Origin: Neisseria wadsworthii 9715
Lineage (GTDB): Bacteria; Pseudomonadota; Gammaproteobacteria; Burkholderiales; Neisseriaceae
Length of the DNA: 64,000 nt
Assembly (NCBI RefSeq): GCF_000227765.1
Contig: NZ_JH165159.1
Span: 2,298,478 to 2,362,477 of the forward strand
Reading direction: 5' to 3'
The position numbers and the translations under genes are program-made. The notes beneath the pieces are model-generated. The model was not told the origin of the DNA and did no database searches. It saw only the letters and a list, made by a program, of their open reading frames with translations. Of the stretch, positions 1 through 64,000 are shown piece by piece (position 1 is the first letter of the stretch; every line of letters starts with the position of its first letter).

Positions 1-10
1 CTTTTGCCAT
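1..10 (-). CDS. tuf: Elongation factor Tu, first codons only (window edge)
   Basis: Read on the minus strand, the first ten bases of the window give ATG GCA AAA G, matching the Met-Ala-Lys start of EF-Tu. An AGGAAA ribosome-binding site lies 5 bases upstream. The gene follows a Tyr-Gly-Thr tRNA cluster, which in proteobacteria is normally co-transcribed with tuf. EF-Tu delivers aminoacyl-tRNA to the ribosome. Only three codons are visible, so the call rests on context. Confidence 0.55.
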
Positions 11-65
11 GGCAATTTCCTATACTCAATATCAAAAATGTTTAAGATTACGGATTTCAAGAATT

Positions 66-140
<75 letters not shown>

Positions 141-150
141 CAATATGAAT

Positions 151-224
151 TGGAGCGGGTGAAGGGAATCGAACCCTCACCGTAAGCTTGGAAGGCTTCT
201 GCTCTACCATTGAGCTACACCCGC
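151..224 (-). tRNA. tRNA-Gly (anticodon TCC)
   Basis: Minus strand. The acceptor GCGGGTG pairs with CACCCGC, CCA is encoded, and the anticodon loop is CTTCCAA. The outermost pair of the anticodon stem is a G-A mismatch. It is the middle member of the Tyr-Gly-Thr cluster, 10 bases from tRNA-Thr. Confidence 0.95.
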
Positions 225-263
225 ATACTTACTTATTCTTTTGCCCCATAAACTATGGATATT

Positions 264-347
264 TGGTGGTGGGAGAAGGATTCGAACCTTCGAAGCTCTC
301 GCAACAGATTTACAGTCTGCCCCCTTTGACCGCTCGGGAATCCCACC
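264..347 (-). tRNA. tRNA-Tyr (anticodon GTA)
   Basis: Minus strand. It has the long variable arm expected of a class II tRNA (84 bases). The acceptor GGTGGGA pairs with TCCCACC, the anticodon loop is CTGTAAA, and CCA is encoded. It is the first tRNA of the tuf operon; a strong promoter lies directly upstream. Confidence 0.95.
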
Positions 348-362
348 TCAAAGAGAAAACGA

Positions 363-391
363 ATAATACAAACTAGCTTAAAAACCGTCAA
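363..391 (-). promoter_or_regulatory. Sigma-70 promoter of the tRNA-tuf operon
   Basis: On the minus strand, TTGACG (386-391) is followed after exactly 17 bases by TATTAT (363-368). This places the start about 10 bases before tRNA-Tyr. A perfect 10-bp inverted repeat (CGAATAATAC, 360-369, and its complement at 392-401) brackets the promoter and includes the -10 box. Confidence 0.75.
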
Positions 392-458
392 GTATTATTC
401 GTTCATTTTTTCTAATTATTTCTTAAAATTCTAATTTATAAACGAATTATTTTTCAGA

Positions 459-722
<264 letters not shown>

Positions 723-890
723 TTATATTTTAAAATATAGACCTAAATAGTTAACTACGAATTATAGCACAATATGTTTCTTGCGCTGACTGTTTAAGGT
801 ATTTTTAAATTTGAGAATAATTATTAAAATCAAATAAATATCAGCTAAAAACTACTATGCCAATACCAATATAACAAAGCAGTTTATTGC

Positions 891-1463
891 TTATTTCTCG
901 ATTTCCGGCTTATATATTCTTACTTCAAATAGGCTTTTTCCTGATTTACCCTCTCGAAACAGGTGCAACCATTCTGGAATTTGAGGCATACTTCCTGATT
1001 CTATATATACCATTGCGTTTTCAGACAGGCATTTTTCCACCTGCCCAAATAATGTTTTCCAATCTTCCCACGCATAAGGAGGGTCAAGAAATATGACATC
1101 AAATTTTTCGCTTGATGATTTCAAATAATCAAGAGCATCTTGAGCTGAAATGGTTATCTTATCTTCTAATCCCAATTCACGTATATTCTGCTGTAACAAT
1201 TTACTAGTATCTCTATATTTTTCCACCATGACTACTTGTTTGGCATTACGCGAGGCTGCTTCAAACCCTAAAGCACCACTACCTGCAAATAAATCTAATA
1301 CTTTTAAGCCAGTTAAATCCTGACCGAGCCAATTAAATAAACGCTCTCTTACCATATCCGCCGTAGGGCGCAGACCTTCTGCTGATAAAAATCGGATTTT
1401 CCGCCCTTTGCAATTACCGCCAATAATTCTGACTTGATTGACATGCTTAGAATGTTTTGACAC
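891..1463 (-). CDS. rsmD: 16S rRNA (guanine966-N2)-methyltransferase RsmD
   Basis: Methylates G966 of 16S rRNA with S-adenosylmethionine, acting on assembled 30S subunits. The 190-residue protein is the normal length for the family. The SAM-binding loop DLFAGSGALG is at 57-66 and the catalytic N-methyltransferase motif DPPY at 127-130. The N-terminal IIGGNCKGRKI is typical of RsmD. The start is GTG, chosen because AAAGGAG lies five bases before it. No partner gene lies close by. It is likely monocistronic, with a DUS about 15 bases upstream of the start. Confidence 0.95.
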   Translation of the reverse strand: MSKHSKHVNQVRIIGGNCKGRKIRFLSAEGLRPTADMVRERLFNWLGQDLTGLKVLDLFAGSGALGFEAASRNAKQVVMVEKYRDTSKLLQQNIRELGLEDKITISAQDALDYLKSSSEKFDVIFLDPPYAWEDWKTLFGQVEKCLSENAMVYIESGSMPQIPEWLHLFREGKSGKSLFEVRIYKPEIEK

Positions 1464-1597
1464 CTTATCTCCTTTTCAGACAGGCATTAATGACTGTTTT
1501 GAATTGATTTCTGCTGGTTGCAGCATTGCATAGCAGTCATTTTTTCACTGCAATACTACCTTAGCTAAACATCAGTACAAACCAAACAGACAAAGAA

Positions 1598-1620
1598 AAA
1601 CGGATATTAAATATCCGTTT
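1598..1620 (-). terminator. Rho-independent terminator of topA
   Basis: A 10-bp stem (AAACGGATAT with its complement) and a 3-base loop, seven bases after the topA stop. Read on the minus strand it is followed by a T-rich tract. Confidence 0.8.
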
Positions 1621-1626
1621 GCAAAT

Positions 1627-3921
1627 TTACTCCTTAGGTGCGGGAGGTTCAATTTGTTCGCTCCAACCACACTCTTTCTGTGGGCAAACTTTTTCAGTTC
1701 CTCTTCGTTTAGTTGTTTTAATCGTTAAAACGGGCCACTGGCATTTCGGGCAGGTTTCTGCGATTGGCGGATTCCATACGGCATAATCACAATCAGGATA
1801 AGTATTACAACTGTAAAAAAGCTTACCATACCGTGATTTTCGTTCAATCAATTGACCCTTGCCACACTTCGGACATGCCACACCGGTTTCTTTCGGTTTT
1901 TCCAACGGTTCAATATGTTTGCACTTCGGATAGTTGGCGCAACCGATAAACTTACCATAACGGCCTTTTTTATAAACCAACTGGCCGCCACATTTCGGAC
2001 ATTCGCGCCCTTCCACAATGGTTGGTTCGTCCAGCTCTTTCGCTGCATCCTCTGCGGTTTCATTTACATTTCGCGTGTAATCACAATCAGGGTAACCGGA
2101 ACACGCAATAAAACGGCCCCGCTTGCCAAATTTGATTTGCAACTTGTGATTACCGCATTTCGGGCAAATTTCTTCCAACTCTTCAGTAGTGATTTTAGCC
2201 CGCTCAATACCCTCTTTTTCAACAACTTGCTTGTGAAATCCCTTCCAAAACTTATCCATAACCGGAATCCACTTGCGCTTGCCGCTGGCGATTTCATCTA
2301 GGCTGTCTTCCAGTTTGGCGGTAAAGTCGTAATCGACATATTGCTCAAAATGTTCTGTTAAGAATTTATTCACAATATCGCCGGTATCGGTAGGCATAAA
2401 ACGGCGCTGATCAACTGTGACGTATTCACGATCCTTAAGTGTTTTAATAATGCTCGCATAGGTTGACGGGCGGCCAATACCAAAATCTTCCAATGCTTTT
2501 ACTAATGTGGCCTCATTAAACCGGGGCGGTGGTTGCGTGAAATGTTGCTCACCGTAGAGCTTGTCAACCGGCAGTTCATCACCAAGTTTCAAATCAGGCA
2601 GTTTTTTATTGTTTTCGTCCTCATAGTCTTCATCTTGACCTTCCTGATAAACGTTCAAGAAGCCGGCAAACGCAAGCACCTGACCTGTAACCCTAAATAC
2701 ACCTTGGCCAACATGGATATCAACGGTAGTTGCATCAAACTTGGCATCAACCATCTGGCAGGCGACCGTACGTTGCCAAATCATTTGATAAAGCTTAAAT
2801 TGATCATTGCTTAAAAATGGCTTCACGCTTTCAGGTGTTCGATAAACTGAGGTTGGCCGGATGGCTTCGTGCGCTTCTTGGGCATTTTTGGATTTGGTTT
2901 TATAAGCCCGAGCTTCTTTGGGCAGAAAATCCGCACCGATTTTATTTTCAATATAATGGCGCAGCTCGGTTATCGCATCTTCAGACAGGCTTACGCTATC
3001 GGTACGCATATAAGTAATCAAACCGACAGCACCCTGACCCACATCGATACCTTCGAAAAGCTGCTGCGCCGTACGCATGGTGCGGTCTGTGGTCATGCCA
3101 AGCTTGCGCACTGCATCCTGCTGCATCGTAGAAGTTGTGTAAGGTGCAACCGGTTTTCTGGTAGCCTTTTTCTTCACCACATCGGCAACGACAGCTTTCT
3201 CGCCTTCCAAACCTTTCAGGATTTCGGCTTGCGAAGCTTCATCCGGCAAAGAAAATTGTTCTAATTTATTACCCAACCAATGTGTCAATTTAGCACTGAA
3301 TTTCTGGCGGCCTTTGTGGCTATCCATATGGACAGACCAATATTCCTGGCTCTCGAAAGCCCGAATTTCATTTTCTCGCTCACAAATCAACCTTAACGCC
3401 GGGCTTTGTACACGACCGGCGCTCAAGCCCCGACGTATTTTTTTCCACAGTAAAGGAGATAAGTTAAAACCCACCAAATAATCCAAGGCACGGCGCGCTT
3501 GCTGCGCATCAACCAAATTGAAATCCAATTCGCGTGGGTTCTGAATTGCTTCTTGAACAGCTTTTTTGGTTACTTCATGGAACACAATGCGCTGCGGATG
3601 GATATTTTTCAAACCCCGTTTACTTTTCAATATTTCCCATAAATGCCATGAAATTGCCTCACCTTCTCTATCTGGGTCGGTGGCCAGATAAATATTTTCA
3701 GCTTCTTTCGCGGCAGCCACAATAGCATCAACATGCTTGCTGTTTTTCGCAACGATCTGATATTTCATGGCAAAATCATTATCCGGGTCAACCGCTCCGT
3801 TTTTGGGAATCAAATCGCGCACATGCCCGTAAGATGCCAGCACCTGAAAATCCGATCCTAAATATTTCTGCATGGATTTAGCTTTGGTAACCGATTCGAC
3901 AATCAATAAATTTTTTGTCAT
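1627..3921 (-). CDS. topA: DNA topoisomerase I
   Basis: Type IA topoisomerase of 764 residues that relaxes negative supercoils through a 5'-phosphotyrosyl intermediate. The N-terminal TOPRIM domain has TDPDREGE at 81-88 with the metal-binding acidic residues. The catalytic tyrosine is Y304 in LITYMRTDS. The C-terminal third carries repeated CxxC zinc ribbons from about residue 597 onward; these bind DNA and RNA polymerase. It lies downstream of dprA-smg but is separated from them by a DUS hairpin, so it is probably transcribed from its own promoter in the AT-rich 3922-3975 gap. It has its own terminator. All motifs are intact. Confidence 0.97.
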   Translation of the reverse strand: MTKNLLIVESVTKAKSMQKYLGSDFQVLASYGHVRDLIPKNGAVDPDNDFAMKYQIVAKNSKHVDAIVAAAKEAENIYLATDPDREGEAISWHLWEILKSKRGLKNIHPQRIVFHEVTKKAVQEAIQNPRELDFNLVDAQQARRALDYLVGFNLSPLLWKKIRRGLSAGRVQSPALRLICERENEIRAFESQEYWSVHMDSHKGRQKFSAKLTHWLGNKLEQFSLPDEASQAEILKGLEGEKAVVADVVKKKATRKPVAPYTTSTMQQDAVRKLGMTTDRTMRTAQQLFEGIDVGQGAVGLITYMRTDSVSLSEDAITELRHYIENKIGADFLPKEARAYKTKSKNAQEAHEAIRPTSVYRTPESVKPFLSNDQFKLYQMIWQRTVACQMVDAKFDATTVDIHVGQGVFRVTGQVLAFAGFLNVYQEGQDEDYEDENNKKLPDLKLGDELPVDKLYGEQHFTQPPPRFNEATLVKALEDFGIGRPSTYASIIKTLKDREYVTVDQRRFMPTDTGDIVNKFLTEHFEQYVDYDFTAKLEDSLDEIASGKRKWIPVMDKFWKGFHKQVVEKEGIERAKITTEELEEICPKCGNHKLQIKFGKRGRFIACSGYPDCDYTRNVNETAEDAAKELDEPTIVEGRECPKCGGQLVYKKGRYGKFIGCANYPKCKHIEPLEKPKETGVACPKCGKGQLIERKSRYGKLFYSCNTYPDCDYAVWNPPIAETCPKCQWPVLTIKTTKRRGTEKVCPQKECGWSEQIEPPAPKE

Positions 3922-3975
3922 TTATACCGCTCTCTATAATTATTAAATTTATCTATAATTATTAAATTTATTATG

Positions 3976-4017
3976 TTTTCAGACAGGCATTCTTTAATCG
4001 GAATGCCTGTCTGAAAA
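3976..4017. terminator. DUS inverted pair after smg
   Basis: TTTTCAGACAGGCATTC and its exact complement form a 17-bp stem with an 8-base loop, between the smg stop and the topA start. It probably terminates dprA-smg and also carries two DNA uptake sequences. Confidence 0.7.
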
Positions 4018-4040
4018 GAAAAACAGATACTGCAAACGAT

Positions 4041-4496
4041 TTAATGCATCGTTGCCGCACCGTGCAATGCAACCATTAAATCGTCACCAATCAAAACCGG
4101 CAACTCGGATTGGTGCGCCCACAATGCCAATAAAGCGAAGATTTTCGCCATATCAACCGTTACTTCTTCTTGTGGCATAAACAATAAAGCATTAATCACA
4201 AACTCATGTTGTCTTGCATCAATTGCTTTTTCCTGCTCTAGATAATGCAATAACCCCAACACTTCCTGCGGCAGAGCTTCCAATTCTTCCTGACAATAAA
4301 CCCTCATGGCTGTACCAGCATTACAAGACATATTCATTTTAGGCTGGCTCTCCAAAGCTTCCAATAACATCAACAGGTTTCCGATTTCCACATCACCAAA
4401 ACCCGCTTCTTCCAACAACACCCCCAAATCACTTGAGGGCGGGCACGCATCAAAGTCTCTAAAATGTTCGATTAAAAAAGCAATTACATCTGCCAT
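4041..4496 (-). CDS. smg: Smg family protein (DUF494)
   Basis: A 151-residue acidic, mostly helical protein of the Smg/DUF494 family, whose biochemical role is not established. In many beta- and gammaproteobacteria it sits between dprA and topA, exactly as here. The N-terminal MADVIAFLIEHF and the acidic pattern that follows are typical of the family. It starts 21 bases after the dprA stop, so the two are almost certainly co-transcribed. I see no catalytic motif. The link to DNA processing is inferred from gene order only. Confidence 0.85.
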   Translation of the reverse strand: MADVIAFLIEHFRDFDACPPSSDLGVLLEEAGFGDVEIGNLLMLLEALESQPKMNMSCNAGTAMRVYCQEELEALPQEVLGLLHYLEQEKAIDARQHEFVINALLFMPQEEVTVDMAKIFALLALWAHQSELPVLIGDDLMVALHGAATMH

Positions 4497-4517
4497 GCTG
4501 TTCCTTAAATTCCTTAC

Positions 4518-5699
4518 TTATTTTGCAATCCGCTGGTAACGTCCCCCTGGCATCGCTGCAACTATGCCATCCAGCTCCATTTCCAACAATAATGCGTATA
4601 CATCCGCAGTAGCCAACGCCAGCTTTTCAGCCAAGCTATCGGGATGAATAGAATCATAACCCATAGCCTTAAGCAAATTATTGGTTTCTTTCTTATTATG
4701 TGTTTCAGACAGGCATTCGGCGCTACAATTTTCCTGTTTCTGCATAATTACCGAATCTGATTTCCGATTGGTTTCAGGCTGCCTATATATAGAATATGAC
4801 GATACTTGCGGATTTTGCAACAGTTGAGGACATTCTTGTAAAATATCCTCCAAATTTTCCACCAGTTTCGCGCCTTCCTTGATTAATTTATGGCACCCTT
4901 TGCTGTGCGGATTATCAATAGAACCGGGCACCGCCATAACTTCCCGCCCCATGTCACCCGCCAGCTTGGCTGTGATCAACGAGCCTGATTCCAAAGCAGC
5001 CTCAACCACCAAAGAAGCCTGCCCCAGCGCTGCAATCAAACGGTTACGCCGAGGAAAATTTCCTGCCAGCGGTCTGGTTCCCAAAGGAAACTCCGACACA
5101 ATCAGGCCTTTCTCCGCTATCTGATAAGCCAGCTCTTTATTAGATTGCGGATAAATCCTATCTATACCCGTTCCCCATATAGCAACTGTACCGGCATTGC
5201 CGGCTAATGCACCTTGGTGTGCAGCCGTATCAATGCCTGATGCCATACCTGAAATTACCCCGACTCCTTGCATCGACAGATCGCGAGCAAAATCATGCGC
5301 AATCCGCATCGCCTGAGGTGTTGCATGACGGCTGCCGACAATTGACACCGACGGTCGAGACAACAACTTTGTATTGCCACGCAAAAACAATAAAGGAGGA
5401 GGCGTCAAACCTTCCGCCAACATCAGAGGAAAATCTTCATCACCCAGCAGCATCAACCGGCAATTCTCACCTTCAGCCCATTTCAAAGCAGCGTCAGCCG
5501 AAGCTTTTGCAATGGAACGCACCGTATCCCATTCTTTCGCTGCCTGCTTATGATGCACTAAATGTATGATTTGTTCTGCCGGCGCAGCCAAAGCTTGTGC
5601 TGCAGATCCGAAAAAACGGAGTAGGTTTAAAAAACTTTCAGCACCAATGTAAGGCGTGAGCGCCAACTGCACCCAAGCATAATATTCGTGATGATTCAT
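4518..5699 (-). CDS. dprA: DNA processing protein DprA (natural transformation)
   Basis: Binds incoming single-stranded DNA and loads RecA during natural transformation. It is 393 residues long. An N-terminal helical region is followed by the Rossmann-like DNA-binding domain, with VGSRHAT at 121-127, SGMASGID at 150-157 and NFPRRNRLIA at 214-223. The C-terminal ~65 residues look like the winged-helix domain. Between them, residues ~290-330 are a variable linker (Gln/Asn/Ser-rich), and a DUS is embedded in the coding sequence there (around 4707-4719). Its presence fits a genome packed with uptake sequences. Together with pilC and pilSR it suggests a competent organism. Confidence 0.96.
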   Translation of the reverse strand: MNHHEYYAWVQLALTPYIGAESFLNLLRFFGSAAQALAAPAEQIIHLVHHKQAAKEWDTVRSIAKASADAALKWAEGENCRLMLLGDEDFPLMLAEGLTPPPLLFLRGNTKLLSRPSVSIVGSRHATPQAMRIAHDFARDLSMQGVGVISGMASGIDTAAHQGALAGNAGTVAIWGTGIDRIYPQSNKELAYQIAEKGLIVSEFPLGTRPLAGNFPRRNRLIAALGQASLVVEAALESGSLITAKLAGDMGREVMAVPGSIDNPHSKGCHKLIKEGAKLVENLEDILQECPQLLQNPQVSSYSIYRQPETNRKSDSVIMQKQENCSAECLSETHNKKETNNLLKAMGYDSIHPDSLAEKLALATADVYALLLEMELDGIVAAMPGGRYQRIAK

Positions 5700-6000
5700 T
5701 TTTCCGCCTCGTAATGTGTTTTCAGACAGGCATATTTAGATAGTCTGTGCATTTAAAATTATTTTCTTAAATTATAGTTTTGCATGTTGCTTGTAGACTG
5801 TAAAGAACAATCTGAAAGTAAAGACAAACACTTTGACCTTTATCACTACAGAAAAATTAATAATGACAATATGTTACATGCTTTACAATTCTATTTATAA
5901 ACAAGACCTTCAAATTCTCTTGTCACGCCAACAAATAATAAAGCACACAAATGATGTGTGCTTTATTTCAGACGAGCATTAATCTCTAATTTAAAGTGAA
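5700..6000. other. Intergenic region, AT-rich
   Basis: About 300 bases with no credible gene. It holds one DUS near 5721-5733 just upstream of dprA, long AT-rich stretches likely to include the dprA promoter, a strong 12-bp hairpin near 5937-5967, and a degenerate DUS at about 5967-5980. Confidence 0.7.
5937..5967. terminator. Bidirectional hairpin terminator
   Basis: AATAAAGCACAC pairs with its full complement (12 bp) across a 7-base loop, about 35 bases after the stop of the exported protein at 6001-7116. It has AT-rich flanks on both sides. Confidence 0.7.
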
Positions 6001-7116
6001 TTAATAAGGATTAATGTTGCTTCTATAATTGTATTCATTATGTTCGGTATCATGTGGCTCTTGAGGTGCATTTCTCACATGCACTTTATCACTCTTCATG
6101 TTATCCAAATCTTGGCCCGGTTCTGAGGCCACATCACCGATGTTGATATTGGTCAGGCTTTCCAGAATAATGGCCGAAGATAAATTCTGGCTGGTTTTAT
6201 ATACCATGGCTAAGCCGACTTCCTCTGCAGGAATAGATACATATTTCATCATGCTGCGGCGGCCTTTTTTACCTTCATCAAAGTCCATTTTTACTTGCTG
6301 GCTCTTTTTGTACAGGCTAACCACACTGCCAACATCCAAGCCATCATTCTCGCCCTTGTTCAAAGTAATGGTTTGGAACTGACCTACTTCACCCACACCG
6401 TCAAAAATCGACACAACACGAGCATCAATATGCTGGCTGGGCGCATGCGGCTGGATATTGCGATTGAGTGTTTGCAGACTTTCATCCAATTTCAGCAAAT
6501 AATCGCCTTTTTTGATTTCCGAAATTGCCTCTTCCACCACCATAGGTTGTGCTGTTTGAGTAGGTACTTTTTTCAACGGGTGCAGGCGGGTATAGTATTC
6601 GCCTTCTTGCAGATATTGTGCATCTTTTTCACTACGCGCATCTAAAGCACTATTGGTATAAGGTAAGGTACTGATGATGCCGCTGAATACCACCTCTTGA
6701 CCCAGAAATTTATTGGTCTCCGGATCCACAACATCTTTTCGTGCACGATACACCAAATAACGACCGGGCTCTTTTACACCATAAGCATAAACACGATCGC
6801 CCCTGCTATACATTACACGGTTATCCGGGCCCTTAATCAAACGTGGTGCATCCTGAGTTTCTATTTGAGGAATAACTTGCGGATGGCGCATAAACATGCG
6901 GAAAAAATCCACATTTACAGCTTGGATACCATAGCCGGAAGACACTTCTCGCACACGAGGCGCCAACTTAACGGTAGGAATCTGTTCACTTTGAGTGTAA
7001 GTACGGCTGATTTTTGCTTTGGCTGTTTTTTTAGGCTTGACTTTCGATTTAGCCAAAGCCGGCGCAGAAATAGCCACGCCCAACGCGCAAAGCAAGGTTA
7101 TAATATGTTTTTGCAT
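6001..7116 (-). CDS. Exported protein related to Neisseria LysM protein, without a visible LysM domain
   Basis: A 371-residue protein with a Sec signal peptide (residues 1-22, cut after PALA). It is followed by a Lys-rich stretch (about 23-37) and a body containing VKLAPRVREVSSGYGI. The position between dprA and def, and this body, match the Neisseria 'LysM peptidoglycan-binding protein'. From memory, those proteins carry an N-terminal LysM with a GDTLW core right after the signal peptide. No GDT or LysM-like segment is visible here; the basic linker takes its place. The C-terminus is hydrophilic and Asn/His-rich. It is probably periplasmic. Monocistronic, divergent from def. Confidence 0.7.
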   Translation of the reverse strand: MQKHIITLLCALGVAISAPALAKSKVKPKKTAKAKISRTYTQSEQIPTVKLAPRVREVSSGYGIQAVNVDFFRMFMRHPQVIPQIETQDAPRLIKGPDNRVMYSRGDRVYAYGVKEPGRYLVYRARKDVVDPETNKFLGQEVVFSGIISTLPYTNSALDARSEKDAQYLQEGEYYTRLHPLKKVPTQTAQPMVVEEAISEIKKGDYLLKLDESLQTLNRNIQPHAPSQHIDARVVSIFDGVGEVGQFQTITLNKGENDGLDVGSVVSLYKKSQQVKMDFDEGKKGRRSMMKYVSIPAEEVGLAMVYKTSQNLSSAIILESLTNINIGDVASEPGQDLDNMKSDKVHVRNAPQEPHDTEHNEYNYRSNINPY

Positions 7117-7291
7117 GACGAACTCCCCTTGAAGTCACTTCAATACTGTCATCTATAAATTTCATTTAATTAAATAAGCGAGTCAATTAAATTTAACTCA
7201 TCCCTAAATGCTTAGTGCGGTATTTTAACACCGTTTTCGGTTAATATCCTAGCATTGAAAGAAAACACACACTATTGTTACTGAGAAAATT

Positions 7292-7795
7292 ATGGCTTTA
7301 TTAAACATCTTAAAATATCCTGACGAGCGTCTGCATATAGTCGCAAAACCCGTTGCCGAAATCGACAACCGTATCAAAACTTTAGTTACCGACATGTTTG
7401 AAACCATGTATGAAGCAAAAGGCATTGGCTTAGCTGCCACACAAGTCAACGTACACGAGCGTGTGGTTGTGATGGATTTAAGCGAAGAGCGCAATGAACC
7501 CCGCGTATTTATCAACCCGCAGATTACCCATAAAGACGGGGAAACAACCTATGAAGAAGGCTGTCTTTCCGTTCCGGGCATTTACGATACTGTTACCCGT
7601 GCCGAGCGCGTAACAGTTGAGGCTCTTGATGAAAACGGCCAAAAATTCACATTAGAGGCCGACGGCCTGCTCGCCATCTGCATACAGCACGAACTGGATC
7701 ACTTGATGGGTAAAGTATTTATCGAGCACTTATCCCAGTTGAAACAAAACCGCATCAAAACCAAACTGAAAAAGCGCGCCAAACACGATTTATAA
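7292..7795 (+). CDS. def: Peptide deformylase
   Basis: Removes the N-formyl group from nascent proteins; an Fe2+ enzyme in the cytoplasm. At 167 residues it is a standard type I enzyme. The three signature motifs are present: GIGLAATQV (44-52), EGCLSVP with metal ligand C91, and QHELDH with H133, E134 and H137. It is followed after 23 bases by fmt, so the cell makes the formylating and deformylating enzymes from one operon, as in most bacteria. A DUS variant sits in the short gap before fmt. Confidence 0.98.
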
Positions 7796-7818
7796 TTTTT
7801 CAGACAGGCCTATTTTCT

Positions 7819-8742
7819 ATGAATGTTATCTTTGCCGGCACTCCTGAATTCGCCGCCACCGCACTCAAAGCTATTGTAGATGCCGGTTTTCATATTCCTT
7901 TGGTACTTACCCAACCCGACCGACCAAAAGGCCGCGGCATGCAATTGCAGGCCAGCCCGGTAAAACAAGCGGCTTTAGCGCTCGGTTTGAATATTGCCCA
8001 ACCGCAAACTCTGCGTAATGAAGATGCGCAAACATTGTTACAGCAGCAAAATGCAGATGTGATGGTTGTTGCAGCTTATGGGCTGATTCTGCCTGAGGCC
8101 GTCTTAAACATCCCCAAACATGGCTGTCTGAATATTCATGCTTCACTACTTCCCCGCTGGCGCGGCGCGGCGCCCATACAGCGGGCTATCGAGGCCGGCG
8201 ATTCCGAAACCGGTATCTGCATCATGCAAATGGACGCTGGTTTGGATACTGGCGGCATTATCAGCGAACACAAATACACCATTAAATCGACTGATACGAC
8301 CAACGAAGTGCACGATGCTTTAGCTGAAATCGGCGCACAAGCAATCGTGGCAGATTTGCAACAACTCGCAAAGTCCGGCCACTTAAATGCCACGCCACAA
8401 GGCGAAAGCGGCGTCACTTATGCTCAAAAACTAAGCAAAGAAGAAGCCAAAGTTAATTGGCACGAACCGGCGGCTTCAATTGAACGAAAAATCCGTGCAT
8501 TTAATCCTGTGCCTGCAGCATGGACAATGTGGCGGGATGCGCCTTTAAAAATCTGGCAGGCTGATGTGATAAACGAAGCCGGCAAGCCGGGCGAAGTGCT
8601 GCGTTGTGATGCTGAAGGTTTGGTCATAGCCTGTGGCGAGAAGGCCTTACGCATTACCTCCTTACAACCGGCAGGCAGCAAGCGCATGGATATAGCCGCA
8701 TTTGCCTCGGGCAGAAGCATCGATAAAGGCACTTTATTATGA
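7819..8742 (+). CDS. fmt: Methionyl-tRNA formyltransferase
   Basis: Formylates Met-tRNA(fMet) using 10-formyl-tetrahydrofolate. The protein has 307 residues. The catalytic triad expected of the family is visible: N105 and H107 in NIHASLLPRWRG and D143 in MDAGLDTGG. The C-terminal OB-fold domain follows from about residue 205. The stop overlaps the rsmB start by four bases (ATGA), which indicates translational coupling. It is the second gene of a def-fmt-rsmB-DUF4390-ntrYX run. Confidence 0.98.
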   Translation: MNVIFAGTPEFAATALKAIVDAGFHIPLVLTQPDRPKGRGMQLQASPVKQAALALGLNIAQPQTLRNEDAQTLLQQQNADVMVVAAYGLILPEAVLNIPKHGCLNIHASLLPRWRGAAPIQRAIEAGDSETGICIMQMDAGLDTGGIISEHKYTIKSTDTTNEVHDALAEIGAQAIVADLQQLAKSGHLNATPQGESGVTYAQKLSKEEAKVNWHEPAASIERKIRAFNPVPAAWTMWRDAPLKIWQADVINEAGKPGEVLRCDAEGLVIACGEKALRITSLQPAGSKRMDIAAFASGRSIDKGTLL

Positions 8743-10001
8743 GCTTGGCACACATTCAAACTTTAGCCGCACAAAGCGTAATGGAAGTTGCAGAAGGCAG
8801 AAACTTACAAGATGTACTGACCAACATCCGCGCGGCCAACCCAGACTTAGGCCTGTCTGAAAAAGGCGCATTGCAAGATATTGCTTACGGCTGCCAGCGT
8901 TATGCGGGCAGTTTGCGTTTTATGCTTGCCAAAATGCTCAAAAAGCCGATTACCCATCCACAATTGGAAAGCCTGCTTTTAGTTGCACTCTACCAGCTTA
9001 ACCATACCCGCAATCCACCTCACGCTGTCGTCAACGAAGCGGTCGAGGCAATTGCCCGCATCGACAAAGGCCAATACCGCTCATTTGCCAATGCCATTTT
9101 GCGTCGCTTTCTGCGTGAAAAAGACAAACTCAACGCCCAATGCAAAAGTAATATAGTTGCCAAATACAACCATCCCGAATGGTGGGTTAAATATCTGCAA
9201 AACCACTATCCAAAATATTGGAACAATATTCTTACCGCATCACAAAGCCACCCTCCGTTGACTCTCCGCATCAACTGCCGCCGCGGTAATGCAGAAAGTT
9301 ATTTAAACGAATTGCAAGAAGCCGGTATTGAAGCCAAGTTATTGGATATACATGCAGTCAAACTTACAGAAGCACTGCCCGTAAACCAAATTCCCGGCTT
9401 CAGCGAAGGCAGGGTATCTATACAGGATTATGGTGCGCAACAAGCCGCGCTCATCTTAAAGCCGCAAAACGGCGAACGCATCTTGGATGCCTGTGCGGCC
9501 CCCGGAGGAAAAACCGGGCATATACTTGAATTAGCAGACTGCCACCTCACTGCATTAGATATCGACGAAACCCGTTTGGCGCGTGTACGCAACAATTTAG
9601 ACCGTTTGGGCTTTCAGACAGGCATTGTTATCCGCTGCGCCGACGCACAAGACACAGCGTCATGGTATGATGGGCAAATATTCGATGCAATACTTGCCGA
9701 TGTACCCTGCACCGCCTCCGGCGTAGTAAAACGCAACCCTGACATTAAATGGTTGCGGCGTCCTACCGATGCATTTAAAACAGCGCGCCAGCAAGAAACA
9801 TTGCTCGATACCCTTTGGGATCTTCTCAAACCGGGCGGTCGTATGCTTTTAGCAACCTGCTCCATTTTTGAAGAAGAAAATAGCAGCCAACTACAAAAAT
9901 TCCTAAACCGGCATGCTGACGCCCAATGCAAAGAAACACATGTTTTACTCCCAAATAACAACCAAGATGGCTTTTATTACGCGCTTATTCAAAAGCAGTA
10001 G
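8739..10001 (+). CDS. rsmB: 16S rRNA (cytosine967-C5)-methyltransferase RsmB
   Basis: Methylates C967 of 16S rRNA. The 420-residue protein has an N-terminal NusB-like RNA-binding domain (about 1-140) and a Rossmann methyltransferase domain with the SAM motif DACAAPGGKTGH. The two cysteines typical of RNA m5C methyltransferases are present: C324 in DVPCTASG and C374 in ATCSIFEEEN. The start overlaps fmt by four bases. The 3' end overlaps the next gene by 35 bases. A DUS is embedded in the coding region near 9612-9625. Confidence 0.97.
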   Translation: MSLAHIQTLAAQSVMEVAEGRNLQDVLTNIRAANPDLGLSEKGALQDIAYGCQRYAGSLRFMLAKMLKKPITHPQLESLLLVALYQLNHTRNPPHAVVNEAVEAIARIDKGQYRSFANAILRRFLREKDKLNAQCKSNIVAKYNHPEWWVKYLQNHYPKYWNNILTASQSHPPLTLRINCRRGNAESYLNELQEAGIEAKLLDIHAVKLTEALPVNQIPGFSEGRVSIQDYGAQQAALILKPQNGERILDACAAPGGKTGHILELADCHLTALDIDETRLARVRNNLDRLGFQTGIVIRCADAQDTASWYDGQIFDAILADVPCTASGVVKRNPDIKWLRRPTDAFKTARQQETLLDTLWDLLKPGGRMLLATCSIFEEENSSQLQKFLNRHADAQCKETHVLLPNNNQDGFYYALIQKQ

Positions 10002-10566
10002 CTCCCTCCTGCTGCTCATGGCACTTATCACACTCTTCCCTCTCTCATCTCGGGCGGAAGGTATTAGCTCACTTCGCGCTCAAGCTTACTTAACCGAAAA
10101 CGGCCAACTGGCCATCAGCAGCCGTTTTCACAATGAATTACCCGACCAACTCAAGCAAGCTTTAAGGCAAGGCGTTCCATTACATTTCACGCTGCAATAC
10201 CAATTATCCGCGCCAACTTGGGCCGCCTATAAATTCAAGTTCAACCAAATAGTGGGTAGCGACAACCAAGTTATCTACAAACTCTCATATCACCCGCTGA
10301 CCAACCGCTATCGAATCAGCGTCGGCACTTTCTCCACAGAATACAACAATTTAGAAACCGCCCTGCGCGGCGTCGGTGCCATTTCCGATTGGCGCGTATT
10401 ACCCTCTGGCGCTTTATCCGGAGAATCGGCCAACAATGTCCGTGCAGAAATCCGGTTGGCACTTAGCACATCCAAACTGCCCAAACCTTTCCAAATTAAC
10501 GCCATCAACTCAAAAAGCTGGCAACTTGATTCCGGCTGGAAATCACTCAATATCAGCTCAGAATAA
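9967..10566 (+). CDS. DUF4390 exported protein
   Basis: About 199 residues. I take the start at 9967 (MAFITRLF) rather than further upstream because it gives a clean Sec signal peptide: a basic start, a Leu-rich core, and cleavage near SSRAEG. The mature part is a beta-rich domain of the DUF4390 family, whose function is unknown. In beta-proteobacteria DUF4390 genes commonly precede ntrY-type kinases and follow rsmB, as here. An envelope role feeding into the NtrYX signal is a reasonable guess from context, not shown by sequence. It overlaps rsmB by 35 bases and ends 5 bases before ntrY. Confidence 0.85.
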   Translation: MAFITRLFKSSSSLLLLMALITLFPLSSRAEGISSLRAQAYLTENGQLAISSRFHNELPDQLKQALRQGVPLHFTLQYQLSAPTWAAYKFKFNQIVGSDNQVIYKLSYHPLTNRYRISVGTFSTEYNNLETALRGVGAISDWRVLPSGALSGESANNVRAEIRLALSTSKLPKPFQINAINSKSWQLDSGWKSLNISSE

Positions 10567-10571
10567 ATGCC

Positions 10572-12683
10572 ATGATTCAACGCCTGCTTCCCCTGATTAT
10601 CATCGCCGCTATCGCTTTGCTGTATCTGTTGACCTTGTCAACCGGAAACAACAGCAATCTAACTGATTACTTTTGGTGGTTTATTGCGGCAGCTTCACTG
10701 CTGATCCTGATTTTGTTCGGCGCCGTCATCCGCTACATCTGGTTCCTAACCCAAGCACACCGCCGCAAAGTATTAGGTTCGCAAATTGCCCGCCGCTTGG
10801 CCATTATGTTTACCGTGGTAACCGTTTTACCCGGCTTATTTGTATTCGGCGTATCTGCCCAATTTATTTCCAACAGTATTAATTCGTGGTTTGGCGATGA
10901 AACCGATCAGGCTTTAGAACGCAGTCTGAGCTTAAGTAAATCGGCATTGAATCTAGCAGTAGATAACTCGTTTGGTAACGCCGTGAATATTCAAGTTGAT
11001 TTATTCCGTGCTGTTTCACGCGGCCGCAATTTGATTAACTCGCTGGAAAACACACCTTTAGCCAATCAATTTCAGCAGCTTGCGCTTTATAACTTAAGTA
11101 CCAATCAAACCATCACGGAACGTAACCCAAAAAAATTGCCAGGCGCATCTACCTCACCAGAAATATTGGATCAACTCGTCAAAAACGGGGCTTCACGCTC
11201 GATAGAAAATATTAACAGTACTTTATATGCTCAAGGCTGGCTGATTCTGCCTGAATATAACCAACAGCAATACGCCCTCTTCTTTCGCCAACCCATTCCA
11301 AACAAAGTAGCACAAGATGCCACGCTAATCGAAAGCGCACGTGCCAAATATGCCGAGCTGAGCTATGCCAAAAAAGGGTTACGCAACTTCTTCCTGATCA
11401 CCCTATTGGTTGCCACTTTGATCGCCATCATGCTGGCACTAAGCATGGCGCTGTTTTTCTCCTACCGCTTTATCGAACCCATTCTTTCTTTGGCCGAAGG
11501 CGCACGCGCTATCGCACAAGGAGACTTTTCACAAAAGCGCCCCATATTTCGCAACGACGAATTGGGCAGGCTGACCCATTTGTTCAACCACATGACAGAG
11601 CAATTGAGCCTTGCTCAAGAATCAGCCGAACGCAACCGCTTACAAACCGAAGCTGCCCGCGATTACTTAGAAACCGTATTGGAAAGCCTTACTGCCGGCG
11701 TTATCACAGTTGACCATGCCGGCACGCTGAAAACCTTTAACCAAAGCGCAGAGAAAATTCTCGGCATCCCGCTTGGCGATATGCTGGGCAGCAATTGGCA
11801 CGAATGGAACCAGCAATCTCCCCAGCAAGCCATGCTGGCCGAAGTGCTGGAAACCATTCTGACAACCCTGGACACCGATAAACCCATACAAATTCCTTAC
11901 ACCGCACCTGATGACGCAAGGATTCTATTGGGTAAAGCCACGCCCTTGCAGGAAGACGGCTTGGTAATTGTGTTTGACGATGTTACAGCGTTAGTACGCG
12001 CCCAAAAAGAAGCCGCATGGGGCGAAGTAGCCAAGCGCTTGGCACACGAAATCCGCAATCCGCTTACACCGATTCAGCTTTCTGCCGAGCGCATGGCGTG
12101 GAAACTACAAGATAAATTAGACGAAAAAGATGCCCAAATCCTCAATCGGTCAACCAACACAATTATCAAACAAGTCGAAGCCTTAAAAGAAATGGTGGAG
12201 GCTTTCCGCAATTACGCCCGCTCACCCTCCATGAAGTTCGAAACCATCAATTTAAACGAAATCTGTGAAGAAGTGCTTTTATTATATGAAGGCAGCCCGT
12301 GTACATTTACATCCAATTTGAGTAATATACCTATTTATATCCAAGCTGATCATGGCGCGATGCGTCAGGTTTTACACAATATCCTGAAGAATGCAGCAGA
12401 AGCCGCAGCTGAAAGTAGTGCACCTGAAGTTTCTTTAAGCATTTGCCGCGAAAAAGAATACGCCATAATAACCGTATGCAATAACGGTAAAAGCTTCAGC
12501 AGCGAAATGCTTCATCACGCCTTTGAGCCCTATATTACCGACAAGCCAACCGGCACGGGCTTGGGTTTGCCTCTGGTGAAAAAAATCATTGAAGAACACG
12601 GCGGCCGTATCAGCATAAACAATCAAACAACAGGTGGGGCATGTGTTAAGATAGCCCTGCCGGAATTGGTGGAAAATAAATAA
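10572..12683 (+). CDS. ntrY: NtrY-type sensor histidine kinase
   Basis: Membrane sensor kinase of 703 residues. It has two N-terminal membrane helices (about 5-25 and 31-55), another pair around 80-100 and 273-300, a large periplasmic loop between them, a HAMP domain (about 295-350), a PAS domain (about 365-470), a HisKA domain with phosphorylated H492 in LAHEIRNPLTPIQ, and a HATPase domain ending in GTGLGLPLVKKI. The NtrYX pair controls respiratory enzyme expression in Neisseria gonorrhoeae, which is a better guide to its role here than nitrogen control. The stop overlaps the ntrX start (TAATG), so kinase and regulator are coupled. Confidence 0.93.
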   Translation: MIQRLLPLIIIAAIALLYLLTLSTGNNSNLTDYFWWFIAAASLLILILFGAVIRYIWFLTQAHRRKVLGSQIARRLAIMFTVVTVLPGLFVFGVSAQFISNSINSWFGDETDQALERSLSLSKSALNLAVDNSFGNAVNIQVDLFRAVSRGRNLINSLENTPLANQFQQLALYNLSTNQTITERNPKKLPGASTSPEILDQLVKNGASRSIENINSTLYAQGWLILPEYNQQQYALFFRQPIPNKVAQDATLIESARAKYAELSYAKKGLRNFFLITLLVATLIAIMLALSMALFFSYRFIEPILSLAEGARAIAQGDFSQKRPIFRNDELGRLTHLFNHMTEQLSLAQESAERNRLQTEAARDYLETVLESLTAGVITVDHAGTLKTFNQSAEKILGIPLGDMLGSNWHEWNQQSPQQAMLAEVLETILTTLDTDKPIQIPYTAPDDARILLGKATPLQEDGLVIVFDDVTALVRAQKEAAWGEVAKRLAHEIRNPLTPIQLSAERMAWKLQDKLDEKDAQILNRSTNTIIKQVEALKEMVEAFRNYARSPSMKFETINLNEICEEVLLLYEGSPCTFTSNLSNIPIYIQADHGAMRQVLHNILKNAAEAAAESSAPEVSLSICREKEYAIITVCNNGKSFSSEMLHHAFEPYITDKPTGTGLGLPLVKKIIEEHGGRISINNQTTGGACVKIALPELVENK

Positions 12684-13984
12684 TGAGAAGTAGCGATATC
12701 TTAATCGTAGATGACGAAATCGGCATCCGCGACTTACTGTCAGACATTTTACAAGACGAAGGCCACACAGTAGCTTTGGCTGAAAATGCCGAAGAAGCCC
12801 GCCGCCTGCGCAATCAAATCCGCCCTGCAATGGTGCTGCTGGATATTTGGATGCCCGATTGTGACGGCATCACCTTACTGAAAGAATGGTCGAAAAACGG
12901 CCAACTCAACATGCCAGTAGTGATGATGAGCGGCCATGCCAGCATTGATACCGCTGTAGAAGCCACCAAAATCGGCGCCCTGGATTTTTTAGAAAAACCC
13001 ATTGCATTAAAACGCCTTCTCGCCACCGTTGAACGTGCCTTAAAATACAGCGAAATGCAGGCTGCGTCAGGTTTATCGTTTGACAAACTCGGCAACAGCC
13101 CCGCCATCCAAGAACTCAATCAAACCTTAGAAGCCGCTGCCAAGCAGAATATCCCGATTTTATTAAACGGTGAAACCGGCTCTCCTTTCGAGCTGGTAGC
13201 ACGCTATTTCCACAAAAATAACACGCCTTGGGTGGAACCCAGCAAAACCGAACATATTGTCGACACCCCTATGGAATTGCTGCAAAAAGCTGCTAACGGC
13301 GTATTGTATTTAGGCGATATTTCGCAATACAGCCGCAATATTCAGCAAGGCATCGCGTTTTTAATCAGTAAAACCGATCGTTACAACACCCGCATCATTT
13401 GCTCTTGCAGCACTCCGTTTGAAAACCTGCGGGAAAACAATCCTGATTGCAAGCTGGCTACCGCACTGGAAAAACATGTCATCAATATTCCGCCTTTACG
13501 CGCACAAGCCGATGACATTGCATTCTTGGTTGACACTATCATTACCGAATTAGCAGAAACGCAGAAAATTCCACCGGTTAAATTCAGCACAGCCGCTTTG
13601 AATGCTCTGCGCCAATACGAGTGGCCCGGCAATTACGACCAGCTGCGCAATATCGTGAAAAACCTTGCGTTGACTGCCGATCAGAATGAGGTGGACGAGC
13701 CTGCCGTAATGGAAATCTTAGGCCAATTTTCCAGCAACCAATCACCCGAAATCATTGGCGGCTTCAACTTCAATCTGCCGCTAAGGGAATTACGCGAAGA
13801 GGTCGAACGCCGCTATTTCGAATACCATATTGCCCAAGAAGGCCAAAATATGAGCCGTGTTGCCCAAAAAGTCGGTTTAGAGCGCACCCACCTCTACCGA
13901 AAACTGAAACAGCTGAAAATCAACTTCTCCCGCCGCCAAAACTCCGGTAAAGCAGAAGAAGCCGGAGAGAACGGCGAAGAATAA
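12683..13984 (+). CDS. ntrX: NtrX-type response regulator with degenerate AAA+ domain
   Basis: 433 residues. The receiver domain has phospho-acceptor D54 in LLDIWMPDCDG. A central AAA+-derived region follows, then a C-terminal Fis-type helix-turn-helix (MSRVAQKVGLERTHLYRKLK). The Walker A segment reads GETGSPFE at 163-170, where sigma-54 activators have GESGTGKE, so the lysine and preceding glycine are gone. No GAFTGA-like loop is visible. ATP hydrolysis and sigma-54 activation therefore look lost. The DNA-binding end is intact. It presumably acts as a sigma-70 regulator. It overlaps ntrY by one base and is followed by a DUS hairpin. Confidence 0.92.
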   Translation: MRSSDILIVDDEIGIRDLLSDILQDEGHTVALAENAEEARRLRNQIRPAMVLLDIWMPDCDGITLLKEWSKNGQLNMPVVMMSGHASIDTAVEATKIGALDFLEKPIALKRLLATVERALKYSEMQAASGLSFDKLGNSPAIQELNQTLEAAAKQNIPILLNGETGSPFELVARYFHKNNTPWVEPSKTEHIVDTPMELLQKAANGVLYLGDISQYSRNIQQGIAFLISKTDRYNTRIICSCSTPFENLRENNPDCKLATALEKHVINIPPLRAQADDIAFLVDTIITELAETQKIPPVKFSTAALNALRQYEWPGNYDQLRNIVKNLALTADQNEVDEPAVMEILGQFSSNQSPEIIGGFNFNLPLRELREEVERRYFEYHIAQEGQNMSRVAQKVGLERTHLYRKLKQLKINFSRRQNSGKAEEAGENGEE

Positions 13985-13998
13985 ACCCTTGCACAATA

Positions 13999-14031
13999 AA
14001 TGCCTGTCTGAAACTTTTTCAGACAGGCATT
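13999..14031. terminator. DUS inverted pair after ntrX
   Basis: AATGCCTGTCTGAAA and its complement form a 15-bp stem with a 3-base loop, 14 bases after ntrX. It probably terminates the def-ntrX run. Confidence 0.75.
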
Positions 14032-14097
14032 CGCTTTTCCATATTTAGAAAAACATATTTCTGATACGAAGTAGCAAATGGTTGCCATAATAAAAAC

Positions 14098-14127
14098 GCC
14101 TGTCTGAAAAATATTTTTCAGACAGGC
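14098..14127. terminator. DUS inverted pair after phr
   Basis: A perfect 14-bp stem (GCCTGTCTGAAAAA with its complement) and a 2-base loop, about 45 bases beyond the photolyase stop on the minus strand. Confidence 0.7.
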
Positions 14128-14170
14128 ACATATTGTATCTCATTTCAAAAATCCGCTATGGCTGCGAAAC

Positions 14171-15568
14171 TTAACCAGCCCCATATAACACAAGTGCCTT
14201 TTCCCTTTGACTCGCATATTCCACAATAGGATCAGGATAGTTATTCGTATTCATGTTACCCTTTGCCAACCATGGCATATGAATAAAATCTTTCGGCATA
14301 TGGGCCAGTTCAGGAATATAGCGACGGATTATTTGACCGGCCGGATCCAGCTTCTGCGCCGCAAATACTGGATGCATCATCTGCTCAGGCCGAAACGCCT
14401 TAGTACCCACACCCGCCGCATCCTGCCAGCTACCATTATTCACAGCCAAATCAAAATCCAATAATTGGCCGGCAAAATAAGCTGCTCCCAAGCGCCAGTC
14501 ACACAATAAAATCTGGGTCAGAAAAGCAGCAGTGTAGTTGCGCAACTCATCCGGCAAATAACCTGTTTGATTAAGGTATCGCATCGAAGCGTCCAACAAA
14601 GGGTAGCCCGTTTGCCCTTGCTGCCATGCGCTAAAATAGACAGGATTATTTTCCCAAACTATATTCCGATATTTCGGATTAAAGCTCTCTCGCAAGACAT
14701 TCGGATAATGATAAATCAGCTGGTGGTAAAACTCACGCCGTATCAAAGCATCCAGCCGCTCACCAGCTCCTGAAGCGCTTTTATTTTTTATTAAATCAAT
14801 TACATAACGCACAGACAACACGCCAAAACGCAAATATGGCCAAAGCTGTGATTCATTGCATTTCACAGATAAGCCTTGCTCAGGATGATAATCACCCATT
14901 CGGAGCAGAAACTCCGCCAAAAGCTCATCAGCCGCTTGTTCACCGCCGGCAACTGTAACCGATTGATCTGCCACACCCAGTTGCGCCAAAGACGGTATTT
15001 CAGGAGCTATTGTCAAATTTTCAGACAGGCCTGTCTGCAACCGAGCCAATGTCTGCCAATCATCAGATGCCTGCCAAACCATTCCGGCAGACGCCGCCAG
15101 CCAAGCTTTCCGATACACCTGAAATTCTGTATAAGGACGACCCTCCGAATCCGCCAGCGTAAATTTCGACAGCAACACATGATCGTTTACTGCCTTAAAC
15201 CGGCACCCATCCTCAATCAACCGTGCAGCAATCATATTTTCCTGATTCACAGCTTCCGGCTCGTCTGCGCTCGCACACACCACATAAATAGCATCAATTT
15301 CCCGTGCAAAAGCCGGCACATCCTGCTCTGCCAAACCGACAGTCACAAACAGCGGCACACCTTTTTCAGCAAGCCTGCTTTGAAGTTCAGACAGGCATTG
15401 ATGCACAAAAACCCGCCTGCGCCTACCACCCTCAGAATGCACGCTCTCTATTGGTTCAAACACATACAAACCCACCACAGGCAAACCGAACCGGACAGCT
15501 TCCTGCAAAGCAGTATGGTCAAACACCCGTAAATCGTTGCGGAACCAAACAAGAGTGGTTTGAAACAT
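14171..15568 (-). CDS. phr: Deoxyribodipyrimidine photolyase
   Basis: Repairs cyclobutane pyrimidine dimers using blue light and FADH-. I place the start at 15568 (MFQTTLVWFRNDLRVFDH), giving 465 residues; the open frame runs further up but has no photolyase sequence there. An AGCAGG site lies seven bases before this ATG. The N-terminal antenna-binding domain spans about 1-130. The FAD-binding domain has NNGSWQDAAGVGTKAFR, typical of class I enzymes. A DUS is embedded at about 15020-15032 and another near 15388. It is monocistronic and ends at a DUS hairpin. Confidence 0.95.
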   Translation of the reverse strand: MFQTTLVWFRNDLRVFDHTALQEAVRFGLPVVGLYVFEPIESVHSEGGRRRRVFVHQCLSELQSRLAEKGVPLFVTVGLAEQDVPAFAREIDAIYVVCASADEPEAVNQENMIAARLIEDGCRFKAVNDHVLLSKFTLADSEGRPYTEFQVYRKAWLAASAGMVWQASDDWQTLARLQTGLSENLTIAPEIPSLAQLGVADQSVTVAGGEQAADELLAEFLLRMGDYHPEQGLSVKCNESQLWPYLRFGVLSVRYVIDLIKNKSASGAGERLDALIRREFYHQLIYHYPNVLRESFNPKYRNIVWENNPVYFSAWQQGQTGYPLLDASMRYLNQTGYLPDELRNYTAAFLTQILLCDWRLGAAYFAGQLLDFDLAVNNGSWQDAAGVGTKAFRPEQMMHPVFAAQKLDPAGQIIRRYIPELAHMPKDFIHMPWLAKGNMNTNNYPDPIVEYASQREKALVLYGAG

Positions 15569-15716
15569 CATAAAACCTGCTTCCAGAGAATATTTTCGTA
15601 ATAAACATTCTACCCGATTGCCCCTAAGATTTATCAAAAACTTCACCCAACGGGCCAGCGCGCTAACTTTTATCTCATATAAAATAATTATTTGTAAAAA
15701 AAGCACAACACAGATA

Positions 15717-15745
15717 TTGAACAAATGCAGCAGGTATGGTTAAAT
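15717..15745 (+). promoter_or_regulatory. Promoter of tRNA-Phe
   Basis: TTGAAC (15717-15722), a 17-base spacer and TTAAAT (15740-15745), ending 18 bases before the tRNA. Confidence 0.55.
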
Positions 15746-15763
15746 ACACCTTCTTCACACAGC

Positions 15764-15839
<76 letters not shown>

Positions 15840-15843
15840 AAAA

Positions 15844-15867
15844 AACCGCGTTATGCGGTTATTTTTT
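15844..15867 (+). terminator. Terminator of tRNA-Phe
   Basis: Stem AACCGC/GCGGTT with a 5-base loop, followed by ATTTTTT, five bases after the tRNA. Confidence 0.8.
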
Positions 15868-15996
15868 ATTTCTCAATCTTTCCCCTTCAATCTTCTTTCT
15901 CAAATCTATTCCACTATTGAATCCCTCTTATATAAAGAGTATATTTGTCTGATTTTCGGAAATATTAACATCTGCATATTCTTGAGGAGCACATAA

Positions 15997-17115
15997 ATGA
16001 AAGTAGGTTTTATCGGCTGGCGCGGCATGGTCGGTTCTGTTTTGATGCAGCGCATGCAGGAAGAAAACGATTTTGCCGATATCAAAGAAGCCTTTTTCTT
16101 CACCACTTCCAACGTAGGCGGCGCAGCACCTGATTTCGGCCAAGCAGCCAAAACGCTGTTGGACGCCAACAATATCGAAGAGCTGGCGCGCATGGATATC
16201 ATCGTTACCTGCCAAGGTGGCGACTATACAAAATCCGTGTATCCTCCTCTGCGCGAAAGCGGTTGGAACGGCTATTGGATTGATGCCGCCTCTGCACTTC
16301 GCATGAATGATGATGCCATTATCGTACTCGACCCTGTGAACCGTAATGTAATTGATGCCGGCCTCAAAAACGGCGTGAAAAACTATATCGGCGGCAACTG
16401 CACCGTATCACTGATGCTGATGGCACTGGGCGGCCTGTTTCAAAACAATTTGGTTGAATGGGCTACCAGCATGACTTATCAAGCCGCTTCCGGTGCGGGA
16501 GCAAAAAACATGCGCGAACTTATCAGCGGCATGGGCGCCATCCATCACCAAGTGGCTGATGAATTGGCAGACCCTGCCAGCGCGATTTTGGATATCGACC
16601 GCAAAGTTTCCGATTTCCTGCGCAGCGAAGCCTATCCCAAAGCCAATTTCGGCGTACCGCTGGCCGGCAGCCTGATTCCGTGGATCGATGCCGATTTGGG
16701 CAACGGCCAGTCCAAAGAGGAATGGAAAGGCGATGTGGAAACCAACAAAATTTTGGGCAATTACGGCAATCCCACTATAATTGACGGCCTATGTATACGT
16801 GTCGGAGCGATGCGCTGCCACAGCCAAGCGATTACTTTGAAACTGAAAAAAGATTTATCGGTAACCGAAATCGAACAATTATTGGCCGGTGCAAATGATT
16901 GGGTAAAAGTAGTGCCGAATGAAAAAGAAGCTTCCGTTAAGGAGCTGACGCCCGCCGCCGTTACCGGCACTTTAACCGTACCGGTCGGCCGTATCCGCAA
17001 GCTGGCCATGGGCGGCGAATACATCAGCGCCTTTACCGTAGGCGACCAGTTATTGTGGGGCGCTGCGGAGCCTATCCGCCGTATCCTGAATATTGTGTTG
17101 GGCAAACAGCTGTAA
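15997..17115 (+). CDS. asd: Aspartate-semialdehyde dehydrogenase
   Basis: Reduces beta-aspartyl phosphate to aspartate semialdehyde, the branch point to lysine/diaminopimelate, methionine and threonine. At 372 residues it is the gram-negative type. The NADP-binding start [11 protein letters not shown] is present, and the active-site cysteine is C135 in GGNCTVSLM. Substrate-binding residues are expected around [14 protein letters not shown]. The gene has AGGAG seven bases before its ATG. It is monocistronic, convergent with tyrA across a long DUS hairpin. Confidence 0.98.
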
Positions 17116-17132
17116 ACCGATACCGCAAAACC

Positions 17133-17181
17133 AATGCCTGTCTGAAAGCTGATTCGTAAAAAATGCTTTCAGACAGGCATT
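17133..17181. terminator. DUS inverted pair between asd and tyrA
   Basis: AATGCCTGTCTGAAAGC and its complement (17 bp) with a 15-base loop. It lies between two convergent genes and can serve both. Confidence 0.75.
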
Positions 17182-17209
17182 TTTAATAGCCTAAATCTTT
17201 CACCGTGTA

Positions 17210-18091
17210 TCAGCCTTGTTTCTCCAACCAATCATCCCGTGTCGCCTTAGCTTCTTCAAAATAGCGATACAAGCTCTCAGAATCTCCCGCTTCCAATAAA
17301 CGTTGAACCGTATCCAGCTGGGCGCGCTGCCCCGCAATCAAGTCAAGCAAACCCTGTCGGTTAGCGAGACAGATATCCGTCCAGATAGCAGGATGGCTGG
17401 ATGCGATGCGGGTAAAATCGCGAAAGCCTGATGCGGCGAAATCCAAATAAAGCTGACCGTCGGCATGGTCTTTGATTTGATGCACATAAGAAAAAGCCAG
17501 CACATGAGGCATATGCGAAACCGCTGCAAAAATAGCATCATGCTCTTCTGCCGGCATGATAAAGGTGCGCGCACCCACCGCCTGCCATAAACTTTGCATC
17601 AAACTTAATGCAACAGGATTTTGTTGCTCATGCGGGCACAAAATCAGCTTTTTACCTTCATACAAGCCAAACTTAGCCGCCAAAGCACCATGCCTGTCTG
17701 AACCGGCAATCGGATGCGCCGCCACACAATTGGGCAAATGCTCGGGCAAATAGCGGGCAAATGCCTGAATGGCCGACTGTTTGGTGCTGCCCACATCGCT
17801 GACTATGGTTTGTTCACTTAACAGATACGCCAACTCGGTGCAAATCTCAGGCAAGGTCGCCACCGGCGTAGCAATCAGCACCAAATCCGAACCGGCAATG
17901 CTCTGTGATCGGATGCATTCCGCCATTTCATCAATCACTTTACGCTCAAGCGCGCGCTCAAGATTCTCCTGGTTTACATCCACACCAACCACGCGGCGCA
18001 CCAAACCTTTGCGCTTGAGATCCAGCGCAAACGAGCCGCCAATCAAGCCGACGCCGATTAAGGTAATTTGATTAATGGGTTGGATAGACAT
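17210..18091 (-). CDS. tyrA: Prephenate dehydrogenase
   Basis: Converts prephenate to 4-hydroxyphenylpyruvate in tyrosine synthesis. The 293-residue protein is a monofunctional TyrA: there is no chorismate mutase or ACT domain. The NAD-binding loop GVGLIGGSFALDLK is at about 13-26. The family signatures SDVGSTK and AAHPIAGSDRHG (the histidine binds substrate) are in place. A DUS is embedded in the coding region near 17691-17703. It lies just downstream of the exonuclease gene (57 bases), and the two may share a transcript. Confidence 0.95.
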   Translation of the reverse strand: MSIQPINQITLIGVGLIGGSFALDLKRKGLVRRVVGVDVNQENLERALERKVIDEMAECIRSQSIAGSDLVLIATPVATLPEICTELAYLLSEQTIVSDVGSTKQSAIQAFARYLPEHLPNCVAAHPIAGSDRHGALAAKFGLYEGKKLILCPHEQQNPVALSLMQSLWQAVGARTFIMPAEEHDAIFAAVSHMPHVLAFSYVHQIKDHADGQLYLDFAASGFRDFTRIASSHPAIWTDICLANRQGLLDLIAGQRAQLDTVQRLLEAGDSESLYRYFEEAKATRDDWLEKQG

Positions 18092-18147
18092 AACAATCAG
18101 GTTTTAATTGAAAAACGGCACACGCCAAGTTCAGACAGGCATCATTT

Positions 18148-18939
18148 TTACCGCCATGCGCCCATAAATTCCCGCCAATGCTCCGCATCTTCTTGTGTTT
18201 TCAGATAATTGCGCAGAATACGGATTTCCTGTTCATACTCATCGCCATCCAATGCGCCGCTCATCAGCCGGAAACGCAGATACATTAAATAAGTGTTGGC
18301 TGCATCGGTTTCACAATAATCGCGGATGTCTTTAAGCATGCCTGTCTGAAAGGCTTCCCAAACCTTGCTACCATCCATGCCTAACTTACCCGGGAAGCCG
18401 CAAAGTTTGGCCATATCGTCTAGCGGCACATTGGCGCGTGGCTGGTAAAGCGCTAGCAAGTCCATTAAATCACAATGGCGGTTATGGTAGCGGTTGATGT
18501 AGTTATTCCACTTGAAATCACGACTGTCGCCGAAGTCACCCTCTCCCATGTCCCAATAGCGCGCAGCGGTAATGCCGTGAATCAACGCCCGGTAATGTAA
18601 TACAGGCAAATCAAAGCCGCCGCCGTTCCAGCTTACCAATTGCGGCGTGCGCGTTTCAATCAGATCGAAAAATCTGGCAATTACCGTTTCTTCACTGTCA
18701 TGCTCATCCCCTATGGTGCCAATATGGATCTTTTCCGCATCCCAGCGCATACAGCAGGAAATCGCCACCACTTGGTGCAGATGAAGCTGCATAAAATCAT
18801 TGCCGGTTTGAGCGCGCCGCTTTTGTTGTGCAAACGCTACCACATCGTTATCAGGAATATCTTCCGGCAAATCGTAAAGCAACCGTATGCCGCGCACATC
18901 GGGTACGGTTTCGATATCAAAAGCGAGAATCGGGGTCAT
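18148..18939 (-). CDS. 3'-5' exonuclease, PolB-like DEDD family
   Basis: A 263-residue predicted exonuclease of the family 'predicted 3'-5' exonuclease related to the PolB exonuclease domain'. The start at 18939 (MTPILAFDIETVPDV) is chosen because GGAAA sits eight bases upstream and because the first catalytic motif then follows at once. Motif I is FDIET, motif II lies around SWNGGGFDLPVLHYRA, and motif III has YCETDAANTYLMYLR. The four acidic DEDD residues can be seen. Substrate and pathway are unknown; it may act in DNA repair. It is not fused to a polymerase. Confidence 0.88.
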   Translation of the reverse strand: MTPILAFDIETVPDVRGIRLLYDLPEDIPDNDVVAFAQQKRRAQTGNDFMQLHLHQVVAISCCMRWDAEKIHIGTIGDEHDSEETVIARFFDLIETRTPQLVSWNGGGFDLPVLHYRALIHGITAARYWDMGEGDFGDSRDFKWNNYINRYHNRHCDLMDLLALYQPRANVPLDDMAKLCGFPGKLGMDGSKVWEAFQTGMLKDIRDYCETDAANTYLMYLRFRLMSGALDGDEYEQEIRILRNYLKTQEDAEHWREFMGAWR

Positions 18940-19112
18940 AATAGCGTTTCCGTAATCAATTACGGCATTGTGCATGAAGTTGCAGCCTTTGACAAACCTG
19001 CCTTGCCGGCAGCCGCCGTATGCTAAATTACATAAATTTTCTTGGTGTCTCCCAAGGGTTTAGGCATAATGTTGCACGTTTGAAATAAGATACGATTGAA
19101 AGCTTTAACAAT

Positions 19113-19928
19113 ATGAATTTATCGAAAACCCTTATCTCGCTGGCACTCCTGCCCCTTATGGCTTGCGGGCAGCCCACTGAAAACAGCTCCGCACAGCCTG
19201 CGCATAAAGCGGCCAGCAGCCCCCAAAAAAATACCAAAGTTGCCACCAAAGGCAATGTTCCCGAAGCAACGGCAAAAGCCATCAGCAGTAAACTGGAACA
19301 AACTTACGGCAACCAAAAGCTAAAAGTGCAAAGTATTCAAACCACGCCGATGGCGGGTTTGTTTGAAGTGGTGGTTTCCGGCAATCAGATTATTTATACC
19401 GATGCTAAAGCTGATTACATGTTTGTAGGTGATTTAATCGATCTTAAAAGCCGCAAAAGCCTCACTGAAGAGCGCATGGCCGACATCAGCCGCGTAGATT
19501 TCGCCAGCCTGCCCTTAGAGATGGCAATTAAAGAAGTACGCGGCAACGGCAAACTGAAAGTTGCGGTGTTCTCCGATCCGGATTGTCCATTCTGCAAACG
19601 CTTGGAAAGAGAGTTCGGCCAAATGACCGACATCACAATCTACAATTTCATGATGCCGATTGCTAGCCTTCATCCGCAGGCACATCAAAAATCAGTGCAA
19701 ATCTGGTGCCAGAAAGACCGCACTGCCGCTTGGACCAACTGGATGCGCAAAGGTGTGATGCCTGATTCAGTCGCAGAATGTGATAATCCGATTACGGAAA
19801 CCACCTCTCTCGGCGAACAACTGGGTTTCACCGGCACCCCGGCCGTGATTTTCCCAAACGGCAAAGTACAAGCTGGTTATTCGCCTAAAGCCCAATTGGA
19901 ACAAGCTCTTAAAAATAATCAGAAATAA
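19113..19928 (+). CDS. dsbC: Thiol:disulfide interchange protein DsbC, probable lipoprotein
   Basis: Periplasmic disulfide isomerase of 271 residues. A DsbC N-terminal dimerisation domain (about 50-120) leads into a thioredoxin fold with the CPFC active site (DPDCPFCKR) and the cis-proline loop GFTGTPAV. The N-terminus is unusual for DsbC in general: after a hydrophobic core, LPLMACGQ reads as a lipobox, so the protein is likely anchored by a lipid on its cysteine. A low-complexity linker (Ser/Ala/Lys) follows. It is convergent with misS. I do not know how widespread the lipobox is in Neisseria. Confidence 0.93.
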   Translation: MNLSKTLISLALLPLMACGQPTENSSAQPAHKAASSPQKNTKVATKGNVPEATAKAISSKLEQTYGNQKLKVQSIQTTPMAGLFEVVVSGNQIIYTDAKADYMFVGDLIDLKSRKSLTEERMADISRVDFASLPLEMAIKEVRGNGKLKVAVFSDPDCPFCKRLEREFGQMTDITIYNFMMPIASLHPQAHQKSVQIWCQKDRTAAWTNWMRKGVMPDSVAECDNPITETTSLGEQLGFTGTPAVIFPNGKVQAGYSPKAQLEQALKNNQK

Positions 19929-19946
19929 AATACCGATATATAAAAC

Positions 19947-19980
19947 CAATGCCTGTCTGAACGCATTCAGACAGGCATTG
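19947..19980. terminator. DUS inverted pair between dsbC and misS
   Basis: CAATGCCTGTCTGAA and its complement (15 bp) with a 4-base loop. It is placed between the convergent dsbC and misS stops. Confidence 0.75.
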
Positions 19981-20005
19981 TTCATCAATCCGGTTATCAC
20001 TTTGT

Positions 20006-21391
20006 TTACTTCAATTCCTTCGCTTTCTTAGGCAGCACAAACCGGACCCGCAAGCCGTTAGGGCTGATGTTGTTGGCTATAATCTTACCGCAATGCTGCT
20101 CAATAATATGTTTGGCCAGCGCAAGACCCAAACCGGTGCCCTGTTTATTGGCGCTGCTGTCGGCGCGGTAAAATGCAGTGAAAATATGCGGCAACTGGTT
20201 CTCCGACACACCCGGGCCATTATCGGTTATATCGACCATCCAGTTTTTAGAATCCTGATAAACCTTTACCTGAATCGTGCTGCCTTCGGGGCTGTAATTC
20301 ATAGCATTGCGGATAACATTATCGAATGCGCGGTAAAGATAGCTTTCATTCGCCATAAGTTTCGCATCTTCCGGCACTTTCTCCACCACCAATGCCACGG
20401 TTTGTTGATTTTTCTCTGCAACAGCCTGGCTGTCTTCCACTAAATGGCGTAAAAACGGCACCAGTGCAAGATTTTCTTTTTCCATGGGGATATTGTCGGT
20501 TTCAAGGCGGGAAAGGGTCAACAACTCACCCACCAACGCATCCATACGCACCAATTCACTTTCCAAACGCTGCAAATATTCATCCTGCTTTTTCGGCTGC
20601 GCCTGAATCAATCCGACAATCGCCTGCATACGCGCAAGCGGCGATCGCATTTCGTGTGACACATGGTGTAAGAGATGACGCTCTTTTTCCACCAGCTTCT
20701 GCAATTGCTGCGCCATTTTGTCAAACTGATCTGCCAATTGGGACAATTCGTCATCGCGGTCGGTCATTTGCTGCGAGATACGTGTTTCCAAATCACCCGA
20801 TGCCAACCTGTTCATCCCCCGACCTAAAATCCGAATAGGCTTGGTAATGTTGTTGGCCAAAATATAAGCCAGCAACAACCCAACCACAAAAATGAAGCTC
20901 AAAATAATAATTTCATGCCATACCGGCTCGAGCGGCAAACCGGGAATAAACAGCGGGCTTGTCGGACGCTGAAGCTGGCGGGTTTTCCAGTCTCGCACAA
21001 AGAATAAATATTCTTCGCCCCATCTGTCGTATTCAATGCGCGCGTGCTCCAGATCCACCTGCTTGATAGCCGTGTTACGCATAGTTTCGACCACTTTAGG
21101 GTCTATCGACCTGCCGAGTACATCTTTGCGATTATCCCCGGTAATCATGTATACGTTTTTGGAAATCGGGTGCTCGCTCCACTCTTTTAATGTGTCTTTT
21201 GCACCTTGTGCACCGCGCGCGCGGAAAGCCGAAATCATGCTGTTAAGCAATGTGGTTTCCAACACACGCTGCTGCTTGAAATGGTTTTCCGCAATGGTAT
21301 TTTGCACCACCCAGAAAGAAAAACTCGCCACGAATATGGCGCAGATAATCACGGCGCAAAACGTGGCGAATATACGTTGAAACAGTTTCAT
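20006..21391 (-). CDS. misS: Sensor histidine kinase MisS (CpxA-like)
   Basis: Inner-membrane kinase of 461 residues: TM1 at about 5-27, a periplasmic sensor loop (28-160), TM2 at 161-180, HAMP to about 235, HisKA with H246 in LHHVSHEMRSPLARMQ, and HATPase ending GTGLGLALAKHI. Sequence and partner match MisS of Neisseria meningitidis. MisRS there controls envelope-related genes, including disulfide handling and capsule or LOS traits. It starts 17 bases after misR, so they are one operon. Convergence with dsbC is suggestive but not evidence of control. Confidence 0.93.
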   Translation of the reverse strand: MKLFQRIFATFCAVIICAIFVASFSFWVVQNTIAENHFKQQRVLETTLLNSMISAFRARGAQGAKDTLKEWSEHPISKNVYMITGDNRKDVLGRSIDPKVVETMRNTAIKQVDLEHARIEYDRWGEEYLFFVRDWKTRQLQRPTSPLFIPGLPLEPVWHEIIILSFIFVVGLLLAYILANNITKPIRILGRGMNRLASGDLETRISQQMTDRDDELSQLADQFDKMAQQLQKLVEKERHLLHHVSHEMRSPLARMQAIVGLIQAQPKKQDEYLQRLESELVRMDALVGELLTLSRLETDNIPMEKENLALVPFLRHLVEDSQAVAEKNQQTVALVVEKVPEDAKLMANESYLYRAFDNVIRNAMNYSPEGSTIQVKVYQDSKNWMVDITDNGPGVSENQLPHIFTAFYRADSSANKQGTGLGLALAKHIIEQHCGKIIANNISPNGLRVRFVLPKKAKELK

Positions 21392-21408
21392 GAACAGTCT
21401 GTTTGCAA

Positions 21409-22086
21409 TTAGTTTTTAACGAACAAATAACCCAAACCGCGCACGGTTTGAATCAAAGAAGCATCACCCAGCTTATGGCGGATGCTGGAAATATGCACAT
21501 CAATACTGCGGTCAAATTTAGCCAATTTGCGGTCAAGAGCCTCAATCGACAGAGTTTCTTTGCTTACCACTTGGCCTGCATGGCGCATCAACACTTCTAA
21601 AAGATTAAATTCGGTACTGGTCAACTCCAAAGGCTCTTCGCCAATGGTCGCCTGACGCTTGGCCGGATACAAAGTAACATTGCTTACTGAAATGCTGTTA
21701 GGCGCCGTGCTTTGCTCGGCTGCGCTTTGTGCTCGGCGCAGAATGGCGTTGATGCGTGCCAAAAGTTCGCGCGGGGTGCATGGTTTAGGTACATAATCAT
21801 CCGCACCCATTTCCAAACCGATAATACGGTCAATGTCGTCACCCTTAGCGGTGAGCATGATCACCGGAATCGTACTTTGCGCACGCACGGTTTTCAACAC
21901 TTCCAAACCGTTCATTTTCGGCATCATAGAATCCAATACAACCACATCATAGTTGCCGGATAAAATTTCTTGTACACCTGCTTCACCATCCGGCACGCTA
22001 TTTACCGACAAACCTTCGGCTGTGAGATACTCAGTCAGCAACTCGGTTAATAAAGCGTCGTCATCTACCAATAACACATGGCTCAT
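21409..22086 (-). CDS. misR: Response regulator MisR (OmpR family)
   Basis: 225 residues. The receiver domain carries the phosphorylated D52 in VVLDSMMPKMNG, the conserved acidic pocket (LLVDDD) near the start, and a lysine in DDYVPKP. The C-terminal OmpR/PhoB winged helix has LTSTEFNLLEVLM and the wing end TVRGLGYLF. It is the first gene of misRS. The upstream 197-base gap should hold its promoter. Confidence 0.95.
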   Translation of the reverse strand: MSHVLLVDDDALLTELLTEYLTAEGLSVNSVPDGEAGVQEILSGNYDVVVLDSMMPKMNGLEVLKTVRAQSTIPVIMLTAKGDDIDRIIGLEMGADDYVPKPCTPRELLARINAILRRAQSAAEQSTAPNSISVSNVTLYPAKRQATIGEEPLELTSTEFNLLEVLMRHAGQVVSKETLSIEALDRKLAKFDRSIDVHISSIRHKLGDASLIQTVRGLGYLFVKN

Positions 22087-22283
22087 TGCATATTTCCTTA
22101 TCTGGTTGTCTTTAAAATTTTAAGGATGCCTTCCGTATGAAGGAGCATAACTATCTTAACATGCAAGCCTGTATTTTTGGTAGCATGTCTGTTTGCGCCT
22201 TTGCTCTTTTTTGCACGGAATGTCAAGGGCTTTACATAGAAATAAAATCTTAGCCGCCCGTTTTTTCAGACAGGCATCATTCT

Positions 22284-24083
22284 TTATTTCTTACAAGGCT
22301 TTGCGTTTGGATTTATTTTGGCATACTCCGCACAACCCTGCTCCCATTCCTGCCGTAACCCTGCCAGATATGATGATTTGTCTATCTGGGAAATGTAAAA
22401 AGGCATCTGCATCGGGTAATACTCATACATCATGCGCATCCACCGGCGCCCTGCCGCCTGATGGCCTGTCCGGTAAAGATACATACCCACCACATGCGCA
22501 TTGGCATAAGGGCGGAAGACCATCGTCTCCAACGCAGCGCCAACCGCCCACGGCTGAAGCTCGGCATCAGCAGGCGAAGCCCGGCGCATCAAAGAAAGCT
22601 GGGCATAATAACGTAACATGGGTTCGGTTCTGGCAATTTTCAACATACCGTTGATTTTTTCCTGCTTTTGTTCAGCAGTTTCCGTTTTCTCGATGGTATT
22701 GAATTTTACCAACTCGGTATACACAAAACCCAAACGCACGATACCGACGATAATAAATATCGACAAAACGGCCACACCCCAATTCAACCATTTAATCTGA
22801 GGCCTGTCTGAATCGGCAATTTGCTCAGTATCCTGCATTCCCAGCATCAACCCTACAGGTACTAAAAAATAAACGTACCACAAGGGATATTCCAACAACG
22901 AATGACAAAACGATACGGAAAGCAGAGCCAGCGGCAGAAAATTCTCATTACTTACCGGTTTTTTGAAATAAGGCCACACCACCCAAAGCAAACCGCCGAA
23001 TACCAATAACGCACCAACCAGCCCCATATCCGCCAAAATCTGCAAAACGATATTGTGTGAATGCGTATAAAGCACGCTGGTTTCATCATTACGCCAGCCG
23101 GTAGGAAACACATTGGTTAAAAAACTTTGCAGCGAATACGATTCCCAGCCATGCCCCCATATCGGCGCTGCCAGAAAAATATGCCACGCGCGCGCCCACT
23201 CAACTTCGCGCGGGGAAGACGCAAAATCCTTGCTGCCCATCCTATCTAGCGCACTAAAATAATCAATGCCCATCAGCGCCATCAGCTTATCAAAAGAAAG
23301 CTGCACCACCACCACCATCAACAAGGCAAACAAGAATACCTTCAGTGCATGATTACCTTCCTTGCCCCTGCGCCAACGCCAAAACACTGCCAGTAAAGCA
23401 ATCGCCGCCACATAAGCAAACAGGCTGCGCGAATTCACCATGCCCATAATCAGCGCCAGATATACTGTCATAAAGCAGCCGAACCAATTGGACACCCGTC
23501 GCTGCGACCATAGAAACGCAGCCGCAATCACACCCCACATTAAATAATGCCCCAGATGATTACGCTGCGCCAACTGCCCCATGATATTGTTGATATCGCT
23601 GTACAGCACATAACCCTTCAAATGGGAAGCCCAACCGGTAAACTGCAAAATACAAACCAACGATTGCAGCAGCGCTCCAGTAACCAACACTGATGCAAAC
23701 ACCGTGACTACCCGCTTCTGCCCGACTTCCCGTACCCAGCCCCTGCATGCCCAAAGCATCAGCGCAATGATCGCAAACGACCACGCCGCCATATCGCTCA
23801 TTCCCGGGTAAGGTAGCTCCATAACCCTTGCTTGCACCGCCCAATAAACTGCCAGAGCAAAAAAGTACACACCACCCCGCGGTATCCGCGCACTTAATTT
23901 TCCCGAAAGCGCACTACCCAACACAAACAGCAAAGCAAGCAGCAATGACGCACTTTCCAGATAAAAGCTCGAGAGCGGACCGGTTCGCCAGATTGACATA
24001 AACGGCACGATACAGACAAACGCCAATCCGAACACCAGCACAGTCGTATCGGTTTTACGGCTTTCCACATAATCCAAAATCAC
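22284..24083 (-). CDS. pglL: PglL-like O-oligosaccharyltransferase
   Basis: Transfers lipid-linked glycan to serines of pilin and other periplasmic proteins. The 599-residue polytopic membrane protein (about a dozen helices) has a Wzy_C-type periplasmic loop. The family's key histidine is expected in THSHN (H341/H343). RPREVEW-like and LEYPLWYVYF segments match the PglL family. It starts by overlapping the upstream DUF2069 gene by four bases (ATGA). Length and layout are those of meningococcal PglL. A WaaL ligase is the main alternative, but the overall pattern favours PglL. Confidence 0.88.
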   Translation of the reverse strand: MILDYVESRKTDTTVLVFGLAFVCIVPFMSIWRTGPLSSFYLESASLLLALLFVLGSALSGKLSARIPRGGVYFFALAVYWAVQARVMELPYPGMSDMAAWSFAIIALMLWACRGWVREVGQKRVVTVFASVLVTGALLQSLVCILQFTGWASHLKGYVLYSDINNIMGQLAQRNHLGHYLMWGVIAAAFLWSQRRVSNWFGCFMTVYLALIMGMVNSRSLFAYVAAIALLAVFWRWRRGKEGNHALKVFLFALLMVVVVQLSFDKLMALMGIDYFSALDRMGSKDFASSPREVEWARAWHIFLAAPIWGHGWESYSLQSFLTNVFPTGWRNDETSVLYTHSHNIVLQILADMGLVGALLVFGGLLWVVWPYFKKPVSNENFLPLALLSVSFCHSLLEYPLWYVYFLVPVGLMLGMQDTEQIADSDRPQIKWLNWGVAVLSIFIIVGIVRLGFVYTELVKFNTIEKTETAEQKQEKINGMLKIARTEPMLRYYAQLSLMRRASPADAELQPWAVGAALETMVFRPYANAHVVGMYLYRTGHQAAGRRWMRMMYEYYPMQMPFYISQIDKSSYLAGLRQEWEQGCAEYAKINPNAKPCKK

Positions 24084-24436
24084 AAAGCGGCCTTTCTTTT
24101 ATTTTTTACAAAAGCCAAACAAGCAATAAAAAACACCACGCTCAGCAGCAACATTACCACAGCACATGCCCTGCTGAGCGGCTGCACATCAAACAGGCGC
24201 ATTACCGCTTCGGCAAAATAAATCAAAATCATCATACAAGACCATTGAAAAGTATAGACCTTTCCTTTCAACACCCCGGCCAGCGGCAAGCACAAAGGCA
24301 AAGCTTTTAAAGCCATCCAAGAGCCGCCCTCGCGCAAAGGCGCCAACCACAACTCCCAAGCAACACTCAGGATAATCATGCCGATCAGGCTGATTGCGGC
24401 AGCCGCTTGCGGCCATTGCTTTTCATGATGATTCAT
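24080..24436 (-). CDS. DUF2069 membrane protein
   Basis: A small 118-residue inner-membrane protein with four predicted helices (about 12-28, 40-55, 63-80, 91-110) and a basic C-terminus (KNKRKAAL). It resembles the DUF2069 family, of unknown function. The gene overlaps pglL by four bases, so it is translationally coupled to the oligosaccharyltransferase gene. Whether it helps glycosylation is not known. Confidence 0.75.
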   Translation of the reverse strand: MNHHEKQWPQAAAAISLIGMIILSVAWELWLAPLREGGSWMALKALPLCLPLAGVLKGKVYTFQWSCMMILIYFAEAVMRLFDVQPLSRACAVVMLLLSVVFFIACLAFVKNKRKAAL

Positions 24437-24591
24437 TTTGAAATATTAAATAAAGTTATCAAACACATTATAAACAAAAGCTCGCCTGAAACCCCTTCCG
24501 ACTTCAGACGATTCTTTTTCAATTTAATTCCGAGGTTTGAATGCCTGTCTGAAAACAAATCCACCGCTCCAAACACACCATACCGGCCAGC

Positions 24592-25335
24592 CTAATCTTC
24601 AAATTCCTCGGCTGCACGCTCTATCGGCTTAACCATCCGCGCCAACACCAAACCCAGCTCGTAAAGCACAATCAACGGCACTGCCAGCATAAATTGCGAA
24701 ATCACATCCGGCGGCGTAATCACAGCCGCCACCACAAACGCGCCCACAATCACATAAGGCCTTGCCGCCTTCATCTTTTCCATCGAAACCACACCCATGC
24801 GGTGCAGCAGAACCACCACCACCGGCGTTTCAAAAGTCGCACCGAATGCCACAAACATGCCCAATACAAACGACAGATATTTATCAATATCCGTCGCCAT
24901 ATTCACGCCCTCCGGGGTTACACCGGCCAGAAACTTGAAGATCACCGGAAAAACCAAAAAATAGGCAAACGCCATACCGCAGGCAAACAAAATCAAGCTG
25001 GAGAGCACCAACGGAAAAATCAGCTTTTTCTCATGTTTATAAAGCGCGGGCGCCACAAACGCCCACACTTGGTAAAGCGTGTGCGGCAACGTCGCCAGAA
25101 ATGCGGCCATCAGTGCCACTTTAACCGGCACAAAAAAAGGCGCAATCACTTCCGTAGCAATCATGCTCGTGCCTTTCGGCAGATTCGCCATCAAAGGTTG
25201 TGCCACAAATGTGTAGAGTTGTTGCGCAAAAGGCATGGCCGCAAAAAATGCCACCAACATTACCACAACAATCCACACCAAACGGCGGCGCAGCTCAATA
25301 AGATGTTCGACCAGAGTCTGAGTTTGCTCAGTCAC
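24592..25335 (-). CDS. tatC: Twin-arginine translocase subunit TatC
   Basis: The 247-residue, six-helix receptor of the Tat pathway, which binds twin-arginine signal peptides together with TatB. The N-terminal LVEHLIELRRRL and the central AFGATFETPVVVVLLHRMG segment with its conserved F-E pair are diagnostic. It lies after tatB with a 125-base gap containing a DUS, so tatC may be partly separate in expression. All helices appear intact. Confidence 0.97.
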   Translation of the reverse strand: MTEQTQTLVEHLIELRRRLVWIVVVMLVAFFAAMPFAQQLYTFVAQPLMANLPKGTSMIATEVIAPFFVPVKVALMAAFLATLPHTLYQVWAFVAPALYKHEKKLIFPLVLSSLILFACGMAFAYFLVFPVIFKFLAGVTPEGVNMATDIDKYLSFVLGMFVAFGATFETPVVVVLLHRMGVVSMEKMKAARPYVIVGAFVVAAVITPPDVISQFMLAVPLIVLYELGLVLARMVKPIERAAEEFED

Positions 25336-25460
25336 TTTTTATCCATATAATTTAACAGCCGGATTTCACCGCTGCTACTGCTTTTATAAACCGAATGACG
25401 CGTTAAACAGTTTTCATTAAGCTATGCCTGTCTGAAACACCAACGCAAAGCAAGCACAAA

Positions 25461-25994
25461 TTACCGCCCCTGCCCTTTTCTCACGCTCAAACGGGGGGGC
25501 GCCCGGTATTTCGGGCGCATATCGCGCCGCTGCATCATAGCGCGCCGCTTAAGCGACACAGGCGGCGGCGCATGGCGCAGGCCATAATCGGAACCGTAAT
25601 CGTCTGCATCAAAGTCATGCAGATCCACCAACGGCTTGCCCGCTTCGTCCAAACCGAAATCGGCAGGCGTGCGCTGCTGCGGCAAACGCTCCCAAGCGGG
25701 GCGCAAATCCAGCCCGTCGCGTATGGCTTGCGAGCTTTCTTTTACCGAATCGCCTACACTTTGAAAGCTTTCTTTAAAATCCTTTGCCGCGTCTTCCACA
25801 TCTTTTTTTACGCTGCTCAATTCAGAAGCATCAATCTGGCGCCCCAGCTCGGATTTGACATTGTTCACAAAATACTGGATTCTGCCGGCCCACTGCCCCG
25901 CAGCGCGCGCCACTTTGGGCAGGCGCTCCGGCCCCAGTACAATCAGGGCCACCACACCGATCAGCAATAATTCGCTGAAACCGAAATCAAACAT
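25461..25994 (-). CDS. tatB: Sec-independent translocase subunit TatB
   Basis: 177 residues: one N-terminal helix (GFSELLLIGVVALIVLGPERLP, residues 4-25) with the conserved Glu and the GPERLP hinge, followed by an amphipathic helix and a long charged cytoplasmic tail with Arg-rich end. It partners TatC in substrate recognition. The gene starts two bases after the tatA stop. Confidence 0.96.
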   Translation of the reverse strand: MFDFGFSELLLIGVVALIVLGPERLPKVARAAGQWAGRIQYFVNNVKSELGRQIDASELSSVKKDVEDAAKDFKESFQSVGDSVKESSQAIRDGLDLRPAWERLPQQRTPADFGLDEAGKPLVDLHDFDADDYGSDYGLRHAPPPVSLKRRAMMQRRDMRPKYRAPPRLSVRKGQGR

Positions 25995-25996
25995 AA

Positions 25997-26206
25997 TCAG
26001 GCTTGTTTGTCTGGATTGCTCTCATCGGCTTTGTGTTCGATCACATCGCCTTTTTTCGCCTCTTCCGAGCCTTCATTCAAACCTTTTTTAAAATCGTGCA
26101 CCGCACCACCCAAATCTTTACCGACATTGCGCAGTTTTTTCGTGCCGAACACCAGCACCACAATCACCAATACAATGATCCAGTGCCAAATTGAAAAGCT
26201 GCCCAT
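25997..26206 (-). CDS. tatA: Sec-independent translocase subunit TatA
   Basis: Pore-forming subunit of 69 residues. A short N-terminus (MGSFSIWHW) leads into one helix, then [23 protein letters not shown] forms the hinge and amphipathic helix, with a charged tail. First gene of the tat cluster, two bases upstream of tatB. The preceding hisI-hisE-hinT-tat order is the standard Neisseria arrangement. Confidence 0.96.
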
Positions 26207-26273
26207 AAGTTTTCCTTTTTAAAGCTTTAATAATCAAAATTAATGAAATGCGCCAAGCATTTTCAGACAGGCA

Positions 26274-26600
26274 TCAAGCAGGCCGCCCCATAATATGGAT
26301 ATGCAGATGAAACACTTCCTGCCCGCCGCCCTTACCTGTGTTGATTTGGGTTTTGAAACCGTTTGCCAAGCCGTTAGCCTCTGCAATTTGCGGCACTTTC
26401 ATCATCATTCGGCCCAACAGCGCCTCATGCTCGGGCTTGGCATGCGCCAGCGAATCGAAATGCTCTTTGGGAATCAGCAGCAAATGCACCGGCGCGGCAG
26501 GGTTGATGTCTTTAAAACACAGCATCTCATCGTCTTCATACACCACGCTCGCAGGGATTTGCTTATCCACAATTTTGCAGAAAATACAGTCAGTCATCAA
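26274..26600 (-). CDS. hinT: HIT-family purine nucleoside phosphoramidase HinT
   Basis: A 108-residue hydrolase that cleaves AMP-lysine and similar phosphoramidates. The histidine triad HLHIHIMG is at the C-terminal end, and the family start DCIFCKIVDKQIPA is present. It sits between hisE and tatA, which is conserved in proteobacteria although the reason is not known. A DUS lies just after its stop. Confidence 0.95.
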   Translation of the reverse strand: MMTDCIFCKIVDKQIPASVVYEDDEMLCFKDINPAAPVHLLLIPKEHFDSLAHAKPEHEALLGRMMMKVPQIAEANGLANGFKTQINTGKGGGQEVFHLHIHIMGRPA

Positions 26601-26686
26601 AAATACTCCGAAACCGTAGGCCGATTGCGCTATTTTATCAGCACACAGCGCCTGCCCATTGAATAAATACAGATTTTAATACAAAT

Positions 26687-27010
26687 TCAGCTTTCCTGCC
26701 GCACCGCTTTTTCCGCCAGCCCCGACAAACCCTGCCTGCGCGCCAGCTCGTTCAACACCTCTTCAACGCGCAAGCCGTGATGCGCCAGCAGCACCTGCGT
26801 GTGAAACCATAAATCCGCCACTTCATAAACCAGATGTTCTCTGCCGCCGTCTTTGGAAGCCATCAGCACTTCGCCCGCTTCTTCAATCACTTTTTTCAGG
26901 ATTTTGTCTTCGCCTTTGTGCAGAAGCTGAGCCACATAAGACGTTTCCGGGTCTTGGCCTTTGCGGGAATCAATCACGTTTTGGATTTGGGTTAAAACTT
27001 GGTCGGTCAT
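26687..27010 (-). CDS. hisE: Phosphoribosyl-ATP pyrophosphatase
   Basis: Hydrolyses phosphoribosyl-ATP to phosphoribosyl-AMP, the second step of histidine synthesis. I take the ATG at 27010 ([12 protein letters not shown]), 107 residues, because GAGAA sits seven bases upstream; the alternative longer start would be a TTG. The MazG-like core has [12 protein letters not shown] and YEVADLWFH, whose acidic residues bind Mg2+. It follows hisI by 58 bases, so HisI and HisE are separate proteins, unlike the fused E. coli HisIE. Confidence 0.94.
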
Positions 27011-27068
27011 AGTTATATTCTCTTGATTCAATTAAGCCGCTCGGCGGCGTACTGATTTCAGACAGGCA

Positions 27069-27467
27069 TCAACCGTGCGTATGCCCGTAAATCTCCTGCT
27101 CGTCTTTCAATACCGCATCCACAATCTGCCATTCGCCATCGCGCCACACGCGGTAGAAGCAGCTTTCACGGCCGGTATGGCAGGCAATGCCGCCGGCTTG
27201 GTCTATCAGCATAATCACCGCATCGCCGTCGCAATCCAAACGCAGCTCGTGCACTTTTTGCGTGTGCCCCGACTCTTCGCCTTTCATCCATTGCTTTTGG
27301 CGCGAACGGCTGTAATAGTGGGCGTAGCCGGTTTCGGCGGTTTTTTGCAGCGCTTCTGCGTTCATCCAAGCCACCATCAACACGCGCAGGGTTTTGGCGT
27401 CTTGTGCGATGGCACAGACCAGGCCTTTTTCATCGAATTTAACGGCATCCAGCAGCGGATTAGGCAT
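27069..27467 (-). CDS. hisI: Phosphoribosyl-AMP cyclohydrolase
   Basis: Opens the purine ring of phosphoribosyl-AMP in histidine synthesis. 132 residues. The metal-binding signature DCDGDA is followed by the zinc cysteines in [11 protein letters not shown]. The start has AGGAG nine bases upstream. It is the first gene in the hisI-hisE-hinT-tatABC run; a near-DUS (TTCAGACAGCC) lies immediately upstream of the ribosome-binding site. Confidence 0.96.
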
Positions 27468-27632
27468 GTTTGTTTACTCCTTTTTCAGACAGCCTTGTTG
27501 TTGCAGGCTTTCTTGTACAGTATTTTTTAAAGTGGATGATTTTATCTTAATAATTTAATGGCTGTTTAGCGGATTTTTCGTCTTTCAAAACCAAACCGCC
27601 GAACGGATGCCTGTCTGAAAAAACCAAACCGA

Positions 27633-28097
27633 TCACTGCCCGGGCACAAGACTGCCGGTTTTCGCCAAACCGCAGATTTTTCCCCGGCTGTTCGGATAGG
27701 CTTTGCCGTCGTTGCCGCGCATCTGCAAGCCTTTTTCGTGGACGAAAAACACCATATTGTCGCCCGCCGCATCCAATTGCAGCAGGCCGTCGTCGCGCCA
27801 ATGGAAAGTGCCTCGGTTTTCGGTGGGCAACTCTCCAGCTATCCTGCCGATATTCCGCGTAATCAGGCTGTAACGCCGGTTATTGCGCAAAATAATGGTG
27901 GCTTCCGTGTAATCGCAGTTGGCACACGGCAGTTGCCCTTGATAAACACCCGCCCAAGATGCCTGGTTTTCAGGAGCTACCGCTGTTAACACTTCTTGTT
28001 CGATTGGGGGTTGGCTACTGCTATCAGGTGCACAGGCAGCCTGCAACATCGCCGCTAAAAGCACCATAAGCCGATAATAAGGTTTTAAAACTTGCAT
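27633..28097 (-). CDS. NlpE-like outer-membrane lipoprotein
   Basis: 154 residues with a lipoprotein signal (MLQAACAP; lipidated cysteine about residue 22) and an NlpE N-terminal domain: WAGVYQGQLPCANCDYTEATIIL, in which the CxxC pair is the NlpE hallmark. NlpE in E. coli senses surface contact and copper and signals to Cpx. Only the N-terminal domain is present, as in many shorter homologues. It lies between hisI and a TauE/SafE gene. A link to MisRS (the Cpx-like pair in this window) is speculative. Confidence 0.8.
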   Translation of the reverse strand: MQVLKPYYRLMVLLAAMLQAACAPDSSSQPPIEQEVLTAVAPENQASWAGVYQGQLPCANCDYTEATIILRNNRRYSLITRNIGRIAGELPTENRGTFHWRDDGLLQLDAAGDNMVFFVHEKGLQMRGNDGKAYPNSRGKICGLAKTGSLVPGQ

Positions 28098-28132
28098 TTT
28101 TTATTTGAACACAGGGTTTCAGACAGGCATTG

Positions 28133-28891
28133 CTACTTCAAAAACGCCGCGGCCACAGCCACCACCGTCATCACAAACAAAATCGTGCGCAAGGTGTTAG
28201 GCGAGAGTTTCAACGCAATTTTCACACCAATCATCGAGCCGAGTATATTGCCGGCCGCCAGCACGAGGCCGACATCCCACCAAATCTGCCCTTGCACGAT
28301 AAACACGGCTAAAGCCACAATGGTAAACGCCAGCGTGCACACCAGTTTCAAGGCGTTGGCGCGCAGCAGGTTGTAGTGCAGCACGCCTGCCAATACGGGC
28401 AGCAGGATAAACGCGGTGCTTGCCTGTACAAAACCGCCGTAGATGCCGACGGCAAACAGTAAAACCGCCGCCCCGCGCGTGTCGGACACTTTGCGTTCCT
28501 GCACGTTTTGCGGCGGCAACAAAAGCTGCGGTTTGAGAAAAGTGAGCGTAGCCACGCTGAGAATGCAGACGAGCAAGGCGGGTTTCAGAATTTGATTGTG
28601 CAGCACCGAAGCCAATACCGAACCGACCAAACCGCCCGCCACCATCGGCAGCAAAATGCTGCGTAAATCGTGCGTGGGCAACGCGCCGGCGTTTCTAAAC
28701 CCGCGGATACCGGTAAGCGACTGGAAAAAAATGCCGACGCGGTTGCTGGCGTTGGCAATATCGGGCGGCACGCCGAAGGCCATCAACAGTGGCAGAATCA
28801 GATTGGAACCGCCGCCTGCTAAAATATTGATGATGCTGGCCAAAATGCCCAACGTTGCAATCGCCAGATAGTGCCAGAGGGTAAGATCCAT
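28133..28891 (-). CDS. TauE/SafE family permease
   Basis: An inner-membrane protein of 252 residues with about eight helices and the two GGGSNLILP/GGL-type repeats typical of the TauE/SafE (DUF81) family. Members export sulfite, sulfoacetate or other organic anions; the substrate cannot be read from sequence. It starts 27 bases upstream of the CreA gene's end and lies on the same strand, so they may be co-transcribed. A DUS lies in the gap on each side. Confidence 0.85.
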   Translation of the reverse strand: MDLTLWHYLAIATLGILASIINILAGGGSNLILPLLMAFGVPPDIANASNRVGIFFQSLTGIRGFRNAGALPTHDLRSILLPMVAGGLVGSVLASVLHNQILKPALLVCILSVATLTFLKPQLLLPPQNVQERKVSDTRGAAVLLFAVGIYGGFVQASTAFILLPVLAGVLHYNLLRANALKLVCTLAFTIVALAVFIVQGQIWWDVGLVLAAGNILGSMIGVKIALKLSPNTLRTILFVMTVVAVAAAFLK

Positions 28892-28918
28892 TTATGTTCC
28901 AAGCTTTTCAGACAGGCA

Positions 28919-29464
28919 TCAGCGCTGTGCTGCCGCAGTAACGATGCACGAGCCGTGAATCTGCTGGTTCGGCTGCACGCTCACTTTGGCAGCGTCCAGC
29001 GGTGCGCCTGTGTAGCAGGAAAAAGCGTCCATCGAATTTTTCGGCGAACCTTGAATCACTTTGTCGCTGTACACCATGTATGAAAACACTTTGCGCGCGG
29101 GGTCATAATAGCGCATCACTTGCAGGGTTTTGAAAATAAAGCTGGAGCCTTTTTTGAAAATCTTCTGCGGCTTGGCCACTTCTCCTTCGTTATAGCTGAT
29201 TTGCGGCGCGGTCTGCACGCAGGAAACAGAAGCGTCGGACGCGTCTTCTTCCAAGTTTACCGCTTCTTTCAAGCCGCCTTTTTTGGCGTAGGAAATATAG
29301 CAGGTAACGCCTTTAATCTGCGGATCATCAAACGCATGAATCTCAATGCGGTCGTTTTTGCCGAGCATGTTGAACACGGTGCTGGCTTCGCCTATTTTTT
29401 CGGTATTGCCGCCGCATCCGGCCAAGAACGAAGACAACATCAACACCCCAATTGCTTTTTTCAT
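28919..29464 (-). CDS. creA: CreA family protein, probable lipoprotein
   Basis: A CreA/DUF1131-type protein. I use the ATG at 29464 (MKKAIGVLML), with GGAAAT six bases upstream; this gives 181 residues. The signal ends in SFLAGCGG, a lipobox, so it is probably lipid-anchored. The mature domain (KIGEASTVFNMLGKNDRIEIHAFDDP onward) has the family's conserved cysteines (TCYISYAKKGG and SVSCVQ). Function is unknown; E. coli CreA is periplasmic. The C-terminus ends IHGSCIVTAAAQR. Confidence 0.85.
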   Translation of the reverse strand: MKKAIGVLMLSSFLAGCGGNTEKIGEASTVFNMLGKNDRIEIHAFDDPQIKGVTCYISYAKKGGLKEAVNLEEDASDASVSCVQTAPQISYNEGEVAKPQKIFKKGSSFIFKTLQVMRYYDPARKVFSYMVYSDKVIQGSPKNSMDAFSCYTGAPLDAAKVSVQPNQQIHGSCIVTAAAQR

Positions 29465-29573
29465 TTTGATTTCCATTTCGTTATTCCATCGTTTTCAGAC
29501 AGGCATTCAAGCTCAACCGCGCTAATTATACAGAGTTCGCAGACAAGCATATCAATAAACATTTGCTGCCTCC

Positions 29574-30452
29574 TCAACCCGCCTGCGCCAACAGCCACAC
29601 CTTCACTTGCTGAACCGCCGGCGTATCCGCATGCCGCCACGGCTCGCACAACCAGTAAAATTTATCATGCAAACAAGGCTCTGCCGCCACACTTAAAAGC
29701 TGTAAATCCAATTCTTCCCGCACCAGCTTCACACTCAGCAAAGCCACGCCTTGCCCCGCAACGGCTGCCTGTATGGCATGGCTGCCGTCTGAATAACGGA
29801 TGCCGCTTTGAACATCCGCCTGCGGCACACCCGCTGCATCCGCCCACTTATTCCAGTCCGCCGCATCTTCTGTATCACGGTGCCAATCAAGATGGATCAG
29901 CGACCAATCCCGCACTTCTTTCGGCAATCCCGCCAATAAGGCCGGGCTGGCTACGGGCGCAAAACATTCTTGAAACAAAGGCGTTGATTGCACATCGGGA
30001 TAATGCCCGTTACCGTAGCGCACCGCCAAATCGGCTGCACCCGATTTTAAATCGGCAGGCTCGTAAGATGCATGGATATGGAGGTCGATATCGGGAAAGG
30101 CCGTCTGAAAAGCGGCCAACTTAGGCACCAGCCATTTCCCTGCAAATTCAGGCGTTACCGAAATGCTGACTATTTGGCGTGCGGGTTCGCAAATACGCTC
30201 CAGCGCGGTCATGATGACCGCAAAGCCTTGTGCCGCCGCATCAAACAGGATGCGGCCTTCGGCGGTGAGCGACACAGCGCGCACTTTTCTCACAAACAAA
30301 GGTTTGCCCAGCTGCGTTTCCAGCAAGCGGATGCGGTGGCTGATGGCAGTAGCGGTTACATTCAACTCAGCCGCTGCCGATTTAAAACTGCCGGTACGCG
30401 CCGCCGCTTCAAACGCATAAAGCGCGTCGAGGGAACAATTCGGCTTTCGCAT
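29574..30452 (-). CDS. LysR-family transcriptional regulator (GcvA-like)
   Basis: 292 residues: an N-terminal winged helix-turn-helix (FKSAAAELNVTATAISHRIR) and a C-terminal LysR substrate-binding domain. The 'LxAFxAAARxGSF' start and substrate-domain layout point to the GcvA/AmpR group. It is divergent from the azoreductase gene with a 113-base gap that holds an AT-rich palindrome. Unlike the rest of the window, this gene contains two canonical Neisseria DUS cores, GCCGTCTGAA at 29784-29793 and AGGCCGTCTGAA at 30098-30109, which suggests transfer from a Neisseria using the other dialect. Confidence 0.9.
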   Translation of the reverse strand: MRKPNCSLDALYAFEAAARTGSFKSAAAELNVTATAISHRIRLLETQLGKPLFVRKVRAVSLTAEGRILFDAAAQGFAVIMTALERICEPARQIVSISVTPEFAGKWLVPKLAAFQTAFPDIDLHIHASYEPADLKSGAADLAVRYGNGHYPDVQSTPLFQECFAPVASPALLAGLPKEVRDWSLIHLDWHRDTEDAADWNKWADAAGVPQADVQSGIRYSDGSHAIQAAVAGQGVALLSVKLVREELDLQLLSVAAEPCLHDKFYWLCEPWRHADTPAVQQVKVWLLAQAG

Positions 30453-30476
30453 GATATAGATGAATTAAATTGATTT

Positions 30477-30493
30477 ATATATTGAGAATATAT
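30477..30493. promoter_or_regulatory. Candidate LysR operator
   Basis: A perfect palindrome ATATATT-GAG-AATATAT in the divergent lysR/azoR gap, containing the T-N11-A pattern bound by LysR proteins. It lies 25 bases from the lysR start. The AT-richness means chance similarity is possible. Confidence 0.4.
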
Positions 30494-30565
30494 CGTTTGT
30501 AGCAAGAGCAAACAAGCAAGACAATCAATACACATTGATTTTGTTCATCTGAAAGGAATCCGATT

Positions 30566-31237
30566 ATGACCACCCTCCTCCACATAGACGCCAGTGCCCG
30601 CAGCGGCTTATCCGGCCGCGATCCGCACGGTTCGCACACCCGCCGTTTGAGCGCGCGCTTTGTCGAACAATGGCGCCAACGCCTACCGAACACCGAAATA
30701 ATCTACCGCGACGTCGGGCAGCATCCGCCTGAGCCGGTAAGCGGCGCATGGATTCATGCCGCTTTCACGCCCGAGCAGCAGCGCGAACCGTGGATGCACA
30801 ATGTTTTGCGCCAAAGCGACGAATTGGTTGACGAGCTGATTAAGGCGGACATCATCGTAGCCGGCGTGCCGATGTATAACTTCGGCCCGCCCGCCCAGTT
30901 CAAAGCCTATATCGACAATATCGTGCGCGTAGGCCGCACATTCGGTTTCGACCGCAGCCGCGCATGCGAGCCTTATTGGCCGCTGCTGGCCGATATGGGC
31001 AAGCACCTGATTATTCTTTCTTCACGCGGCGATTACGGCTACGACGAAAGCGGCAGAATCAGCGCGCGCAACCATGTCGAGCCGGCCGTTCAAACCGCTT
31101 TCGGATATATCGGCATCACACAAAACTACAACATCGCAGTGGAATACGATGAATTTGCCGACGAGCGTTTGGCCGCGTCCATCCGACAAGCGGAAAACGA
31201 AGTGGATGATTTGGTGAATAAGCTGGCAAAAAATTAA
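30566..31237 (+). CDS. azoR: FMN-dependent NADH:quinone oxidoreductase / azoreductase
   Basis: 223 residues of the flavodoxin_2/AzoR family. The enzyme reduces quinones and azo dyes with NADH and FMN. It has MTTLLHIDASARSG at the start (phosphate loop for FMN), GVPMYNFGPPAQFKAYIDNI in the middle and SSRGDYG later, all family signatures. The ribosome-binding site AAAGGA lies eight bases upstream. It is likely controlled by the divergent LysR. Such pairs are common in proteobacteria and usually respond to quinones or electrophiles. Confidence 0.92.
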   Translation: MTTLLHIDASARSGLSGRDPHGSHTRRLSARFVEQWRQRLPNTEIIYRDVGQHPPEPVSGAWIHAAFTPEQQREPWMHNVLRQSDELVDELIKADIIVAGVPMYNFGPPAQFKAYIDNIVRVGRTFGFDRSRACEPYWPLLADMGKHLIILSSRGDYGYDESGRISARNHVEPAVQTAFGYIGITQNYNIAVEYDEFADERLAASIRQAENEVDDLVNKLAKN

Positions 31238-31259
31238 ACGCTTTGAATCACACACAAAC

Positions 31260-31303
31260 ATGCCTGTCTGAAAGCAATATTCTCACTCTTCTCAGACAGG
31301 CAT
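31260..31303. terminator. DUS inverted pair after azoR
   Basis: ATGCCTGTCTGA and TCAGACAGGCAT form a stem across a longer loop (about 20 bases), 22 bases after the azoR stop. Confidence 0.6.
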
Positions 31304-31346
31304 TGATATAATAAAGCTATTTAAATAAAGAATTTGCCGCAGCGCA

Positions 31347-31802
31347 ATGCCGAAAAAACCGCATACCCACTACGACAACCTCAAAGTTCCCCGCGATGCC
31401 GATTTAAAAACCATACGCGCGGCCTATCGTGCGCTCTGCAAACAATATCACCCCGACCGCTGCCCCGACAATCCGGATGCACACCGCGTGATGAGCATCA
31501 TCAACCGCTCTTATAAAGTGCTGACCACGCCGGAGAAGCGGCGCAAGCATGATGAATGGATTGCCCGCCAATCTGCCTCCAGTATTCAGGAGCCCTCTTC
31601 CCAACGCATTTCCAGCTCGATGCCCAAAGGCTTCCGCCAACCCGAGCAACAGGTTCCCCGTGCTAAATATCTGCTGTGGCTGCTCAGTGTTGCCCTGCTG
31701 ATTGCCGCACTATTTTTCTACACCCAGCACCAACGCTCCGCCGCCGCCAACGACGGGCGCGATTTGCCGGTTAAAACACAGCCGCAAACCGCGGGCGAAT
31801 AA
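31347..31802 (+). CDS. Membrane-anchored J-domain protein
   Basis: 151 residues: an N-terminal J domain (about 5-68) with the essential HPD motif in QYHPDRCPDN, a linker, and a hydrophobic segment (about 112-130, YLLWLLSVALLIAALFFY) near the C-terminus. It is a DnaJ-type co-chaperone that should stimulate DnaK ATP hydrolysis at the inner membrane, but lacks the Gly/Phe and zinc regions of DnaJ. Its client is unknown. Confidence 0.88.
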   Translation: MPKKPHTHYDNLKVPRDADLKTIRAAYRALCKQYHPDRCPDNPDAHRVMSIINRSYKVLTTPEKRRKHDEWIARQSASSIQEPSSQRISSSMPKGFRQPEQQVPRAKYLLWLLSVALLIAALFFYTQHQRSAAANDGRDLPVKTQPQTAGE

Positions 31803-31842
31803 TTCGCAATATAGGCCAAGAGCCTGTTCAACCCGCTTCAAA

Positions 31843-31884
31843 CCACAATGCCTGTCTGAAAAAAGTTTCAGACAGGCATTGTGG
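31843..31884. terminator. DUS inverted pair after the J-domain gene
   Basis: A 19-bp perfect stem (CCACAATGCCTGTCTGAAA with its complement) and a 4-base loop. Confidence 0.75.
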
Positions 31885-31900
31885 TCATTACATTCACCGT

Positions 31901-31995
31901 TATAGCAAATCAACTTATTTTTTATCATGGTTTCGTCATACTCGGGTCAAGCCCGAGTATGACTGACGTGCTGTTTATTAAATTTATTTGCTATA
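31901..31995. mobile_element. MITE-like element with TATAGCAAAT terminal inverted repeats
   Basis: About 95 bases bounded by TATAGCAAAT (31901-31910) and its exact complement ATTTGCTATA (31986-31995); the similarity continues imperfectly inward. At the centre is a 12-bp perfect palindrome (GTCATACTCGGG, 5-base spacer, complement; 31935-31963). There is no open reading frame. Size, TA-rich ends and central hairpin resemble the Correia-type MITEs of Neisseria, though the end sequence differs from TATAGTGGATTAA. Confidence 0.6.
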
Positions 31996-32008
31996 TATTC
32001 AGGCTTTT

Positions 32009-34003
32009 CTAATGCCTGTCTGAAACCGATTTTTCCGCCTGTTTCTGATAAACAGCCGCCATTTTTCTTACCTGTTTCAACCAAGCATGCTGCTGCGCTT
32101 GTGTCGGCGGTCGGTCTGCCGCATATTGCCAATCCTCATACTGCATCAGCGCCTGCTCCAGCTGCGTATCCTGCAAACCGTTTTCCCGCATCAAGGCGCG
32201 CAATTCGGATGCGGTTACGCCGTAACGCGTTTCGTCTTCCACACCCAATAATGCGTTTTTCAGCAATGCAAAACCTTCTTCCAGCGGGTTTTGATCGTTT
32301 CTGCGGCCTTTTCGCCACCAGAAAAACACGGGAATCAGCGCGAGCGCACCGCCAACGCCCAGCACCAGCGCAAAAGCGGCAAAGCCGAATCCGCCTAAAC
32401 CGAGTTTGGCAAACAGATTGTTTTGGCGGCTTTGGTCGTAGTTCACCACCCATTGCTGCCAGTAATACTGGCCGGTTTCACGCCATTTGGCAAACGCACC
32501 GCCGCCGTTTTGCACCAAACCCTGCTCGTTTTGCGGCAAAGACTGCTGCAAGCCGCCCGCCGCCCGGTTTGACGATACCGCCGCAGTCGGATCCACCCGC
32601 AGCCACACTTTTTCCTCCGGCAGCCACACTTCCGCCCACGCATGCGCATCTTTGGAACGAATCTGCCAAAAATCACCTTCGGCAATGTAGTCCGCGCCCA
32701 AATAACCGGTTACCACCCGCGCAGGCAAACCGGCTGCGCGCATCATCACCACAAAACTTTGCGCATAATGCTCGCAAAACCCTTGTTTGGTCTGAAACAT
32801 AAACGCATCCACGCCGTTCGCGCCTTCCGTGAGCGGCGGCTGCAAAGTGTAGCTGAACGCATTTTTGCGGTAATAAGCCAATACCTTTTGAATAAACGCC
32901 TGCGAATCGGCCGATTGCTGCGCCAAGCTTTGCGCCAGCACACGCGAACGCGTGTTGCCCGGCGGCAGGTAGAGATAATGCTGCAAAACAGCCGGATTGG
33001 GCTGATCGGGCAGCCTGCCGCCCAACCGGGCTTGCAGATCAAGGCGGCGCAAACTTTCGTAGCTGCGCTGCGCCCGCAGCACATTGCCCAAACGGCGCGC
33101 AATGCTTTTCGGAAAACTGCCGACCGGCTGGTCAAGCGCGGGAATCACGCCGTTTTGGTCGCGCAAAATGATTTGGTAGGAAACAGTCTGCCCCGGCATA
33201 TCGTCTGCACGCGCTTCGTCAACCGTGTTATCGGGCTGCGCCTGCCAGCTCGTGCCGTTGAAATCGGTCATGATAATCGCGCGCCAATACAGTTCCTCAG
33301 GCGCGGGCACGGCGCCTCTAAACGTTACATTGGCAACCCATTCGTTGCTCTGCACCAGGTTGCTGATGCTGCCCGGCTGCATGGTGTTGGAAAGCCCGGT
33401 TTTGGCCTGATTGCTTTTTTGCGGTATGCCCCACAAAGGCTCGCTTTTACGCGGCACCGCCACAAACAGCACCACCATCAGCGGCAGCGTCAACACCAAA
33501 GTCAGCGCACCAGTTTGGGCCGCGTCTTTCAGATACAGGCCGCCCAGCATACCGAAACACACGCTGGCGGCAAACAGACACAGCACGGCCCATACGCCGG
33601 TGAGCGGGCTTTGATCGAACAGCACCCCGCCACCCATCAAAAACAGCATGGCCAGCAGCAACACCTGCCAGTCGCGCCGCGTGCTGCTTTCAAATGCTTT
33701 GAGTGCCACCATCAAAAGCAACAGCGAAATACCGCCTTCCCTGCCGATAACCGAACCCACCTGCAACCACACCAGCAATCCCGCGCCCACGGCAAGCAGC
33801 AACAAAACCAAAGGCGGTGTTTTGTACCACCCGATTTGCATCTGTACAAACCGCACCAACAACAATGCAGCAAAAGTAAGCATCACGCCGCCCGGCAGGT
33901 TTGCCATCAAAGGCAAAGCCGACATTAGCAGCACGCACAAAATCGCAGCCTGCACAGCAGGGCGCGGCTGCCCGGATAAGAAAGGAGGATTTTGGATAAA
34001 CAT
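32009..34003 (-). CDS. TgpA-like membrane transglutaminase (DUF3488)
   Basis: 664 residues. Six to seven N-terminal helices (about 15-180) lead into a periplasmic transglutaminase-like domain with the catalytic Cys (C410 in GFCEHYAQSF), His in SKDAHAWAEVWL and Asp in RVDPTAAV. A last helix (about 540-560) and a cytoplasmic tail follow. Matches the TgpA/DUF3488 family, which is essential in some Pseudomonas strains. It belongs to the moxR-DUF58-tgpA module read on the minus strand, although a DUS hairpin lies between it and the DUF58 gene. Confidence 0.9.
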   Translation of the reverse strand: MFIQNPPFLSGQPRPAVQAAILCVLLMSALPLMANLPGGVMLTFAALLLVRFVQMQIGWYKTPPLVLLLLAVGAGLLVWLQVGSVIGREGGISLLLLMVALKAFESSTRRDWQVLLLAMLFLMGGGVLFDQSPLTGVWAVLCLFAASVCFGMLGGLYLKDAAQTGALTLVLTLPLMVVLFVAVPRKSEPLWGIPQKSNQAKTGLSNTMQPGSISNLVQSNEWVANVTFRGAVPAPEELYWRAIIMTDFNGTSWQAQPDNTVDEARADDMPGQTVSYQIILRDQNGVIPALDQPVGSFPKSIARRLGNVLRAQRSYESLRRLDLQARLGGRLPDQPNPAVLQHYLYLPPGNTRSRVLAQSLAQQSADSQAFIQKVLAYYRKNAFSYTLQPPLTEGANGVDAFMFQTKQGFCEHYAQSFVVMMRAAGLPARVVTGYLGADYIAEGDFWQIRSKDAHAWAEVWLPEEKVWLRVDPTAAVSSNRAAGGLQQSLPQNEQGLVQNGGGAFAKWRETGQYYWQQWVVNYDQSRQNNLFAKLGLGGFGFAAFALVLGVGGALALIPVFFWWRKGRRNDQNPLEEGFALLKNALLGVEDETRYGVTASELRALMRENGLQDTQLEQALMQYEDWQYAADRPPTQAQQHAWLKQVRKMAAVYQKQAEKSVSDRH

Positions 34004-34035
34004 AATGAATTAAGTCGCAATGTGTGGCGCCGTGT

Positions 34036-34075
34036 TTTCAGACAGGCATAGTGTATAAAGAATGCCTGTCTGAAA
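34036..34075. terminator. DUS inverted pair upstream of the transglutaminase gene
   Basis: TTTCAGACAGGCAT and its complement (14 bp) with a 12-base loop, lying between the DUF58 stop and the transglutaminase start. It may reduce read-through within the module. Confidence 0.6.
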
Positions 34076-34240
34076 GCCTGATTGAGAGCAGCCCAGTTAA
34101 ATTATTGTGTAAAGATATAGCGCAACCGCCTGCATCGTAGCAGTGCCGTCATATCCGAGCTTGCCGCGTGCTGCCGGATTTAACAATACTCGGCCCAAGC
34201 CAGAATATTGGTGTGTATGGCTATTGTTTGGCTTAACCCG

Positions 34241-35188
34241 CTACAACAAAGCCAAAGCCGCCAATGCCATTTCCCGCTGGCCTTTCTGCGGCGGAATCGT
34301 ACGCTGCGGCAACTCAAGAATATAAGGCAGCTTGGTTTTTTCCGCTTCCAGCACGCGGTAGCACAGCATGCCCGCCAGCCGGTCTTTATCGGCCTGAGCC
34401 GGATAATCCCGATAGGAAATCACCATATTACGCACGGCCGCCTGCGGCTCTTCAAAACGCTTGTCCAACATTTCGCCGGTTTTGGCATAAGTTTTCCAAG
34501 CCACATGCTGCAACGACATTCCCGACCGGTGCTCCTGCAAATAAGCCAATTCGTCACCACCCTGAACGCGCGGGCGTGCAGGATCTTCCTCTCCGTCCGG
34601 CAAAGCCGCTTGCGGTATTGGATGCTCGATAGGTGCGGGATAAACCAACGATTCGGTCTGCCAATGCCATGCCGTTTGCAACATGCTCAACCCGAAAGGC
34701 GCAATACTCGCTACTTGCAGCTCCGGCACATGCAGATAACCCCGCCGCCGCATTACCACCTGCCAAACAAACGGTTCAGGTTTTTTCGCATCAATCCGCC
34801 AATCAAGCCAACACGGCAGTGCATTTTCGGCAGCCTGATTATCCACCCTCAGCCACAGCCACAGCCAACGGCTGCGCCCACGGTGTTCTACCACGTCAAG
34901 CACCAATTGCGCTTCCGTGCCGGCAAACACCTCCTGCGGCACCCTCAGCCCTACTTTCAAAGCGGAAAACTGACGCATGTTTAACAACACCGCCACACAC
35001 AAAAAACCCAGCAGCCAAAACGATATGGCATAAGCCAAATTCACTTGATACTGCAAACCCACCAGCCAAAGCAACACCACCGCTGCCAACACACCCGCAC
35101 CAAAGCGCGTGGGCCGCAATCGAAAACGTCCGACAGCCACCGGTTCAGGCTGCTTTTCGGGCTGGGTCGGTTTACGAAACGGCAACAT
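34241..35188 (-). CDS. DUF58 domain protein
   Basis: 315 residues with two N-terminal membrane helices (about 30-45 and 50-68) and a DUF58/von Willebrand-like cytoplasmic domain. The signature region ELAYLQEHRSGMSLQHVAWKTYAKTGEML is present. It partners MoxR ATPases. The 5' end overlaps moxR by 17 bases, so the two are translated together. Family members are thought to help MoxR remodel envelope or metalloenzyme targets; the target here is unknown. Confidence 0.88.
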   Translation of the reverse strand: MLPFRKPTQPEKQPEPVAVGRFRLRPTRFGAGVLAAVVLLWLVGLQYQVNLAYAISFWLLGFLCVAVLLNMRQFSALKVGLRVPQEVFAGTEAQLVLDVVEHRGRSRWLWLWLRVDNQAAENALPCWLDWRIDAKKPEPFVWQVVMRRRGYLHVPELQVASIAPFGLSMLQTAWHWQTESLVYPAPIEHPIPQAALPDGEEDPARPRVQGGDELAYLQEHRSGMSLQHVAWKTYAKTGEMLDKRFEEPQAAVRNMVISYRDYPAQADKDRLAGMLCYRVLEAEKTKLPYILELPQRTIPPQKGQREMALAALALL

Positions 35189-36083
35189 GATTGAGCAAAC
35201 CTTCCAAAATCTGACGGCTGCTGTGTTGCTGCTGCACAGATTGCAAACGGTGCGCCGCCACAGGCACCCAAACCGCTTTCACATCGTCCGGTAAAATATG
35301 CGCCCTACCCTGCATAAACGCCCAGGCCTTAGCCGCAGCAATCACCGCCAAGCCCGCCCGCGGGCTCAATCCAGTTACAAAACGCCCCGGCTGGCGGGTA
35401 GCCTGCACCAACCTGAACACATATTCTGCCACCGCAGGAGAACATTTCACTTCAGCCGCCTGCTGCTGCCACTGCACCAAAGTTTCCGCATTACATACCG
35501 CTTTAACTGCCGCCAGAGTTTGCCGTTTATCCCCCTCCATATAGAGCCTTTTTTCAGCTTCTTCAGACGGATAACCCATGCTCAGACGCATCATAAAACG
35601 GTCGAGCTGGGATTCCGGCAAAGGAAACGTACCGAGCTGCTCAACCGGATTTTGCGTAGCCACCACCAAAAACGGACGAGGCAAACGATAGGTTTTGCCA
35701 TCCACCGACACCTGTTTTTCTTCCATCGCTTCCAGCAAAGCCGACTGCAGCTTAGGCGAAGCACGGTTGATTTCATCCGCCAGTAAAAACGAATGAAACA
35801 CCGGCCCGGGATGAAACTCGAATTTACCCTCATCCGGCCGGTAAATATTGATGCCGAGCAAATCCGAAGGCAGCATATCGTTGGTAAACTGCACGCGCCG
35901 GTAATTCAAACCCAACACCGCCGCCACCCCATGTGCCAAAGTGGTTTTCCCCACGCCGGGCACATCTTCCAACAGCACATGCCCGCCCGCCAACACGCAG
36001 GCCAGCAACTGCTGCATTACCGTTTCTTTCCCTAAAATCAGCGTATTAAGCTGCTGTAATGCGTTTTGTATTGAAGGATTCAT
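35172..36083 (-). CDS. MoxR-type AAA+ ATPase
   Basis: A 303-residue AAA+ protein of the MoxR family, a chaperone-like remodelling ATPase. Walker A is VPGVGKTT (41-48), Walker B LLADEINR (about 100-107), and the sensor segment FLVVATQNPVEQLGTFPLPESQLDRFM is diagnostic. It heads the moxR-DUF58-transglutaminase run, a standard partnership. The substrate cannot be inferred. Confidence 0.93.
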   Translation of the reverse strand: MNPSIQNALQQLNTLILGKETVMQQLLACVLAGGHVLLEDVPGVGKTTLAHGVAAVLGLNYRRVQFTNDMLPSDLLGINIYRPDEGKFEFHPGPVFHSFLLADEINRASPKLQSALLEAMEEKQVSVDGKTYRLPRPFLVVATQNPVEQLGTFPLPESQLDRFMMRLSMGYPSEEAEKRLYMEGDKRQTLAAVKAVCNAETLVQWQQQAAEVKCSPAVAEYVFRLVQATRQPGRFVTGLSPRAGLAVIAAAKAWAFMQGRAHILPDDVKAVWVPVAAHRLQSVQQQHSSRQILEGLLNHVAVS

Positions 36084-36123
36084 TGTTTTCCTTTTTATCT
36101 TTATTAAGTTATTGATGATACGA

Positions 36124-36155
36124 AATGCCTGTCTGAAAACTTTCAGACAGGCATT
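36124..36155. terminator. DUS inverted pair after pilC
   Basis: AATGCCTGTCTGAAA and its complement (15 bp) with a 2-base loop, 15 bases after the pilC stop. Confidence 0.75.
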
Positions 36156-36169
36156 GTTTTGAATGATGC

Positions 36170-39100
36170 TTAAATCAGCTCACGCCAGCTGATACGACGG
36201 ATATTTTGGCTACATCTAGGGCCTTCCACATCCAACCCTTCAGGAGCTTTATTAGTAGAGCCAAGCACAATACCTTGGTTTGTGGTAGAACGGAAACAGT
36301 TATTAGGAGTCCGTTTTACCTTGTTGGGCGCAAGAATCTGATTATCTTCACCACTGGCTCCGCCTTCACCATCAAGCGTTAAAGGGCTGCCGCTAATCGC
36401 TGCAGCAACAGAAGAAGTGCTTACCAAGCCATCAAAATATTTTCCACTGGCAAAATATTTCTCAGCATTAACTTCGACATCTTTATAAACCACATAAGCA
36501 TCCCTACCTTTTTTCACACCGCCGCCATTCTCACTTCTAATCTGAAGCTGGCGGCTCTGTGCGGTAATAGTGTCTTGGGTTTTCTCTACTGCACACACAT
36601 CCCCTGCAATTTGATTTTTATTCGTCTCCGTTCTTCGATTATAAGCTCGGGTCTCCAGTAGAGCTGTACGCAAAAGCATTCTGCCCTGCGTAACGATACG
36701 CTCGCCTTTCAAATCGGTCAGGTCAATTTTCCAACCTTTATGCACAGCCTGAATGGGTTCGTCGCTCAAGTAATACAAGCCATTTTTTTCTGTAAATGTT
36801 TGTACCAATAAATTTCCTTCCACTGCGGCCGAAGGCTCCAGATTGTTCACATCATCAAAAATACCGTAAATAGACTGCGTATCGGTATTTTCAACATCAT
36901 CGGTGTATACCTCGCTACCTGTACCGACAATAATGATGTATTTGCCATTAGGACGGTAAGAAATTGTGGGCGCCGCAACAATAGGCTTGCTTCCGCTGCC
37001 TTTAAAAATTCGCGTTACTTTCCAAGCATCTTGACCGCCACGCAGATCGAAACGATACAGGTTGCCCCCATAATCACCGGCATACGCCAAATCGTAAATG
37101 CCGTCTGACTCTATATCCAGCAAAGTAGGTGTAGAAAGACCACCGATACCGTTTTGTACGGTCATTTTTTTAATGAGTGTGCCCGGATAAGCATTGTCAA
37201 TATTACTACCGTCAACCGCATTCTTACCCAGCATATCGTAAATGTATAAAGCCGTTTCATTTACAGTATCTTGAGTTGCGTCTTTAGCGGGTTTGTCTTT
37301 ATAACCGCTGGCAAGAAAGCCGCCATAGCGAATATCGCCACGATTTGCCGCCACCGCAATACGTCCTATTTTCGGTGTACCGATAGTGAAACCTAAAGAA
37401 TTGTTTTTACCTTTTTCCGTTTCAAATAAAGGCACTTGTCTTGCCCAGCTATTGGAATCCGCATGAATACCCACCGGCGTATTTTCATTCGCAATATCAT
37501 AACCGCCCACATTCAAAGCATAAGCACCTCTTCCGCCCTGACCCATGGCACCAAACATGAAATAATGTCTTTTACCTGTTTTGGTTTTAGGTGTACCCAA
37601 TACAGTAAAGCCACCGTTTAGTAAATACCGGTGCGGATTGGTTTCGCTTTTACCATATTCTTGATGTGCCACTTCTTTTAAGACCTTAGCCAACGTATGA
37701 TTGGCAGCCGTATTCGTACTCCGCTCCATTCCTGCCGGAATGTAGCTGACCTTCAAATCATAAGGGTGGTTTGGGTTGTCATTATTTCGAAAAATATGCA
37801 CCATACCATCATTAGCCGACGTCACTAAAAACTCATGACGTCCCGTAGTCTTATCACCGATAGCAGTAATAGGGCTGTCGATAATGTCGCCCAAATCACG
37901 CGTTCCCGCCTCTCTCACACGATAAGGTTGAGAATAATTTCTGGTTTTCGCCAAATTTTTAATTTCATTATCATCCTCAGACCGTGCCGTCCACGGCAAC
38001 AGGGCATCTCTCCATTCCTTACCGTCGGAATTCTTCCGGATATCAAAAAATCCGTTTCCGTTATCTAATCTTAAGCTATCAAAAAAATGGGTACCTGAAG
38101 CATGTGAACTGGTGCCGGGCTTGCCTGTGCCGACACTCACCAAAGTTTTACGATTGCCAAACGAAGGCTGTTTATAATCACTATGGAATGACAAACCAGC
38201 TTTATCATCTTTATTTACATTATAAAAACGAATCTGGCTGCTCCATGTTTCACTGTCAACATGCACCGCCATCGCAGCATTGGGAGCCTTATTGTCTCCT
38301 GTAATAGCTGGCGCAATCGTGCCGCCTGTTTCGGTACCCACAGCTGCATTTGACTGCTCAGCTTCCTCAACAGCCCTTTTAAAAGCAGCCTCAAGCTCTG
38401 CATATTTCTTTGCTTCGAAATAGTTTTTCTCTCCGTTACGACGCCTGCTAGCCCCGTTCCAAAGATATATTTCCCCGTGCCCTGAAATATCATTACTCAA
38501 AGCAATCGTGTATGTAGAAATCGTTTGTTGTGCATATTTACTTTTTCCGGTTGCCTTATCTATCGGATCGACTGATGGGTCGCCATCCCAGCTTACACCT
38601 GCCTCATCATTACCGTCTTTTTGTTTTGTTTTGAAGTCTCCTTCCGCCAACTTCTTGCTAAAAAACTCCAATCCATCATCTCTGTCCCAACCAAAATCAA
38701 CAGGCCCCGATCCTTTTACAGATACACATTTCCCCGGCTCACGCGGGCCGAAAAAGGGATCAGGATTTTTACTGTACTCAAATGTCGGTGTTTTTAGCCA
38801 ATTCTTTAGCCAGCAGCTGGTATTGGCATCACCATCCGTCAACACCACGATATAGTTTTTTTGGCAACGATATTTGGTGTTTTCCCTCATGTCTTTTGTG
38901 ACTTCGTAATAACGGCGCGTAGTAGGCGTACCACCCTCGGGTGAAATACTGTCTATTCTTCTTTTTAATTTTTCGATATCTTTTGTATATCCTCTCAAAT
39001 TGGCTTTATTATTATTGTAAGTCTGCAAACCCCAATTGAATTTTGTACCGTACGAATCCAATATCCGATGGAGTACATTTTGAGTTGTCCTTAATCGGGA

Positions 39101-39319
39101 TGTATTGTCTCCTGCACCCATTGGTTTATCCATACTGGCTGAATCGTCAATCAGCAGCATAAAGTTTGGCTCAACGTAGTTTGCCAAAGTTGTGACTTTA
39201 TTTTGCAGCATGAAAGGGGTTTCTGACATTTCAGCAGCAGAGGCCGTAGTAGGAAAAGACATTAATGCCAGAGCGCTTAATACACTTTGACAAATAGGCT
39301 TCATGATTTTTCGAGACAT
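36170..39319 (-). CDS. pilC: Type IV pilus tip-associated adhesin PilC/PilY1
   Basis: 1049 residues. A Sec signal peptide (cut after TASA, residue 28) is followed by a VWA domain with MIDAS-like DDSAS (58-62) near the start of the mature protein and YIVVLTDGDANTS further on. The C-terminal half is the PilY1/PilC beta-propeller with a Ca2+-binding-type loop DIESDGIYDLAYAGD near residue 735. The end SWRELI resembles Neisseria PilC proteins. It promotes pilus assembly, adhesion and, in Neisseria, transformation competence. No homopolymeric G tract is present in the signal-peptide region. The AGGGG site lies nine bases before the ATG. Confidence 0.93.
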   Translation of the reverse strand: MSRKIMKPICQSVLSALALMSFPTTASAAEMSETPFMLQNKVTTLANYVEPNFMLLIDDSASMDKPMGAGDNTSRLRTTQNVLHRILDSYGTKFNWGLQTYNNNKANLRGYTKDIEKLKRRIDSISPEGGTPTTRRYYEVTKDMRENTKYRCQKNYIVVLTDGDANTSCWLKNWLKTPTFEYSKNPDPFFGPREPGKCVSVKGSGPVDFGWDRDDGLEFFSKKLAEGDFKTKQKDGNDEAGVSWDGDPSVDPIDKATGKSKYAQQTISTYTIALSNDISGHGEIYLWNGASRRRNGEKNYFEAKKYAELEAAFKRAVEEAEQSNAAVGTETGGTIAPAITGDNKAPNAAMAVHVDSETWSSQIRFYNVNKDDKAGLSFHSDYKQPSFGNRKTLVSVGTGKPGTSSHASGTHFFDSLRLDNGNGFFDIRKNSDGKEWRDALLPWTARSEDDNEIKNLAKTRNYSQPYRVREAGTRDLGDIIDSPITAIGDKTTGRHEFLVTSANDGMVHIFRNNDNPNHPYDLKVSYIPAGMERSTNTAANHTLAKVLKEVAHQEYGKSETNPHRYLLNGGFTVLGTPKTKTGKRHYFMFGAMGQGGRGAYALNVGGYDIANENTPVGIHADSNSWARQVPLFETEKGKNNSLGFTIGTPKIGRIAVAANRGDIRYGGFLASGYKDKPAKDATQDTVNETALYIYDMLGKNAVDGSNIDNAYPGTLIKKMTVQNGIGGLSTPTLLDIESDGIYDLAYAGDYGGNLYRFDLRGGQDAWKVTRIFKGSGSKPIVAAPTISYRPNGKYIIIVGTGSEVYTDDVENTDTQSIYGIFDDVNNLEPSAAVEGNLLVQTFTEKNGLYYLSDEPIQAVHKGWKIDLTDLKGERIVTQGRMLLRTALLETRAYNRRTETNKNQIAGDVCAVEKTQDTITAQSRQLQIRSENGGGVKKGRDAYVVYKDVEVNAEKYFASGKYFDGLVSTSSVAAAISGSPLTLDGEGGASGEDNQILAPNKVKRTPNNCFRSTTNQGIVLGSTNKAPEGLDVEGPRCSQNIRRISWRELI

Positions 39320-39854
39320 TTTATTATTCCCCTAGAGTTTAGTTTATCTATTTGCTCTCGGTTAGATATTGAAAGAATTTGCTTGTCATAACAAACAAAT
39401 AAGTAAATTTTTTAAATTTTATCATAGAGCATTTGGTAAGCTGCAATATAAATTATGCCTTTACTCTTTCAAAACGTGCACATGCGGCAATATCTCCACA
39501 CAAGCACATCAAACGGTACTTTTTTCAAACCAAACGGTTAACAAATCAAAGTAAGCAAGCGACTACCCTTTATGCCATATGAACTTAATATATTATTTAT
39601 TAAGGATATTTTTACACAATAAAATTGTTAATATTTACTTTCCACAACCGATCTTTTTTGATTAATTTTTCCCTCATATTATCTTTATATTACTCATACA
39701 TTAAAACACAACAATAAACCAGACCGTATTTCCCTGCCGCCGATACCGCCCATGTTGTGCTTTTATTAATTTAATATACAATTTAGCGTTTTATTTCGGG
39801 CCTGCCTGAACACATTCAGAATAATGCTTTCAGACAGGCCTTTAGGATGGTTAC
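39320..39854. other. Intergenic region between pilC and ampG
   Basis: 535 bases, AT-rich, with no credible gene. It contains the likely pilC promoter (39445-39472) and, near its right end, a degenerate DUS pair (about 39800-39842) before ampG. Confidence 0.7.
39445..39472 (-). promoter_or_regulatory. Candidate pilC promoter
   Basis: On the minus strand TTGAAA (39467-39472), a 16-base spacer and TATATT (39445-39450). It would give a leader of about 115 bases before pilC. No sigma-54 type -24/-12 element was noticed. Confidence 0.45.
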
Positions 39855-41387
39855 ATGTCACCATATCAAAACAGCTGGGGCAAGGCTTTTGCCAGCTATC
39901 TGGACAGCCGCTCGATTACTTTATTTTTTCTCGGTTTTTCTGCGGGCATCCCCATTTTGCTTATCTTTTCCAGCCTCTCTTTGTGGCTGCGCGAAGCAGG
40001 TGTGGATCGAAGCACGGTAACGATGTTCAGTTGGGCGGCGTTGGCTTATTCGTTCAAATTCGTATGGGCGCCTTTAATTGATTCGCTTCACATTCCATTT
40101 TTAGGCAGGCTGTTTGGCAAGCGCCGCTCTTGGTTACTGCTGGCGCAACTGCTTATTGTGGCGGCAATCTGCTTTATGGCGCTGATTAACCCTTTAGACC
40201 AACATGCGCTCACGGTAATGGCGGCAGCAGCTGTATTGCTGGGTTTTTCTTCGGCAACACAAGATGTGGTGATTGACGCTTACCGTATCGAAGTGGCTAA
40301 AGGTGATGATGCGATGCAGTCTGTAACTGCGGCGACTTACAACGCCGGCTATCGAATCGGCATGATCGTAGCGGGCGCGGGCGCTTTGTTTTTGGCTTCT
40401 TGGCTCGGTTCTAAAGAAGGAGCTTATCTGTATGAGGCTTGGCGCAACACTTACCTGATTATGGCTTTAACGATGGGTATAGGCATCCTGACAACTCTGC
40501 TCTGCCGCGAACCTGATGTTTCAGACAGGCATTCGGAAGCACCGCGCCGCTCGGGCGATAACTTCCGCTTGCTGCTTTTATTTGTGTTTATGGCTGCGGC
40601 GTTTGTGGCAGCATTTGCCTTTTCGGGAACAATATTGCCAGCAACGGAAAGTGTGTTGGGTGCATTTCTAATCGAAGCCGTCCGGCTGATTATGGGTGCT
40701 TGCTCCGCGGCCATTACCTGCTTACTGATTGTTAAAAGCGGCTTGGTGCCTGCCCGCCTGGCAAAAACAACATGGCTCGATCCTGTGATGGATTTTTTCC
40801 ACCGCTACGGTAAATCTGCCGTGCTGTTGCTTGCTTTAATCGGGGTATACCGTATTTCAGACATCGTGGCCGGGGTGATTTCCAATGTGTTTTATCAGGA
40901 TTTGGGTTTCTCAAAAGAAGACATTGCTGCTGCGGTTAAAACTTTCGGCTTGATTATGACAATCGCAGGCGGTTTTTTGGGTGGCCTGCTGGCGCAGCGT
41001 TTTTCCCTGATGAAGATGATGATGCTGGGCGGCATTCTGGCATCGGCAACGAATTTGATGTTTATTGTTTTGGCTAACCGCGGCCATGATATGGCGCTGA
41101 TGTACACCGCTGTGGCGTTCGATAACCTGGCTGCCGGCTTGGCAGGAGCGGTATTCATTGCGTTTCTCTCTGCTTTAACGAATATCCGCTTTACTGCCGT
41201 GCAATATGCGATTTTCAGCTCTTTGATGACTTTATTGCCGAAAGTTTTAGGCGGTTATTCGGGCATGATTGTGGACAAGGTTGGTTATCAAAACTTCTTC
41301 CTCTTCACTGCTGTATTGGGGTTGCCTGTTTTACTTTTGGTTCATTTGGTTGACAAGAAAATTTTCCGCAAGCAAATGCAGGATTAA
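39855..41387 (+). CDS. ampG: AmpG-like muropeptide transporter
   Basis: A 510-residue major-facilitator membrane protein with about 12-14 helices. It imports anhydro-muropeptides from the periplasm for cell-wall recycling. The N-terminal SITLFFLGFSAGIPILLIFSSLSLWLREAGV pattern and DAYRIEV segment are AmpG hallmarks. In Neisseria AmpG determines how much peptidoglycan fragment is released. A DUS is embedded in the coding region at about 40520-40532, falling in a hydrophilic loop. Confidence 0.92.
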   Translation: MSPYQNSWGKAFASYLDSRSITLFFLGFSAGIPILLIFSSLSLWLREAGVDRSTVTMFSWAALAYSFKFVWAPLIDSLHIPFLGRLFGKRRSWLLLAQLLIVAAICFMALINPLDQHALTVMAAAAVLLGFSSATQDVVIDAYRIEVAKGDDAMQSVTAATYNAGYRIGMIVAGAGALFLASWLGSKEGAYLYEAWRNTYLIMALTMGIGILTTLLCREPDVSDRHSEAPRRSGDNFRLLLLFVFMAAAFVAAFAFSGTILPATESVLGAFLIEAVRLIMGACSAAITCLLIVKSGLVPARLAKTTWLDPVMDFFHRYGKSAVLLLALIGVYRISDIVAGVISNVFYQDLGFSKEDIAAAVKTFGLIMTIAGGFLGGLLAQRFSLMKMMMLGGILASATNLMFIVLANRGHDMALMYTAVAFDNLAAGLAGAVFIAFLSALTNIRFTAVQYAIFSSLMTLLPKVLGGYSGMIVDKVGYQNFFLFTAVLGLPVLLLVHLVDKKIFRKQMQD

Positions 41388-41419
41388 TGTTTGAATTGAA
41401 CTATTGTTTAATCAAATAG

Positions 41420-41458
41420 GCAATGCCTGTCTGAAAAATGGTTTCAGACAGGCATTGC
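41420..41458. terminator. DUS inverted pair after ampG
   Basis: GCAATGCCTGTCTGAAA and its complement (17 bp) with a 5-base loop, 33 bases after ampG. Confidence 0.75.
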
Positions 41459-41507
41459 ATTTTGTAGCAATTTTTGGGAAATGCCGCTATATAACGACAA
41501 AATCAGT

Positions 41508-41544
41508 CCGTACTACCTGTACTGTCTGCGGCTTGCAGCCTTGT
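41508..41544. repeat. Correia-like repeat remnant
   Basis: The stretch beginning CCGTACTACCTGTACTGTCT and continuing through GCGGCTTGCAGCC closely resembles the inner part of the Correia repeat-enclosed element of Neisseria. It is preceded by TATAACGACAAAATCAG, which may be a decayed end. A related stretch in reverse orientation lies near 51013-51045. Confidence 0.5.
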
Positions 41545-41596
41545 ATCAATGTGTTGATTGACTGCACAATTCACCCTCATCTGCCGACTATCAAAA

Positions 41597-41619
41597 ATGC
41601 CCGGTCCGATTCCGGGCAT
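41597..41619. repeat. REP-like hairpin
   Basis: ATGCCCGG, a 7-base loop and the exact complement CCGGGCAT, between the Correia-like remnant and emrA. It may help end emrA transcription, but it has no T tract on the minus strand. Confidence 0.5.
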
Positions 41620-41669
41620 AAGAATGTATCAACACAAACAGTTTGATTAACCAATGCCTGTCTGAAAAC

Positions 41670-42845
41670 TTATTTTGAGTATTTTTCAAAAACTTGCTCA
41701 ATAAGCATTTCCACCTGCGTCCAATCCACTGCGTTACTTTCCGGCTCCTCTGCTTTTTTACGTGCCGCCGACGCTATCATCGGGCCGCTACTGTCTATCG
41801 TGCTTACTTTAACTGTCATCGACAATCCCACGCGGAGCGGATTTTCGGCAAGTTCTTTCGGATCCAAGCTGATGCGCACAGGCATCCGCTGAGTAACTTT
41901 AATCTGAGCATCCTTTGCTTGTTCCTCCACAACATGCTGCTTCCCCAATCCTGCAGAAAGGCCCAGTACTTTACCGTTGTAAACCACTTTTTTACCATAC
42001 ATTTCAGATGTCATGGTTACCGGTTGGCCGATGCGCATTTTACTCAACTGAGATTCTTTAAAATTAGCTTCCACCCATAAATCATTGAGCGGCACCACCG
42101 ACATCAAAGGCATACCAGCTGCGACCTGCTGGCCTATTTGAACATGGCGCTCTGCCACCTGCCCGTCAACCGGCGCGCGTATTTGTGTGCGTTGAAGGTT
42201 CAGCCAAGCATCTTTAATGTGGCTTACTGCATTTTGTACAGCCGGTTGCTTACGCAAAGGAATATTTTTTCCTAATGAGGCCTGCACGGCTTCTTGCTCG
42301 GCTTCCACCGCCCTCAATGCGGCCTGCGCCTGCACCACTGCTGCCCGTGCATGGCTGAGTTCCTCTCCCGAAATTGCGTCGCTGCCTGCTAAAGATTCGC
42401 GGCGGCGCAAATCTACTTGTGCTTTTGCCAAGTCGGCCTTACGCGCCAAAACTGCAGCTTTGCTTTGCGCGCCAACTGCCACTTGCTGCTTGTTTTGCCG
42501 AATCGCTTGAATCAATTCATTTTGTGCGCGCTCATAAGCCAACTGGTAATCGCTGTCATCCAAGATAACCAATACAAAGCCTTTTTTGACAATTTCAGTA
42601 TCTTCTGCCGAAACTTTGCGCACAGTTCCGGCAATTTGCGGGGCAATCTGCACGGAATGACCAGCCACATGGGCATTATCGGTTGTTTGTTCGTATTGCC
42701 AAATTAAAAAATACATCATGGCAAACCCCAAACCGATCGCTATCAGCAGCAAAATCAGTAGTGTGATATTGCGCTTTCTGTGGCGGTTTGTTGTTTGAAC
42801 TGACTCGTTTTCCGCTGGTAAAGATTGGTTTTCTGTATTATTCAT
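41670..42845 (-). CDS. EmrA/FarA-type membrane fusion protein
   Basis: 391 residues: one N-terminal membrane helix (about 28-49), then a periplasmic adaptor with lipoyl halves (QIAPQIAGTVRKVSAEDTEIVKKG and RAPVDGQVAERHVQIGQQV), a long coiled hairpin between them, and beta-barrel region. It matches the HlyD/EmrA family, which links an MFS drug pump to an outer-membrane channel; FarA of N. gonorrhoeae is the closest known type. Here it is the last gene on the strand, and no emrB/farB pump follows or precedes it in this window. Confidence 0.88.
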   Translation of the reverse strand: MNNTENQSLPAENESVQTTNRHRKRNITLLILLLIAIGLGFAMMYFLIWQYEQTTDNAHVAGHSVQIAPQIAGTVRKVSAEDTEIVKKGFVLVILDDSDYQLAYERAQNELIQAIRQNKQQVAVGAQSKAAVLARKADLAKAQVDLRRRESLAGSDAISGEELSHARAAVVQAQAALRAVEAEQEAVQASLGKNIPLRKQPAVQNAVSHIKDAWLNLQRTQIRAPVDGQVAERHVQIGQQVAAGMPLMSVVPLNDLWVEANFKESQLSKMRIGQPVTMTSEMYGKKVVYNGKVLGLSAGLGKQHVVEEQAKDAQIKVTQRMPVRISLDPKELAENPLRVGLSMTVKVSTIDSSGPMIASAARKKAEEPESNAVDWTQVEMLIEQVFEKYSK

Positions 42846-42875
42846 TGTTTATCTAACCGTTATCCTCTTTAGATA

Positions 42876-42911
42876 TTCAGACAGGCATTAAGTAAAGTAT
42901 GCCTGTCTGAA
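42876..42911. terminator. DUS inverted pair between the outer-membrane factor and emrA genes
   Basis: TTCAGACAGGCAT and its complement (13 bp) with a 10-base loop. It lies inside what would be the efflux operon. Confidence 0.55.
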
Positions 42912-43033
42912 ATAAGGTTTTATCCCGAATTGAAACTAAGGTTTATGGCTTCTCCTGCACCAACAGAAATTTAGAAAGCTGTCTATTATATTTTCGTTTT
43001 AACAAAATGCAGAATAGAATTTTATAAATCGTA

Positions 43034-44437
43034 TTACAAATGCTGCTCTTCCCTAAAGCCCCCTCCCAGCTGCGCGTGCAGATTGCTCCATGCCGAAAGT
43101 GCTTCCGAATGTTTTACAAAAACCAATGCTTGCTGCTGCAACACATCGTCTTGCTTACGGTAATAATCGGCTTTGTTTTCCAACCCTGCATTTACCCGCC
43201 GCAACATACTCGCAGAAATTTTGCGCGCAGTTGCTGCTGTCTGCTCGGATTGTGTGTGTTGTGCCTTATGATTTTGATAGTCGGCAATCGCATCCGCTGC
43301 CATCCTCATTGCATTCAAAACCGTTTGATCGTAGATTGCCACCTGTTCATCATATTCAGCATTGCGTTTTGCCAATTTCGAGCGTAAAGCACCTGATGTG
43401 AAAATCGGCAGATGAAGCGCAGGCACCACGCCCAGCATGGCTGAATTGCCGCGCACCAAATCAAATGCATCAAGATGCGACAAACCTGCCAGTAATTTCA
43501 ATTCTACATTCGGATAAAAATCCGCTTTGGCCTCACGAATATTCTGGCTGCGCATATTCAACAACTCACGTTGCACCGCAATATCCGGGCGACGGCCTAA
43601 TATATCGGCCTTTAAACCGCTCACTTTTACATTTGGCACGTCAACCATCGCAGCTGGTTTTTGTTTGTCTAAACTATCGGGCCGTTTTCCGGCCAACACT
43701 GCTAAAGCATGGCGGGCATGTGCGATTTGTTTATCCAACTGCAATTTTTGCTGCATCAATTGCTGCTGCACTTGCTGAGGCTCATACACGGCAGACGGCG
43801 CAGCAATATCCGCCCTTACCCGTTCTTGTATCAATTTTTCGATTTGTTTGGCATTTTCAACGCGCTGGTTCAAAATATCCTGCTGTGCCACCAAATTTTG
43901 CCATGTAAAATATTGCACGGCCACTGAATGCGCCAACAAAACTTCCGCTTGCCTGATTTCATAATAAGCGGCATTCCGCCTCCCCAACGCAGAGGCGATA
44001 CGCGCTTTATTCTTCCCCCAAAAATCAAACGACCATTTAGCTTGTGCCGAAATGTGTGCCAACCTGAAATTTCGGTCGGTTTCGGCAAATGAAGCGGACG
44101 GTCGTCGATTCAACAACACACCTTTTCCTTCTGAAACAATGCCTGTCTGAACTTTACTTTCTTGATCTACAATACCCAGTTCTGCTTGAAGCTGCTCAAA
44201 ACGCGCTTGCGCGATTTTCAAAGAAGGGGCGTTTTTTAATGCCGCATCAATATATTTGTTTAATTGCGGGTCTTTTAACGACAACCACCATTTTTCGCTC
44301 GCTGCAAAAGTTTGCCCTGACGCAAGAGAATGTTCGGAAGGCATTGCCAATGCCGTTTCCTTAGGCAGTTGCGCACAAGCGCCCAACAAACATAAAGCTG
44401 CAAAGCCTACACTATGCTTAATATATCTAATACCCAT
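43034..44437 (-). CDS. NodT-family outer-membrane efflux lipoprotein
   Basis: 467 residues, with a lipoprotein signal (LCLLGACAQ, lipidated Cys about residue 21) and two OEP/TolC repeats forming the channel's beta-barrel and helical barrel. It belongs to the RND/MFS outer-membrane factor (NodT) family and gives the exit duct for a tripartite efflux pump. Located between the EmrR-like regulator and EmrA. Neisseria FarAB borrows MtrE as the exit channel, whereas this cluster encodes its own. Confidence 0.9.
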   Translation of the reverse strand: MGIRYIKHSVGFAALCLLGACAQLPKETALAMPSEHSLASGQTFAASEKWWLSLKDPQLNKYIDAALKNAPSLKIAQARFEQLQAELGIVDQESKVQTGIVSEGKGVLLNRRPSASFAETDRNFRLAHISAQAKWSFDFWGKNKARIASALGRRNAAYYEIRQAEVLLAHSVAVQYFTWQNLVAQQDILNQRVENAKQIEKLIQERVRADIAAPSAVYEPQQVQQQLMQQKLQLDKQIAHARHALAVLAGKRPDSLDKQKPAAMVDVPNVKVSGLKADILGRRPDIAVQRELLNMRSQNIREAKADFYPNVELKLLAGLSHLDAFDLVRGNSAMLGVVPALHLPIFTSGALRSKLAKRNAEYDEQVAIYDQTVLNAMRMAADAIADYQNHKAQHTQSEQTAATARKISASMLRRVNAGLENKADYYRKQDDVLQQQALVFVKHSEALSAWSNLHAQLGGGFREEQHL

Positions 44438-44518
44438 CTCAAACCTGATTAAATAAAGGCTGCTGCTACGATACTATCATAACAACAGCCCTATCCAAAG
44501 CATCTCAGGATACAGCAA

Positions 44519-45013
44519 TCAAGCACCCAAGCTGGTTAAAACTTTACCTAACAGTGCTTGCAGCTGATCAAACTCTTCTTTGCTGAAATCTTTCCATAAA
44601 GGTGCATAGCCTTTGCTCATATGCGGTTGCACTTCTTTGATAAAATCTTCACCCGTTTTGGTCAGCTTCAGCACGATTTGACGACGGTCTTTTTCGTTCA
44701 TGCTGCGTTCAATCCAGCCGCGGCCAACCATTTCATCCGACAAACGTGTCGCGCTTGTTCGGGTCAAATCCATCAGATCACTCAAACGTGAAGGCAGAAT
44801 TTCATGGTTGGGACTGATATATACGGATAAAATGGCGAACCACAGATTCTCATTAATACCATATTCTTTCAAAAGTTCATTCTGGCGGCTGCTCAATCGA
44901 TCCGATGTGATACGCAGCAAACGCATGGTATGCGCTTCACGCTCTGAAAAGTCAGGCAATTGTTCGGACAATTGTTTTAGGGCATGTTCCAGCCCGGCTT
45001 GTGTAAAACTCAT
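44519..45013 (-). CDS. MarR-family repressor, EmrR/MprA-like
   Basis: A 164-residue winged-helix regulator. It has the MarR core with YGINENLWFAILSVY, LSDLMDLTRTSATRLSDEMVGRGWIERS and the wing NEKDRRQIVLKLT. These segments match E. coli EmrR/MprA more than gonococcal FarR. EmrR represses emrAB and is released by uncouplers and other drugs. It is the first gene of the EmrR-outer-membrane factor-EmrA run, 81 bases upstream of the channel gene. Autoregulation is expected. Confidence 0.88.
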   Translation of the reverse strand: MSFTQAGLEHALKQLSEQLPDFSEREAHTMRLLRITSDRLSSRQNELLKEYGINENLWFAILSVYISPNHEILPSRLSDLMDLTRTSATRLSDEMVGRGWIERSMNEKDRRQIVLKLTKTGEDFIKEVQPHMSKGYAPLWKDFSKEEFDQLQALLGKVLTSLGA

Positions 45014-45294
45014 GATGATGTTCTCGTATTGTATCGGTATTATTGGTAATGTATTAAGCGATTTACAAATTTCACGCTCGGCGTTATTGATGTAGCGATA
45101 CTAACTACTGTATATTATTTTTACCAACAATCGCGACATACGGTTTCTGTTTTCCTACAAACGGTTTTACTGTTTTTTAACAAAACCATTCATCATTTTT
45201 ATATATCCGTTTATCATCAAAACAGTTATCTTATTCTCATACCAAAGCGATTTTCAGACAGACATTCCGTCTTCATCAAACAGAAAAAAATTTC

Positions 45295-45322
45295 TTGCAA
45301 AATCCAGTATTTAATCTAAAAT
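45295..45322 (+). promoter_or_regulatory. Promoter of queF
   Basis: TTGCAA (45295-45300), a 16-base spacer and TAAAAT (45317-45322), which would start the transcript a few bases before the riboswitch stem. Confidence 0.6.
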
Positions 45323-45335
45323 ACCGCCCTTTCCC

Positions 45336-45371
45336 TGTGGTTCGCAAACTCCCACATTAAAAAACTAAGGA
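45336..45371 (+). promoter_or_regulatory. preQ1-I riboswitch
   Basis: Stem P1 is TGTGG (45336-45340) pairing with CCACA (45352-45356). The loop includes TTCGCAAACTC. An A-rich tail ATTAAAAAACTAAGGA follows. This is the compact preQ1 class I layout: a hairpin plus an A-rich strand that folds back as a pseudoknot. The tail contains the AAGGA ribosome-binding site of queF, so ligand binding should block translation. It precedes preQ1-pathway genes. Confidence 0.88.
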
Positions 45372-45378
45372 ATCGAAA

Positions 45379-45852
45379 ATGACCCGAGAAATCGAAGAAT
45401 TGGGCGGTATTACCCTTTTAGGCAGCCAGAAAACTCAATATCCGTCCACTTATACGCCTGCCATTTTAGAAGCGTTCGACAACAAACATCAAAACAATGA
45501 TTATTTTGTAAAATTCATCTGTCCAGAATTTACTAGCCTCTGCCCTATGACCGGCCAGCCGGACTTCGCCACCATTCACATCCGCTACATTCCCGATATT
45601 AAAATGGTAGAGAGCAAATCATTGAAACTCTATCTTTTCAGCTTCCGCAACCATGGCGATTTTCATGAAGATTGTGTAAATATCATTATGAAAGACCTGA
45701 TTGCACTCATGCAGCCGAAATACATTGAGGTATTCGGCGAATTCACACCGCGCGGCGGCATCGCCATTCACCCTTTTGCCAATTACGGCCGTCCCAACAC
45801 ACCGTTTGAAAAATTGGCGCAAGAGCGTTTGTTCAAGCATGACATGCAATAA
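45379..45852 (+). CDS. queF: NADPH-dependent 7-cyano-7-deazaguanine reductase QueF
   Basis: Reduces preQ0 to preQ1 on the way to the queuosine modification of tRNA. At 157 residues it is the short, single-domain form. The catalytic cysteine is C55 in [11 protein letters not shown] with D62 nearby, and [15 protein letters not shown] binds substrate and NADPH. It starts 8 bases after the riboswitch's AAGGA and is followed by the transporter gene after 12 bases. Regulation by the upstream preQ1 riboswitch makes feedback by its own product the obvious mode. Confidence 0.97.
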
Positions 45853-45864
45853 GGAAAACAAATC

Positions 45865-46554
45865 ATGTATGAATTTTCCCCTGCGCAACAGCGCAAAGCC
45901 TTGCTGCGTCTTTCCCTTCTGCATATAGCCATTATTGCCATTAGTAATTATCTTGTGCAGTTTCCTTTTACCGTAACCCTGCCAAACGGTTACGAAGTCC
46001 ATTCGACTTGGGGCGCACTTACTTTTCCGTTTATTTTTCTGACCACAGATTTAACCGTACGCATCTTCGGCCAACACCTGGCGCGCCGGATTATTTTTTG
46101 GGTAATGTTGCCCGCTTTATTGCTCTCTTATGTCTTATCAGTCGTTTTCCAAAACGGCAGCTGGACAGGCTGGGGCGCATTGGCTGCATTTAATTTATTT
46201 GTATTCCGCATCGCTCTGGCAAGCTTTTCCGCTTATGTAGTCGGCCAATTGTTAGACATTTTTGTATTTAACAAACTGCGCCGTTTAAAATCGTGGTGGA
46301 TTGCGCCGACAGCTTCCACTTTTGTCGGCAATGCAGTTGATACCTTGCTGTTTTTTGCTATCGCTTTTTACGCCAGCAGCGATGAATTTATGGCTGCTAA
46401 TTGGCCGCACATTGCTTTTGTAGACTATTTGTTCAAACTGGTAATCTGTATGCTGTTTTTCCTGCCGGCTTATGGCTTTATCTTAAATGGCTTAACCAAA
46501 AAACTCACTGAGTTACGCTTTACCGAACGACCTGTTTCCATCCAGCCTGAATAA
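45865..46554 (+). CDS. yhhQ: Queuosine precursor transporter (YhhQ family)
   Basis: 229 residues with six to seven helices, of the YhhQ/DUF165 family of preQ0/preQ1 importers. The pattern WGALTFPFIFLTTDLTVRIFG with the conserved TDL and R, and PTASTFVGNAVDTLLFF, are diagnostic. It lies 12 bases after queF under the same riboswitch, so the cell can control uptake and reduction of the precursor together. A DUS hairpin ends the operon. Confidence 0.92.
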   Translation: MYEFSPAQQRKALLRLSLLHIAIIAISNYLVQFPFTVTLPNGYEVHSTWGALTFPFIFLTTDLTVRIFGQHLARRIIFWVMLPALLLSYVLSVVFQNGSWTGWGALAAFNLFVFRIALASFSAYVVGQLLDIFVFNKLRRLKSWWIAPTASTFVGNAVDTLLFFAIAFYASSDEFMAANWPHIAFVDYLFKLVICMLFFLPAYGFILNGLTKKLTELRFTERPVSIQPE

Positions 46555-46556
46555 GC

Positions 46557-46595
46557 TAATGCCTGTCTGAAACCTATGTTTTCAGACAGGCATTA
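46557..46595. terminator. DUS inverted pair after yhhQ
   Basis: TAATGCCTGTCTGAAA and its complement (16 bp) with a 7-base loop, directly after yhhQ. Confidence 0.75.
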
Positions 46596-46735
46596 TTGAT
46601 CTGGCAACTCAACGGCACATTTAAGTTACAATGCCATCGATAACAAATAAACTTATATTGCTATATAGCTCGCCGCTTTGTATGAAAATTTGAGTTTCAC
46701 AGCTATAACATTCAACTTTCCTATAAAAATACAGA

Positions 46736-46764
46736 AAACCCTGCTTAATATCTAAGCAGGGTTT
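46736..46764 (-). terminator. Terminator of rplU-rpmA
   Basis: AAACCCTGCTTA and its complement (12 bp) with a 5-base loop, 22 bases after the rpmA stop and followed by a T-containing tail on the minus strand. Confidence 0.85.
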
Positions 46765-46785
46765 GTCGCAGAAATAATTCTGAAA

Positions 46786-47058
46786 TTACTCGTCAGCGCC
46801 GGTATAAGGGCGAACGCTTACAGTTTTACGGTTCAAGCGGCCTTTCACGGCGAATTCCACATAACCGTCTACTTTTGCAAACAGAGTGTGGTCTTTGCCC
46901 ATGCCCACGTTTTCGCCGGCATGGAACTTGGTGCCGCGTTGGCGAACAATGATAGAACCCGCAGGAATCAGTTCTTCACCAAAGGCTTTCACGCCCAAGC
47001 GTTTGGCTTCTGAATCGCGACCGTTTTTAGAGCTACCGCCAGCTTTTTTAGTTGCCAT
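46786..47058 (-). CDS. rpmA: 50S ribosomal protein L27
   Basis: 90 residues, a component of the peptidyl-transferase centre. The start [20 protein letters not shown] and the core [22 protein letters not shown] are diagnostic. It is 29 bases downstream of rplU, as in nearly all bacteria, and ends at a strong terminator. Confidence 0.98.
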
Positions 47059-47087
47059 TTGTGTTTACTCCTAAAATGTTAAAAAAA

Positions 47088-47396
47088 TTAAGCGATTGCC
47101 ACGATTTCGATTTGGGTGAAATTTTGGCGGTGGCCTTGGCGTTTTTGGTAGTGTTTGCGGCGGCGCATTTTGAAAATGCGGATTTTCTCGCCACGACCAT
47201 GAGCTACCACTTTAGCCGTTACTTTCGCACCTTCGATAAAAGGCGCACCTACTTTTACAGACTCACCGTCAGCAATCATCAAAACTTCAGTCAGTTCGAT
47301 TTGGCTGTCGAGTTCGGCAGGTATCTGTTCTACTTTCAATTTTTCGCCAACGGCAACTTTATATTGTTTGCCGCCGGTTTTTACGACCGCGTACAT
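47088..47396 (-). CDS. rplU: 50S ribosomal protein L21
   Basis: 102 residues. The start at 47396 ([19 protein letters not shown]) is fixed by a GGAG site six bases upstream and by the L21 family start; the frame is open further up but has no L21 sequence. L21 binds 23S rRNA in the large subunit. A consensus promoter lies at 47453-47481. It is divergent from ispB. Confidence 0.98.
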
Positions 47397-47452
47397 ACTC
47401 AACTCCATGAGAATTTGGTTAACAAATGCTGCGCTCACACGCAGAATCGGTA

Positions 47453-47481
47453 ATTCTATTATCTTTATCGGTTTTTGTCAA
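47453..47481 (-). promoter_or_regulatory. Promoter of rplU-rpmA
   Basis: On the minus strand, perfect TTGACA (47476-47481), a 17-base spacer and TAGAAT (47453-47458). One of the best sigma-70 promoters in the window. Confidence 0.75.
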
Positions 47482-47536
47482 AGACTTATCTAAAAACAAT
47501 CCACCCTTTTCGATTGCTGCATTTCAAGGTAGTTAC

Positions 47537-47545
47537 TGATATAAT
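47537..47545 (+). promoter_or_regulatory. Extended -10 promoter of ispB
   Basis: TGATATAAT matches the extended -10 (TGNTATAAT) with a consensus TATAAT at 47540-47545. No good -35 at 17 bases is visible. It lies 67 bases before the ispB start. Confidence 0.5.
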
Positions 47546-47612
47546 TGCGCGCTGTATTTTTTATTGGCGAACCGCCCTGCAAGGGTCAAACTGCCTGAAC
47601 CGAAAGTTCATC

Positions 47613-48587
47613 ATGCTCGAAAACCTGCCTTATTTTCAAAAAAACCTCGAAAGCGATTTAGGCCGCGTCAATGTTGTGATAAACCGCGCCGTGCAATCGG
47701 AAGTGGCGCTGATTTCACAAATCGGCACCTATATCATCAGCGCCGGCGGCAAACGCCTGCGTCCGATCATCACCATTCTGGCAGGAAAATCTTTAGGTTA
47801 TGACGACGACAAGCTCTATTCTTTAGCCGCAATGGTGGAATTTATCCACACTTCGACGTTGCTGCATGATGATGTGGTAGATGAAAGCGAACTGCGCCGC
47901 GGCCGCAAAACGGCCAACAACATGTTTGGTAATGCAGCTGCCGTATTGGTGGGAGACTTTCTCTACACGCGGGCATTCCAGCTGATGGTCGGTTCGGGCA
48001 GCATGAAAATTCTGGAAGTGATGGCGGATGCCACCAATATTATTGCCGAAGGCGAGGTGATGCAGCTGATGAACATCGGCAACACCGACATTACCGAAGC
48101 GGAATATGTTCAGGTTATCCAATATAAAACCGCCAAACTCTTTGAAGCCGCCGCGCAAGTGGGTGCTATTTTGGCAGGCGCCTCAGCCGAACAGGAGCAA
48201 GCGCTGAAAGACTACGGCATGTATGTGGGCACGGCATTTCAGATAATCGACGATATTCTTGATTATTCGGGCGATACGGCGGAAATCGGTAAAAATGTGG
48301 GTGATGATTTGGCTGAAGGCAAGCCGACTTTACCTTTGATTTACCTGATGCGCCAGGGCAGCGCCGAAGCGGCGGAAGACGTGCGCACAGCTCTGCATAA
48401 TGCCGACCGCAGTTACTTTGAAAAAATCCACCATCACGTTATCAACTCGGACGCGTTGGCTTATTCCACCGAACAGGCGCGGATTGCAGTGCAACGCGCG
48501 CTGGCTTCTTTGGATAAATTGCCCGATAATGAAGTTACCTTGGCCATGCGCTCTTTAGCCGAGCAATCATTGGCCCGCATCTCTTAA
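47613..48587 (+). CDS. ispB: Octaprenyl diphosphate synthase
   Basis: Makes the C40 side chain of ubiquinone by adding isopentenyl diphosphate units. The start at 47613 (MLENLPYFQKNLESDL) gives 324 residues; the open frame further up has no prenyltransferase sequence and overlaps the promoter. The first aspartate-rich motif DDVVD is at 86-90 and the second is in QIIDDILDYSGD. It is divergent from rplU, a conserved arrangement in proteobacteria, and is followed by tRNA-Arg. Confidence 0.95.
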   Translation: MLENLPYFQKNLESDLGRVNVVINRAVQSEVALISQIGTYIISAGGKRLRPIITILAGKSLGYDDDKLYSLAAMVEFIHTSTLLHDDVVDESELRRGRKTANNMFGNAAAVLVGDFLYTRAFQLMVGSGSMKILEVMADATNIIAEGEVMQLMNIGNTDITEAEYVQVIQYKTAKLFEAAAQVGAILAGASAEQEQALKDYGMYVGTAFQIIDDILDYSGDTAEIGKNVGDDLAEGKPTLPLIYLMRQGSAEAAEDVRTALHNADRSYFEKIHHHVINSDALAYSTEQARIAVQRALASLDKLPDNEVTLAMRSLAEQSLARIS

Positions 48588-48600
48588 AAGTTTGCATAAC

Positions 48601-48675
48601 CTCGCCGTAGTTCAACGGATAGAACGTATGCCTCCTAAGCGTAAAATACAGGTTCGATTCCTGTCGGCGAGGCCA
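48601..48675 (+). tRNA. tRNA-Arg (anticodon CCT)
   Basis: The acceptor CTCGCCG pairs with CGGCGAG, the T arm is ACAGG/CCTGT, the anticodon loop is CTCCTAA and CCA is encoded. It lies 13 bases after ispB and is followed by a DUS-variant hairpin, so it may be expressed by read-through from ispB. Confidence 0.95.
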
Positions 48676-48686
48676 CTGAATTTTTT

Positions 48687-48729
48687 AGTTTAAAGGCTGT
48701 CTGAATGATTTTCAGACAGCCTTTAAACT
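48687..48729 (+). terminator. Hairpin from a DUS variant after tRNA-Arg
   Basis: AGTTTAAAGGCTGTCTGAA and its complement form a perfect 19-bp stem with a 5-base loop. The core is GGCTGTCTGAA, one base unlike the window's usual dialect. Confidence 0.8.
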
Positions 48730-48746
48730 TATCCAAGGATGATACT

Positions 48747-49145
48747 TTGCAAGATTTATTAGCCCACCTTACCGCTTTGGAATCCGAACTTCACCACGAC
48801 GGCATTTTATGTGCCACCGAGCGCCTGCACACATTACTGCATCCGCAGTTTCACGAAGTCGGCCGCTCAGGCATGCCCTACACGAGAGACACGGTCATCG
48901 GTTATCTAGCAAACTGTACCGAAGCGCCCCAAACCCGTTCGTTTCACCACCGCCTACAGAGCCTCGGCCCGCAGCAGGCGCTGCTTACTTATCTTTCCGT
49001 TTCCACCGATTCCCACATACCCTTCTACACTTGGCGCTCATCCGTGTGGATACTCGAAGGCGGGCAATGGCAGCTGCTTTACCATCAAGGCACGCCCGCC
49101 TCATCCGAATCCATACGCGCACTCTCGATAAACCAAACCTTATGA
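48747..49145 (+). CDS. NTF2-like / DUF4440 protein
   Basis: About 133 residues of the SnoaL/NTF2-like (DUF4440) fold: a cone-shaped domain used for many small-molecule roles. I place the start at the TTG at 48747, because AAGGA lies eight bases before it; the upstream ATG lies inside the terminator hairpin stem. Segments YTRDTVIGYLANC and FYTWRSSVWILEGGQWQLLYHQGTPAS fit the family. Function is not known. Convergent with the SDR gene across a DUS hairpin. Confidence 0.75.
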   Translation: MQDLLAHLTALESELHHDGILCATERLHTLLHPQFHEVGRSGMPYTRDTVIGYLANCTEAPQTRSFHHRLQSLGPQQALLTYLSVSTDSHIPFYTWRSSVWILEGGQWQLLYHQGTPASSESIRALSINQTL

Positions 49146-49185
49146 TGCCTGTCTGAAAGCCATTGGCTGCTTTTCAGACAGGCAT
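49145..49185. terminator. DUS inverted pair between the NTF2-like and SDR genes
   Basis: ATGCCTGTCTGAAA and its complement (14 bp) with a 13-base loop, between convergent genes. Confidence 0.7.
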
Positions 49186-49195
49186 TCATTCAGGC

Positions 49196-50026
49196 CTACT
49201 GAAAAGAATCTACCGGCAAAGGCTTACGCCCCAACAATGCTTCAAATCCAGCGGATTCCGCCACAGAACCTGCACGCAAAAGCTTCATGCTGTCCGGGCT
49301 TACCATACCGTTACTGAAGCGCTTGGCAGCATAGGCGGCCAAATCAGCCACCCAAGCCGGTATGGGAATGATTTTCCTGGTATTTTTTCCATGAATATTC
49401 CGGCGCATCACAGCCAGATATTCGGCCAAGCTGCATTCGCGGCTGCCCGTCATTTCCACCACCGCCGGCGAGGCTGTCGGCTGTTCCGCCATCTTGCACA
49501 AACCCTCCGCCACATCATCCACATGCACCGGCTGCAAACGGTACGCTCCTCCCTCTGGCAACGGCAGCAGCAGCAACTTAGCCAGCTTGATAAACAACTC
49601 ACAGCTCGCCCCACCGCGCCCAAAAACTACCGAAGGCCGCGCAATCCCCACATCCAAACCACTTTGCAACAACGCCGCGTCACCACGACCTTTGCTGCCC
49701 AAAAAAGCCGTTTCATGATCCTTATGCGCCCCCAAAGCGGAAAGCTGAACAAACCGCCTCACTCCCGCTTCACATGCAAAACGCGCAATCTCAAGCAGCG
49801 CAATATGATGCACGGTTTCCAACACATCCGCCCGATACGACATCACACCAACGGCGTTAACCACGCAATCTGCCCCTTGCAGCAAAGGCATGAGCCGATC
49901 CTTCTGCGGTTGTAGATAATCAAAATCCACCCGCTGCACGGCCTTTACCCGATGCCCGCGCTCACTCAGCATCTGCCCCACGCGTTTACCGATAAACCCG
50001 CTCCCGCCAAACAACACGATATTCAT
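49196..50026 (-). CDS. NAD(P)-binding SDR-like protein (NDUFA9-like)
   Basis: About 276 residues. The N-terminal nucleotide-binding motif FGGSGFIGKRVGQMLSERGH and the pattern VNAVGV and RFVQLSALGA match atypical short-chain dehydrogenases of the NmrA/NDUFA9 group, close to putative NAD-dependent epimerases. The start at 50026 is the second of two adjacent ATGs, six bases after AGGA. The substrate is unknown. It is the last gene of the DoxX-like / DUF2269 / SDR run. Confidence 0.8.
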   Translation of the reverse strand: MNIVLFGGSGFIGKRVGQMLSERGHRVKAVQRVDFDYLQPQKDRLMPLLQGADCVVNAVGVMSYRADVLETVHHIALLEIARFACEAGVRRFVQLSALGAHKDHETAFLGSKGRGDAALLQSGLDVGIARPSVVFGRGGASCELFIKLAKLLLLPLPEGGAYRLQPVHVDDVAEGLCKMAEQPTASPAVVEMTGSRECSLAEYLAVMRRNIHGKNTRKIIPIPAWVADLAAYAAKRFSNGMVSPDSMKLLRAGSVAESAGFEALLGRKPLPVDSFQ

Positions 50027-50057
50027 CATCAATCCTTTCAGACAGGCATCACAATAA

Positions 50058-50528
50058 TCAATAAGGCTTCAAAACCATCAAGAAATACACCACCAGCATC
50101 GCAGCAAACGCAGGATAACCCAGCAGCTCCCAATACCTTGCCGCCCGCCAATATTCCGGCGGCAGCTCGTCTTTATTTTCCGCCGCAGCCTGCGCCGCCA
50201 TTTTCGCCATGCGGATTTGCAACACTACCACCGGCAACCAGCAAATTCCGGCCAGCGCATACAGCGCCAACGTGCCCCAAATCCAAGTAACACTCCACGG
50301 CACACCCAGCTCGTGCATCATCCACAAACCCGACAAAGGCTGAAAAATTACCGCCGGCGTAGTAAACCACCAATCGGCCCGACACACCCATTTAGCCACC
50401 ACCGCCTGCGCCGGAACACAGCCGCTGCGGTTGGCAAAAAACAGATAAAACGCCGTACCGAAACCCGTACCTACCATCAACGTGGCCGACAAAATATGCA
50501 AAGTCTTTACGATCAAATAAGTGTTCAT
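50058..50528 (-). CDS. DUF2269 membrane protein
   Basis: A 156-residue inner-membrane protein with four helices and the DUF2269 signature (TLHILSATLMVGTGFGTAFYLF and the W-x-F-TTPAVIFQP segment). The start at 50528 (MNTYLIVKTLHILS) has GGAGTGGGAA upstream. Its ATG overlaps the stop of the DoxX-like gene (ATGA). Function unknown; members often occur with DoxX-like and SDR genes, as here. Confidence 0.85.
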   Translation of the reverse strand: MNTYLIVKTLHILSATLMVGTGFGTAFYLFFANRSGCVPAQAVVAKWVCRADWWFTTPAVIFQPLSGLWMMHELGVPWSVTWIWGTLALYALAGICWLPVVVLQIRMAKMAAQAAAENKDELPPEYWRAARYWELLGYPAFAAMLVVYFLMVLKPY

Positions 50529-50911
50529 TTCCCACTCCTTTTCATCAAATAAAACATCAATGCCGCAATCGGCAGGTTTTTCAATAAAGGCGCAAACGGA
50601 TGCAGCCAATGTTCAGGCAGGCACAGCCCCACAATCAGGCTGTACACAACCACCACAACCAGCTGCACTGCCCAAAGCGCCACCCTCCTGCGCAACGGGC
50701 TAAAACATGCCAAGCCCAACACAACATCCAGCGCCGAAGCCGCCCACAACACCGGCATCTGCCAAACCTGCCCGATACCCACCTGCCGCAACAAATCCAA
50801 CGACACCTCCTGCGCAGTCAGCAGAGGCTGCACGCCGCTCCAAATTCATAAAATCCCGAGAGATGCCGCCAGATAACCCGGCGTAGCACCCGAATGTTTC
50901 TTATACTTCAT
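50525..50911 (-). pseudogene. DoxX-like membrane protein with an in-frame TGA
   Basis: From the ATG at 50911 the frame reads MKYKKHSGATPGYLAASLGI, then L-stop, then I-W-S-G-V-Q-P-L-L and on to residue 129. The TGA at 50846-50848 sits exactly where the DoxX-like family has a tryptophan (LxWIxxGxxP), so a TGG to TGA change explains it. The rest of the frame, four helices and a basic end, is intact and ends in ATGA with the DUF2269 start. A GTG at 50833 could give a shortened 102-residue protein. Either a nonsense mutant or a truncated protein. Confidence 0.75.
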
Positions 50912-50928
50912 AACACTTCCAAAATTTC

Positions 50929-50956
50929 TTTAATTTCTGTTTTAACAGAAATTAAA
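50929..50956. promoter_or_regulatory. Palindrome 1 (candidate operator)
   Basis: A 28-bp palindrome with 13-bp arms containing TTAATTTCTGT...ACAGAAATTAA. It begins 18 bases upstream of the DoxX-like start codon, a place suited to repressor control. The same 11-bp arm with a 4-base spacer recurs at 51265-51300. Confidence 0.6.
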
Positions 50957-51012
50957 AGTTAAAAATAGAACGATTTTTATTTCAAAAACGCTTACTTATT
51001 GTGAAAATGACA

Positions 51013-51045
51013 TTAACGCAAGGTTGCGAGCCTCAGACAGTACGG
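51013..51045. repeat. Correia-like repeat remnant, second copy
   Basis: GCAAGGTTGCGAGCCTCAGA followed by CAGTACGGATAATG. It matches the reverse complement of the 41508-41544 stretch at most positions over about 25 bases, including an unbroken CAGACAGTAC. Confidence 0.45.
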
Positions 51046-51264
51046 ATAATGAACCAGCACAGTATGAACATTCAGCTTCATAATCATAAAGACAAACTAT
51101 GTTTCTACCCTACAGGCCGAGCTTTGCTAAAACAATCACGGCAAAGCAAAATAAAAATGCCTTTGAAATATTTGTCGATTATTTAATACAAGCCATAATT
51201 AAATGCCTGTCTGAAAATCATGCTTCATATAATTAGTCTAATAGCTGTTGATTACATTTTAACC

Positions 51265-51300
51265 TTTTATTAATTTCTGTCAATACAGAAATTAATAAAA
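51265..51300. promoter_or_regulatory. Palindrome 2 (candidate operator)
   Basis: A 36-bp element with 16-bp perfect arms (TTTTATTAATTTCTGT, spacer CAAT, complement). It shares the 11-bp arm TTAATTTCTGT with palindrome 1, 309 bases away. No gene starts next to it. Confidence 0.6.
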
Positions 51301-51346
51301 TACTTTCAAACACAGCCCGAAAACAATGCCAAGAAGTGAGAATGAT

Positions 51347-51384
51347 AAAAATGCCTGTCTGAAAATTTTTCAGACAGGCATTTT
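51347..51384. terminator. DUS inverted pair after the glutaredoxin-like gene
   Basis: AAAATGCCTGTCTGAAAA and its complement (18 bp) with a 2-base loop, 17 bases beyond the stop at 51401. Confidence 0.75.
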
Positions 51385-51400
51385 ACATACTGCACATAAT

Positions 51401-51664
51401 CTACTGACTAAAACAAGCTTTCAGCTCATCGGGCATAAACACATAATCGCCATCATCCGTAATCAGCACCGGCACCCCTACCGACAAAGTTCCCCGACGC
51501 GATGCATAAGCATCCGCTGTGTCGCGCACTTGCAAAAAGCGTTTCAAGTTGGCCATGCTTTCCGTAATATCAATCGCTTCATATTCCACCCCTAATTCTT
51601 GTAAAGCGGCATCAAACGGCGGTGTATCGGGGCATAAGCTGCTATAAAAATAAAGGTTCGGCAT
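51401..51664 (-). CDS. Glutaredoxin-like protein
   Basis: 87 residues with a thioredoxin fold: LYFYSSLCPDTPPFDAAL at the N-terminus has a single cysteine (C11, CPDT), so it lacks the second active-site cysteine of dithiol glutaredoxins. The cis-Pro segment is GVPVLITDDGDYVF. Substrate unknown. It follows rsmJ by 11 bases, so they are co-transcribed. A monothiol role or a non-redox thioredoxin-fold role are both possible. Confidence 0.8.
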   Translation of the reverse strand: MPNLYFYSSLCPDTPPFDAALQELGVEYEAIDITESMANLKRFLQVRDTADAYASRRGTLSVGVPVLITDDGDYVFMPDELKACFSQ

Positions 51665-51675
51665 ACTTATTATTC

Positions 51676-52428
51676 CTATTGGTTAACGGGCTGAAAAGGC
51701 AAATATACATCAAAGCGCGTACTCTTTCCTGAATATTGGTAGGCCGGTTTTTCATGACTTAAAAAATTACCCAAACGCGGCCGCTTGACTACCACACGTT
51801 TTTTAGCCACTTCCCGCGCAACTCGAAGCAAAGCCACTTCATCATCTGCCATCCCGACCAAATCATGAAAATAAGCCATTTCTTTTTTCACGGCAGCAGA
51901 TTTATGACGCTCCGGATACATCGGGTCAAGATAAACCACGTCCGGCCTGCCTTGATGCTTGGCCAATCCGGGCATTAACGCAATGGCATTACCGAAACAT
52001 AAGGTAATCCGCCTGACAATCGCTGCCGTTTCTTGCGATTCGGCAGCTCTTGCCAAGCCGTCGGCCAATAGGCAGGCAACCGCCGGATTCTGTTCAAATA
52101 CACTAACCTGCAGGCCCAACACCGCCAATACAAATGCATCCCGCCCCAAACCACCTGTACCGTCCCACACAATCGGTTTAGCCGTGTGATTAACTGCTTT
52201 TGCAATCAACTCCCCACCACCTTTAGTACGCCTGTATTGGGCTACACCATTGACGAAATCAACTTTAACCCGCCCTTTTTCACCAATCTTGCACAAAGCA
52301 ATGCCATCTGCATCACCCAATAAATATTGACCTGCCTGCGGCGGCTCAATGCTGCTTGGCAATCCAAAATCTGCAACCCGCAATCTCAATGATTCACTCG
52401 CATCATCCCGAAACACCACCGGTATCAT
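51676..52428 (-). CDS. rsmJ: 16S rRNA (guanine1516-N2)-methyltransferase RsmJ
   Basis: Methylates G1516 of 16S rRNA. 250 residues. The family signatures are VWDGTGGLGRDAFVLA (SAM loop) and YLDPMYPERHKSAAVKKEM, in which DPMYP is the catalytic N-methyltransferase motif. It is the first gene of an rsmJ-glutaredoxin pair. A DUS hairpin lies directly upstream. Confidence 0.93.
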   Translation of the reverse strand: MIPVVFRDDASESLRLRVADFGLPSSIEPPQAGQYLLGDADGIALCKIGEKGRVKVDFVNGVAQYRRTKGGGELIAKAVNHTAKPIVWDGTGGLGRDAFVLAVLGLQVSVFEQNPAVACLLADGLARAAESQETAAIVRRITLCFGNAIALMPGLAKHQGRPDVVYLDPMYPERHKSAAVKKEMAYFHDLVGMADDEVALLRVAREVAKKRVVVKRPRLGNFLSHEKPAYQYSGKSTRFDVYLPFQPVNQ

Positions 52429-52457
52429 TCATTTATTTCCTTCTTCAATAGCAAAGC

Positions 52458-52493
52458 TTTTCAGACAGGCATCGATTGATGCCTGTCTGAAAA
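52458..52493. terminator. DUS inverted pair upstream of rsmJ
   Basis: TTTTCAGACAGGCATC and its complement (16 bp) with a 4-base loop, between the pilR stop and the rsmJ start. Confidence 0.65.
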
Positions 52494-52563
52494 ATATGAT
52501 CAAACCATTTGATCGCAGCATAACCGCGAAACTTAATCATGCCGCAGCCTTACATAAATCAAA

Positions 52564-52587
52564 CGGCTATGCTTTACAGCATAGCCG
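52564..52587 (-). terminator. Terminator of pilS-pilR
   Basis: CGGCTATGCT and its complement (10 bp) with a 4-base loop, 14 bases after the pilR stop. The tail on the minus strand is only partly T-rich. Confidence 0.7.
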
Positions 52588-52601
52588 CTCACAATCTTAT
52601 T

Positions 52602-54377
52602 TCATTCAATAGCCAATCGCTCCATACGGTAGCGCATCGAACGGAAGCTGATACCTAAAAGTTTAGCAGCTTGGGTTCGGTTGAAACGCGTTTCCTGCAA
52701 GGCTTGCAATATGATACTGCGCTCCACTTCGTCGAGGTAATCCTGAATTTGTGTTTGCCCGGTAACAAAAAGAGGGATTTCCGGTCGTATTTCGTGCGCC
52801 GAAGCACCCGCCATACCGCCTGCTTGCGAACTCAGACTACCCGATGACACATCTCCGCCGGAAAAAGATTTAAAAATCGCAGCCTCTTCACTATTGTCCT
52901 CTTGCACGGGCAATTCCTGCCTCACGCCGGGAGCATGAATCTGCAAATCATCCACCTGAATGATGTTGCCCACAGTCAGCGCAACTGCTCTTTCCAAAAT
53001 ATTTTCCAACTCGCGGAAATTACCCGGATAGCTGTATGAAAGCAAGGCATCCTGCGCTTTAGGGCTGAGTTTATAAGCGGTTTCCCCTACCCGGTATTTA
53101 TTAAGCAATCGGAAAATCAGTGGGCCTAAGTCTTCACGCATTTCGCGCAAAGGCGGCATATGCAGAGTAACCACATTCAAGCGGTAATATAAGTCCTGTC
53201 TGAAAGCCCCTGTTTCAACTAAGGTTTCCAGATTTTTGTGGGTAGCGCATATGATGCGTACATCCACTTTTGTTTCTTGCGCATCGCCAATCCGGCGAAC
53301 GGCTTTTTCCTGAATCGCACGCAGAAGCTTCACTTGCATACCCAGCGGCAAATCGGCTACTTCATCCAAGAAAAGCGTACCTCCGTTTGCATGCTGGAAA
53401 AAACCCATACGGTCGGAGTCTGCTCCGGTAAAGCTGCCTTTTTTATAGCCGAAGAATTCACTCTCCATCAGATTCTCAGGAATCGCACCGCAGTTAACTG
53501 CAATAAACGGCTGATCCCTACGCGCCGACAATTCATGAATACTCCGTGCAGCCTGCTCTTTACCGCTACCGGACTCACCTGAAATATAAACCGGTACAAC
53601 GCTGCCGGCCAATCTGCGGATTAAATGGCGAACTTCCACCATTTGCGGAGAGGCGCCCAACAAGCGGGGCATATCCGGATCGCCGCTTAGCTCACAGATT
53701 TGCTGCATTTCACGTTCACGCTGAACGGCTCGGGTTTCCGTGGTGCTGAATAAGCGCTGACGCAACGATTTCATGCCCTGCGTTACCTCGGAAGGCTTAT
53801 CTATCCCACCGGAAACGCCTTTTCGGCTGGCAGAAGAAGAGGCGGATGTACGTGGCAGACTGACGGGTAAATCCGTATTGCGTGACACAGGCCGTGCAGC
53901 CGCCGGAGCTGGTTTTGGCGCATGCGGCGCGGTAGGTTGGGGAACAGGCTGAGTGGGGGCGGCGGTAGGAGCCGGTGCTGCAACAGCGGCAACCGGCTCA
54001 TTTACCTTTACCGCTGATTTTACCAGTGAGCGGAGTTGCGATAATGTGATCGGTTTCTGCAGATAATCAAACGCACCTGCTTTTAAAGCCTCAACAGCTT
54101 GATCGGCATTACCAAAAGCAGTGATGACCGCTACCGGGGTATCCAACATCAATTCATTGATATGTTGTACCACTTCCAAACCTGAGCCGTCCGGCATACG
54201 CATATCGGTCAACACCAGCGAATAATCTTTATCGTCCAGTTTCGATTTAGCATCGACCACGCCGACTGCCGTATCGACAGACAAACCCATTTTCATTAAG
54301 GTCATTTCCATCAAATCACGGATGTCGGCTTCATCATCTACAACCAATACAGGTTGTTGCAAATTATGCTTCGTCAT
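52602..54377 (-). CDS. pilR: Sigma-54-dependent response regulator PilR
   Basis: Activates pilin transcription with RpoN in organisms that keep the system. 591 residues, long for PilR (usually about 450-500). Receiver D58 in LVLTDMRMPDGSG; a Pro/Ala-rich linker at 127-166; AAA+ with Walker A GESGSGKE (267-274) and the sigma-54 contact loop GSFTGA (314-319, where GAFTGA is usual); a Ser/Gly-rich second linker; and a Fis-type helix-turn-helix (FNRTQAAKLLGISFRSMRYR). The functional motifs are intact. The start overlaps pilS by 14 bases. Confidence 0.92.
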   Translation of the reverse strand: MTKHNLQQPVLVVDDEADIRDLMEMTLMKMGLSVDTAVGVVDAKSKLDDKDYSLVLTDMRMPDGSGLEVVQHINELMLDTPVAVITAFGNADQAVEALKAGAFDYLQKPITLSQLRSLVKSAVKVNEPVAAVAAPAPTAAPTQPVPQPTAPHAPKPAPAAARPVSRNTDLPVSLPRTSASSSASRKGVSGGIDKPSEVTQGMKSLRQRLFSTTETRAVQREREMQQICELSGDPDMPRLLGASPQMVEVRHLIRRLAGSVVPVYISGESGSGKEQAARSIHELSARRDQPFIAVNCGAIPENLMESEFFGYKKGSFTGADSDRMGFFQHANGGTLFLDEVADLPLGMQVKLLRAIQEKAVRRIGDAQETKVDVRIICATHKNLETLVETGAFRQDLYYRLNVVTLHMPPLREMREDLGPLIFRLLNKYRVGETAYKLSPKAQDALLSYSYPGNFRELENILERAVALTVGNIIQVDDLQIHAPGVRQELPVQEDNSEEAAIFKSFSGGDVSSGSLSSQAGGMAGASAHEIRPEIPLFVTGQTQIQDYLDEVERSIILQALQETRFNRTQAAKLLGISFRSMRYRMERLAIE

Positions 54378-55992
54378 TGCTCTCGTCCCTCGGTAAAATC
54401 AGTTCAAAACCGTTCATTTCCGGATGGTAATGCAATTGCCCCAAATTAGCATGGGCCAACTCGCGCGCTACATAAAGGCCTAAACCGGTACCTGTTTTCT
54501 CTGTGGTAAAGAAAGGTTCAAACAAACGGTTGCGCACTTCAGGCGCCACACCCGAACCATTATCAGCCACCACAATTGAAATGTGCATCTTGCCGCTAGG
54601 GCGCATCAATACTGTAATCGCCTGATTGTCTTTCCTACTGTGGCGCCATGCGTTGTTACACAAATTCCACATAATCTGCTGCAAATGCATTGAATCGGCC
54701 ACCACAGCCAGATTATTGCCTTCCATCGTCATGCGTACGCTACCAATGGCATCAGGATTATTCAATGTGAATTCCTGTTTGAAAGCCAGCCAGAATTTCA
54801 TCAAATTGATTTTTTCCCTGCTGATATTGTCTTTCTTATTCAATGAAGTAACGTCTTCCAACATCTTATCGATGCGGCGAATATTACTGTCTATAATATC
54901 ATGCAACTTAGCATTAGTAGGATCCTGCATGCTTTCTTGCAGCAAATCGTTGGCATGACGGATGGCCGACATCGGGTTGCGAATCTCATGCGCCAGATTG
55001 GCAGTAAGCTGCCCCAAAGACGCAAGCTTTGTTGCCATTGCTTCTGCCGCCACTTCCCTCAATGAACGGATAAACAACATCAACAATTCGGTTTTTTCAT
55101 CACTTTGCACCAAAGGAACTGCACGCACACGCATAGAGTGCTGATGCAAGTGGATATCGGTTTCAAAACTTTTTTCGGGAGCGTGATGCCATTGGCGAAT
55201 CAGGTCGCTGAAAATGGTTTCTTGGTTATCGATTGCCAAGCTTGGAAAGTAAGTTTTTGCTTGTGCATTGAACAGCCAGATGCGTTGATCCATGTCCAGC
55301 ACCACAACAGCTTCCTGCACTCGGTTTAACACTAATTTATTCAGTCCGCTTACGCGGTTAAACGCCTGTTTGTGTTTATCTGCGGAATCGGTTGCCGCTT
55401 TAAGCCGGTTAACCGAAAGAGAAGTTAATCCGGCTACCAGATAACTTGCACCTATCAAAAACAAACCTATGATAAACGGGCGAAAATCTGTTCCGTTCCA
55501 TTTTTTGTCTATGATGTTGAAAATCATATGATCGCTCAGAAGCAGGCAGAAAATAATCAGCAGCGTGGCATAAGAGGCGTAAAGCATCGGATAGCGGCCA
55601 TAGCTGAGCAAACAGGATGTTGCCACAAACGGGAGCACTAAAGCGCCAAAGCCCATTCCAATACCGCCGGTCATATACACCAGCAGCATAATCATGGAAA
55701 TATCTGCGACTGCCGCCGCATTCGGCAGGGTCATATTCTGGCGCTGCCACTCCGGCTTGAACAAGGTGAGAATCACAATACCGCCGTAAATGGCCGCCCA
55801 TGTATAAAACTCGACCGGCTTGAACAAACTGCCCATTTTACCGGTATCCATATAAAGGTAATCTGAGCCTATCTGGAAAACCAGCAAAGAAATAATGATG
55901 GTTACTCTTGCCAGATTGATCAACACCGGCAAACGTCCCATCTGTTGCTCCCAGTCTCTTCGGGAATATAGCTGCGCTTTTGCGTAACTCAT
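54364..55992 (-). CDS. pilS: Sensor histidine kinase PilS
   Basis: 542 residues: about six N-terminal membrane helices (22-200), a PAS domain (about 215-310), HisKA with H335 in LAHEIRNPMSAIRH, and a HATPase ending GTGLGLYVARELAHANLG. It is full length for PilS. PilS senses pilin in the membrane and controls PilR. It overlaps pilR by 14 bases. In N. gonorrhoeae the PilS homologue is defective, so the intact pair is noteworthy. Confidence 0.92.
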   Translation of the reverse strand: MSYAKAQLYSRRDWEQQMGRLPVLINLARVTIIISLLVFQIGSDYLYMDTGKMGSLFKPVEFYTWAAIYGGIVILTLFKPEWQRQNMTLPNAAAVADISMIMLLVYMTGGIGMGFGALVLPFVATSCLLSYGRYPMLYASYATLLIIFCLLLSDHMIFNIIDKKWNGTDFRPFIIGLFLIGASYLVAGLTSLSVNRLKAATDSADKHKQAFNRVSGLNKLVLNRVQEAVVVLDMDQRIWLFNAQAKTYFPSLAIDNQETIFSDLIRQWHHAPEKSFETDIHLHQHSMRVRAVPLVQSDEKTELLMLFIRSLREVAAEAMATKLASLGQLTANLAHEIRNPMSAIRHANDLLQESMQDPTNAKLHDIIDSNIRRIDKMLEDVTSLNKKDNISREKINLMKFWLAFKQEFTLNNPDAIGSVRMTMEGNNLAVVADSMHLQQIMWNLCNNAWRHSRKDNQAITVLMRPSGKMHISIVVADNGSGVAPEVRNRLFEPFFTTEKTGTGLGLYVARELAHANLGQLHYHPEMNGFELILPRDESNDEA

Positions 55993-56061
55993 GTTTAGTA
56001 TTCTCTTATTAATTTATTATCACGGTTGCTCAACCGTGTTGTTTTTCCACATTTGTCAACA

Positions 56062-58362
56062 TTATTCCGTGATGCCGGTTATATTGCCCGACACATCTAA
56101 AACTTTGCCTTTGCGCCCGCGCTTGTTTTGAATATCTAAAATACGCAAACGCTCGTTTTTATCGCCGCCCCTTCTACCTTTAATCCGAACAATAAATTCA
56201 GGCTGATTGACAACAGCAATCAAGTTGAGCTTCATATTTTCAGACAGGCTTATCAATTGCAGCCCTCTGCCTTTGGCCATAACTTTCAATTCGCCTAATT
56301 CGAATGCCAGCAAACGGTTATCCTCGGATACAAGCACTACTTTACAATCCGGACTAATCAACGATACTGCAAAAATAGGTATAGGTTGCAGGGGGGTTTC
56401 ACCCGGCTCCAGCGCCATCACCACTTTACCGGCTTTAATCCGGCTAACCATATCCGCCAACTTGGTAATGAAACCGTATCCGCCGCTGTTGCTTAACAAG
56501 TAATGCTGTTCAGGCAGGCCTGTGAGCATGGCTACGACTTTGGCTCCGTTTTGTAATTCAATCAATGAGCTGACCGGAATACCGTCCCCCCGTCCGCCGG
56601 GAATCTCTGCCGCATCCAACGTATAGGATCGGCCTTGCGAATCAAGCACCACCACCGGCCAAACTGTTCTACCTTCCAACACTTGCTTTAAGCCGTCGCC
56701 TTCTTTGAATACGGTCTGGCTTAAATCCAGATTATGGCCTGCGCGGCTTCTGATCCAACCTTTTTCCGACAAAATCAGCGTAATCGGCTCATCCGCAGTG
56801 GTTTGCGTTGAAGAGGCGCGCTCGGCTTCCTCTATCAGCGTTCTGCGTTCATCACCGAATTGCTTCATATCGGCACGCATTTCCTGAATGATGTGTTTGC
56901 GCTTCGCAGATTCATCACCCAGCAAATGATTCAGTTTGTCTTGCTCTTCTTTCAATTCGGCCAGCTCTTTTTCAAGCTTGAAGCCTTCCAACCGGGCCAA
57001 TTGGCGCAGGCGGATTTCCAGGATATCTTCCGCCTGAATTTCAGACAGGCCGAAGGCAGCCATCAAATCTGTTTTCGGTTCGTCTGATTCGCGGATAACG
57101 CGAATGACTTCATCAATATGCAGAAACGCAATCATGCGCCCTTCAAGAATGTGGATGCGTTTTTCCACCTGACCCAAACGGTGCTGCAAACGACGCGTAA
57201 CTGTTTTCACACGGAAATCAAGCCACTCTTGAAGAATGGTTTTCAGATTCTTCTGGGCAGGGCGGTTATCCATGCCCATCATTACCAAATTCATCGGCGC
57301 GTTGCTTTCCAAGCCGGTACGCGCCATCAGCGTGTTCATAAAGCTTTCAGGGTTGATTTTGCCTGACTTAGGCTCAAACACCAGCCGAACGGGATTTTCG
57401 CCGTCGCTTTCGTCACGCACTTTTTCCAGCAAATCCAGCATCAGCTTTTTCGTATTGAGCTGATCCTGATTAAGCTGCTTCTTGCCGGTTTTGGGTTTGG
57501 GATTGGTTTGTTCTTCGATTTCGGCCAGAATTTTTTGGGCGCTCGTTCCTGGCGGCAGTTGGGTAACGATGGCGCGCCATTGGCCGCGCGCCAGTTTTTC
57601 GATTTCATAACGCGCACGCACGCGCACACTGCCTTTACCGGTTTCATAAATATGCAGCAAATCGCTTTGCGGCGTAATAATCTGCCCGCCGCCGGCGAAA
57701 TCGGGGCCTTTGATGTATGTCATCAGCTCTGCCGTATCCATGACGGGCTTTTTCAAAAGTGCAATGGCCGCTTCGGTCACTTCACATAAATTATGCGACG
57801 GTATCTCGGTTGCCATGCCCACCGCGATACCGGATGCGCCGTTGAGTAATACAAATGGCAGACGCGAAGGCAGGATAACCGGCTCTTCAAAAGCACCGTC
57901 ATAGTTCGGTACGAAATCAACCGTGCCCATATTGATTTCGGAAAGCAGCAATTCGGCTATCGGTGTCAGCCGCGCTTCCGTATAGCGCATGGCCGCCGCA
58001 CCGTCTCCGTCTCGCGAACCGAAATTGCCGATGCCGTCAATCAGAGGGTAGCGTAAGGTAAAGTCCTGCGCCATACGCACCATTGCCTCATAGGCTGAGC
58101 TGTCGCCGTGAGGATGGTATTTACCGAGAATTTCACCCACCACGCGTGCAGACTTAACCGGCTTGGCACCATGCACCAAACCCATATCTTTCATTGCATA
58201 AAGAATGCGCCGCTGTACAGGCTTCTGCCCGTCGCCCACGTCCGGCAATGCCCTGCCTTTCACCACGCTCATTGCATACTCAAGATATGCGCGTTCGGCA
58301 TACTGACCCAATAATAAAGAGTCGTCGTCGGCTAAGGTTGTGGCGTTTGGCTGGTCATTCAT
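56062..58362 (-). CDS. parC: DNA topoisomerase IV subunit A
   Basis: The 766-residue DNA-cleaving subunit of topoisomerase IV, which decatenates daughter chromosomes. The catalytic tyrosine is Y127 in MRYTEARL. The quinolone-determining region reads [14 protein letters not shown], wild type at the two Ser and the Glu that commonly mutate. The C-terminal region shows the beta-pinwheel repeats typical of ParC. A DUS is embedded at about 57040-57051. No parE in the window. It is monocistronic. Confidence 0.97.
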
Positions 58363-58585
58363 GTTTTAATTAAGCTTAATCACGTTTTTAAAGGCAAAAT
58401 TGGTATCTATTGTAATGCAAATCGCCTTTCTTTGCTGAACTTAACAACCCTAAGTTTATTTTTTCAAATTGGTTTGTTGGTTCCGCGCATATTTTAAATT
58501 GTTATAATATCCTAACAAATGATTTAAGTTAAAAAATATTACTTTAACTTTTTGCTACAAAAGCTAAATTTTCCGAAAGCCTGCC

Positions 58586-59629
58586 ATGTACCAACCCATT
58601 CAAACGCTGCCGGAGGGGCCTTTAGACATTATCGGCGATGTTCACGGCGAATTTGATGCGTTGCAAACGCTGATTACCCGCTTAGGTTATGACTCTTACG
58701 GCAATCATCCCGCCGGGCGCAAGCTCGTGTTTGTGGGCGATTTATGCGACCGCGGCCCTGACAGCCCGGCCGTTTTATATTGGTTCAGACAGGCCTATGA
58801 AGCAGGTAATGCTTTGATGGTATTGGGCAACCACGAATTAAACCTGCTGATGGAAGATCCAAAAGACGGATCGGGCTGGTTTTTCCCCGAGCGCGACCTC
58901 AAAGAAAGCCACCTTTATGCACCGTGGCAGAAAATGTCCGACCACGAAAAACCGGTGCTTACCAGCTGGTTGGCACAAATGCCGCTGGTTTTGCATCGAG
59001 ACGATATCCGCATCATTCACGCCGCTTGGCTGCCGGAATCTATCCGGCAAATTCAGACAGGCATTGCCAATCAAGATTTAATCACCGCATACCGCCAATG
59101 GGATGCCGATTTAAAACATTCTTTAAGACAAGCAGAATGGTATGCAGATTATGAACGGCAACAGGCCGACTCCGCCTTGCTCGACAACCCGCACAGTACA
59201 CCGCCTATGCAGCAGGCGCTGGCCGAATTCGAATACCGCCGCAGCCGTCTGCATCCCGTACGGGCGCTAACCAGTGGCGTTGAAGTATTTGTGGACAAGC
59301 CGTTTTTCTCAGGCGCGCGCTGGCGCTTTACCACACGCTTCGCCTGGTGGGACGAATATACCGATGACATTCCCGTTGTGATCGGGCACTACTGGCGCAG
59401 CTGGCAGCCGAAACATTCTGGCCTGCTGCCCGAGCCGCCCAATGCATGGTTCGGCGCCAAGCGCAATGTGTTCTGCATTGATTATTCCGTAGGCGCCCGC
59501 TGGCGCGACCGACAAGCCGAACCGCCCGTTCCGCCCGACCAATCCGGCTTTAGGCTTGCCGCTTTGCGCTGGCCGGAAAACATATTGATGTTTGATGATG
59601 GCGAAGTTGCCCAAATGATTTCTTTATAA
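58586..59629 (+). CDS. PPP-family metallophosphoesterase
   Basis: 347 residues of the PPP/ApaH-like metallophosphoesterase family. The metal-binding motifs are GDVHG (17-21), GDLCDRG (51-57) and GNHE (81-84), with a later histidine in VIGHYW. ApaH hydrolyses diadenosine tetraphosphate, but this protein is longer than ApaH and contains inserted segments, so it may be a serine/threonine phosphatase or other phosphoesterase. A DUS lies in the coding region near 59052-59064. Monocistronic, ending at a DUS hairpin. Confidence 0.85.
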   Translation: MYQPIQTLPEGPLDIIGDVHGEFDALQTLITRLGYDSYGNHPAGRKLVFVGDLCDRGPDSPAVLYWFRQAYEAGNALMVLGNHELNLLMEDPKDGSGWFFPERDLKESHLYAPWQKMSDHEKPVLTSWLAQMPLVLHRDDIRIIHAAWLPESIRQIQTGIANQDLITAYRQWDADLKHSLRQAEWYADYERQQADSALLDNPHSTPPMQQALAEFEYRRSRLHPVRALTSGVEVFVDKPFFSGARWRFTTRFAWWDEYTDDIPVVIGHYWRSWQPKHSGLLPEPPNAWFGAKRNVFCIDYSVGARWRDRQAEPPVPPDQSGFRLAALRWPENILMFDDGEVAQMISL

Positions 59630-59631
59630 AA

Positions 59632-59666
59632 GAATGCCTGTCTGAACAGTGTTCAGACAGGCATTC
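59632..59666. terminator. DUS inverted pair between the phosphoesterase and apbC genes
   Basis: GAATGCCTGTCTGAAC and its complement (16 bp) with a 3-base loop, just after the phosphoesterase stop and between two convergent genes. Confidence 0.75.
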
Positions 59667-59681
59667 AATCATCTTCCAACC

Positions 59682-60764
59682 TTATTCCACCACTATTTTC
59701 GGGAAGCGGCTGCTGAAATCGCGTCCTTTTCCGGCGATGGCCAAAGCAATCTGCCAAGCAGCGTCGGTATAGATTTTGGCGATTTGGGCATGGTTTTCCT
59801 GCAGGGCTTTGGCGCGGCCTTCGTCCATTGCTTCGCGCACCGGCAATGCCAGCGGCAGCTGGCCGAGCAGCGGCACGCCGAGTTTTTCCGCCAGCATTTT
59901 GCCGCCGTCGCTGCCGAACACCGCCTCGCTGTGGCCGCAATTGCTGCACACATGCACCGACATATTCTCCAACACGCCGAAAATCGGGATATTCACTTTT
60001 TGGAACATATCCACCGCTTTTCGTGCATCAATCAGCGCAATATCCTGCGGCGTGGTCACCACCACCGAGCCGGTTACCGGAATTTTCTGCGACAAAGTGA
60101 GCTGTATATCGCCCGTGCCGGGCGGCAGGTCGATAAACAGATAGTCCACATCGTTCCATTCGCTTTGAAACAAAAGCTGCTGCAATGCTTGCGAAAGCAT
60201 GGGCCCGCGCCACACCACGGCCTGATCGGTGTCCACCAGAAAACCTATCGACATCACCTGAACGCCGCCGTTGGCCACCACGGGTATCAGCTTTTTATTG
60301 GCTTGATCCGGTTTGCCGTCGGCCACGCCCAGCATGGTCGGCTGGCTCGGCCCGTACAAATCGGCATCCAGCACGCCCACGCGCGCGCCCATGTTGGCCA
60401 TAGCGATGGCCAAGTTGGCCGTAGTGGTGGATTTGCCCACACCGCCCTTACCCGAGGCAATGGCAATAATGTTTTTCACGCCTTTAATGGTTGCCACGCC
60501 GGGCTGCACTTTGTGGGTGGCGATGTCGATGTTTATCTTCACATGCACATCTTGCATGAAGCCCGCGCGCGACAATACCTGCCTGATGCTTTCTTTGAGC
60601 GCCTGCTCCTCATGCGCCACGGGAAAATCGAATTTCAGCAGCACATGCAAACCGTCGCCCTTTTCTTCTATTTTTTCCAACGCCTTGCAGCTGCCCAAAG
60701 TCAGCCCGCTGCCGGGAACGGCCACTGCTTCCAAAGCTGCGCGCAATGTTTGATTATCAGCCAT
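59682..60764 (-). CDS. apbC: Iron-sulfur cluster carrier protein ApbC (Mrp/NBP35)
   Basis: 360 residues. An N-terminal MIP18/DUF59 domain (about 1-85) is followed by a P-loop ATPase with the deviant Walker A SGKGGVGKST (104-113) and a CxxC pair near residues 273-276 (VCSNCGHSEAV) that holds a [4Fe-4S] cluster at the dimer interface. It delivers clusters to apo-proteins. The gene is monocistronic. Confidence 0.95.
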   Translation of the reverse strand: MADNQTLRAALEAVAVPGSGLTLGSCKALEKIEEKGDGLHVLLKFDFPVAHEEQALKESIRQVLSRAGFMQDVHVKINIDIATHKVQPGVATIKGVKNIIAIASGKGGVGKSTTTANLAIAMANMGARVGVLDADLYGPSQPTMLGVADGKPDQANKKLIPVVANGGVQVMSIGFLVDTDQAVVWRGPMLSQALQQLLFQSEWNDVDYLFIDLPPGTGDIQLTLSQKIPVTGSVVVTTPQDIALIDARKAVDMFQKVNIPIFGVLENMSVHVCSNCGHSEAVFGSDGGKMLAEKLGVPLLGQLPLALPVREAMDEGRAKALQENHAQIAKIYTDAAWQIALAIAGKGRDFSSRFPKIVVE

Positions 60765-60953
60765 TTTTTAACCTCTTTTTATGTGTATCAATTATTTATG
60801 GTAAGATTGTACACCTTGCACCTACGGGTACGAAGCAATTCCTTTGCTTCTTTTCAGACAGGCATCAGCCATCAACGTATAAAAAATTTCCGTTTTACTC
60901 AAAACCCATCATCACAACAATCATCAGTCGTTTAATAAATTGAGAGAATCATC

Positions 60954-61229
60954 ATGAAATCCGCATTTTCCATTATCGCGGGTATGGCCATATTTGCATG
61001 TTCGCACGCCTACGCCGCATCCTGTTTGATTAACGATGCCTCCGGTATGCCGGTTAACGTGCGCACCGATCCCGACGGCCAGCTCATCGGCCAATTAAAA
61101 AACGGCACGCGCGTGCAATCCGACCTTTCCAGCGTAGGCGGCTGGGTGTATATTTCCTGGGACAAACCCCTGTTAAACAATGCAAACAGCGGCTGGGTTT
61201 ACCGCTCGTTTCTCCGCTGCAACAAATAA
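60954..61229 (+). CDS. Exported SH3-domain protein
   Basis: 91 residues. The signal peptide ends near SHAYA (about residue 22). The mature part is one SH3b domain (GMPVNVRTDPDGQLIGQLKNGTRV... GWVYISW ... GWVYRSFL) and two cysteines (C24 and C89) that could pair. SH3b proteins often bind peptidoglycan or another surface. Function unknown. It is 27 bases upstream of gloA and may be co-transcribed. Confidence 0.85.
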   Translation: MKSAFSIIAGMAIFACSHAYAASCLINDASGMPVNVRTDPDGQLIGQLKNGTRVQSDLSSVGGWVYISWDKPLLNNANSGWVYRSFLRCNK

Positions 61230-61256
61230 CATTTTCTACTAAATAAGGAACACACT

Positions 61257-61667
61257 ATGCGAATGCTGCACACTATGCTGCGCGTGGGCAACCTCGAAAA
61301 ATCACTCGCTTTTTACCAAGACGTTTTGGGCATGAAGCTTCTGCGCAAGAAAGATTATCCCGAAGGCAAATTCACGCTGGCATTTGTCGGCTACGGCGAC
61401 GAAAAAGACCATACCGTTATCGAACTGACCCACAACTGGGACACGGATACCTATGATTTAGGCACGGGCTACGGCCACATTGCCATCGAAGTGCCCGACG
61501 CCTACGCCGCCTGCGACGCCGTGCGTGCCAAAGGCGGCAACGTCGTGCGCGAAGCCGGCCCGATGAAACACGGCTCCACCGTGATTGCTTTTGTAGAGGA
61601 CCCGGACGGCTACAAAATCGAGTTTATTCAAAAAGGCAGCGGTTCAGATACGGTGAAATACGGATAA
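61257..61667 (+). CDS. gloA: Lactoylglutathione lyase (glyoxalase I)
   Basis: Converts the methylglyoxal-glutathione adduct to S-lactoylglutathione. At 136 residues it is the Ni2+-type. Metal ligands are H5, E56, H74 and E122, matching the family. Signature segments are [20 protein letters not shown] and GHIAIEVPD. It detoxifies methylglyoxal. It ends before a DUS hairpin, convergent with the TsdA-type cytochrome gene. Confidence 0.97.
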
Positions 61668-61692
61668 ACTTGGCCGGATTATCAATTGAAAG

Positions 61693-61722
61693 ATGCCTGT
61701 CTGAAAACTTTCAGACAGGCAT
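61693..61722. terminator. DUS inverted pair between gloA and the cytochrome gene
   Basis: ATGCCTGTCTGAAA and its complement (14 bp) with a 2-base loop, between convergent genes. Confidence 0.75.
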
Positions 61723-61749
61723 TCCTTTATTTCTCAACCGCTTATTCAC

Positions 61750-62661
61750 TCAATAACGTGCATCTTTCGGCTTGTCGCCTTTAGGCCAGTCGTTTACCTT
61801 GCCGGCGAAATCAGGGCGCGGCTGGTGGGTGAAATATTCGGCAATGTCCACTGCGTCCTGATCGTTCAACACGCCGCCCTCGCCCCACATGCCGTGCATT
61901 TGCGCGCCCATCGGCATGGCGGCTTTGATAAAGGCGGCGGCTTTATAAGTGCGCGCCATGCCTGCGCCTATGTTGAAGGATTCGTCGCCCCACAAAGGCG
62001 GGAAGGCGTAGCTGCCGGTGCCGTCGCGCTTGCCTTCGCCGTTACTGCCATGGCAGGTGGCGCAATGTTGGGCGTAGAGCTGTTTGCCGCGCTCCGGGTT
62101 GGGCACGAGTTGGGTGTTGATGGGCACGGCGTTTACGATATCGACGCGCTGCCCTTTGGGCACATCTTGCCCTACCCATTTGATGTAGGCGAGCATGGCC
62201 TGCATGGCTTCGCTATCTTTTGCCAGCGGTTTGCCGTTCATAGAGCGCTGGAAACAGCCGTTGATGCGGCCGGCCAAATCAATTTCTTTGCCGGGACGCG
62301 GCATCACGCGCGGATAACGGTTGTAGGTGTTGATATAAGGGTTGCCTCCGGGTACTTTGCCCTGCGCGATGTGGCAGCTGCTGCAGTTCATGTGGCTGCC
62401 CACATATTCGGGCAACAGGCGCTTGGTGTCGTTCATCAGCCGCTGGCCGAGGCGGATTTGCTCGGCGTTGGGCTGTTTGTTGATATCGCTGTCTGACGGC
62501 ACAATGTATTCGCCGACCACTTTTTTATGCTCGCCCTCACCGGTAACGATGGGATAGCGGCCGGGTTGCTGTGTTTCTTCTGCTTGCCGTGTTGCCGGTT
62601 CGCTGCATGCGGTTAGGCCGAGTCCGAAAATGACGGCGGCCAGTATGGCGTGTTTATTCAT
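61750..62661 (-). CDS. Di-haem cytochrome c, TsdA-like thiosulfate dehydrogenase
   Basis: 303 residues from the ATG at 62661 (AGGAG six bases upstream). A lipobox (LGLTACS, C19) suggests a membrane-anchored periplasmic lipoprotein. Haem 1 binds at CSSCH (93-97) and haem 2 at CATCH (200-204). Between them, RINGCFQRSMNGKPL (C136) is the motif of TsdA thiosulfate dehydrogenase/tetrathionate reductase, whose cysteine is an axial haem ligand. It overlaps the upstream tri-haem cytochrome gene by eight bases, so that protein is a likely electron partner. The direction of the reaction cannot be told from sequence. Confidence 0.7.
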   Translation of the reverse strand: MNKHAILAAVIFGLGLTACSEPATRQAEETQQPGRYPIVTGEGEHKKVVGEYIVPSDSDINKQPNAEQIRLGQRLMNDTKRLLPEYVGSHMNCSSCHIAQGKVPGGNPYINTYNRYPRVMPRPGKEIDLAGRINGCFQRSMNGKPLAKDSEAMQAMLAYIKWVGQDVPKGQRVDIVNAVPINTQLVPNPERGKQLYAQHCATCHGSNGEGKRDGTGSYAFPPLWGDESFNIGAGMARTYKAAAFIKAAMPMGAQMHGMWGEGGVLNDQDAVDIAEYFTHQPRPDFAGKVNDWPKGDKPKDARY

Positions 62662-64000
62662 GATGCGCTCCTGCTGAGGCTTGCGGAACAAAATTCGGTG
62701 CTTTGCCGTTGACGAAATCGCGGATTTCGGTCACTTCTTTCCGGCTCACTTCGGGCGCCTGATTGCTCCAGCTGTTGCGTACAAAATTCACCAGATCGGT
62801 AATGTCTTCATCGCTTAAATGTTTGAAAGCGGGCATGCTGAATGTCATTGAGTCATGCCGGCTGCCGGGCGTGCGTCCGCCTTCCAGCGTAACCTGAATC
62901 ACCGATTGGGGATGCTTGGAATAAACTGCGCTGTTTTGGTTTAACGCAGGGAAAATGCGTGCCACACCGTTGCCGTCGGCGCGGTGGCAGGCCATGCAGT
63001 GCTCGGCGTAGAGCAGCGCACCCCGGCTGTTGTATTTGCCGCTGCGCAGCATGGCGGTGGTGGTGTCCTGCTTCGCAGGCAGCTTGGCTTCCTGATGCGG
63101 TGCAGGCGGCAGGGTTTTCAGATAGGCAGCCATGGCCTGAATGTCTTCCGGCTTCCAGTAGCGCGTGCTGTGTTCCACCACTTCGGCCATCGCGCCGAAA
63201 GCGGCGCTGCGTTCGGTGCGGCCGCTGGCGAAAAAGTCGGCCAGCTCTTCGGTTTTCCAGGAGGCCAAACCGCGCGCATTGCCGCGCAGACTTTTGGCGC
63301 GCCAGCCGTCAATCACGGCGCCGCTGAGGAAATGCTGCCCGTCTTCGCTCAAGGCTTTTTCCTGATAAGCCACGCCGCGCGGTGTGTGGCAGGCGCCGCA
63401 GTGGCCCGGGCCTTCCACCAGATATTTACCGCGGTTGATTTGTGCATTGTGGCGTTTGTCTGCCACAAAATCACGCTGGGGCGCAAACCATGCCTGCCAG
63501 TAAGCCATCGGCCAGCGCCAGTTTAAAACGGGCGGGATGGTACTGGCGGCGTTTTCCTGTTTGACGGGTCGGACGCCTTTCATGAAATAAGCATAGAGCG
63601 CCTGTATTTCGTCATCGGGCATAATGGCGTAAGACACATAAGGCATGGCGGGATAAAGCGGCGTGCCGTCGGCACGGATGCCGTGTTGCAGGGCTGCTTT
63701 AAACTGGGCATAGCTGTATGAGCCTATGCCGGTTTCTTTGTCGGGCGTGATGTTGGTGCTGTAAATCGCGCCCAGCGGCGTCTGCATCGCCAAGCCGCCT
63801 GCATAGGGTTGGCCGGAAGGCGCGGTGTGGCAGGCGAAGCAGTCGGAAAGCCTCGCTGCATATTCGCCGCGCCGGATGGTTTCTTCGTTGAATTCGACGG
63901 CAGTTTGCCCCGCTTCGCCTTGCTGCCGGGTAAGCCATTTACTGCCGCCATAGGCTCCACCCAGCAATACAACCGCAAGCAAAACGGTTTTGCTGAACGT
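62654..64000 (-). CDS. Tri-haem c-type cytochrome (alcohol-dehydrogenase subunit-like), cut by window edge
   Basis: At least 448 residues; the frame stays open to the edge of the window (T-F-S-K-T-V then the hydrophobic stretch LLAVVLLGG), so the true start is beyond 64000. Three haem-binding sites are visible: CFACH, CGACH and CMACH. The layout matches the cytochrome c subunit of membrane alcohol and sugar dehydrogenases (AdhB type). The N-terminal hydrophobic segment suggests a membrane anchor or signal peptide. It overlaps the TsdA-like gene by eight bases. Whether a dehydrogenase lies upstream cannot be seen. Confidence 0.85.
   Translation of the reverse strand, partial: TFSKTVLLAVVLLGGAYGGSKWLTRQQGEAGQTAVEFNEETIRRGEYAARLSDCFACHTAPSGQPYAGGLAMQTPLGAIYSTNITPDKETGIGSYSYAQFKAALQHGIRADGTPLYPAMPYVSYAIMPDDEIQALYAYFMKGVRPVKQENAASTIPPVLNWRWPMAYWQAWFAPQRDFVADKRHNAQINRGKYLVEGPGHCGACHTPRGVAYQEKALSEDGQHFLSGAVIDGWRAKSLRGNARGLASWKTEELADFFASGRTERSAAFGAMAEVVEHSTRYWKPEDIQAMAAYLKTLPPAPHQEAKLPAKQDTTTAMLRSGKYNSRGALLYAEHCMACHRADGNGVARIFPALNQNSAVYSKHPQSVIQVTLEGGRTPGSRHDSMTFSMPAFKHLSDEDITDLVNFVRNSWSNQAPEVSRKEVTEIRDFVNGKAPNFVPQASAGAHHE

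Follow-up and report, generated by a model that had tools for sequence, protein, structure and literature searches.

The two long palindromes that flank a gene-free interval upstream of a DoxX operon in Neisseria wadsworthii are very probably operators of one GbsR-like regulator, whose gene is found beside upp instead of between them and whose product would act on them in trans through tandem control. In the linked layout, which most operon-bearing relatives show and which we infer to be ancestral, the elements follow one another in a single reading direction as operator/promoter, regulator, operator, DoxX, DUF2269 and SDR. The distal operator covers the -35 box of the regulator's promoter, and the proximal one fronts the DoxX operon. 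In the lineage of the window (the whole 64-kb stretch of DNA analyzed here), the regulator gene is absent from between the palindromes and is represented by a single copy beside upp, with one operator before it and one after it, while both operators and a promoter-like site have remained at the DoxX locus. The upp-linked regulator may bind copy 1 and copy 2 in trans, presumably as a repressor rather than an activator, and the old regulator promoter at copy 2 would be transcribed across the empty interval into DoxX. The operon would then be under double control, through promoter access at copy 2 and immediately before the start codon at copy 1. The pair provides a precise candidate operator for a widespread, mostly uncharacterized group of GbsR-like regulators, and a handle on the DoxX/DUF2269/SDR membrane operon.

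The sequence TTAATTTCTGT-N4-ACAGAAATTAA (11 + 4 + 11) occurs at 50930-50955 and 51270-51295 with no mismatch at either place. The window holds no further match at up to three mismatches, and 100 shuffles yielded none. Both palindromes are AT-rich and perfect, spanning 28 bp in copy 1 and 36 bp in copy 2. An earlier sequence-only reading of this DNA had placed them correctly and had given the right arm lengths: copy 1 (50929-50956, minus strand) consists of 13-bp arms (50929-50941 and 50944-50956) around a 2-nt loop, and copy 2 (51265-51300, minus strand) of 16-bp arms (51265-51280 and 51285-51300) around a 4-nt loop. Copy 1 lies just upstream of the DoxX-like start, as that reading had observed, at 17–18 bases from the ATG at 50911. 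It is the predicted operator of the DoxX operon, and each of the 13 genus genomes with this operon has a palindrome (at up to two mismatches) before DoxX. The interval between the copies (50957-51264, no strand assigned) was said to lack a gene, and its longest ORF indeed measures 61 aa and matches no Pfam family at E up to 0.1. To the right of copy 2, a glutaredoxin-like ORF (below the Pfam cut-off) on the minus strand ends at 51401, so that no gene starts beside copy 2, again in agreement. The proposal that the interval consists of repeat debris did not hold, as positions 50956-51200 match nowhere else in the genome at E up to 0.01. The interval shows weak 20-nt similarity to DNA of relatives and contains one copy, at 51204-51215, of the 12-mer TGCCTGTCTGAA, which we take to be a DNA-uptake sequence and which has 58 copies in the window. 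No regulator remnant was detected in the interval by tblastn (best E 0.66 in the window's genome and 0.049 over all five intervals of the split type described below) or by blastn (best E 0.082), and these values were treated as noise. The former presence of a regulator at this position is consequently argued from the relatives and from operator identity. A 9-base match between the regulator start and the interval, GAAGCATGA, was dropped as post hoc.

The operon itself lies on the minus strand. The DoxX-like gene (PF13781; 50525-50911, ATG at 50911) has an in-frame TGA as its codon 22 (50846-50848, minus strand). This stop breaks the gene, so that its longest ORF begins only at 50833, and the part past the TGA matches Pfam with E 8e-23. 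No stop is present at this codon in the close relative G006. The TGA reflects either a genuine nonsense mutation or an error in the assembly, and in the former case the operon may be decaying here. The second gene encodes a DUF2269 membrane protein (50058-50528; Pfam E 1.8e-54), and the third an NAD(P)-binding SDR/epimerase-like protein (49196-50032; PF01370, E 4.4e-10). Inverted pairs of TGCCTGTCTGAA at 49146-49184 and 51352-51380 bracket the operon. The genus genome G030 presents an empty site, in which IspB, a DUF4440 gene, the glutaredoxin-like gene and RsmJ follow one another and the two inner genes are separated by 156 bp that hold no operon (DUF4440 was assigned by Pfam, IspB and RsmJ are readings of the ORFs). 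The bracketing pairs and the empty site together suggest gain or loss of the operon by transformation.

Two more sites in the same genome match ATTTCTGT-N4-ACAGAAAT with 0–1 mismatch, 683 bp apart and approximately 417 kb away. They bring the genome total at this stringency to four, two at the DoxX locus and two flanking the regulator gene (C1:1932344-1932868, minus strand; 175 aa), which is the only regulator match found in the window's genome. One of the upp-locus operators sits 24 bp before the regulator start codon and the other before the next gene, which is predicted to encode a small membrane protein; on the far side of the regulator, upp runs divergently. The sequence-only reading had the regulator as lost; it is not missing from the genome, where the gene stands beside upp with an operator pair of its own. 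By its sequence, the regulator is a member of the GbsR-like branch of the MarR family. It matches MarR_2 (PF12802) with 39.2 bits against a cut-off of 27, as a MarR-type winged helix-turn-helix protein should, and over residues 13-142 it resembles Mj223/1ku9 (phmmer E 3.7e-11), which serves as structural template for GbsR proteins. The A/T-rich inverted repeats at the regulator and putative target promoters are likewise of the kind seen for GbsR-type operators. Membership of the choline-type osmostress subgroup (GbsR/OpuAR/OpcR/CudC) is not supported, the score against the choline regulator CudC equivalog being 48.9 bits for a cut-off of 218. The stretch A53-R-S-N-V-S58, conserved in 62–65 of 65 regulator sequences, is taken for the recognition helix.

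This distribution of sites bears on the reading of the palindromes as a small mobile repeat or as an RNA hairpin or terminator. Perfect, AT-rich palindromes of such length would suit elements of this kind. A mobile repeat, however, is difficult to reconcile with four genomic sites that all fall at two loci, or with the 23 sites found at three mismatches against 30 for a reversed control. In several phyla, moreover, the motif sits close to the starts of regulator genes (61 of 64, see below). This alternative is therefore hardly credible. The terminator version was rejected separately, as no terminator-like site was found. The sequence-only reading had itself named a common repeat at random sites as a finding that would speak against operators, and the genome does not present one. 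The count of 23 sites against 30 also means that no larger regulon is seen in the window's genome, in which one site with two mismatches (C1:1768982) is present.

Regulator and palindrome co-occur across the genus. Among 46 genus genomes, the regulator was found in 14, the palindrome (at up to one mismatch) in 15 and DUF2269 in 13. The palindrome is present in all 14 regulator-bearing genomes and in one of the 32 without the regulator (G039, with one 1-mismatch site; Fisher p 6e-11), while the reversed control matches 5 of the 46. Eight of the 13 genomes with the operon (G007, G014, G019, G024, G025, G027, G029 and G038) have the order palindrome, regulator, palindrome, DoxX, DUF2269 and SDR, all in one direction. 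The interval of the window thus corresponds to the position of the regulator in these relatives. The sequence-only reading had called for a regulator adjoining the palindromes in relatives and for a gene at the interval position; both exist, the adjoining gene is the GbsR-like MarR-family one, and its view of the palindromes as operators is upheld to the extent that they look operator-like. An internal TAG noted in the G029 regulator proved to be its natural stop.

The orientation of the regulator separates our reading from the one first proposed, in which a divergent regulator once lay between the palindromes and each palindrome served one of two opposed promoters. An operator pair flanking a gap is indeed a usual look of a divergent pair, and the placement of a regulator between the palindromes is borne out in relatives. 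Nevertheless, the regulator has the same direction as DoxX in all eight linked genus genomes, and the promoter-like site that overlaps copy 2 is directed toward DoxX. Accordingly, a divergent arrangement with opposed promoters is extremely improbable.

The remaining five operon-bearing genomes, which include that of the window (G000, G006, G004, G013 and G032), are split. Each has two palindromes before DoxX with no regulator between them, and the regulator is located beside upp. The spacing of the two palindromes, from start to start, is 340 bp in G000, 215 bp in G006, 671 bp in G004, 188 bp in G013 and 61 bp in G032. A further genome, G026, has kept an upp-linked regulator and has no DUF2269 match. 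In G004, the space between the two palindromes contains an ORF of 157 aa (L020 6022-6495, minus strand) that reads as membrane-protein-like and shares the direction of the operon and the orphan promoter, a possible case of promoter capture by a new gene.

Copy 2 is overlapped by a promoter-like sequence, TTGACA-16-TAAAAT (51256-51283, minus strand), which faces DoxX, matches the consensus at 11 of 12 positions and places its -35 box (TTGACA) inside the operator. It is the sole minus-strand promoter match in 50850-51420. Since the scan of both strands gave three matches against 2.2 in shuffles, the evidence lies in the conservation of this site and not in the scan. Read toward DoxX, the distal palindrome is ATTTCTGTATTGACAGAAAT in all five split genomes, with 20 of 20 bases identical, including TTGACA. 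The same sequence forms the regulator-side operator in seven of the eight linked genomes, G007 differing by one base. This core identity marks copy 2 as the orphaned putative operator of the regulator's own promoter. The fourfold-degenerate sites of DUF2269 have diverged by 0.41–0.63 in nine of the ten pairs of split genomes (0.09 for G000/G006), and the split-genome intervals otherwise align in short stretches only. In G004, G013 and G032, the operator of the upp-locus regulator has changed, whereas the orphan operator has not. The persistence of these 20 bases despite the divergence of DUF2269 suggests that copy 2 is probably a working promoter-operator.

The same comparison weighs on the possibility that copy 2 is a dead relic, left when the regulator was lost and not yet decayed. 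No gene start adjoins copy 2, the interval has no remnant, and the agreement between G000 and G006 by itself says little, as these two are close (fourfold divergence 0.09). On the other hand, G004, G013 and G032 retain the same 20 bases at DUF2269 fourfold divergences of 0.55–0.63 from G000, and outside copy 2 the intervals align between genomes in short stretches only. We consider a relic improbable, although less so than the repeat or the divergent regulator, and regard copy 2 as probably functional in what follows.

The linked layout extends to other genera of the family. In 10 of 12 fetched DoxX operon loci, the regulator lies between two palindromes and is co-directional with the operon; the loci were chosen for holding the palindrome, and this proportion is thus not an unbiased sample. 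The locus in G057, at a contig end, was not counted, and palindrome places in G055, G056:C7, G058:C17, G058:C22, G059:C25 and G073 lie outside the fetched set. With the eight genus genomes, this makes 18 linked loci, and in every one of them the regulator and the DoxX operon run in the same direction. The motif also occurs outside regulator-bearing genomes: among 11 genomes examined, one-mismatch palindromes with no regulator match were seen in G039, G055, G056, G073 and G082. As the reversed control matches 6 of 83 genomes, these palindromes may be background, but there are three sites in G056. Upstream of a gene read as cytochrome c peroxidase-like, G050 and G051 have a palindrome, ATTTCAGTATTGACAGAAAT (L155 5515-5534 and L156 5496-5515), and their 46%-identical regulator is encoded elsewhere, away from it.

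One genome of a second genus, G063, has an arrangement parallel to that of the window. Its two operators lie 370 bp apart with no regulator between them, and the distal one, ATTTCTCTCTTGACAGAAAT, is identical to the regulator operator of the congeners G058, G059, G061 and G064. The only regulator match is on another contig, beside a gene whose ORF reads as cytochrome c-type, and it falls within the congeners' clade with 100/100 support (six rows, including G057 of the neighboring genus). The SDR gene is on a further contig, 49 bp downstream of an exact palindrome, which links it to the same control. To judge from these features, G063 appears to be an independent parallel of the split layout, and its tree favors a move of the regulator. 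G049 was tried as a third split case, with palindromes before DoxX, between, and before a DCC1-like gene (by eye); it is not clean and was left out of the clean-case counts.

How the regulator came to lie beside upp may be explained in two ways. Instead of moving, the operon-linked copy may have been made dispensable by a paralogous or horizontally gained copy of the same specificity at upp. This history is nearly as likely as not, and it is compatible with trans control of both copies, since it concerns the past of the regulator only. The upp-linked regulators form a clade of their own (100/98) outside the operon-linked ones and are not nested among them, so that a move and a replacement by a paralog followed by loss are equally possible. 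In the DUF2269 tree, the split genomes are not clearly united. Two regulator copies occur in certain members of other families. In G004 and G013, the small membrane-protein gene is part of the DoxX operon, and in G000, G006 and G026 it is next to the regulator. Its presence in both settings ties it to the regulon, and because G004 and G013 are split as well, it speaks against a single joint move of this gene and the regulator. Against replacement, none of the 14 regulator-bearing genus genomes has two copies, and the displaced regulator of G063 nests among the linked ones of its congeners (100/100).

The association of motif and regulator extends well beyond the family. A single scan of titled records gave 64 loci with regulator relatives, from Neisseriaceae, Cardiobacteriaceae, Psychrobacter, Oxalobacteraceae, Chitinibacteraceae, many sphingomonads, Opitutales, Planctomycetes and others; L064, L066 and L068 of this set correspond to G026, G029 and G049, which had already been counted. 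For 61 of the 64 regulator genes, TTTCTGT-N4-ACAGAAA at up to two mismatches lies upstream, no more than 150 bp from the matched start, at a median gap of 24 bp (range 2–125). The same strict motif is found within 250 bp downstream of the matched regulator end in 45 of 64, as compared with 4 of 2656 control windows of 250 bp. Among 26 newly returned order-level loci (L171–L196, strand-corrected count), the upstream motif at up to two mismatches is present in 22 in its strict form and in 25 when relaxed with W, against 2 of 234 in the control for both. In relatives, recurring companions of the regulator include a DCC1-like thiol-disulfide oxidoreductase and a fatty acid desaturase (L020 4546-4968, L025 9747-10157, L069 10908-11720, L071 and L072; Pfam matches for the first three, the desaturases of L071 and L072 by eye), hinting at a membrane-lipid or redox role.

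A bolder version of our reading has about an even chance of being right. It states that the captured regulator promoter is the operon's main promoter; that the tandem trans switch has been under selection since before the split genomes diverged and has arisen again in a second genus; and that the TTTCWGWN4WCWGAAA pair marks an undescribed multi-phylum regulon. If so, an operator pair around the regulator would mark a broad GbsR-like regulon of DoxX, DUF2269 and SDR genes and their companions in several phyla. The split loci also offer a natural experiment in regulatory evolution, in which the regulator is gone while the promoter and both operators are conserved, in two genera.

In the open-access literature searched, no GbsR- or MarR-type regulator tied to DoxX or DUF2269 genes was found, nor was the strict TTTCTGT-N4-ACAGAAA found printed in any of three spellings. 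The available portions of published reports mention DoxX within a different gonococcal gene set, DUF2269 in one row of a transcript table, and DUF2269 as a distant match of a urate oxidase domain. A survey sorted GbsR-type genes into four neighborhood classes, with 73 genes in neighborhoods without deducible function (PMC6207618, seen in part), and the DoxX-linked regulators may belong to this 73-gene class.

Known GbsR-type systems, as described in the available portions of their reports, provide comparisons for the regulator and for its operators. CydE of Alishewanella sp. WH16-1 is a GbsR-type repressor of cydAB that binds its own promoter region (PMC6096048). Its footprinted site 1, TATTTCAGAAATTTCTGAAAGTTCA (PMC6096048), is the nearest published footprint seen and includes TTTCAGAAATTTCTGAAA. 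This site matches the relaxed TTTCWGWN4WCWGAAA at every position and differs from the strict window motif at four; the relaxation (two positions per half-site to A/T) was chosen after this site, and 8–9 of 61 loci have A there. The second footprinted site, GGGATGCGCATATGCAAAT, bears no resemblance to the motif. CydE controls cytochrome bd, whereas no cyd family was matched among the genes examined at the regulator and DoxX loci: none among the 11 ORFs that reach 120 aa at the 12-kb regulator locus (three of which have no Pfam match at E 0.001) and none among five genes around the DoxX locus. The target of CioR of Chromobacterium violaceum, a GbsR-type protein of the cioRAB operon, is also cytochrome bd (PMC11837568); no operator sequence (inverted repeat, palindrome, footprint or motif) is given in the portions of that report examined. 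As a GbsR-type repressor encoded within the operon under its repression, CioR is comparable with the regulator considered here. OpcR and GbsR of Bacillus subtilis are MarR-type repressors with A/T-rich operators (PMC7396694, in part), and they control genes for glycine betaine synthesis and uptake, GbsR sensing choline (PMC7396694). The operator of GbsR is built as an inverted repeat whose halves are 4 bp apart, and the protein is described as a roadblock positioned downstream of the start; the OpcR operator overlaps the -35 box (PMC7396694). These positions resemble those of copy 1 and copy 2, respectively: an operator over the -35 box, as at copy 2, would block RNA polymerase in the manner of OpcR, and one right before the start codon, as at copy 1, could be a roadblock like that of GbsR.
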